Source: Porticoccaceae bacterium (GTDB lineage Bacteria; Pseudomonadota; Gammaproteobacteria; Pseudomonadales; Porticoccaceae). Taken from it: a stretch of DNA of 37,087 nt. A program made the position numbers and the translations under genes. Within the stretch, counting starts at the first letter, position 1, and each line of letters opens with the position of its first letter. The notes under the pieces are model-generated. The model searched no databases and had not been told where the DNA came from. It saw nothing but the letters and a program-made list of their open reading frames with translations. The DNA is taken from contig JABJOY010000026.1 in assembly GCA_018664075.1 (NCBI GenBank), positions 1-37,087 of the forward strand, written 5' to 3'. Of the stretch, positions 1-37,087 are shown in pieces.

Positions 1-104
1 CGAATAATATTGCCAGTATTTGGGGGGATCTCTGGTTGGTACAGGACTATATTAAGCATAATTTTTTGTTTCACCGTCTAGCCCTGTATTATCGCATTAA
101 ATAG
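1..104 (+). CDS. 3' end of an unidentified protein (partial)
   Basis: An open frame enters from the left edge (first full codon at 3) and ends at TAG 102-104. The visible 33 residues are rich in aromatic and basic residues (ending LALYYRIK). I do not recognise the family from this fragment. The stop lies 94 bases before the next gene, which has its own ribosome binding site. Confidence 0.5.
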   Translation, partial: NNIASIWGDLWLVQDYIKHNFLFHRLALYYRIK

Positions 105-198
105 TCGCTCTGTTATAGGCTGAACAACGAGTATCGGTGCGCCGCGCTATGTTTCCATACCCTGTTTTCATAACGGTAAAAATAAAAGGATACGAGAG

Positions 199-972
199 AT
201 GAAGTTAATGATTAGGGCCGTTTTATTGGCATCAGTTTTCTTTTTGGCCGCTACCCAGGCTGATAGTGGGCGCAATCCTGACAATATCGCGCGAGATCAG
301 TATCGCCATCCGATTGAGACTCTGGACTTTTTCGCTATCAGTGAAGATATGACAGTGGTAGAAATTAGCCCCGGCGGCGGGTGGTATACCGAAGTATTAG
401 CTGATCGAATCAAGGGGACATTATATGCAGCCCATGCTAGCCCCGAGACAAAGAGTAGTTATTTTCGCCGCTCACTGACTAATTACAAAAAAATGCTGGC
501 AGCAAATCCTGCTCGTTACAACAATGTTGAGATGCATGTTTTCGAAGCCAATGCCCAGTTGCTGACCACCGCAAATAATACTGCTGATGCTGTGCTGACC
601 TTTAGAAATGTGCATAACTGGATGGGTTCAAATAATGACGCCGCGGCATTTGGTTTATTTTTTAAAACATTGAAGCCGGGCGGTGTATTGGGGGTGGTTG
701 AGCATCGAGCGAAACCGGGAACCGATCGTGGCACTATGATCAAAAGTGGTTATGTCACTCAGGGTTATGTGATTGAGATTGCCCAGCGAGCTGGATTTGT
801 ATTGGAGGCCTCGTCAGAGATTAATGCCAACCCTTTGGATACGACCAAGCATCCTAAAGGCGTTTGGACGCTACCGCCAAATTTAGCTTTGGGAGATGTT
901 GACCGCGAGCAATACCTAGCTATTGGCGAGAGTGATCGTATGACGTTGCGCTTCAGGAAGCCCGCCCAGTGA
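199..972 (+). CDS. Exported SAM-dependent methyltransferase-like protein (COG4798 type)
   Basis: A 257-residue protein with an N-terminal signal peptide: basic start, hydrophobic stretch to about residue 20, likely cleavage after ATQA. The mature part has a class I methyltransferase core. Motif I reads VVEISPGGGWYTE near residue 55, and a motif-III-like LKPGGVLGVVEH lies near residue 160. This matches the family of predicted exported methyltransferases grouped as COG4798, whose substrate is unknown to me. Translation starts at ATG 199 behind AAAAGGA (186-192). Its TGA overlaps the GTG start of yheU, so the two are probably co-translated. A periplasmic SAM-binding fold is odd because SAM is a cytoplasmic metabolite; the protein may bind something else or act before export. 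Family assignment is good, activity unproven. Confidence 0.8.
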   Translation: MKLMIRAVLLASVFFLAATQADSGRNPDNIARDQYRHPIETLDFFAISEDMTVVEISPGGGWYTEVLADRIKGTLYAAHASPETKSSYFRRSLTNYKKMLAANPARYNNVEMHVFEANAQLLTTANNTADAVLTFRNVHNWMGSNNDAAAFGLFFKTLKPGGVLGVVEHRAKPGTDRGTMIKSGYVTQGYVIEIAQRAGFVLEASSEINANPLDTTKHPKGVWTLPPNLALGDVDREQYLAIGESDRMTLRFRKPAQ

Positions 973-1313
973 TTGAAATTCCGATTGACCGGCTCAGCGC
1001 TGAGGTTCTAAACGCCATTATTGAGGAATTCATACTTCGTGAGGGCACGGATTATGGGGCTCAAGAAGCTGGCATGGACAATAAAGTCGCCCAGGTGCAC
1101 CGCCAGCTGGCACGGGGAGATGTATTGATCACGTTTGATCCTTCGACAGAAAATTGTACATTGCTGACCAGACATCAATTTCAACGCTACAGCACCGAGG
1201 GGGCCGAGCATGACAGTCAGCGTGGTCAAGATAGCCAGGAGAGTTCCGAGCGCCGGAGCCAGGCTTCTGCTTATGAAGATTACTCTCAGGATTTAGGCCA
1301 AGATAATGACTAA
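969..1313 (+). CDS. yheU: YheU family (UPF0270) protein with extended C-terminal tail
   Basis: The first ~70 residues match the small YheU/UPF0270 family: an IPxxxLSxExLxxIIEEFxLREGTDYG-type N-terminus, then KVAQVHRQLARGDVLITFD. The function of the family is unknown. E. coli YheU is about 72 residues; this protein is 114, with the extra ~38 residues forming a hydrophilic Ser/Gln/Asp/Glu-rich tail that looks disordered. The start is GTG 969, overlapping the stop of the methyltransferase gene as GTGA. The 3' end overlaps the tilS start by 8 bases. The tight overlaps suggest one transcript for methyltransferase, yheU and tilS. The symbol is a family assignment. Confidence 0.8.
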   Translation: MIEIPIDRLSAEVLNAIIEEFILREGTDYGAQEAGMDNKVAQVHRQLARGDVLITFDPSTENCTLLTRHQFQRYSTEGAEHDSQRGQDSQESSERRSQASAYEDYSQDLGQDND

Positions 1314-2700
1314 GGCTACCCTCACCAGCGACAGCCTTGAGCCGAGTGCAGTATTTTCGGCTTGGCAGCAACAACTCAACACTGCACCACAGATCCTGGT
1401 GGCACTGAGCGGTGGTCTGGATTCGACGGTGCTGTTGCAGTTGCTAGTGGCGACAGTATCTCCGGGGCGACTATGTGCAGTGCACGTCAATCATGGCCTG
1501 TCGGCCAATGCAGATCAGTGGCAGGCTCAGGCTGAGGGTTGCTGCCGCTCCCTGGGCGTGCAGTTACATTGTGAAACGGTTGAGGTTACTCCTGCTGGTG
1601 AAGGTATTGAGGCTGCCGCTCGCCATGCCAGATATGCTGTTTTCGAGGGACTGCTGCAAAAAGATGGTTTGCTTTTGCTGGGTCATCATGCTGATGATCA
1701 GGTTGAAACATTTCTGTACCAGATGCTGCGTGGTTCTGGTGCTAAGGGGCTGTCCGGCATGCCGGAGCAGAGAGTGCTGGGTCGTGGTCAGCTTATTCGC
1801 CCTCTGTTGTCTACCAGCAAAGCCCAGTTAAAGGATTATGCCCTGACGCAAAAGCTCACTTGGTGTGAGGATGAGAGTAATGCCGATGATAGATTTGACC
1901 GCAACTATTTGCGCAATCAGGTAGTGCCGGCTATTGCCCAGCGTTGGCCTGATTACCGTCAATCTATCGGTCTATCCGCAGAGCTCAGCTCTGAGTCGGA
2001 GCAGCTGGCTGCTGTGCTGGCTGAAGAAGATTTTGCGAGGCTGGCAGGGCGAGAGGAGCGGGCTGGCTGGTCTATCTGTGTTAATCAGCTATTAAAACTG
2101 ACTGATTTGAGGCAGAGAAATATCCTCCATCACTGGCCCGGCGTCAATAATTTGGCCAAACCGAACAAAACAATAATCGCCCAGATAAAAGACTCCGTGG
2201 TCGGCGCTCGAGAGGACGGCGAGCCCGAGGTGGTTTGGCAGTCAACCCGCTGGCGACGCTTTCGCAACAGATTGTACCTGTTGCGCAATGGGTCTGTAGA
2301 GCGCCATTCAGAGCAGCCTCATTCAGAACTCGGCTGCGACAGCAACAAGGCGCTGGATAGTTGGTGGAGTGCAGAGGAACCGCTCGAGCTAGCTGATGGC
2401 AGCAGTCTGGTTGCTGAAGATGTTGATGGCGCTGGGCTATTAATCCCTCAGGGTCAGCTCTTAACTGTGCGCTATCGTCGTGGTGGCGAGCGCTGCAGAC
2501 CGGTGGGGCGAGGCCATTCCAACAGCCTCAAGAAATTGCTGCTGGAGTATGAGGTAGAGCCCTGGTGGCGGGACAGAATGCCATTGCTATACATGGGTGA
2601 AACTCTGGTTGCGGTGGGTGATTGCTGGATTTGCGAGGGTTGGCAGGCAGCACCTCAACAGCGGGGCAAAAAAATTCATTGGCAGGTCAACTCTTTGTAG
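1306..2700 (+). CDS. tilS: tRNA(Ile)-lysidine synthase TilS
   Basis: TilS joins lysine to C34 of the CAU anticodon of tRNA-Ile2, using ATP, so that it reads AUA and is charged with isoleucine. The protein has 464 residues. The N-terminal PP-loop ATPase motif SGGLDS is at residues 35-40, followed by VHVNHGLS and LLGHHADDQVET, all characteristic. A middle substrate-binding region and the C-terminal TilS domain (RYRRGGERCRPVGRGHSNSLKKLL) follow, so it is the full-length gammaproteobacterial form. ATG 1306 overlaps the end of yheU. In many gammaproteobacteria tilS lies next to accA; here yheU and a methyltransferase take that place. It is essential in most bacteria. Confidence 0.96.
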   Translation: MTKATLTSDSLEPSAVFSAWQQQLNTAPQILVALSGGLDSTVLLQLLVATVSPGRLCAVHVNHGLSANADQWQAQAEGCCRSLGVQLHCETVEVTPAGEGIEAAARHARYAVFEGLLQKDGLLLLGHHADDQVETFLYQMLRGSGAKGLSGMPEQRVLGRGQLIRPLLSTSKAQLKDYALTQKLTWCEDESNADDRFDRNYLRNQVVPAIAQRWPDYRQSIGLSAELSSESEQLAAVLAEEDFARLAGREERAGWSICVNQLLKLTDLRQRNILHHWPGVNNLAKPNKTIIAQIKDSVVGAREDGEPEVVWQSTRWRRFRNRLYLLRNGSVERHSEQPHSELGCDSNKALDSWWSAEEPLELADGSSLVAEDVDGAGLLIPQGQLLTVRYRRGGERCRPVGRGHSNSLKKLLLEYEVEPWWRDRMPLLYMGETLVAVGDCWICEGWQAAPQQRGKKIHWQVNSL

Positions 2701-2741
2701 ATCGCAGTAGAATAGCTACCACCTTTCTGGTAATCTGCTAC

Positions 2742-5339
<2,598 letters not shown>

Positions 5340-5399
5340 GTAGCCGAGGCTATCTCACTAACAAGATTTTTTAAACCTGTTTTCACAACCACCTTTTAA

Positions 5400-6707
<1,308 letters not shown>

Positions 6708-6750
6708 GGATCATTGGCGCAAAACCGGCTAAAACGAATAGAATAACAAT

Positions 6751-7047
6751 ATGCGTTGGTTGCTGATAATACTGGTTGTACTCTTGCTCGGGCTGCAGAC
6801 ACGTCTGTGGTTCGGCGAGGGCAGTATTGCTCACAAAGAAGAGTTGGATACGCAGCTTCAGAAGCAGCAAGCAAAAAATCAGCAGTTGCTGGAGCGTAAT
6901 AAACGTATTGCCGAGGAAGTAAAAAGCTTAAAGACCAATCTTGGTTCTATCGAAGAAAAAGCGCGTAAGGATCTGGGTATGATTAAGCAGGGTGAGACGT
7001 TTTATCTGGTTATTGATGAAGACAACGGTCTGTTGAACCATGACTGA
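6751..7047 (+). CDS. ftsB: Cell division protein FtsB
   Basis: FtsB is the small bitopic inner-membrane protein that forms the FtsQLB complex activating septal peptidoglycan synthesis. The protein has 98 residues: a single N-terminal membrane helix (about residues 3-20), then a coiled coil rich in Gln, Lys and Leu (about 28-72), and a short periplasmic tail with ARKDLGMIKQGETFY, the usual C-terminal signature. No strong Shine-Dalgarno is visible before ATG 6751. The gene overlaps ispD by 8 bases. The eno-ftsB-ispD-ispF order is the standard gammaproteobacterial arrangement. Confidence 0.93.
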   Translation: MRWLLIILVVLLLGLQTRLWFGEGSIAHKEELDTQLQKQQAKNQQLLERNKRIAEEVKSLKTNLGSIEEKARKDLGMIKQGETFYLVIDEDNGLLNHD

Positions 7048-7750
7048 CAGCCAATCAAAATACTGGGGCATTGTGCCTGCCGCCGGCTTGGGCCAGCGCT
7101 TTGCCGCTGATATCCCTAAACAATTCCATCATCTCAATGGCACATTGGTTGCGCAGCATACCCTGAGCCGTCTGCTCAGTTTGCCCTTGATTAACGCGAT
7201 TATTGCACCCTGTGATGTGGGTTCTGGCTACTGGTCAAAGGTTCCGGCCACAGCTGAATGGCGAGTGCGTCTGGTGGCCGGGGGCGCCCAGCGGGCCCAT
7301 TCGGTACTCAATGGTCTGGTGGCTCTTGAAGAGCTGGCTGCTGAGAATGACTGGGTGCTGGTTCATGATATGGCGAGGCCGTGCATCACAGCGGGAAATA
7401 TCAGTAAATTAATTGCCGAGGTTGGCGACCATCCTGTGGGTGGTATTCTGGCCGCGCCGATCAATGACACCTTAAAAATTATTGATGCCGATAAAAGTAT
7501 TGTCAGTACCGTTAATCGCGCCCAGTACCGCGCCGCGCAAACACCGCAGATGTTTCGATTTGGCCTGTTAAAATCATCCATTAAGGCCATGCTCAAGGAG
7601 CAGAAATTCCCCACTGACGAGGCTTCAGCAATTGAGTATGCGGGCCTGTCAGCCATGGTTGTAGAGGGTCGACAGGACAATATCAAAATCACCAGACGAG
7701 AAGATCTGGCCATTGCTGAAGCTATCATGAAAAATCAGGAGACTGAATAA
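7040..7750 (+). CDS. ispD: 2-C-methyl-D-erythritol 4-phosphate cytidylyltransferase IspD
   Basis: IspD makes CDP-methylerythritol from MEP and CTP, step three of the non-mevalonate isoprenoid pathway. The protein has 236 residues. The nucleotide-binding loop [16 protein letters not shown] is at about residues 14-29, VHDMARPCI corresponds to the conserved HDAARP segment, and TPQMFR and [12 protein letters not shown] lie nearer the C-terminus. Met replaces the usual first Ala in the HDxAR motif, a mild variation. It overlaps ftsB by 8 bases, and its TAA overlaps the ispF ATG by one base (TAATG), which favours translational coupling. CTP supply (pyrG) lies in the same gene block. Confidence 0.95.
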
Positions 7751-8229
7751 TGCGTATAGGCCATGGCTACGATGTGCATGCTTTTGGTGAGGGCGATGGC
7801 CTGGTGCTTGGTGGGGTAAAAATCCCTTATCAGCGCGCATTTATAGCTCATTCAGATGGTGATGTATTAATTCACGCGCTGATTGATAGTTTGCTCGGGG
7901 CTATGGCTCTGGGCGATATTGGCCAGCACTTTCCCGATACAGACCCTGCCTATGCAGGCTGTGACAGCCGGACCTTGCTGGTCGCCGTCGCAGCAATCAT
8001 GAAGGATCAGGGGTACCAGCTGGGCAATGCTGATATCAGTATTATTGCTCAGCACCCAAAGATGGCTCCGCATTTGCAGGCCATGCGCGACAATCTTGCG
8101 GCCGACCTGAGCTGTGATATCGGGCAGATTAATATCAAGGCAACCACCACCGAAAAACTCGGTTTCGCAGGCCGTGGAGAAGGTATAGCCTGCCACGCCG
8201 TGGCACTGCTGCAGTCTGCCGGAGCCTAG
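7750..8229 (+). CDS. ispF: 2-C-methyl-D-erythritol 2,4-cyclodiphosphate synthase IspF
   Basis: IspF cyclises CDP-ME-2-phosphate to MEcPP, releasing CMP, in the MEP isoprenoid pathway; it acts as a trimer. The protein has 159 residues, the standard length. Metal ligands Asp8 and His10 are in GHGYDVHAF and the third lies in [14 protein letters not shown]. The CDP-binding [14 protein letters not shown] is near the C-terminus. ATG 7750 shares its first base with the ispD stop. The downstream gene truD appears to begin only a few bases after the TAG at 8227-8229. Confidence 0.96.
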
Positions 8230-8233
8230 TCTA

Positions 8234-9199
8234 ATCAAGGGCGAGCATTTCGATTTCCATCAATTACCCCGTCTCCATGGCCAGCCATTGGGCCCGGCAT
8301 TATTTCGCAGCTGCCCGGAAGATTTCCAAGTCGATGAAATTATAGATTTTCAGCCCCGTGGCGAAGGTGAGCATCTGCTGCTGCATATCCGTAAGCGAGA
8401 CCAAAATAGCCAGTGGGTGGCAGGGTTGTTGGCCGAGTTAGCCGGGATCAAGCGCAATGATATAGGTTTTTGCGGTCTTAAAGACCGTTTTGCGGTGACC
8501 ACTCAATGGTACAGCCTGCATCTGCCAGGTCAGGATCTGGATATAGCTCAGCTTAAGCATGGAGATTTTGATATTCTTGAGGTCGCCCGCCACCACCGCA
8601 AGCTCCGTCGCGGTATGCATCAGGGCAACAGGTTTAGCATATTGCTTCGCGATGTAGGGTTTAGTCAGCAGGCGCTTGATCAGCGGCTCCATGCCATTGA
8701 CCAGCTGGGGGTGCCCAATTACTTTGCCGAGCAACGCTTTGGCCATGATGGCAATAATCTCCGTGAAGCTCAGTCATTGATTGATAGAGATCAGCTCAAA
8801 GGCAATCGCAGGGGCACAGGGCTTTATCTGTCCGCAGCCCGTTCATGGTTATTTAATCTGGTGCTGCAGCGGCGTATTGAGATTAATGGGCTTGCTGAGG
8901 GTATCGATGGAGATCAGTCTGCAGCGCTGTGGGGGCGGGGTCGATCCAATGCCAACCGGCAGGTTGCCGAGATTGAATCCGAGGTATTGGCTGAATGGCA
9001 GTCATGGTGCTATGCCCTTGAGCATGCGGGGTTAAAGCAGGAGCGTCGGGATCTGATACTGCGACCACAGAATCTTACGGCTGAATGGCCCGCAGAGCAG
9101 CAGTTGCGCCTGCAGTTTTCGCTGGATGCAGGTTGTTATGCCACTGCTGTGCTGCGTGAAATAGCGCAATTATTCCGCCCGCAACACAGACCCCTGTGA
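8234..9199 (+). CDS. truD: tRNA pseudouridine(13) synthase TruD, likely ATC start
   Basis: TruD converts U13 of tRNA-Glu to pseudouridine. The core is clear: CPEDFQVDEI, GEGEHLLLHIRKR, the catalytic-Asp segment FCGLKDRFAVTTQWYS, KLRRGMHQGNRFSILLRD, VPNYFAEQRFGHDGNNL, and AGCYATAVLREI at the C-terminus. The first standard start in frame is TTG 8288, but it cuts off the family's LHGxP segment (here LHGQPLGPALF), which is encoded upstream in the same open frame. No ATG, GTG or TTG lies between the ispF stop and that segment. ATC 8234 has GGAG (8221-8224) 9 bases upstream and would give 321 residues. The family assignment is firm; the start is inferred. The usual downstream gene surE is absent. 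Confidence 0.9.
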   Translation: MKGEHFDFHQLPRLHGQPLGPALFRSCPEDFQVDEIIDFQPRGEGEHLLLHIRKRDQNSQWVAGLLAELAGIKRNDIGFCGLKDRFAVTTQWYSLHLPGQDLDIAQLKHGDFDILEVARHHRKLRRGMHQGNRFSILLRDVGFSQQALDQRLHAIDQLGVPNYFAEQRFGHDGNNLREAQSLIDRDQLKGNRRGTGLYLSAARSWLFNLVLQRRIEINGLAEGIDGDQSAALWGRGRSNANRQVAEIESEVLAEWQSWCYALEHAGLKQERRDLILRPQNLTAEWPAEQQLRLQFSLDAGCYATAVLREIAQLFRPQHRPL

Positions 9200-9302
9200 T
9201 ATATTGTCGAGCAAGCAATAGAGCGGGTCACAGCCAGATTTTGGCAGTATTTTGTGCTCCCCTTTATCTTGGCGCAGCCAGAATACAGCACAGGAGAAAA
9301 AG

Positions 9303-9974
9303 GTGAACTCGATCGAACTAGCCGGAATAGGTATGACCTCTCAGCGCACGCGGGAGAGACTTATTCAGCGCCTTGTCGATCAGGGTATTAGCAGTCAGCC
9401 GGTGCTGGATGTTATTAGAATGACCCCCAGACATATTTTTCTCGATGAGGCCCTATCTCATCGCGCCTATGAGGATACAGCCCTGCCGATCGGCTTTTCC
9501 CAGACCCTTTCCCAGCCCTATATCGTTGCCCGCATGACTGAGATTCTGCTTAGCGCAGGGCCACTGAAAAAGGTCTTGGAAATTGGCACAGGATCGGGCT
9601 ATCAAACCACTATCCTTTCTCAGTTGGTGGAGAAAGTCTATACGGTAGAGCGCATTGAGCCTCTGTTGCGCAAAGCCAAAGAGCGTTTTCGCAAGCTGCG
9701 CCTCGGCAATATTACTGCGGAGCTTTCCGACGGCAGTTTTGGCTGGGACAAGCACGCCCCCTATGATGGCATTATCACCACGGCGGCGCCCCAGGCTGTG
9801 CCAGAGGAGCTATTGCGCCAGATGGCTCCAGACGGGATTCTGGTTATTCCTGTAGGCAACGGCGTTTCCCAGGATTTACGTGTCTTCAGGCGTCAGGGCG
9901 ACTCTGCTGAATTCAATGAAGAAGTCGTAGAAAAAGTTAAATTTGTGCCACTGCTAGGTGGACTGTCTCGCTAG
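9303..9974 (+). CDS. pcm: Protein-L-isoaspartate O-methyltransferase Pcm
   Basis: Pcm methylates isoaspartyl residues in aged proteins using SAM and so starts their repair. From GTG 9303 the protein has 223 residues. The N-terminal segment [19 protein letters not shown], then [23 protein letters not shown] with SQPYIVARM, the SAM-binding [12 protein letters not shown], and [20 protein letters not shown] are all typical. The open frame extends to 9252, but GTG 9303 has AGGAG (9292-9296) at ideal spacing; ATG 9333 is a possible alternative. It lies in the conserved truD-(surE)-pcm-nlpD-rpoS neighbourhood tied to stationary-phase survival. Confidence 0.95.
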
Positions 9975-9998
9975 ACGCAGCCTTATTGGGGAGCCGGT

Positions 9999-10940
9999 AT
10001 GAATAATCTTGGACATCATTTCTTACTGTTTTTAAAAGGGCTCGCTATGGGGGCTGCAGATGTTGTCCCTGGAGTCTCTGGTGGCACCATTGCCTTTATC
10101 AGTGGAATCTATATTGAACTGATCAACAGTATCAAATCTCTCAATATTAAGGCGCTGAAGGTTCTCCGTCATCAGGGTTTGGCTGCTGCCTGGCAGCATA
10201 TCAATGGCAACTTTTTAGCCGTTTTGCTGGCCGGTGTTTTTACCAGCCTGTTTTCTCTGGCGCAGGTTATGCAGTATCTTCTGGCCCGGTACCCTCTGCC
10301 CCTGTGGTCTTTCTTCACTGGATTGATTGTTGGTTCAGTTCTTTATTTGCTGCGCCAGCACCCGCCCAGTCTCGCCGTGGATAAGGGCCTGTTTGTCCTT
10401 GGTATAGCGCTTGCCTATGGTCTGTCCATAGCGCCGGCGACTGCGCTTGAAGGTGACCATACCACCATGTTTTTTGCTGGTACTATTGCCCTTTGCGCCA
10501 TGATTTTGCCCGGTATATCAGGTTCGTTTATTCTGGTATTGCTGGGTCTATACCCGGTTTTCATCGGTGCTATTGCCAATGTTCAGCTGGATATTCTACT
10601 GGTGTTTGGCAGCGGCGGTATTCTCGGTTTGATGGCCTTTAGCCGCCTGTTATCCTGGTTGCTGGACAATTACCAGACCATGGTTATAGCCCTGATGTGC
10701 GGGTTTCTGGTGGGCAGCCTGAATATTATCTGGCCCTGGAAGCTGGTGACAGAGTCTGTTCTCAGTCATTCAGGCAAGACTATTGTGCTGGCATCGGAAA
10801 ATTTACTGCCCGGCCAGTTTGCTGAGCTTGTGGATCAGGATCCATTGACGTCCATTTGCATACTGGCCTCCATCTTTGGCTTGCTTTTAGTATTGGGTTT
10901 GGAATATGTTGGTAGCAGATATCAACAAGACAATCCATAG
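9999..10940 (+). CDS. DUF368 membrane protein (PopT-type undecaprenyl-phosphate translocase)
   Basis: A polytopic membrane protein of 313 residues with about eight hydrophobic segments. The two family hallmarks are present: GAADVVPGVSGGTIAFISGIY near residue 17, and the internal-repeat counterpart AMILPGISGSFILVLLGLY near residue 168. DUF368 members (PopT in Vibrio cholerae) have been shown to return undecaprenyl phosphate across the inner membrane, so the same role is likely here. That would help recycle the carrier lipid used for peptidoglycan and LPS. ATG 9999 follows a GGGGAG. It sits between pcm and nlpD, where E. coli has no gene. Family assignment is strong; transport function is by homology. 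Confidence 0.88.
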   Translation: MNNLGHHFLLFLKGLAMGAADVVPGVSGGTIAFISGIYIELINSIKSLNIKALKVLRHQGLAAAWQHINGNFLAVLLAGVFTSLFSLAQVMQYLLARYPLPLWSFFTGLIVGSVLYLLRQHPPSLAVDKGLFVLGIALAYGLSIAPATALEGDHTTMFFAGTIALCAMILPGISGSFILVLLGLYPVFIGAIANVQLDILLVFGSGGILGLMAFSRLLSWLLDNYQTMVIALMCGFLVGSLNIIWPWKLVTESVLSHSGKTIVLASENLLPGQFAELVDQDPLTSICILASIFGLLLVLGLEYVGSRYQQDNP

Positions 10941-10950
10941 GTAGTCTGAT

Positions 10951-11676
10951 TTGCGTTCAGTAGCGTTGCCAATATTGTTACTTCTCAGTCTCGCGATTGG
11001 TGGCTGTGCTAACTATTCGGCTCCAGTTATCAGCCTCGATCAGCCCCCCAGTATTCGCATCGTTACCCATCAGGTTGCTCGGGGAGATACCCTCTATTCT
11101 ATTGCCTGGCGCTATGATCTCGATTTCAGGGAATTAGGTTCTGCCAACGGCTTATATCCGCCCTATGAGCTAAAAACCGGCCAGGTGTTGTCGCTTGATA
11201 CCTCTTCAGCCAAACCTGTGGCTCGGGCGCGAACATCCTCCGAGGCATCTAATAGATCAAGGCAAAGTGCTTCCAGAACAAGCAGCCCTGCTCAATCTGC
11301 GGTAAAAACCGCGGTTTACAGCAAAAATCTGCAATGGCAGTGGCCGGTCGAGGGCAGGGTGGTAGAGGATTACGACCCGAAAAAACTGCGCAAAGGCTTG
11401 AGTATCAAGTCAGTTAGCGGGTCCATGGTGCGCCCGGCAGCCCCCGGAATTGTGGTCTATGTCGGGGATGGTTTGCGCGGATATGGTAAGCTGGTTATCA
11501 TTAAGCATAGTGAAATCCTTCTGAGTGCTTACGCCAATAATGAAAAAATTATGGTAAAAGAGGGACAAAATGTAAAAAATACGGAAATAATCTCAAAATT
11601 AGGGTCTAAGGGAACGTTGTATTTTGAAATTCGGGAAGATGGTTCCCCGGTAAATCCAACTATATATATAGACTGA
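10951..11676 (+). CDS. nlpD: NlpD-like LysM/LytM lipoprotein (amidase activator)
   Basis: NlpD is an envelope lipoprotein that activates the amidase AmiC at the division septum. The 241-residue protein has a lipoprotein signal ending IGGC (Cys19), a LysM domain (about 36-80), a Ser/Arg-rich linker and a C-terminal LytM (M23-like) domain. The LytM domain is degenerate: the loop reads LSAYANNEKI where active M23 enzymes carry the metal-binding His, and the final HxH is replaced by LYFEIR. It is therefore expected to be non-catalytic, as in E. coli NlpD. The start is TTG 10951, 10 bases after the DUF368 gene. In relatives the rpoS promoter lies inside nlpD; I could not define one here. Confidence 0.93.
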   Translation: MRSVALPILLLLSLAIGGCANYSAPVISLDQPPSIRIVTHQVARGDTLYSIAWRYDLDFRELGSANGLYPPYELKTGQVLSLDTSSAKPVARARTSSEASNRSRQSASRTSSPAQSAVKTAVYSKNLQWQWPVEGRVVEDYDPKKLRKGLSIKSVSGSMVRPAAPGIVVYVGDGLRGYGKLVIIKHSEILLSAYANNEKIMVKEGQNVKNTEIISKLGSKGTLYFEIREDGSPVNPTIYID

Positions 11677-11755
11677 TTCTAATCAGGGTTATTTTAAAAC
11701 AACAAATTTTAACGTCGAGGGGCAAGTAAGTTACAGATTGAAGTAGGGAAATGGG

Positions 11756-11778
11756 TTAGCGCCAGGACTGGCTGCTAA
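11756..11778 (+). promoter_or_regulatory. Stem-loop in the rpoS 5' leader
   Basis: The nlpD-rpoS gap (136 bases) contains TTAGCGCCA (11756-11764) pairing with TGGC-T-GCTAA (11769-11778): nine pairs with one bulged T and a GGAC tetraloop. It ends about 20 bases before the rpoS ribosome binding site and has no T-run after it, so it is not a terminator. A structured leader is a known place for rpoS translational control in E. coli, but this element is not the E. coli one. The role is inferred. Confidence 0.4.
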
Positions 11779-11812
11779 ATACATGGAAGATCGTGCAAAA
11801 AGGATGTGAAAC

Positions 11813-12739
11813 GTGATGGATGAAGCGTTTATATTAGATCAGCAGGCTCAGTCCGCTGACAGTCAGGAAGATACCGTAGAAATAAGTCATCAAGTCATTG
11901 ATGCGACGAGTCTTTACTTAAAAGAAATTGGCTACGCTCCGCTGCTTACCGCAGAGGAAGAGGTTTTCTACGCCCGTAAATTACAACGAGGAAGTGAATC
12001 TGCGCGGCACAGGATGATCGAAAGCAATTTGAGGTTGGTGGTTAAAATCTCCAGACGCTATGTCAACCGTGGCCTTGAACTTCTGGATCTGATCGAGGAG
12101 GGCAATCTGGGCTTGATGAGAGCCGTGGAAAAATTTGACCCTGAACTGGGTTACAGATTCTCGACCTATGCCACCTGGTGGATCAGGCAGACCATTGAGC
12201 GGGCTCTGATGAATCAGACCCGTACCATTCGGCTGCCGGTGCATGTGGTCAAAGAGCTCAATGTCTATCTGCGTGCGTCGCGTAAACTGGCTCAGCGACT
12301 GGATCATGCCCCGACCCCCGAAGAAATAGCCGAGGAAGTGGGCAAGCCCGTGGCTGATGTGCTTAAGATACTGAGCCTCAGTGAGCGTATTTCCTCTATT
12401 GATGTGCCTGTGGCCGACAAAGAAAAGACATTGGTCGAGACTATTGCCGACGACAATGTGTTTAGTCCCGAGTACCAGCTGGAGGACGAAAACCTGATGT
12501 CGGTTCTCAATGAATGGCTTGAACAATTGCCTGAGAAGCAGCGGGAAGTGCTGGTCAGGCGTTTTGGGCTACTCAATCATCAGGAGGAGACTCTTGAGCA
12601 GGTGGGCCGCGAGATTGGCCTTACCCGCGAGCGAGTGCGCCAGATACAGGTGGATGCATTGAGGCGTCTCGGTGATGTATTGCGCAAACATGGCTTGAGC
12701 AGTGATGTGTTGTTTGCTGATATTCAGGAAAATTACTGA
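11813..12739 (+). CDS. rpoS: RNA polymerase sigma factor RpoS
   Basis: RpoS is the stationary-phase and general-stress sigma factor. The protein has 308 residues. Region 1.2 includes [21 protein letters not shown]. Region 2 holds [18 protein letters not shown], and [20 protein letters not shown] covers the -10 recognition helix. Region 3 has [17 protein letters not shown]. Region 4 contains [18 protein letters not shown], the -35 helix-turn-helix. The short N-terminus (no long region 1.1) and the place after nlpD separate it from RpoD. GTG 11813 is followed at once by ATG 11816; both are compatible with the AAGGA at 11799-11803. Transcription ends at the hairpin just downstream. Confidence 0.97.
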
Positions 12740-12760
12740 GGTCAAAAAATATCAGGCATA

Positions 12761-12789
12761 AAAAAACCCAGCTCAGGCTGGGTTTTTTT
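12761..12789. terminator. Bidirectional intrinsic terminator between rpoS and ppa
   Basis: An A6 run, then CCCAGC (12767-12772), loop TCAG, GCTGGG (12777-12782) and a T7 run. The A/T flanks make it work for both the rpoS transcript (+) and the converging ppa transcript (-). Confidence 0.92.
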
Positions 12790-12801
12790 ATGGACCGCTT
12801 A

Positions 12802-13332
12802 TTACTCGGCCAGATAGCGCTCTCTGGAGGCCGTTACTTCAGCGCGAGCAGCTTCGGCATCAGCCCATCCCTCTACTTTTACCCACTTTCCTGGCTCAAG
12901 TGCTTTGTAGTTCTCAAAGTAATGAGCGATCTGAGCAATCAACAATTCAGGCAGATCAGAAGCTTCCTGCACATGATCATAGAGCTTGGTCAGTTTGCTG
13001 TGGGGTACGGCCAAAAGTTTGGCATCAATACCGGATTCATCACTCATATTTAAAACACCAACTACGCGGCTGCGAATCACTGCGCCAGGTACAACTGGGT
13101 AGGGAGTCACGACCAGTACATCCAATGGGTCACCATCTTCTGAAAGTGTCTGGGGAACATAACCGTAGTTAGCTGGGTAGAACATGGGAGTAGCGACAAA
13201 ACGGTCAACAAAAAGCGCGTCGCTGTCTTTGTCTACTTCATATTTGATCGGGTCGTGATTGGCTGGGATTTCGATAATTACATTGATATCGTTGGGCAGA
13301 TCTTTACCCGCCGGTATGTCGTTGTAGCTCAT
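12802..13332 (-). CDS. ppa: Inorganic pyrophosphatase, family I
   Basis: Ppa hydrolyses pyrophosphate to phosphate, pulling biosynthetic reactions forward. The protein has 176 residues, typical of the bacterial hexameric soluble family I enzyme. The metal-binding signature [10 protein letters not shown] supplies Asp66, Asp68 and Asp71. IKYEVDK near residue 29, [13 protein letters not shown] near 51 and KWVKVEGW near the C-terminus are also conserved. It converges on rpoS across a shared terminator and is monocistronic, with its own promoter upstream. Confidence 0.97.
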
Positions 13333-13373
13333 GTCAAAGATTCCATTAGATTGCGTGACTGTGGAGGTCGCGG

Positions 13374-13402
13374 ATTATAGCCAGTTGATTAAAACTTGAC
13401 CA
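13374..13402 (-). promoter_or_regulatory. Sigma-70-type promoter of ppa
   Basis: On the minus strand a perfect TATAAT (13379 to 13374) lies 17 bases downstream of TGGTCA (13402 to 13397), which matches TTGACA at four of six positions. This places the transcript start near 13367, about 35 bases before the ppa ATG. Confidence 0.65.
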
Positions 13403-13429
13403 GTCTCAATGCGTAAAATCCGCTGTTCT

Positions 13430-14614
13430 CTACTTCAGCCTGAAGGTAATGGGCAGATTGAGCTCAAAGGAGTCCGCTTTTATCTCTGCAGGTAGCTCTG
13501 GGAAGGGAGCTGCCTTTTTGACCGCTTTTAAGGCAGCCTGATTAAGCAGTCTGTATTTTGATTCCTGGGTGGTCACCGTATCCAGCAACTCGCCGGAGCG
13601 ATCAATAATGACAGCAATTCGCACTGTGCCCTGCTGGTTCTTCTCTGCTGCGCGATTGGGATAGCTGATTGATTTATATATCTGTGCCACCACAAGGGGG
13701 GTATAGTCGCGCTGAGCCAGAGCCTCGGCGACATTAAAGTCGATAGCTTCCTCTTCCTGCTCTTCTGAGGGTTCTGTGCCCTCTGCCCTGTCTGCCTCTT
13801 CAGACTCGTCTGCCCCCGCAATTTTATCGCCTCCAATGGTTGTCGATTCAGCTGGTTGTTGCTCAGGCGCTGGTGTTGGCGCAACTTCTTCAACTTCAGC
13901 CAGTACCTTGGTTTGAGCTGGTTCAGGAGCAGGTTCTGGTGTAGCGGGCAAAACAGGTTTGGGTGGAATCATCCATGATGCGGCAAGCGCAATTCTCTTA
14001 GGCTGGGGCTTTACTGTCTCAAGCAATGCCTTTGCCCTGCTGTCGTCGCTATTACCCAGTAGCTGTTCTTTAAATAATGTCGTTGGCGGTATAGGGCCTA
14101 TCCAGGTGCGCAGCAAAATATTAAATACTTCGCCGGGGTAGTTGGAAATAAGCTCGGTACCATTGAATATCACTGAAGTCCCTTGTTTTGGATCAAACCG
14201 GTACTCAATAATATCGCCTTTTTGCGGCGCAGATTTAGGCGCCTGCATCATATCAATCACTTCCTGGGCTGAGCCGGAAAAGCTCTCTCGGTCATTGTTG
14301 ATCGAAATGCTCTGCATCCACAGATTCAGCCAGCGGCGCTTGGAATAATTGTTGAGCATTTTTACTTCCATGCGCTTGGCACTCTGCTCGAGTTGAATGC
14401 TGTTGGCATTGTTGTTCTGGGTATCCAGATACAGGGCGGCGACAAACTGCTGCTTGCCCAGATCTTTGTATATGGCGCTGCCATTAAGTGACAGTTCGGC
14501 ATTGGCGGTGTTGCACAGGAGCATAACGCCGATTATTGCGAAGCTTATTAAAGAGTAATTTTGCGTGCCTGCCTTCCTCTGTCCTCGATATTGGCTGTGG
14601 CTATGGTTATTCAT
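13430..14614 (-). CDS. Chalcone-isomerase-like domain fused to TonB C-terminal domain
   Basis: A 394-residue exported protein in three parts. A hydrophobic segment (about 21-39) ends in TANAE and looks like a signal peptide. Residues 40-190 resemble the bacterial chalcone-isomerase-like domain: GSAIYKDLGKQQFVAALYL, a KGDIIEYRFDPKQGTSV segment, then the WIGPIPPTTLFKEQLLG ending. A Pro/Ala/Glu-rich linker (about 215-290) joins a TonB C-terminal domain (about 305-394: ISYPNRAAEKNQQGTVRIAVII, then ALKAVKKAAPFPELP). TonB C-domains contact TonB boxes of outer-membrane transporters, but this protein lacks the usual SxxxH-type membrane anchor, and no exbB or exbD is nearby. The function is unknown: possibly an envelope-spanning periplasmic protein rather than an energy transducer. 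It diverges from the RND efflux genes. Confidence 0.75.
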   Translation of the reverse strand: MNNHSHSQYRGQRKAGTQNYSLISFAIIGVMLLCNTANAELSLNGSAIYKDLGKQQFVAALYLDTQNNNANSIQLEQSAKRMEVKMLNNYSKRRWLNLWMQSISINNDRESFSGSAQEVIDMMQAPKSAPQKGDIIEYRFDPKQGTSVIFNGTELISNYPGEVFNILLRTWIGPIPPTTLFKEQLLGNSDDSRAKALLETVKPQPKRIALAASWMIPPKPVLPATPEPAPEPAQTKVLAEVEEVAPTPAPEQQPAESTTIGGDKIAGADESEEADRAEGTEPSEEQEEEAIDFNVAEALAQRDYTPLVVAQIYKSISYPNRAAEKNQQGTVRIAVIIDRSGELLDTVTTQESKYRLLNQAALKAVKKAAPFPELPAEIKADSFELNLPITFRLK

Positions 14615-14995
14615 GGGGAGTCATCCTGTCTTGGTTGCTCAATATTCCGCACATAATCTGGGCCGGAATAGTCCTTTCCTTGAATCAATTACCCCTATTG
14701 TCAACAGGCATATTGTCACTGCAAGTGTCTCGCGCTGAACTGCTAACTTAGTCTACTAAACAGTGCTCTAGATGTGGCCTGAGTCACAGTAAGCAGAGTC
14801 AAATGTTAAGTAATTTAAAGCATAAACCGCAGCAAATCGGCTTTATGAATGCCAAAATACTGGTGTGAATATTGATTATTAGTCTACATTTCGGCCAACA
14901 GCAGTTCGTCAATTCGAGTAAACTACTGACAGTATTTATGCGTAGTGCTAACTACAATTAAAAAACCTGCTTTTATTAGTTAAAAGGATGTCTCT
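14615..14995. other. 381-base divergent intergenic region
   Basis: This region separates the minus-strand TonB-like gene from the plus-strand efflux adaptor and should hold both promoters. I found no convincing -35/-10 pair. The visible structures are a CACT-gca-AGTG dyad (14718-14728), a longer interrupted dyad (listed separately) and, near the 3' end, the adaptor's ribosome binding site AAAAGGA (14982-14988). A short frame of about 70 codons crosses the left part, but it overlaps the TonB-like gene and has no coding features. Confidence 0.5.
14821..14847. repeat. Interrupted inverted repeat, possible operator
   Basis: CATAAACCG (14821-14829) pairs with CGG (14838-14840) and TTTATG (14842-14847) around an 8-base spacer, with one bulged C. 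It is about 150 bases upstream of the efflux adaptor and could be a regulator binding site for either divergent gene. No regulator gene is adjacent. Confidence 0.25.
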
Positions 14996-16063
14996 TTGAA
15001 CAAAAATGTCCGTATCGCCCTATGGGCAACTCTGGCTATTGTGGTTTGGTTTGGTACTGGCTTGCTGAACAACCCGGATTCCACAGGAACTGAAGTTGAA
15101 ACTGTCGATAGCCTGACCAAGGTACAGGTCGTCCAGTCAAAGCAACAGCCGTTCAGTCCTACATTGTCGCTGCGGTCTAAAACCAAGGCAAATAGATCAG
15201 TCGATGTCCTGGCTCAGGTATCGGGAAAGATTTCAGCGACTCTGATTGAGGAAGGGCGTCCGGTGGCGGCTGGCCAGGGTATCTGTGAGCTCAATGCCGA
15301 AGATCGCCCCCTTAGACTAACTCAGGCTCAGGCAGCGCTGGAGAATGCCGAGATAGCTTATCGCGGTGCGCTAAAGCTCAAGGCCGGGGGTTATCAGTCT
15401 GCACTGGCCATATCCCAGGCTAAAACTACCTTGGCAACCGCGAGAGCACAGCTCAAGCGCGCGCAACTGGATGTTGCAAATCTACAGATTAAAGCTCCCT
15501 TCAATGGCATCGTTGAAAACCGCCCGGTTGAGGTTGGTGACTTTATTGCGCCTGGAAGTCATTGCGCCAGAGTGGTTGAACTCAATCCATTAAAAATTGA
15601 GGCGTTGGTGACTGGAGCAGAAATTGGCGACCTGAGTGTTGGCGATGAGGCTATGGTAGTTGTGGCTGGCAAAGAGTATCAGGGAGCAAAGATCTCCTAT
15701 CTGGCTTATCAGGCCAACCCCATGACTAAGGGCTATAGAGTCGAAGCTAGGATGGACAACCCCGATCATACTCTGCGGGCTGGTATTTCTGCCCAACTCA
15801 ATATTCAGATTGCCCCAGTGCAAGGGCATCTTGTTGCATCCAGTACTATCCTGCTCAATGATGAGGGCAGTACTGTGATTCGAGTGCTGGACAGCAACCA
15901 GATTGTGGAGTCCTACTTGGTGACCGCCGTCGGTGAGTCTGACAATGGAATCTGGGTAACAGGTCTGCCAGAGGAAGTGATACTGGTGACTGTGGGCCAG
16001 AATTATATTATCGATGGGGAGCATGTAGAGCCCGTATTTCCCGCCAATAGTGCCAAGCAGTAA
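14996..16063 (+). CDS. RND efflux periplasmic adaptor subunit (MFP/HlyD family)
   Basis: A membrane-fusion protein that would couple the adjacent RND pump to an outer-membrane channel. The protein has 355 residues. An uncleaved N-terminal membrane segment (about 7-25) has no lipobox. It is followed by a biotinyl-lipoyl-like half (VLAQVSGKISATLIEEGRPVAAGQ near residue 65), a short coiled-coil hairpin rich in Ala/Gln (about 100-160), the second lipoyl half (IKAPFNGIVENRPVEVGDFI), and a beta-barrel with RAGISAQLNI. The start is TTG 14996 behind AAAAGGA. The pump gene follows after 18 bases. No outer-membrane factor gene is present, so a TolC-like protein encoded elsewhere would be needed. The substrate is unknown. 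Confidence 0.9.
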   Translation: MNKNVRIALWATLAIVVWFGTGLLNNPDSTGTEVETVDSLTKVQVVQSKQQPFSPTLSLRSKTKANRSVDVLAQVSGKISATLIEEGRPVAAGQGICELNAEDRPLRLTQAQAALENAEIAYRGALKLKAGGYQSALAISQAKTTLATARAQLKRAQLDVANLQIKAPFNGIVENRPVEVGDFIAPGSHCARVVELNPLKIEALVTGAEIGDLSVGDEAMVVVAGKEYQGAKISYLAYQANPMTKGYRVEARMDNPDHTLRAGISAQLNIQIAPVQGHLVASSTILLNDEGSTVIRVLDSNQIVESYLVTAVGESDNGIWVTGLPEEVILVTVGQNYIIDGEHVEPVFPANSAKQ

Positions 16064-16081
16064 TCTGAGCTCGATGCCCTT

Positions 16082-19000
16082 ATGAAATTTCTTAGTTTAG
16101 TAGTTGACCATTCCAGAGCGACCCTGGCGATAATGATACTTATTGTGCTGGCCGGTGCCGGCTCGCGCTTGTCTATGCCGGTAGAGCTGAATCCTAATGT
16201 GACCCTCCCAGTGGTTATGATTATGGTGCGGCACGATGGTATATCCCCTGAGGATGGCGCCAGATTGCTTGTGCGGCCGATTGAGAAAGAGCTAAAGACT
16301 CTGGATGGCCTGGAAGAAATAACCGCTACTGCCCAAGAGAGTTTGGTGGTGATCACTGCCGAGTTTGAGGTGGCTGATAATATTAAACAGATTGTCGCAG
16401 AGGTGCGTGAAGCCGTTGATCGTGCCAAGGCAGAGTTTCCCCAAGAGACTAAAGAGCCTGTCGTCAATGAACTCAGTCCGAGTCCGGAGCCGACCATTGT
16501 GGTCACTTTATCAGGGGACAATGTCACCGAGCGAGAGCTTTATAAAGCGGCTAAGTACTATCAGCGTGAACTGGAAATGTTGCCAGATGTGCTGACTGCT
16601 GATGTTTCTGGTGATCGCGATGAAGTGGTTGATGTGGTGGTTGATCCAGCTCAGTTGGAGCGTTACGGCCTGCGCATTGATGAACTGGTGCGCGCGGTCA
16701 CATTGAATAATCTTCTGATCCCGGCCGGTGAGATGGATGCGGCCCAGGGTCGTTTTGGTATCAAAGTTCCGGCTTTGATTGAAACCGCTGAAGATATTCG
16801 CCGTCTCCCGGTACGAAATAATGCAGAGGGCTCTATCACTCTGGGGGATGTGGCATCGGTCAGACGTACATTTAAAGATGCCTCTGGCTACAGTTTTATC
16901 AATGGCAAAAAAGGTCTGGCTATCGAGGTGCGCAAGCGACTCAGTGCCAATCTGATCGATACAGTGGATGCCACTCGGGCCACTGTCTCAAAGTCCAGAA
17001 CTCAGTTCTCGGCTGATATGAATATTGATTATGTATTTGACGCCTCAGTGATGACCAAGCAGATGGTCAATGAGCTCCAGGGTAATATTATTACTGCCAT
17101 GTGTCTGGTACTGATATTGGTGGTGGCAACTCTGGGTATTAAGTCAGGGTTGTTGGTTGGTTTTGGTATTCCATTCTGTCTGCTGGGCGCCCTGATTATT
17201 ATCAATGTGCTGGGCTACAGTTTTAACTTTATGGTGATGTTTGGCTTGCTGCTGTCACTGGGTATGCTTATTGATGGCGCCATCGTTGTTGTGGAGTTTG
17301 CCAATACTCAGGCCGCCGCTGGTTTGCCCACAAGGGAAGCCTATTTGGCCGCAGTAAAGCGCATGGCGATTCCGGTGATGGCCTCAACTGGCACCACCCT
17401 AGCTGCGTTTTTGCCACTGCTGTTCTGGCCCGGGGTTTCCGGTGACTTTATGTCCTATCTGCCGATTACTGTATTTTCAGTATTGGCCTGGTCCCTGACC
17501 TATGCCCTTATCTTTGCGCCTACATTGGGAATTGTTCTGGCACGCCGCCGTGGCAAGCAGAAAAAGCTTCCTGAAGATCATCAATCTGAAGAGTCAGCGA
17601 AAACCCTTTTCAAGCCACTGCAGGATGCCTATCTGAGGCTGTTGCAACCGGTGATCAAGGCACCTTTTGTGACAGCTATTGTTGCTATGATTATACTTGT
17701 GGCTATCTTTAAGCTGTATGGTAAGTTTAATGCCGGTCAGGAATTCTTTGCTGAAATCGAGAGTCAATACGGCATGGCCGAGGTGCGCGCCCAGGGCAAT
17801 CTGTCTATTGAAGAGCAGCTTGATATCACTATGAAGGTGCAGAATATTGTTGCCGCTGTAGATGGGGTCGATCAGCTCTATGGTTATGGTGCAGGTGGCA
17901 GTATGATGGTATTTGGCTCTGATGTCAGCCGCGATAAGATCAGCTCCTTTTTGATTGAGCTTGTTCCCCGGGAAGATCGAGAGCGAGGCAGTCGTGAAGT
18001 ATTTGAAGAGATTCGCCAGCGTACTCAATCATTGCCCGGTGTCTATGTTACCGCTGCAGAGATGGAGACTGGGCCGCCCACAGGCAAGGATATCCAGATT
18101 CAGATTTCCTCGCCCAATCGCCAGCTGATGTACAGGACCACGGCCCGTATCAAGCAGTGGATGGCTGACAATATGGAAGGGGTTAGAGACCTTCAGGATA
18201 CACTGCCCTTGGCAGGTATTCAGTGGGAGATTAATGTTGATCGCTCACGGGCTGCAATGCTCGGTGTCAATGTGGCTGATGTGGGCAATATGGTTCAGAT
18301 GATCACTGGTGGAGTGATGATCGGTGAATTCCGGCCAGACGATGCAGATGATGAAGTTGAAATCAGGCTGCGCTTTCCCGAGCAGGATCGCCAGCTCTCA
18401 TCAATTGACGAACTGCGCATCAATACGCCCAATGGCCCTGTGCCCATCAGCAGCTTTAGTCAGCGTGTGGCCAAACCCAGAGTGGATGCGATCCAGCGTT
18501 TTGATATGGTTGAAACGGTGTTTATTCTGGCTAATTCGGAAGAGGGTTATCTGCCGGACAACCAGACCTCAGAAATTGCGGACTGGATAGCACAGCAGGA
18601 TTTTGACTCCTCGGTGAATATTGCCTTCCGCGGTGCCAATGAGGAGCAAGCCAAGGCGGCTGCCTTCCTGTCCACGGCCTTCTCGCTGGCGATGTCCGTG
18701 ATGTTGATTATGCTGGTGATGCAGTTTAATAGTTTTTATCAGGCAGGGCTTATTTTGTTCTCCGTGGTGATGTCCACCGCTGGTGTGTTGCTGGGTTTAA
18801 TAATTTCCCAGGCGACATTCAGTACTATCCTGACCGGTGTAGGTATTGTCGCGCTGGCGGGAATTGTAGTGAATAACAATATTGTTCTGATCGATACCTA
18901 TAATTTCCTGCGCCGCAGCGATAGCAGCCTGTCGCCAGTAGATGCAGTTTACAATGCAGCCAAGTCCAGATTCCGACCGGTAATGCTAACCAGTATAACC

Positions 19001-19249
19001 ACCATCGTTGGTCTGCTGCCATTGGCCAATGGGCTGAGTATCGATCTCGTTAACCGCAGCTACACTATTGGCGGTATGGTGGCATCCTGGTGGCAGCCTC
19101 TGGCGAGCGCCATTGTCAACGGCCTGGTTTTATCCACTGTATTAACCCTGCTGCTGACGCCCGCCATGTTGTTGTTGCCTGAAATCCTGGTCAAGCGTTT
19201 GGGCTTCAGAGTCGCAGCTTATCAGTTTGACGACGATGGCGCGGTCTAA
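16082..19249 (+). CDS. RND efflux pump permease (AcrB/hydrophobe-amphiphile efflux family)
   Basis: A 1055-residue inner-membrane transporter with the RND plan of 12 membrane helices and two large periplasmic loops. The N-terminal region VELNPNVTLPVVMIMVRHDG and the paired segments around residues 340-480 and 870-1040 are clear. In helix 4 the proton-relay motif reads GMLIDGAIVVVE: Asp398 is kept but the second Asp of AcrB (Asp408) is Gly399. In helix 10 the AcrB Lys940 region reads VVNNNIVLID (Asn931-Asn933). This marks a distinct RND subgroup rather than AcrB itself. Its substrate could be a drug, a lipid or a metabolite. It is co-transcribed with the adaptor; no dedicated regulator lies next to it. 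Confidence 0.92.
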   Translation: MKFLSLVVDHSRATLAIMILIVLAGAGSRLSMPVELNPNVTLPVVMIMVRHDGISPEDGARLLVRPIEKELKTLDGLEEITATAQESLVVITAEFEVADNIKQIVAEVREAVDRAKAEFPQETKEPVVNELSPSPEPTIVVTLSGDNVTERELYKAAKYYQRELEMLPDVLTADVSGDRDEVVDVVVDPAQLERYGLRIDELVRAVTLNNLLIPAGEMDAAQGRFGIKVPALIETAEDIRRLPVRNNAEGSITLGDVASVRRTFKDASGYSFINGKKGLAIEVRKRLSANLIDTVDATRATVSKSRTQFSADMNIDYVFDASVMTKQMVNELQGNIITAMCLVLILVVATLGIKSGLLVGFGIPFCLLGALIIINVLGYSFNFMVMFGLLLSLGMLIDGAIVVVEFANTQAAAGLPTREAYLAAVKRMAIPVMASTGTTLAAFLPLLFWPGVSGDFMSYLPITVFSVLAWSLTYALIFAPTLGIVLARRRGKQKKLPEDHQSEESAKTLFKPLQDAYLRLLQPVIKAPFVTAIVAMIILVAIFKLYGKFNAGQEFFAEIESQYGMAEVRAQGNLSIEEQLDITMKVQNIVAAVDGVDQLYGYGAGGSMMVFGSDVSRDKISSFLIELVPREDRERGSREVFEEIRQRTQSLPGVYVTAAEMETGPPTGKDIQIQISSPNRQLMYRTTARIKQWMADNMEGVRDLQDTLPLAGIQWEINVDRSRAAMLGVNVADVGNMVQMITGGVMIGEFRPDDADDEVEIRLRFPEQDRQLSSIDELRINTPNGPVPISSFSQRVAKPRVDAIQRFDMVETVFILANSEEGYLPDNQTSEIADWIAQQDFDSSVNIAFRGANEEQAKAAAFLSTAFSLAMSVMLIMLVMQFNSFYQAGLILFSVVMSTAGVLLGLIISQATFSTILTGVGIVALAGIVVNNNIVLIDTYNFLRRSDSSLSPVDAVYNAAKSRFRPVMLTSITTIVGLLPLANGLSIDLVNRSYTIGGMVASWWQPLASAIVNGLVLSTVLTLLLTPAMLLLPEILVKRLGFRVAAYQFDDDGAV

Positions 19250-19307
19250 TTTTTATTCTGTTCCTTTGCCGGAACCCTTTATCTGGACTTAGGGAAAAGG
19301 TAGGCCA

Positions 19308-20369
19308 TTGAGAAAGATAATCCACTGTGACTGTGATTGCTTCTATGCCGCAGTGGAGATGCGCGATGATCCCTCCCTGCTTCATCTGCCTATAGCCATT
19401 GGCGGCAAGTCTGATCGTCGCGGTGTAATCGCCACCTGTAATTACAAAGCCAGACAGTTCGGTGTTCATTCAGCCATGCCCACAGGCCATGCTCTTAGAC
19501 TGTGCCCTGATTTGGTAGTGATTCCCGGGACCATGGCTAAGTACCGGGAAGCTGCTCAGCAGATCCGGCAAATCTTTTACCGCTACACAGACAAAGTAGA
19601 GCCCCTGTCCCTGGATGAAGCCTATCTGGACGTCACTGACTGCAATGACTGTCAGGGCAGCGCCACATTGATTGCCCAGCAGATTCGCCAGCAAATAGCC
19701 GCAGAGGTGGGGGTGACTGCTTCAGCCGGCATAGCACCAAACAAGTTTCTCGCCAAAGTTGCCAGTGATCTCAATAAGCCGGATGGCCAGTTTGTGATCA
19801 CCCCGGATGATGTCGATGAGTTTGTCGAAAAGCTTGAGGTCAAGCGTATCTTTGGAGTGGGCAAGGTTACCAACGAGAAATTGCGCCGCCTGGGTATTAT
19901 TACCTGTGGCGATCTACAGCAATGGGACCTGGTTGATCTGGTAGACAAGTTTGGTGTGTTTGGCAAGCGGCTCCATGATCTGAGCTTTGGTCGAGATCAA
20001 CGGGAGGTCAATGGCAATAGCAGGCGCAAATCACTTAGTGTTGAGCATACCTATTCCGATGATCTGCAAAGTCAGACCGCTTGCATGAAGAAATTACCTG
20101 AGTTGCTCATAGAACTGCGCAGCAGGCTGCGTCGTATTGACAGTGATTACCTGATCACAAAGCAATTTATTAAAATGAAATTTAATGACTTTACTGCCAC
20201 CACAGTGGAGCGACAAATGTGCTCGGGGCTGCCGGTCGAGAGCTTCGAAGCGCTGTGCCATGAAGCCTGGGAGCGCGGAGGCAAGCCGGTGCGCCTGATG
20301 GGAATAGGTGTGCGCTTTGTCGATACCAGTGAGCAGGGCAGGGCCATGCAATTGGAACTGTTTCCCTAA
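19308..20369 (+). CDS. dinB: DNA polymerase IV (DinB)
   Basis: A Y-family translesion polymerase that extends past damaged bases without proofreading. The protein has 353 residues, full length. The first catalytic Asp is Asp8 in HCDCDCFYAAVE; Asp103 and Glu104 are in SLDEAYLDVT, as in E. coli. GVTASAGIAPNKFLAKVASD and the fingers, thumb and little-finger regions follow. The C-terminus QLELFP looks like a sliding-clamp-binding motif (QxxLxLF-like). The start is TTG 19308 with AAAAGG (19295-19300) upstream. A small GTTCC/GGAAC hairpin lies in the gap after the pump gene. No LexA box was identified upstream. Confidence 0.95.
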   Translation: MRKIIHCDCDCFYAAVEMRDDPSLLHLPIAIGGKSDRRGVIATCNYKARQFGVHSAMPTGHALRLCPDLVVIPGTMAKYREAAQQIRQIFYRYTDKVEPLSLDEAYLDVTDCNDCQGSATLIAQQIRQQIAAEVGVTASAGIAPNKFLAKVASDLNKPDGQFVITPDDVDEFVEKLEVKRIFGVGKVTNEKLRRLGIITCGDLQQWDLVDLVDKFGVFGKRLHDLSFGRDQREVNGNSRRKSLSVEHTYSDDLQSQTACMKKLPELLIELRSRLRRIDSDYLITKQFIKMKFNDFTATTVERQMCSGLPVESFEALCHEAWERGGKPVRLMGIGVRFVDTSEQGRAMQLELFP

Positions 20370-20443
20370 ACCATGATTGCTGTATGTGAATGGCTCAGTG
20401 ATTTTGCTAGACTGGTCGATTGCACAAAACTCCGGAAAGCAAT

Positions 20444-20764
20444 GTGATTAAAGCGTCTAAAAAGTCTATGCGCCGGGAGCTTCGCCGTAAAACGGAGGAG
20501 TTCCTGTCTCGAGGTGGCGAGATTAAAAGACATGTTGCTGGTGAGACTGGAGAGCCCACAGATAAACCTAGATCCAGAGCTGTTTTTGTCACCGGGGAGC
20601 CCCGTCAGACCAGAACCTACGTCAATGATGTGGTCTCCAATCTGGATAGCCGCAAAAAGAAGAAGACCTCGCAACCAGCTCCCAAGGCCAAAAAGCGCCC
20701 GGTAAAAAAGATTATTTACGATGACTTTGGCGAGCCCCTGCGCGAGGTCTGGGCCGAAGAGTAG
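20444..20764 (+). CDS. Small basic protein with a SutA-like FLSRGGEI motif
   Basis: A highly charged protein of 106 residues from GTG 20444 (GGAAAG just upstream). ATG 20468 would give 98 residues, and the frame opens further to TTG 20420. It has no membrane segment and looks largely disordered. The N-terminal part carries RRKTEEFLSRGGEIKRH, which resembles the C-terminal EEFLSRGGKV segment of Pseudomonas SutA, an RNA polymerase-binding regulator. The Lys-rich centre (SRKKKKTSQPAPKAKKRP) and the acidic end DDFGEPLREVWAEE differ from SutA. It may contact nucleic acid or RNA polymerase; this is weak inference. It is convergent with lipA. Confidence 0.65.
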   Translation: MIKASKKSMRRELRRKTEEFLSRGGEIKRHVAGETGEPTDKPRSRAVFVTGEPRQTRTYVNDVVSNLDSRKKKKTSQPAPKAKKRPVKKIIYDDFGEPLREVWAEE

Positions 20765-20781
20765 GGCGATCCAGAATAAAG

Positions 20782-20802
20782 GGCAGAGGCTAATCCTCTG
20801 CC
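20782..20802. terminator. Hairpin between the small basic protein gene and lipA
   Basis: GGCAGAGG (20782-20789) pairs perfectly with CCTCTGCC (20795-20802) around CTAAT. On the minus strand it is followed by CTTTATT, a modest U-tract, so it probably ends the lipA transcript. On the plus strand there is no T-run. Confidence 0.6.
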
Positions 20803-21779
20803 TAGGTAATATCTTCGCCCTTAGCCTGCTTGTCCGCATGATAGCTGGAGCGCACCAATGGTCCACAGGCTGCCTGGGTAAAGCCGATACTCTCTGCATA
20901 GGCCGTATACTCGGCAAATTCGTCCGGGTGCACAAAGCGCTCTACGGGTAGGTGATTGACTGAGGGCTGCAGATATTGCCCAACGGTCAACATATCCACA
21001 TCATGCTCGCGCAGATCGTCCAGGGTGCGCAGCAATTCGTCTTTAGTCTCTCCCAGACCCACCATCAGACCGGACTTGGTCGGCACATTGGGGTTGAGGG
21101 CTTTGTACTCTTTAAGCAGCTTCAGGGACCATTCATAGTTAGCGCCCGGGCGAGCTTCCCGATACAGTCTAGGGATGGTTTCCATATTATGGTTAAACAC
21201 ATCAGGTGCGGTGGCAGTGAAAATCTCCAGAGCCGGAGCCATGCGGCCACGGAAGTCCGGCACCAGCACCTCGACTTTGAGATTGGGTGACAGCAGCCGC
21301 GCCTCGCGAATACAGTCGGCAAAATGCTGGGCACCGCCGTCGCGAAGATCGTCCCGATCCACCGAAGTGATAACCACATATTTGAGTGCCATCTCCTGAA
21401 TCGCTTTAGCCAGATTAACTGGCTCTTCGCTATCCAGTGGGTTGGGCTTGCCATGACCCACATCGCAGAATGGGCAGCGTCTGGTACAGATCTCACCCAT
21501 AATCATAAAGGTCGCAGTGCCGTGGCTAAAACATTCATGCAGATTGGGGCAGGCGGCCTCTTCGCAGACAGTGGCCATCTTGTGGTTACGCAGTATATCT
21601 TTAATCTCCTGGACCTTGGGCGAGGCTGAGAGGCGAATACGCATCCATTCAGGTTTGCGCTGAATCGATGCAGTGGGAATCACTTTGACTGGAATACGCT
21701 CCACCTTATCGGCACTGCGCAACTTTTCGCCCTGCTGCAGTCGGCGGGTGCGCTTTGGTGGTGTAACAGACTCGGTCAT
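20802..21779 (-). CDS. lipA: Lipoyl synthase LipA
   Basis: A radical-SAM enzyme that inserts two sulfurs into protein-bound octanoyl groups to make lipoate for 2-oxoacid dehydrogenases and the glycine cleavage system. The protein has 325 residues. The radical-SAM cluster cysteines are Cys98, Cys102 and Cys105 in [10 protein letters not shown]. The auxiliary-cluster cysteines are Cys72, Cys77 and Cys83 in [13 protein letters not shown]. The C-terminal RSSYHAD holds the serine ligand. It lies 15 bases after lipB, whose product supplies the octanoyl-protein substrate. Confidence 0.97.
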
Positions 21780-21794
21780 AATGGTTCCTGTAAT

Positions 21795-22478
21795 CTAATT
21801 TAAAACAGCATCGCTGTTGTCGGTCTGGTATTTATTATACCCAAGCCCGGTGGCGAGATACTCGACTAATTTTTGGCTCACAGGCTCTATGCCTGGGGGC
21901 GATTCAACAAGATCCGCCAGCTGGGTCATGGTGACGCCCAGCCCGCAGGGGTTGATCTGTTGCCAGGGTTGCATATCCATGGCCACATTAAAATTCAAGC
22001 CATGATAGCTGCAGCCTTTGCGAATACGCAGGCCCAGAGAGGCAATTTTTTCGCCGCTTTCAATATAGACGCCAGGGGCTTCCCGGCGCGGACTGGCGAC
22101 GACCTGCCAGACTGCCAATGTGTCCACCAGTGCCTGTTCGATAATATTGACCAGATCGCGAACACCCAGCTTAAGACGTTTTAAATCAACCAGCACATAG
22201 GCGGTAATCTGACCCGGACCATGGTAGGTAACCTGGCCGCCGCGATCACTTTTAATCACCGGTATAGCGCCGGGATTGAGAATATATTCTTCTTTACCTG
22301 CCTGACCCTGAGTGAACACTGGCTGATGTTCGAGCAGCCAGATTTCGTCGGCACTGGTGCTGCTGCGCTGGTCATTAAAGGCTTTCATGGCAGCAAAACA
22401 CTGGCTGTATTCCTGCAACCCCAGGTGGCGAACAATCAATGTGGATGCTGGATTTGAAGAGGCCATGGTTGATGTCAT
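21795..22478 (-). CDS. lipB: Octanoyltransferase LipB
   Basis: LipB moves octanoate from acyl carrier protein to the lipoyl domains of target enzymes, just before LipA acts. The protein has 227 residues. [11 protein letters not shown] lies at about 80-90, catalytic Lys144 is in [12 protein letters not shown], and catalytic Cys178 is in [19 protein letters not shown] lies between the last two. ATG 22478 is only 2 bases after the ybeD stop; Met5 is an alternative start. The ybeD-lipB-lipA order is as in E. coli. Confidence 0.96.
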
Positions 22479-22480
22479 GG

Positions 22481-22750
22481 TTAAAGAACCATTTTGACTC
22501 GACTGCTGGTCTTTAAGTCGGTAAAAATCGCGTCAAGCTGGGGCTTTCCAGTGGCCGTTATAATAAGCGTAATAGATTGCCACTTGCCTTTGCTGCTCTC
22601 GCGCACGGTTATCTTGCTCTGATCAAATCCCGGGGCATGGATATGCATCACCTGCAATACGTGTTGGTGTAATTCCTCATGGGCATCACCCATAACCTTG
22701 ATCGGATAGTCACAGGGAAATTCAAGCAGTGGCGCTTCTTGTTCAGTCAC
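22481..22750 (-). CDS. ybeD: YbeD family (DUF493) protein
   Basis: An 89-residue protein of the YbeD/DUF493 family, whose members have an ACT-like fold and no settled function. Recognisable segments are [14 protein letters not shown] near the start, then [23 protein letters not shown], and [18 protein letters not shown] at the end. It sits between dacA and lipB, separated by 10 and 2 bases, as in E. coli, so it belongs to the same transcript. Confidence 0.93.
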
Positions 22751-22760
22751 AGCAATTGCC

Positions 22761-23936
22761 TCAAGACATCAAATTGGTAAAAAACAGGATAATCCAGTCA
22801 AACAGTCGTGCCATGCTGCCAGATTGCTCGACATCCTGAGCCGCCACCAGAGGCACATCCACCAACACCTCATCATTCAGGCTTACCTGCAGTCGACCCA
22901 GTTCCTGGCCTGTGTAGACAGGCGCATCAATCTGTTCGTCGACAAGAATATTGGCGGACAGGTCTTTCTTCGACCCGCGAGGGAACGTCAGGATAATATC
23001 ATCGCTGATGGTCAGATTAAGGAAGTCCTGCTGGCCATACCAGATCTTGGTATTTTCTTTGATCAGCTCGCCAGCTTTATAGATGGTTCTGGTATCAAAA
23101 TTACGGAAGCCATAGGACAGCAGCTTTTGCGATTCTCTGGCTCTGGATGCGTCATTGCTGGCACCCAATACCACTGAGATCAAGCGCATATCCCGCCGCT
23201 GTGCAGAGGCTACGAGGCAGTAGCCCGCTGCTTTGGTATGGCCTGTCTTTAAACCATCTACACTGGTGTCACGCCACAGCAAGCGGTTGCGATTGGGCTG
23301 GTTGATATTATTGTGTTTAAAATATTTCTTGGCGTAAATGCTGTAGTACTTGGGGTGGTCTTGAATAATTGCCCGCGCTATCAGCGATAGATCCCGGGCT
23401 GTGGTGAGCATGCCCTCTGCAGGCAGTCCGGTTGCATTCATATAGGTGGTGTCAGACATACCCAGCAATTCAGCCTGGCGGTTCATGGTGTCAGCAAAGG
23501 CAATTTCACTGCCGCTGACATGCTCCGCCAGTGCGATGGCAGCATCATTGCCCGACTGGATAATAACGCCGTGCATAAGATCCAGCACTGACACCTTGGT
23601 GCGGGGGCTCAAAAACATTGTCGAGCCATCGGTTTTGGCCCCGCCCAGTCGCCAGGCATTGTCACTGATCAGTACTTCCGAGTCTTCGTCTATGCGGCCA
23701 GCTTCGATTTCATTGGAGACAATAAACGTGGTCATCATTTTGGCTAGACTGGCCGGAGGGAGTTGCTCGTCGGCATTGTTTTCAGCCAGCACATAGCCAG
23801 TGTTGGCATCCACCAGAATCCAAGCTTTGGCCGCCAGTTCCGGTGCTGCGGGAACCAGTTTTTGTGCCTGTGGGGCAGCGATTGTCAGCGCACAGCCAAG
23901 GATAATGATTGCAGACTTGATGCATTTTTTAAGCAT
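22761..23936 (-). CDS. dacA: D-alanyl-D-alanine carboxypeptidase (PBP5/6, DacA/DacC type)
   Basis: A periplasmic penicillin-binding protein that trims the terminal D-Ala from peptidoglycan pentapeptides, limiting cross-linking. The protein has 391 residues. After a signal peptide (about 1-24) come the three active-site motifs: Ser63-Leu-Ala-Lys66 (PASLAKMM), Ser128-Gly-Asn130 and Lys230-Thr-Gly232 (DGLKTGHTK). A C-terminal beta domain follows, and then an amphipathic end (LFDWIILFFTNL) that likely anchors it to the membrane face. It heads the dacA-ybeD-lipB-lipA run. The 104-base gap upstream separates it from rlpA and may carry a promoter. I cannot distinguish the dacA and dacC paralogues by sight. 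Confidence 0.94.
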   Translation of the reverse strand: MLKKCIKSAIIILGCALTIAAPQAQKLVPAAPELAAKAWILVDANTGYVLAENNADEQLPPASLAKMMTTFIVSNEIEAGRIDEDSEVLISDNAWRLGGAKTDGSTMFLSPRTKVSVLDLMHGVIIQSGNDAAIALAEHVSGSEIAFADTMNRQAELLGMSDTTYMNATGLPAEGMLTTARDLSLIARAIIQDHPKYYSIYAKKYFKHNNINQPNRNRLLWRDTSVDGLKTGHTKAAGYCLVASAQRRDMRLISVVLGASNDASRARESQKLLSYGFRNFDTRTIYKAGELIKENTKIWYGQQDFLNLTISDDIILTFPRGSKKDLSANILVDEQIDAPVYTGQELGRLQVSLNDEVLVDVPLVAAQDVEQSGSMARLFDWIILFFTNLMS

Positions 23937-24040
23937 ATTAAATAGACCTGGATTCAGGGTTGAAAATTTGGACGCTAGTTTAACATCACCAGACCGCTTA
24001 TGCGCGTCCTGCGGTTAATGTCGGAGACAGGAAACAACAA

Positions 24041-24907
24041 CTATTGTTTGACCAGAAAACCAGAGATATTAGCGGATTGTTGCAGCATGCGTTTGATCAC
24101 CAGCAATTCCATTTTATCCGCCACCGGTCCTATCCATACTTTGAACAGATTATCCCTCTGTTGCACCAGAATAGGCTTGGAGGTATGGGTTCGAACCTGC
24201 TTTTGCAGAGCTCGAGCAGCATCTGCATTGTCAAAGGCACCGACCTGCAAATAGCGACCCTGGGTCAGGCTGGGCATAGTGTTTCCCTCAGAGCCCGGGG
24301 CCGTAGCTGGCGTAACTACAGACTTGGCCGTGCTCTTTCCCGAGGGATCTATGGCTTCTACCAACACCTCGGTAGTACCTTTGTCAGCAAAGCCCAGCTT
24401 TAGCGCAGCTACATAGGAGAGATCAATAATACGGGGCCCATGAAAGGGGCCGCGGTCATTGATGCGCACAATAATCGACCGGTTATTTTCCATGCTGGTC
24501 ACCCGGGCATAGGTGGGAATAGGCAGGGATTTATGGGCCGCCGTCATGGCGTACATATCATAGATCTCACCATTGGATGTGCGTCGGCCATGAAACTTGC
24601 GGCCATACCAGGACGCGATGCCAGTCTCTCGATAGTTTTCACTGCTGGGCAGCACAAAGTAAGTCTTGCCAAACACCTGGTAGGGGCTCTTGTTACCGAC
24701 TTTGGTAATCGGCTCTACTTTGGGAACTGGGTCGGCAATGGTTCTGGTATCGACTTTTTTACCAGCGCTATCTTTTCGCTCGACTATGGTTGGAGTATAG
24801 CCACAGCCAGCGAGCCCTAAACTACCAAGCAGGATAAGGTGCAGTGCGTATCTGGCGAATTTAGCAGTCTGATGTTGAGGCACAGCGGCGACTTCGAATG
24901 ATTTCAC
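24041..24907 (-). CDS. rlpA: RlpA-type septal lytic transglycosylase lipoprotein
   Basis: RlpA is an outer-membrane lipoprotein that cleaves glycan strands lacking stem peptides at the septum. The protein has 288 residues. A lipoprotein signal ends SLGLAGC (Cys35). The double-psi beta-barrel follows, with GIASWYGRKFHGRRTSNGE, MTAAHKSLPIPT and VRINDRGPFHGPRIIDLS; the Asp in NDRGPF and the SWYG region are the family's catalytic signature. A linker then leads to a C-terminal SPOR domain (about 218-288: GRYLQVGAFDNADAARAL) that binds denuded septal glycan. The frame starts at GTG 24907, overlapping mltB by 47 bases. GTG 24883 is an equally plausible start, giving a more usual signal length. Confidence 0.92.
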   Translation of the reverse strand: MKSFEVAAVPQHQTAKFARYALHLILLGSLGLAGCGYTPTIVERKDSAGKKVDTRTIADPVPKVEPITKVGNKSPYQVFGKTYFVLPSSENYRETGIASWYGRKFHGRRTSNGEIYDMYAMTAAHKSLPIPTYARVTSMENNRSIIVRINDRGPFHGPRIIDLSYVAALKLGFADKGTTEVLVEAIDPSGKSTAKSVVTPATAPGSEGNTMPSLTQGRYLQVGAFDNADAARALQKQVRTHTSKPILVQQRDNLFKVWIGPVADKMELLVIKRMLQQSANISGFLVKQ

Positions 24908-25880
24908 TGAGCTGGTAGACAGCCATCGCGTATTTGGTGCGCGGATTATAGCGACCGATCACATAGAAATTGTGCAGCCCCAACCAGTATTCGTCACCAT
25001 ATTTGGCTTTAAAGCGCATTGGAAATGCGGTGGCCTCCGGGTCGAATGTTTCCACTGGTTTGTAGCCCATGGTGCTGAGCTCGGCAACGGTGTCGGTGGG
25101 ACGCTTCATTTTATTAAGGCGCTGTTCATCAATGCTGCCAGTAATATGAGCTCTGGTTGCCACTGGCTGGCCGGTTTTCCAGCCATGTTTAATAAAGTAA
25201 TTGGCCACACTGCCTATGGCATCTGTAGGGTTAGTCCAGATATCGGCAAAGCCGTCGCTGTCAAAATCCACCGCATAGTCGCGATAGCTATTGGGCATAA
25301 ACTGACCCCAGCCCATGGCGCCAGCATAGGATCCCTTGAGGCTGAGAGGGTCTTGCTTCTGTTCCCGAGCCAGCAGGAATAGATTTTCCAGTTGTATGGT
25401 AAAGAACCTCTTTCGCGACTCGCGCTTTTCAATGCTGCTGTAATAGTCAAACGCCAAAGTAGTCAGGGCATCAATGACCTTGTAGCTGCCGGTATTGCGG
25501 CCATAGTTGGTTTCAACGCCAATAATGCTGACAATGATTGCAGGATCGACACCAAATTCTTTTTCGGCGCGCTCCAAGGTCTGCCGATTTTCTGCCCAGA
25601 ACTGCAAACCGCGCTCAGTGCGCAGGTCCGAGATAAAGTGTTTGCGGTACTCATACCAGGGTTTTACCTTTTCCGCGGGCCTACTCATGGCTTTAACAAT
25701 AGATTTCTGATGCTCGGCATAGGACAGCCAGGCCAAGATCTGCTGGCGATCAAACTGATGCTTGTTGACCATGGTATCGACAAAGGCAGCGGCCTCTGGA
25801 TGTTCAGAATAGTCCGCAATAGAGAGGGCGGGCAGCAGGCTGATCCAGGCTGCAATAAAGAATTTAATAGTTTGTTTCAA
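24861..25880 (-). CDS. mltB: Lytic murein transglycosylase B (MltB family)
   Basis: A GH103 lytic transglycosylase that cuts peptidoglycan glycan strands, forming 1,6-anhydroMurNAc ends. The protein has 339 residues. The signal peptide (about 1-22) has no lipobox, so this is a soluble form like Pseudomonas SltB. Catalytic Glu123 is in SIIGVETNYGRNTG. GAMGWGQFMPNSYRDYAVDFDSDG carries the substrate groove and an EF-hand-like calcium loop. YWLGLHNFYVIGRYNPRTKYAMAV closes the domain. It overlaps rodA by 4 bases upstream and rlpA by 47 bases downstream. It supplies hydrolase activity beside the RodA-PBP2 synthase. Confidence 0.94.
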   Translation of the reverse strand: MKQTIKFFIAAWISLLPALSIADYSEHPEAAAFVDTMVNKHQFDRQQILAWLSYAEHQKSIVKAMSRPAEKVKPWYEYRKHFISDLRTERGLQFWAENRQTLERAEKEFGVDPAIIVSIIGVETNYGRNTGSYKVIDALTTLAFDYYSSIEKRESRKRFFTIQLENLFLLAREQKQDPLSLKGSYAGAMGWGQFMPNSYRDYAVDFDSDGFADIWTNPTDAIGSVANYFIKHGWKTGQPVATRAHITGSIDEQRLNKMKRPTDTVAELSTMGYKPVETFDPEATAFPMRFKAKYGDEYWLGLHNFYVIGRYNPRTKYAMAVYQLSEIIRSRRCASTSDC

Positions 25881-27016
25881 AGCTCAATCCTAATCCGTTT
25901 GGGCTCGGTGCTGATGGCCATTAGAATACCAAAACCGAGAAAGAGAGTCACAATCGCAGTGCCTCCGTAGCTGATTAAAGGCAATGGTACACCAACTACG
26001 GGCAGTATCCCCGATACCATGCTCATATTTACAAAAACATAGATAAAAAATGTCAGACTCAGACTGCCGGCTATGAGTCGGCCAAATTGGGATTGCGAGT
26101 TGAGGGCAATAACCATGCAGCGACCGATCAGTAGCAGGTAGGCTGCGCAGAGTGTGAGCACCCCGATGAGGCCAAATTCTTCAGCCAGTACCGCGATAAT
26201 AAAATCTGTATGGCTCTCCGGCAAAAAGTTAAGCTGTGACTGAGTGCCCAGAGTCCAGCCTTTGCCATTCAACCCCCCTGAGCCTATGGCGGTGGTTGAC
26301 TGGATAATATTCCAGCCTGCTCCCAGCTTGTCATCTTCAGGGGACAGCAATGTCAGCACCCGCTGTTTCTGATAGTCGCGCATAACAAAAAACCACAGAC
26401 TGGGAATCGCCGCTAGGGCCATTAAAAAGGCGCTGATCAGATAGCGTTTGCGCAGCCCGGCCAAAAACAGCACAAAACAACCTGAGGCAAAAATAAGAAT
26501 TGCTGTACCCAGATCTGGCTGTTTAACAATGAGTAATACTGGCATAAGAATCAGGGCAAGAGTCGCCAGTATATGGGTGAATCTGGGTGGAATATAACGC
26601 TTGCCCAGATAGGCGGACACCATCATAGGGACAGCAACCTTCATCAATTCAGAGGGTTGAAACCGCGTCAGGCCCAGATCCAGCCAGCGCTGAGCCCCTT
26701 TGGCACCTACCCCAAAAAACAGTACCACAACCAGAGAAATCAGCCCGATACAGTAGAACAGCACTGCCCAGCGCTCCCAGAAACGCACCGGAAACTGAGC
26801 CACCACCACCATGGCTGCAAACCCGGCGAGCATAAACAGTGCCTGGCGCTTAACATAGAAAAGACTCTGGCCACTGGCGCTGTATAGCACTAACAGTCCG
26901 CCTATACAGAGTGCGATCAGGATCATCAGCAGGGGAATATCCATGTGCAGGGAACGGCCATGGCGGCGCTCTCCCCCCGGGCTTTGCATACGGCGAACAA
27001 AATCATTTGTATACAT
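25877..27016 (-). CDS. rodA: Peptidoglycan glycosyltransferase RodA (MrdB, SEDS family)
   Basis: RodA is the SEDS polymerase of the elongasome, making glycan strands from lipid II. The protein has 379 residues with about ten membrane helices. FQPSELMKVAVPMMVSAYL, IVKQPDLGTAILI, GSGGLNGKGWTLGTQSQLNF and LPESHTDFIIAVLAEE are characteristic, with the essential Asp at about residue 271. SYGGTAIVTLFLGFGIL is near the end. It lies 14 bases after mrdA and overlaps mltB, the classic pbpA-rodA arrangement. Confidence 0.97.
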   Translation of the reverse strand: MYTNDFVRRMQSPGGERRHGRSLHMDIPLLMILIALCIGGLLVLYSASGQSLFYVKRQALFMLAGFAAMVVVAQFPVRFWERWAVLFYCIGLISLVVVLFFGVGAKGAQRWLDLGLTRFQPSELMKVAVPMMVSAYLGKRYIPPRFTHILATLALILMPVLLIVKQPDLGTAILIFASGCFVLFLAGLRKRYLISAFLMALAAIPSLWFFVMRDYQKQRVLTLLSPEDDKLGAGWNIIQSTTAIGSGGLNGKGWTLGTQSQLNFLPESHTDFIIAVLAEEFGLIGVLTLCAAYLLLIGRCMVIALNSQSQFGRLIAGSLSLTFFIYVFVNMSMVSGILPVVGVPLPLISYGGTAIVTLFLGFGILMAISTEPKRIRIEL

Positions 27017-27030
27017 CTAAGGCACCACCA

Positions 27031-28896
27031 TTAATTATTCGCAATGATTTGGCTTTGTTTGCTTTTTGATTTCATGTATTCATCAATAACCAGACGCGCA
27101 ATTGGCGCTGCAGCAGAGCTGCCATGCTCGCCATTTTCTACAATAAGCCCCACTGCTATCTGTGGGTCATCCATCGGCGCGAAGGCAACAAACAGGGCGT
27201 GATCCCACTGACTCTTATCAATTTTGGAGCTGTCATATTCGTCTTCCGCACTGATACTGATCACCTGAGCTGTACCAGTTTTGCCCGCAATCTCATAGTT
27301 GAGGCCATTGCTGATGCCTTTGGCCGTCCCCCTGGGTGAATGAACCACATCGCGCATAGCCTTGTGCACATAGTCCCAATATTCATCGGACATATTAATG
27401 GATTCTCGAACCTCAACAGGCTGGGTGGCAACGCCGTCTATGGATTTGACCAGCTGCGGCTTAAGTAACTTGCCCTTGGATGCAATGCGCGCAGACATCA
27501 CTGCTAATTGCAGCGGTGTGGTGAGCATAAAGCCCTGACCGATACTGACATTGATAGTGTCGCCATTAAACCAGGCCTCTTGCTTCGCGCCCTGTTTCCA
27601 CTCTCTGGAGGGCATAATGCCGGGGCGTTCGCCGGGCATATCAATACCTGTAAGATTGCCTAGACCAAACATTTCACTGTAGCTGGATAGCAGGTCGATA
27701 CCGGTCTTAACGCTCATTTTATAAAAGAATACATCGCAAGATTCAATAATAGCTTTGGCTAGATCGACGCCCTTGCCATGGCCACCGCGTTTAGAGTTGT
27801 GATCGCGCCAGGGCCGTTCAATGCCTTCCATAAAGAAGTAGCCCGGATCCTCAATACTGTAATCCATGCTGATGCTGTTGTTGTGCAGACCAATCAAACC
27901 AAATAATGGTTTGATGGTTGAGCCTGGTGGATACTGGCCGCGGATGGCGCGGTCAAACAATGGCCGGTCTGAAGACTGCAGCAGCTGGTCGTAATTGGTC
28001 TGACTGATACCGGAGACAAACAGGTTGGGGTCATAGCTGGGGGCGCTGACCATACTGAGAATGCCCCCGGTTTTAATGTCGATGGCCACCAGAGCGCCGC
28101 GGTCATCTTTAAATGCTTTGTGGGCAACCCTTTGCAGATTACTATCCAAATGCACGGTGAGGTTGGTACCAGGCAGCGGGCTAACATTTTCCAGAATCCG
28201 CATCACCCGGCCTCGGGCATTGGTTTCCACATGCTCGGTACCCACAGCACCCAACAAGCGATCTTCGTAATATTTCTCCAGACCAATTTTGCCGATACTG
28301 TCGGTGCCACTGTAGGCCACTGAATCTATCTGCTGACTTTCGCGCTCATTAATGCGGCCCACATAGCCGATAACATGGGCGAATAGTTCTCCGTTGGGGT
28401 AAAACCTGGTTAGGCGAGCGGTGACTTCGGCGCCGTCGAGGCGATAGCTGTTTACTGCCAGAATACCTCTCTCTTGCTCGGAGAGATTAAATCTAAGTGG
28501 CGTGTGCTCATAGGGTTTGCGTCGTTTCAGGCGTTTTTCAAAGCGCTCGATATCATCGCTGGAGATATCAATCAGTGATGAGATCTGCAGCAGCAGCTGC
28601 TCGAGATCCTCGGAGCGTTCGCGAATAATACTGAGGCTGTAGGAGGGGCGATTATCCGCCAGTAATTCTCCATTGCGATCATAGATAAGCCCTCTGGATG
28701 GAGCCGCTGGTCTAACATGGACGCGATTATTGTCGGAATGAGTGGCAAAGTCCTGATGCCGGGTAACCTGCAAATCGAAATAGCGATAGAGAACAATGGA
28801 CGTTAATACAATGGCTGCCAGCCCTGCAATTAATAGCCTGCCGGTAAAGATTCTGCGGTCTCTGGCGGGGTCTGAAAAGGCAGCATCATTTATCAT
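27031..28896 (-). CDS. mrdA: Penicillin-binding protein 2 (MrdA)
   Basis: The class B PBP transpeptidase that cross-links new wall in the elongasome with RodA. The protein has 621 residues. A short cytoplasmic start leads to one membrane helix (about 20-40). The pedestal domain begins RPAAPSRGLIYDRNGELLADN. The transpeptidase motifs are Ser326-Thr-Ile-Lys329 (YPPGSTIKP), Ser386-Cys-Asp388, and the late GKTGTAQ. YVGRINERE and the WRDHNSKRGGHG segment fit PBP2 rather than FtsI. It is 17 bases after rlmH. Confidence 0.97.
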   Translation of the reverse strand: MINDAAFSDPARDRRIFTGRLLIAGLAAIVLTSIVLYRYFDLQVTRHQDFATHSDNNRVHVRPAAPSRGLIYDRNGELLADNRPSYSLSIIRERSEDLEQLLLQISSLIDISSDDIERFEKRLKRRKPYEHTPLRFNLSEQERGILAVNSYRLDGAEVTARLTRFYPNGELFAHVIGYVGRINERESQQIDSVAYSGTDSIGKIGLEKYYEDRLLGAVGTEHVETNARGRVMRILENVSPLPGTNLTVHLDSNLQRVAHKAFKDDRGALVAIDIKTGGILSMVSAPSYDPNLFVSGISQTNYDQLLQSSDRPLFDRAIRGQYPPGSTIKPLFGLIGLHNNSISMDYSIEDPGYFFMEGIERPWRDHNSKRGGHGKGVDLAKAIIESCDVFFYKMSVKTGIDLLSSYSEMFGLGNLTGIDMPGERPGIMPSREWKQGAKQEAWFNGDTINVSIGQGFMLTTPLQLAVMSARIASKGKLLKPQLVKSIDGVATQPVEVRESINMSDEYWDYVHKAMRDVVHSPRGTAKGISNGLNYEIAGKTGTAQVISISAEDEYDSSKIDKSQWDHALFVAFAPMDDPQIAVGLIVENGEHGSSAAAPIARLVIDEYMKSKSKQSQIIANN

Positions 28897-28913
28897 TTAG
28901 GTTATCCAGTCAT

Positions 28914-29384
28914 CTAACTGCGATGATAAGGGTGATTGGCATTAATCGTCCATGCCCTGTACAGCTGCTCCATAACCACAATTCGCACCAGCGGGTGGGG
29001 CAATGTCAGATCAGATAGCGACCAGCGCATGTTAGCTCGCGCCAGACATTGCTGTGACAGACCATCTGGCCCGCCCACTAGCAGACAGATATCCCGACCA
29101 TTCATTTGCCAGTTGCCCAACTGCTGTGCAAGCTTTTCCGTGCTCATTGGCTTGCCCAGTACATCCAGTGCGACAACAAAATCATGCTCTCCAATCGCTT
29201 TTAAAATACCCTGGCTCTCAGCCTCAATGGCTTTTGCCGCAGGCTGATTTTTGCCCCTTGAGCCCAGGGGTATCTCTATTGACTGCACCCGCAGTTCCGG
29301 CGGCATACGCTTGCCGTATTCATTGCAACCGGCTTCTACCCAGTCCGGCATGCGCGTGCCAACAGCCAATAGTTTAAGTTTCAT
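28914..29384 (-). CDS. rlmH: 23S rRNA pseudouridine(1915) N3-methyltransferase RlmH
   Basis: RlmH methylates pseudouridine 1915 in helix 69 of 23S rRNA within assembled ribosomes. The protein has 156 residues and is a minimal SPOUT (knotted) methyltransferase. It begins KLKLLAVGTRMPDWV. ALDVLGKPMSTEKLA leads to the SAM-binding knot CLLVGGPDGLSQQC, and the end LTLPHPLVRIVVMEQLYRAW is diagnostic. It lies 8 bases after rsfS, in the order conserved through gammaproteobacteria. Confidence 0.97.
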   Translation of the reverse strand: MKLKLLAVGTRMPDWVEAGCNEYGKRMPPELRVQSIEIPLGSRGKNQPAAKAIEAESQGILKAIGEHDFVVALDVLGKPMSTEKLAQQLGNWQMNGRDICLLVGGPDGLSQQCLARANMRWSLSDLTLPHPLVRIVVMEQLYRAWTINANHPYHRS

Positions 29385-29392
29385 TGCTTTTA

Positions 29393-29782
29393 CTACTGAT
29401 CGTTCTCAGGAACGCCCAGTGTGACATCATTTTCTCCGGAGCCATCTTCAAGCAAATCACCGGGGCGCATGGTCCAGAGGCGCTCAAGATCATAAAATTC
29501 ACGGGTTGCCGGAAGCATAATATGGACGATTACATCACCAAAATCCACCAGTATCCACTCGCAGGTATCATCACCCTCAACACCGATCAAGCTATAGCCA
29601 GCCTCTTTTGCATCCACCACCACGCTGTTGGCAAGAGACTTGACCTGGCGATTGGAGTTGCCGCTGGCGACAATCATGGTATCCATCATGCCAGTGAGTT
29701 CGCGCACATCAATATCCATGATATCTGTGGCTTTAATCTCTTCAAGGGCGTTAATAACTATATCTTTCAAAGGTTGCGTCAT
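29393..29782 (-). CDS. rsfS: Ribosome silencing factor RsfS
   Basis: RsfS binds ribosomal protein uL14 and prevents subunit joining when nutrients are short. The protein has 129 residues; the core (about 1-105) has DIMDIDVRELTGMMDTMIVASG, SNRQVKSLANSVV and GDDTCEWILVDFGDVIVHIM. The C-terminal ~20 residues are an acidic tail (EDGSGENDVTLG). It is 9 bases after nadD. Confidence 0.96.
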   Translation of the reverse strand: MTQPLKDIVINALEEIKATDIMDIDVRELTGMMDTMIVASGNSNRQVKSLANSVVVDAKEAGYSLIGVEGDDTCEWILVDFGDVIVHIMLPATREFYDLERLWTMRPGDLLEDGSGENDVTLGVPENDQ

Positions 29783-29791
29783 GGCAATTGG

Positions 29792-30424
29792 TTACTCGTA
29801 TAAATGATGTTGCTGAATGTACTCGACCACTGTGTCAGGGGTCATAAAGTTAATGCTTTTACCCTGTGCTATCTTTTCGCGAATACCAGTGGAGGAAATA
29901 TCCAACATGGTTAAATCGCAAAAATATAGGTTGCCCGCGGGCCGTTGCTGCATGGTATCTAAATCATCGCAGCGGTGCTGCGCAATCCAGTCTGCTACTG
30001 GCCCGGATTGCGGCTGCTCCGTATTAGGTCTGGACGAGACCACAATATGACAGTGCAGCAAGAGCTCCTGCCAACGCTGCCAGGTATTAATTTTTATCAG
30101 CGCGTCCATGCCAATACAGAAAAATAAGGGCTCTGTGTCGCCCATCTGCTGGCGCACCAAGGCCAGTGTATCAATGCTGTAACTGGGTGCAGCCCGATGT
30201 AACTCCATATCATCTGCAACCAGCATTGACTGGTTGGCTGTAGCAGTGGTCAACATGGCCAGTCGCTGCTCTGCACTGGCCTGGGGTTCTCCACGGTGGG
30301 GCGGAAAGGCACAGGGCAGCAATCTTAGATGATCCACCTGTAACAGTTCGGCCAGCTCTGTGGCAATCCGCAAATGGCCAATATGGACGGGATTAAACGT
30401 GCCACCAAACAGAGCCACTGCCAT
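29792..30424 (-). CDS. nadD: Nicotinate-nucleotide adenylyltransferase NadD
   Basis: NadD adenylates nicotinate mononucleotide to deamido-NAD, the penultimate step to NAD. From ATG 30424 the protein has 210 residues. The nucleotidyltransferase motif ALFGGTFNPVHIGHLRIA is at the very start, PPHRGEPQAS follows, and the late ISSTGIREKIAQGKS is the second nucleotide-binding motif. The frame extends 9 codons to ATG 30451, but family alignment favours 30424. That start is one base after the proA TAA, so the two genes are coupled. Confidence 0.95.
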   Translation of the reverse strand: MAVALFGGTFNPVHIGHLRIATELAELLQVDHLRLLPCAFPPHRGEPQASAEQRLAMLTTATANQSMLVADDMELHRAAPSYSIDTLALVRQQMGDTEPLFFCIGMDALIKINTWQRWQELLLHCHIVVSSRPNTEQPQSGPVADWIAQHRCDDLDTMQQRPAGNLYFCDLTMLDISSTGIREKIAQGKSINFMTPDTVVEYIQQHHLYE

Positions 30425-30425
30425 A

Positions 30426-31682
30426 TTATTGACGGATCTGCCCATCGCCAAACACCACCCATTTCTGGCTGGTCAGACCTTCCAGGCCCACTGGGCCTCG
30501 AGCATGGATTTTGTCGGTGGAGATACCAATCTCGGCACCCAGACCATATTCAAAACCATCGGCAAAACGGGTTGAAGCATTAATCATTACCGAGCTGGAA
30601 TCGACCTCGGCAATAAAGCGTCGGCCGCGGTTAAAGTCTTCAGTAACAATAGACTCAGTGTGTTGGGAGCTGTGTGTGTTGATATGTTCAATGGCTTCAT
30701 CCAACCCGGAGACAATTTTGATCGACAATATAGGGGCCAGGTACTCTTCGCCCCAGTCCTCCTCAGTGGCCTCAATAATCGTCTCGAGAATAGCCCGGGA
30801 CTTGCCGCAGCCGCGCAGCTCCACATTTTTCTCAGCATAGATCTTTGCCAGCTCAGGCAAAAAATTGTTCGCCACAGGCTCGGCAATCAGCAGTGACTCC
30901 ATGGCATTGCATACGCCATAGCGATGGGTCTTGGAGTTGTCGGCAATAGCCAGCGCTTTTTTCAAGTCGGCGCGATCATCCACATACAGGTGACAGTTGC
31001 CATCAAGATGTTTAATCACGGGCACTCTGGCGTCGCTGCTGATGCGCTCAATCAAACCCTTGCCACCCCGGGGCACAATGACGTCCACATAGTCGGACAT
31101 GGTAATCAGCTCACCCACCGCAGCGCGGTCAGTGGTATTGATCACCTGAACAGCGGTTTCAGGAAGACCAGCATCCGCTAAACCATTGGCAATGCAGGCG
31201 GCAATCGCCTGGTTTGACAGAATTGCCTCGCTGCCACCGCGCAAAATAGTGGCATTGCCAGATTTAAGACACAGGCTGGCGGCGTCTATGGTCACATTGG
31301 GGCGGGACTCATAAATAATGCCAATGACACCCAGTGGAACACGCATTTTGCCCAGTTGAATGCCACTGGGACGAAAGCCCATATCGGTGATTTCACCAAT
31401 AGGATCTTGCAGGGCGGCAACCTGATTAAGGCCCTCAATCATGCCGTCAATGCGCTCATCATTGAGCTCCAGACGATCCAGTAGCGCGGCGTCCAGATTG
31501 TTGCTGCGGCCATTTTCCATATCCACAGCATTGGCGGCTAAAAGATTGTGGCGACCATCGTTCAACCTGCTGGCAATAGCCAGCAGTGCATTGTTTTTGA
31601 TTGCAGTACCGGCACGGGCAAGAACTCGAGAAGACTCTCGAGCCGCTATACCAAGGTCCTGCATATAGGCTGTAATATCCAT
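30426..31682 (-). CDS. proA: Gamma-glutamyl phosphate reductase ProA
   Basis: ProA reduces gamma-glutamyl phosphate to glutamate semialdehyde with NADPH in proline synthesis. The protein has 418 residues, normal length. [49 protein letters not shown], and catalytic Cys258 in [14 protein letters not shown] are all present, as is the late GIGTDK-like [18 protein letters not shown]. It is the first gene of the long minus-strand run proA-nadD-rsfS-rlmH-mrdA-rodA-mltB-rlpA. No proB is in the window. Confidence 0.97.
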
Positions 31683-31743
31683 AGATAAATCTTAACTGTT
31701 CACAGAGCCTGATCAACAATTATCAAGCGATTAAAAAAGCGCC

Positions 31744-31749
31744 ATTATA
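31744..31749 (-). promoter_or_regulatory. Possible -10 element for proA
   Basis: A perfect TATAAT on the minus strand (31749 to 31744), 61 bases upstream of the proA ATG. No good -35 hexamer is visible at 16-18 base spacing, so the promoter call is tentative. Confidence 0.35.
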
Positions 31750-31845
31750 CGGCCTGTGCAGGCATAATTCCCTATTTTCAGTGGTATACAGTCATTTTCC
31801 GCGACAGGTGCGTATAGAGGATTACCAATAGCGAAGGAATATCCC

Positions 31846-32658
31846 CTGAATAGCTTTATTTCACTGCTGCAAAGCTACCCAGATTGGCTGGTATTAACCG
31901 GTGCCGGAGTCAGTGCTGAATCTGGTGTGCCTACCTATCGCGATAGCGAGGGACAGTGGCAGCGCAAGCAACCAGTAACCCACCAGGAGTTTATGGCAGA
32001 CCATAGCTCAAGGCAGCGGTTTTGGTCGCGCAATATGGTGGGTTGGCGCTTTATGGTCGAGGCCCAGCCCAATGACGCCCATCAGGCACTGGTGCAACTG
32101 GAGCAGCTGGGGGTGGTTTCCTGTCTGGTCACGCAAAATGTCGATGGTCTGCACCAGCGCGCCGGCAGCCGCAATGTTATAGACCTCCATGGCCGCGTCG
32201 ATACATTGTCCTGCATGACATGTGGCATTCAGTATCCCAGGGCACCATTGCAGCTCTGGCTGGAGAATCACAACCCTGAATATGCCTTGCTGGCAGGGGG
32301 CATAGCCCCGGATGGGGATGCGGATATAGATCATCTGGACTATTCCACCATGAAGATTCCCCACTGCCAACATTGCCGCGGTATTATCAAGCCAAATGCT
32401 GTGTTTTATGGCGACTCAATCCCCAAGCAGCGGGTGATGCAGGCCGAGCAGACGATGCAGAGCGCGGCAGGATTACTGGTTGTAGGTTCTTCATTGATGA
32501 CGTATTCGGGCTACCGTTTTTGCCTCTGGGCCCAGCGCCAGGGCAAGCCGATACTGCTGTTAAATGATGGCAAAACCAGAGCAGACGAGATGGCTACCGC
32601 CAGAATGGGTGGATCCTGTTCAACTGTATTGCAAAGCTGGTTGGGTGATTTGGGGTAA
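31846..32658 (+). CDS. Sirtuin (Sir2-family NAD-dependent deacylase), likely CTG start
   Basis: A Sir2-family enzyme removing acyl groups from lysine using NAD. The NAD-binding motif LTGAGVSAESGVPTYRD (residues 17-33), TQNVDGLHQRAGS, catalytic His115 in DLHGRVD, and two zinc pairs Cys123/Cys126 and Cys174/Cys177 are all present. APDGDADI and IKPNAVFYGDSIP suggest the SIRT4-like class II. The first standard start in frame is GTG 31927, which would delete most of the NAD-binding motif. The only well-placed upstream start is CTG 31846, with AAGGA (31834-31838) 7 bases before it. The in-frame stop at 31765 bounds the search. The protein would have 270 residues. Family assignment is firm; the start is inferred. 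Confidence 0.88.
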   Translation: MNSFISLLQSYPDWLVLTGAGVSAESGVPTYRDSEGQWQRKQPVTHQEFMADHSSRQRFWSRNMVGWRFMVEAQPNDAHQALVQLEQLGVVSCLVTQNVDGLHQRAGSRNVIDLHGRVDTLSCMTCGIQYPRAPLQLWLENHNPEYALLAGGIAPDGDADIDHLDYSTMKIPHCQHCRGIIKPNAVFYGDSIPKQRVMQAEQTMQSAAGLLVVGSSLMTYSGYRFCLWAQRQGKPILLLNDGKTRADEMATARMGGSCSTVLQSWLGDLG

Positions 32659-32660
32659 AG

Positions 32661-32680
32661 CGGGGCGATTACCCGATTTT
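32661..32680. terminator. Weak hairpin between sirtuin gene and hemH
   Basis: CGGG (32661-32664) pairs with CCCG (32672-32675) around a 7-base loop, followed by ATTTT on the plus strand. The stem is only 4 bases, so any termination would be weak. Confidence 0.3.
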
Positions 32681-33692
32681 AAAGATACTTGCTCACCACA
32701 TCCGCCAGGGCCTTAAGGTGCGCCGGATCGTCATTCAAGCAGGGAATATAGTGAAAATGCTCGCCGCCATGCTCAATAAAGCTCTCCCGTGCTTCCATAT
32801 TGATCTCCTCAATGGTCTCAAGACAGTCAGAGGAGAACCCCGGGCAAATCACCGCCACATGCTTGACTCCATCAGCGGGCATGGCTTCGAGGGTTTTGTC
32901 TGTATAGGGCTGTAGCCAGGGTTCACGACCAAAGCGCGACTGGAACGTGGTAATGACTTGGTCTTCCTCCCAACCTAACCGCTCGCGCACCAACCTAGTG
33001 GTCTGGTGGCAGAAGCAATGGTATGGATCGCCTTTATTAAGGTATTTCTGCGGCGTGCCATGGTAGGAAAACATCAGCTTATCGGGCTGGCCATGCTTAG
33101 CGACATGCTTGCGAATAGTGCCACACAGGGCATCGATATAAAGTTTGGACTGCTGATAGCCACCAATAAAATGCAACTCCGGCACCCAGCGGGTTTTGGT
33201 AAATGTCTGGGCTACCGCATCAAAGGTGGAACCAGTGGTGGCACCGGAATACTGGGGGTATAGCGGCAGCACAGTAATATCACGCACATTCTGCGCAGTT
33301 AACTCAGCAATGGCTGACTCCATAGAGGGGTTGCCGTAGCGCATCCCCAGTACCACAGGCACATCGCGCTTAAACTTTTTATCGAGAATCTTCTTTACCC
33401 CGGCAACCTGATTGGTGCTGTGTACCATCAATGGCGAACCACCTTCAGACCAGACGCTGGCATACAGCTTGGCCGAGCGGCGCGGGCGAATACGCAGGAT
33501 AATCAGGTTGAGAATCATCCACCATAGCAAGCGCGGCACTTCAACAACCCTTGGGTCACTGAGAAATTCTTTCAAATAGCGACGCAGTTCAGCCGTTTTG
33601 GGAGCGTCGGGAGTGCCCAGGTTGCACAGCAGTACACCAGTTTGAGGCGAGGGGCCTTTGTGGTCGTAATCTGTCTGGCCTTGGTACTTCAT
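32679..33692 (-). CDS. hemH: Ferrochelatase HemH
   Basis: HemH inserts iron into protoporphyrin IX, the last step of protoheme synthesis. From ATG 33692 the protein has 337 residues; AGGAG lies 7 bases upstream. The frame runs on to 33761, but that extension has no family similarity. GVLLCNLGTPDAP near the N-terminus, YASVWSEGGSPLMVHS, LPLYPQYSGATTGS, the metal-binding His in LMFSYHGTPQ and the late CPGFSSDCLETIEEI (catalytic Glu region) are all conserved. CHCFCHQT-type cysteines near residue 215 resemble those of many bacterial ferrochelatases. It is convergent with the sirtuin gene and stands alone. Confidence 0.96.
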   Translation of the reverse strand: MKYQGQTDYDHKGPSPQTGVLLCNLGTPDAPKTAELRRYLKEFLSDPRVVEVPRLLWWMILNLIILRIRPRRSAKLYASVWSEGGSPLMVHSTNQVAGVKKILDKKFKRDVPVVLGMRYGNPSMESAIAELTAQNVRDITVLPLYPQYSGATTGSTFDAVAQTFTKTRWVPELHFIGGYQQSKLYIDALCGTIRKHVAKHGQPDKLMFSYHGTPQKYLNKGDPYHCFCHQTTRLVRERLGWEEDQVITTFQSRFGREPWLQPYTDKTLEAMPADGVKHVAVICPGFSSDCLETIEEINMEARESFIEHGGEHFHYIPCLNDDPAHLKALADVVSKYL

Positions 33693-33874
33693 GGAACTGC
33701 TCCTGAAAATGCGGTTGGGCGAATAGGGCCAGACAATACTGCACCGGCCCTGAATCACCAAATGTTTATTGGCTGCTATGGCAGATCTATACGCCGCAAA
33801 GAAGTGCCTAGATTGTCTTTGAGCTTCAGTTGCCGCCCGATGGACATTGACAGCACAGACGGTCTAGATAAAAG

Positions 33875-33903
33875 CTGACCCCTAACCTCGGCAAGGCTAT
33901 AAT
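33875..33903 (+). promoter_or_regulatory. Sigma-70-type promoter of prfC
   Basis: CTGACC (33875-33880, four of six matches to TTGACA) lies 17 bases upstream of a perfect TATAAT (33898-33903). Transcription would begin near 33910, 24 bases before the prfC ATG. Confidence 0.7.
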
Positions 33904-33933
33904 GCGCGACTTTTAACGGCAGTCAGAAAAATC

Positions 33934-35505
33934 ATGAGTCAATCAGCCTCAGACCGGCGCACCTTTGCGATTATCTCCCACCCGGATGCGGGTAAAACCA
34001 CTATCACTGAGAAGCTGCTGCTGCTCGGCAATCTGATTCAGGTGGCGGGTACAGTCAAGGGCCGTAAAAGCGATCGTCATGCTACTTCTGACTGGATGGC
34101 CATGGAGAAAGAGCGGGGCATCTCGGTCACCTCGTCTGTGATGCAGTTTCCCTACAACGACTGTATGGTTAACCTGCTGGATACCCCTGGTCACGAAGAC
34201 TTCTCTGAGGATACTTACCGCACCCTGACCGCGGTGGATTCATCCCTGATGGTGATTGATGGCGCCAAGGGCGTGGAAGATCGCACCATTAAACTGATGG
34301 ATGTCTGTCGCCTGCGGGATACGCCAATTCTGTCCTTTGTTAATAAAATGGACCGAGATATTCGCGATCCCATCGATTTGCTGGATGAAATTGAAGAGGT
34401 GCTTAAAATTAAAGCAGCACCGATCAACTGGCCGATTGGTATGGGCCGTGAGTTTCGCGGTGTGTACAATTTTTATACGGATACCATCCATGTCTATGTG
34501 CAGGGTAAGGGTCACACATTGATGGATGATATTCAGGTTAAAGGTCTCGAGTCACCAGAGGCTCGAGAAGCGCTGGGTGACTATGCCGATGATGTGCTTG
34601 AAGAGCTGGAGCTGGTAAAAGGCGCCACCAATCTGTTTGATATGGACGAATTTCTGTCCGGCAAACTAGCCCCGGTATTTTTTGGTACTGCGCTGGGTAA
34701 CTTTGGTATCCGCGAAATGCTGAATGACTTTGTGCGCTGGGCCCCTGCCCCGCAGCCCCGCCAGACATTAGAGCGGGAAGTGACGGCCAGTGAGGATAAA
34801 TTCAGCGGCTTTGTGTTTAAGATCCAGGCCAATATGGACCCAAAACACAGGGACCGCATTGCCTTTATGCGTATCTGCTCTGGCAAATACAGCAAAGGCA
34901 TGAAAATGAAGCACGTACGCACCGGCAAAGATGTGCGTATCTCTGATGCTTTTAGTTTTAAAGCCGGTGAGCGTATTTCCGTGGAAGAGGCAGTCGCCGG
35001 AGATATTATTGGTCTGCACAACCATGGCTCCATTCAGATTGGCGATACTTTTACCGAGGGTGAAGCACTCAAATTCAGCGGTATTCCGCATTTTGCACCG
35101 GAGCTATTTAAGCGTATACGCTTAAAAGATCCGCTACGAGCCAAGCAGCTGCAAAATGGCATTCGCCAGCTGTCGGAAGAGGGCAGCACCCAGGTATTTT
35201 TTCCATTTCGCAATAACGATATTATTGTCGGCGCTGTGGGCCAGCTGCAGTTTGATGTGGTGGCGTACAGGCTCAGAGAGGAATACGGTGTTGAAGCTAT
35301 CTATGAACCAGTCAATGTGCACACAGCGCGCTGGACGGAATCTGATGATGCTAAAACTCTCGAGGCTTTCCGCATTAAGGCGGAGGAGAATCTGGCAGTG
35401 GATGGCGGTGGCCATCTTACCTATCTGGCGCCCACCAGAGTGAATTTGGCGCTGGCTCAGGAGCGGCATCCGGACATTGAATTTCGCTCCACCAGAGAAC
35501 ATTAA
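33934..35505 (+). CDS. prfC: Peptide chain release factor 3 (RF3)
   Basis: RF3 is the GTPase that removes RF1/RF2 from the ribosome after peptide release. The protein has 523 residues. The G domain has G1 [14 protein letters not shown]3 [16 protein letters not shown] and G4 FVNKMDRD. The RF3-specific [21 protein letters not shown] switch and [20 protein letters not shown] separate it from EF-G. The C-terminal domain includes [21 protein letters not shown]. The short leader (about 24 bases) starts at the promoter just upstream. Confidence 0.97.
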
Positions 35506-35553
35506 GCAGCAATCAAAACTAAAAATAGAACAACAGACAGAGTAGCTACAGCT

Positions 35554-36159
35554 ATGAGTGAAAAAGTTGTCCCCGTCTCCCAGGATCAATGTCCTGCTCA
35601 TTTACGCACCAATCGCAGCCCATTAACCCGCTGGTTTGGGCGCACGTTTTATCGCGCCATTGGCTGGGAGTTAGAGGGCAAAATTGCCGATGCAGAGCGG
35701 GTAATGGTGGTGGCAGCGCCCCATACATCCAATTGGGATTTTGTCTTTGGAATTCTTGTTATCCTGGGTATTAATGCGCGGGTGCGCTGGTTGGGCAAGC
35801 ACACAATTTTTAAGTTCGGGGTGACCTGGTTCTTTCGCTGGTTGGGGGGCATCCCGGTCAATCGAGAGCAGCCAGATGAGGTAATGGGCTATGTGGATGC
35901 GGCGGTGGAAAAAGACAATGGTTTGATTCTTGTTATGGCTCCCGAGGGAACCCGCAAAAAGGTCACAAAATGGAAGACAGGTTTTCTGCGCATTGCCAAG
36001 AAAAATAAATGCGTGATTCAGCTGGGTGCTCTGGATTTTGCCAACAGACGTATCGTGCTTGGAGATGTATTCGAACCCACTGGTGACAATGAGGCGGATA
36101 TTGCGGCTATTATTGAATATTACAGCCAGTTTACCGGACGTCACCCAGATCAGTTTTAA
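35554..36159 (+). CDS. PlsC-like acyltransferase, copy 1
   Basis: A 201-residue protein of the lysophospholipid/glycerolipid acyltransferase superfamily. The catalytic HxxxxD motif is His57-TSNW-Asp62 and the acyl-acceptor motif is PEGTR at 130-134. GKHTIFKFGVTWFFRWLGGIP lies between them. Such small members transfer acyl chains to a lysophospholipid or related acceptor at the inner membrane; the substrate here is unknown. It lies 48 bases after prfC and the same distance before its paralogue. By hand alignment about 111 of 201 positions are identical to copy 2, with no gaps. Confidence 0.87.
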   Translation: MSEKVVPVSQDQCPAHLRTNRSPLTRWFGRTFYRAIGWELEGKIADAERVMVVAAPHTSNWDFVFGILVILGINARVRWLGKHTIFKFGVTWFFRWLGGIPVNREQPDEVMGYVDAAVEKDNGLILVMAPEGTRKKVTKWKTGFLRIAKKNKCVIQLGALDFANRRIVLGDVFEPTGDNEADIAAIIEYYSQFTGRHPDQF

Positions 36160-36207
36160 GGTTGCCAGGCCCTATCAACCAGAATAAGAATTAAAGAGAG
36201 TTCAGGT

Positions 36208-36813
36208 ATGAGTCAGAAACCACTAGTTGTATCCGAACAACAGTGCCCGGAACATTTGCGCGCTAACCGAGGTGCCTTTGCCCAATGGTTTGGGCGCACG
36301 GTTTTGCGCATATTTGGCTGGCGGGTCGAAGGGCGGATTCCCAACCTGAAACGGCTGTTGATTATTGGCGCGCCCCATACTTCCAACTGGGACTTTGTCT
36401 ACGCCATGGCCGCGATTCTGGGGCTCAATATCCGTCTGCGCTGGCTGGGCAAACACACGATATTCAAGCCTGGAGTGGTATGGTTTATGGAATGGTTGGG
36501 CGGTATTCCAATCAATCGCTCTAAGCCCCAGGATATTGTTGATAATGTGGCCAAGCTGGTGGAGCGGGAGAATGGCATTGTTATTGGTCTGGCCCCGGAA
36601 GGCACGCGAAAAAAGGTCGATAAATGGAAGACTGGATTTCTGCGCATGGCCGAAGCCACTGACTGCACTATATTTATGATTGGTCTGGACTTTGCCCGCA
36701 AGCGGGTTGTGCTTGGGGAGTCCTTTGAGCCAACTGGTGATCACGAGGCCGATCTTGTGGCTATTATGGAGCATTACAAGCGCTATAACGGCAAATATCC
36801 CGAGCGGGAATAA
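36208..36813 (+). CDS. PlsC-like acyltransferase, copy 2
   Basis: The tandem paralogue of the preceding gene, also exactly 201 residues. His57 and Asp62 (HTSNWD) and PEGTR at 130-134 are at the same positions, as are the WLGKHTIFK and KWKTGFLR blocks. Both begin with a short polar N-terminus containing QCPxHLRxNR. Differences concentrate in residues 38-56 and 104-128 and at the ends, which suggests diverged acceptor or acyl preference rather than decay. It has an AGAGAG-like ribosome binding site before ATG 36208. Confidence 0.87.
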   Translation: MSQKPLVVSEQQCPEHLRANRGAFAQWFGRTVLRIFGWRVEGRIPNLKRLLIIGAPHTSNWDFVYAMAAILGLNIRLRWLGKHTIFKPGVVWFMEWLGGIPINRSKPQDIVDNVAKLVERENGIVIGLAPEGTRKKVDKWKTGFLRMAEATDCTIFMIGLDFARKRVVLGESFEPTGDHEADLVAIMEHYKRYNGKYPERE

Positions 36814-36840
36814 CGCCTTGGTAAGTTAGCGCTTACTATT

Positions 36841-37087
36841 ATGGAAATATTTACAAACATTCAGTTTGTTTTAGTTTTTATCGCTTTTTTTGCCGGTTTG
36901 ATATCCTCGATTGCTGGCTCTGGGGGCATTCTAACCCTGCCAGCTTTGCTCTGGGCTGGCTTGCCTCCTCTCAATGCTCTGGCCACCAACAAGGTGCAGA
37001 GTTCGATTGGCACATTGTCTTCCGCCTGGAATTTTTTTCGCAAAGGTCATCTGGATATCAAGCCCCTGAGGCTTTCTATTGCGCTAG
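36841..37087 (+). CDS. TSUP (TauE/SafE) family permease, 5' end (partial)
   Basis: An open frame from ATG 36841 runs off the right edge without a stop. The first 82 residues show a hydrophobic helix, then the TSUP hallmark ISSIAGSGGILTLPALLWAGLPP and NALATNKVQSSIGTLSSAWNF. This family includes sulfite, sulfonate and other organic-anion exporters and YfcA-type proteins; the substrate cannot be told from the fragment. It lies 27 bases after the second acyltransferase gene. Confidence 0.85.
   Translation, partial: MEIFTNIQFVLVFIAFFAGLISSIAGSGGILTLPALLWAGLPPLNALATNKVQSSIGTLSSAWNFFRKGHLDIKPLRLSIAL

Follow-up and report, generated by a model that had tools for sequence, protein, structure and literature searches.

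CUG has been put at 0.024% of bacterial initiation codons, with a yield of 0.86% of AUG output (both figures as quoted in PMC11497404), and in a mycobacterial selection CTG was reported as a very poor starter, at 0.03% and not enriched (PMC4633059). In the counts given for start codon evolution in prokaryotes, summed here, 4 of 68,906 ancestral starts ended as CUG, and of 320 switches away from GUG or UUG, 245, about three quarters, led to AUG (PMC5622118). A non-canonical start is reported with experimental evidence for sigR of Streptomyces, which has a GTC start codon and is repressed by IF3 (PMC5472188). Open-licence PMC papers were searched for sirtuins together with start codons, and none of the titles and abstracts listed was relevant.

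The DNA analyzed here (the window) is a stretch of 37,087 nucleotides. It carries a gene for a SIRT4-like sirtuin, the start codon of which is very probably CTG 31846, as judged by comparison with orthologues. It adds a well supported example to a kind of start that is known but rare.

Gene identity and reading frame

Features of the locus are listed in Table 1. Translation of 31846-32655 gives 270 residues, followed by a stop codon at 32656-32658. The product scored 145.2 bits against Pfam SIR2 (cut-off 24) and 379 bits against NF003738 (PRK05333, an NAD-dependent deacetylase family), above the curated cut-off of 305. The best solved match was 5oj7, which we take to be Sirt4 of Xenopus, with sirtuin residues 14-263 aligned at an E value of 3.3e-60; Sirt4 crystal structures are reportedly treated in a published paper. 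The translation carries GAGVSAESG, TQNVDGLH, IDLHG, CMTC and CQHC, the motifs by which the family is recognized. GAG..S..SG is the NAD-binding motif, LHG contains the catalytic His and the two Cys pairs form the zinc site; QNVDGLH is a further motif of the family. By its motifs the gene encodes a sirtuin of full length, in which the sites for NAD, zinc and the catalytic His are all represented, and NAD-dependent deacylase activity is predicted.

The genes on either side, which we take from their sequences to be proA (upstream, 30426-31682) and hemH (downstream, 32679-33761), both lie on the opposite strand, so no sizeable same-strand gene lies directly 5′ of the sirtuin. A consensus scan of 31650 to 31900 found no sigma-70 promoter. 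The conserved CGTATA block was taken from an alignment of 15 of the 33 genus sequences, the nearer ones being chosen and the other 18 lying outside it. No RNA structure stood out at the start (z 0.11), 60-nt stretches of the window, L003 and L011 folding no better than shuffled sequences.

Table 1. Coordinates of the sirtuin gene and of the features around its start
Feature	Position	Strand	Evidence
CGTATA block, conserved; may belong to a -10 element	31811..31816	+	Identical in 15 aligned upstream regions
AAGGA, Shine-Dalgarno-like, 7 nt 5′ of CTG	31834..31838	+	AAGGA and 7-nt spacing also in L002-L007, L031, L032
CTG, inferred start codon	31846..31848	+	NTG aligned in 47/47 orthologues (g1, g35); CTG in nearest relative too
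Sirtuin CDS (SIR2 family, SIRT4-like), 270 codons + stop	31846..32658	+	Pfam SIR2, NF003738 and 5oj7 matches
Codons for GAGVSAESG, NAD-binding motif	31900..31926	+	Direct translation; 5′ of GTG 31927
GTG, first standard in-frame start; Val in family, not taken as start	31927..31929	+	Aligned codon also GTA, GTC or GTT in relatives

Direct reading of the window places an in-frame stop, TAA 31765, 5′ of the sirtuin reading frame. A sequence-only reading of this DNA had claimed that no in-frame ATG, GTG or TTG lies between this stop and GTG 31927, and codon reading to 31926 bore this out. Its placing of the NAD-binding GAGVSAESG 5′ of that first GTG was likewise correct, as were the AAGGA 7 nt before CTG 31846 and the 270-residue product. 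GTG 31927 was not taken as the start because a protein starting there loses the NAD-binding motif and because the aligned codon varies in its third base in relatives. The combination AAGGA-N(5-9)-CTG was counted 4 times over the two strands of the window, where shuffled sequences gave 6.88 on average. As stand-alone evidence, Shine-Dalgarno (SD) sequence plus CTG was rejected as being at chance level, and the case for a CTG start is carried by the orthologue comparison.

Start position in orthologues

Orthologues were sought across the full family (112 genomes). Of 50 genomes of the genus (g1), 33 had the sirtuin and 17, some of which are incomplete, gave no match; it was also present in the 14 genomes listed for the sister genus g35 of the same family. 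For each of the 47 orthologues, the start position was read as the codon lying 17 codons 5′ of the TGAG motif. This codon was NTG in every case (GTG 20, TTG 17, CTG 7, ATG 2, first base unread 1), and codons 22-18 and 16-11 before TGAG were variable in all three bases. Within the genus the start position read GTG in 17, TTG in 12, CTG in 2 and ATG in 2 sequences. The CTG of the window is thus located where orthologues start, and no standard in-frame start precedes the conserved coding sequence in the window. The comparison proposed in the sequence-only reading supports CTG 31846 as the start across two genera. The codons which that reading had expected in relatives, ATG or GTG, were found in part: GTG in 17 of the 33 genus sequences, but ATG in only 2.

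The two CTG sequences of the genus are the window and its nearest relative (G011, locus L002), which is 88% identical with an open frame and keeps AAGGA, the 7-nt spacing and CTG. A sequencing error, named beforehand as a way in which the CTG start could fail, is unlikely because the nearest relative also reads CTG. G011 has an in-frame ATG 42 nt upstream of CTG; this has no SD-like match and lies 5′ of the CGTATA block, and for these reasons was not taken as the start. The expectation that automated annotation would truncate the gene holds for the window with a tool limited to ATG, GTG and TTG, which would give 243 residues from GTG 31927, with the NAD-binding motif cut off and the active protein lost. 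It may not carry over to the nearest relative, where such a tool could instead choose the upstream ATG.

The start position was the 5′-most in-frame ATG, GTG or TTG in 23 of the 31 non-CTG genus sequences; another standard start lay upstream in frame in 8 of the 31 and in 6 of the 9 non-CTG sequences of g35. In-frame stops were located 0 to 10 codons upstream of the start position in many sequences. An SD-like match of at least 4 nt was present in 28 of 33 genus sequences and 7 of 14 from g35, the remaining 5 and 7 having no 4-nt match. In L003-L007, L031 and L032 the AAGGA runs into an ATG of another frame (AAGGATG), only a few bases 5′ of the GTG or TTG start; this ATG is a possible competing start.

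Initiation at the in-frame ATA 31828, a formal candidate that the sequence-only reading did not mention, would give 276 residues and use GAGGA 31817-31821 as its SD sequence. GAGGA lies 6 nt 5′ of this ATA in the window, but the nearest relative keeps the ATA and has no GAGGA, and an in-frame stop falls at or after the ATA place in L003, L005, L007, L012, L015, L016 and L021. GAGGA may also fall outside the mRNA, since it is directly 3′ of the CGTATA block. We regard initiation at ATA as very improbable.

Five sequences of g35 also read CTG at the start position (L044, L045, L058, L060 and L062), and we are unsure that these should be counted as start codons. The CTG of L058 and L060 is preceded at 6 nt by GGAG or AAGGAG. 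Both also have an in-frame ATG 11 codons upstream, with an SD-like match just 3 nt long; L057, L059 and L062 have no ATG there. L058 and L060 make a fair second case of a CTG start. L062 has an ATG four codons upstream of CTG. In L044 and L045 there is no 4-nt SD sequence; a TTG precedes the CTG by 14 codons and an ATG follows it by three. A CTG start in the genus g31 (L051, L052, L054-L056) was rejected, an ATG six codons upstream being common to the 6 g31 sequences read. In g31 (L051-L056) the sirtuin ATG lies 8 bases 3′ of a CACAAT block, with no SD sequence, and the mRNA could be leaderless.

Coding constraint around the CTG

The window was compared with G011 on both sides of the CTG. The 26 codons 5′ of it held 13 differences (3, 5 and 5 at the first, second and third codon positions), with seven codons nonsynonymous and three synonymous. 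The 27 codons from CTG to GTG 31927 held 7 differences (1, 0 and 6 by codon position), with one codon nonsynonymous and five synonymous. The numbers are small, and the switch from a non-coding to a coding pattern of differences indicates that coding constraint begins at or near CTG, well before GTG 31927.

This pattern bears on whether the sirtuin is instead a decaying or truncated copy, either starting at GTG 31927 or untranslated. CTG is a very poor initiator, and the genus genomes without a match (17 of 50, some incomplete) suggest that the gene can be lost. Against decay, the window has an unbroken frame of 270 codons and its 88% identical relative an open one, and the changes between CTG and GTG 31927 are mostly at third positions. 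The start position is non-ATG in 31 of the 33 genus sequences, so no recent loss of ATG is seen. Decay is accordingly given little credence, and a gene translated from CTG 31846 is the preferred reading.

Scarcity of ATG at the start position

Start codons of nine nearby genes (rodA, mrdA, rlmH, nadD, lipB, hemH, prfC and two acyltransferase-like genes) were tallied in the same genus, using one analyst-chosen start column per gene. The 179 aligned rows contained 159 NTG codons, the 20 non-NTG rows being left out, and ATG was found at 151 of the 159. A second possible start column of nadD read TTG in 10 and ATG in 8 of 28 rows. lipA, dacA, mltB and proA were left out for an ambiguous start column; in both candidate columns of proA, ATG was the only NTG. 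The same script gave 26 NTG in 32 rows for the sirtuin (GTG 11, TTG 12, CTG 1, ATG 2); the 6 other rows were misaligned and their codon was read by motif instead. Counted separately from the tally, rlpA (24041-24907, minus strand), ∼7 kb away, starts with a codon that is aligned as GTG in 14 of 16 genus genomes, so the sirtuin is not the only gene to keep a non-ATG start for long.

Switches at the start position were counted by parsimony on a tree of the sirtuin protein from which the start columns had been omitted. This was a quick method, and the tree has several long branches and 13 open forks. L066, L067, L069 and L070, which have no match to TGAG[VI]S, were excluded from the tree, and L061, with its unread base, from the switch counts. 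Across the two genera (46 sequences) there were at least 9 switches, one involving ATG. CTG arose at least 3 times by parsimony, or twice if L044, L045 and L062 are set aside. Compared with the published rate, one of nine switches involving ATG in both genera gives a rough P of 6.5e-5. The genus alone gives 1 of 5 switches with ATG (P 0.012), and the strictest subset 1 of 4 (P 0.042). The test uses minimum changes on a single tree and rates from other genomes; it favors, without proving, selection against AUG in this sirtuin.

The CTG may be the start and its weakness nonetheless a product of historical drift, from a non-ATG ancestor through later neutral changes; this contests the selection only. 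rlpA illustrates that a non-ATG start can persist, and the switch test has few events, reaching only P 0.042 in its strictest subset. Drift sits poorly with the 245 of 320 GUG or UUG switches that go to AUG in the published counts (PMC5622118), against one of nine involving ATG here. We give drift somewhat less than an even chance, and put selection on the weakness of the start at about even.

Census of other unusual starts

Of the 2,056,470 bases of G000, the genome of the window, 696,301 (the window among them) were compared with 990,913 bases of G011. Frames antisense to genes were retained. Of 338 frame pairs, 232 passed a codon-position filter and 49 were flagged and read. Among these 49 the sirtuin alone combined a CTG and a 5-nt SD sequence in both genomes with the lack of a standard start ahead of the conserved sequence. 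In a second scoring, 7 of 198 pairs of at least 150 residues were proposed to have CTG in both genomes; these were the sirtuin, four pairs that share a nearby ATG, and two without an SD sequence. A further five pairs had CTG in just one of the genomes, including truD and two with other starts near. In the part of G000 compared with G011, the sirtuin was the one pair found to have a conserved CTG start with good support.

Two further genes may also have no standard start. In truD (8189-9199 of the window, plus strand) no ATG, GTG or TTG precedes the conserved sequence, the first standard start being TTG 8288. The Met of the solved TruD 1si7, which we take to be that of E. coli, falls in the alignment immediately ahead of the residue whose codon is at 8249. 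A candidate start, ATC 8234, has GGAG (8221-8224) 9 nt upstream and is common to G011. In G007 and G015 the open truD frame extends at most two codons above the place of this candidate. In thiL of the window's genome (L126:6928-7944, plus strand) the candidate start CTG 6955 has GAGG 8 nt upstream; in G011 a TTG lies four codons further on, where the window's genome reads TGG.

Discussion

The mRNA most likely begins shortly 3′ of the CGTATA block. AAGGA would position the ribosome, the initiator tRNA would read CUG with a first-position mismatch, and the protein would begin Met-Asn-Ser-Phe. A search for an altered initiator tRNA in 60 pieces of G000 found two tRNA-Met genes, neither of them with the G-C run that is the hallmark of the initiator. 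The start site appears to be old and fixed in position, its first base alone varying between G, T, C and, rarely, A. Initiation of the gene appears to be kept weak, and the codon became the weakest NTG in the lineage that the window shares with its nearest relative. A low yield of the sirtuin in this lineage, suggested in the sequence-only reading, is plausible in view of the 0.86% quoted for CUG; it could, as that reading also proposed, be of consequence for an enzyme that uses up NAD, and selection for it may be at work.

A wider reading, which we offer tentatively and consider rather unlikely as a whole, is that the sirtuin of the two genera is selected to avoid AUG. Its fixed site would wander between GUG, UUG and CUG, reaching CUG up to three times, and would act as a brake, set genetically, on a deacylase that consumes NAD; this brake may be read by IF3. 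The scarcity of ATG supports such a brake only indirectly. Other odd starts may be tolerated in the same lineage (ATC in truD, CTG in thiL). That the dose of the sirtuin is set by its start codon is a testable claim. CUG is very rare as a start in bacteria, and two species with a fixed site make this locus a clean test case for it. What a specialist would not expect is how scarce AUG is in this sirtuin; across the genus this runs against the general trend described in PMC5622118.

Compared with the members of NF003738 (PRK05333) and with 5oj7, the window sirtuin has similar motifs and its sole oddity is the start codon. As in the GTG and TTG switching described for prokaryotes, the site is fixed and the first base switches; the general trend reported there is a return to AUG, whereas the sirtuin mostly stays off AUG and reaches CUG (PMC5622118). 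Like sigR of Streptomyces as described in PMC5472188, the sirtuin has a non-canonical start, conserved among species, on an otherwise normal gene. The two differ in that sigR encodes a sigma factor with a GTC start under IF3 control and the window gene a sirtuin with CTG. In sigR the weak start limits the protein (PMC5472188), and by comparison of orthologues we propose that the start of the sirtuin may do likewise.
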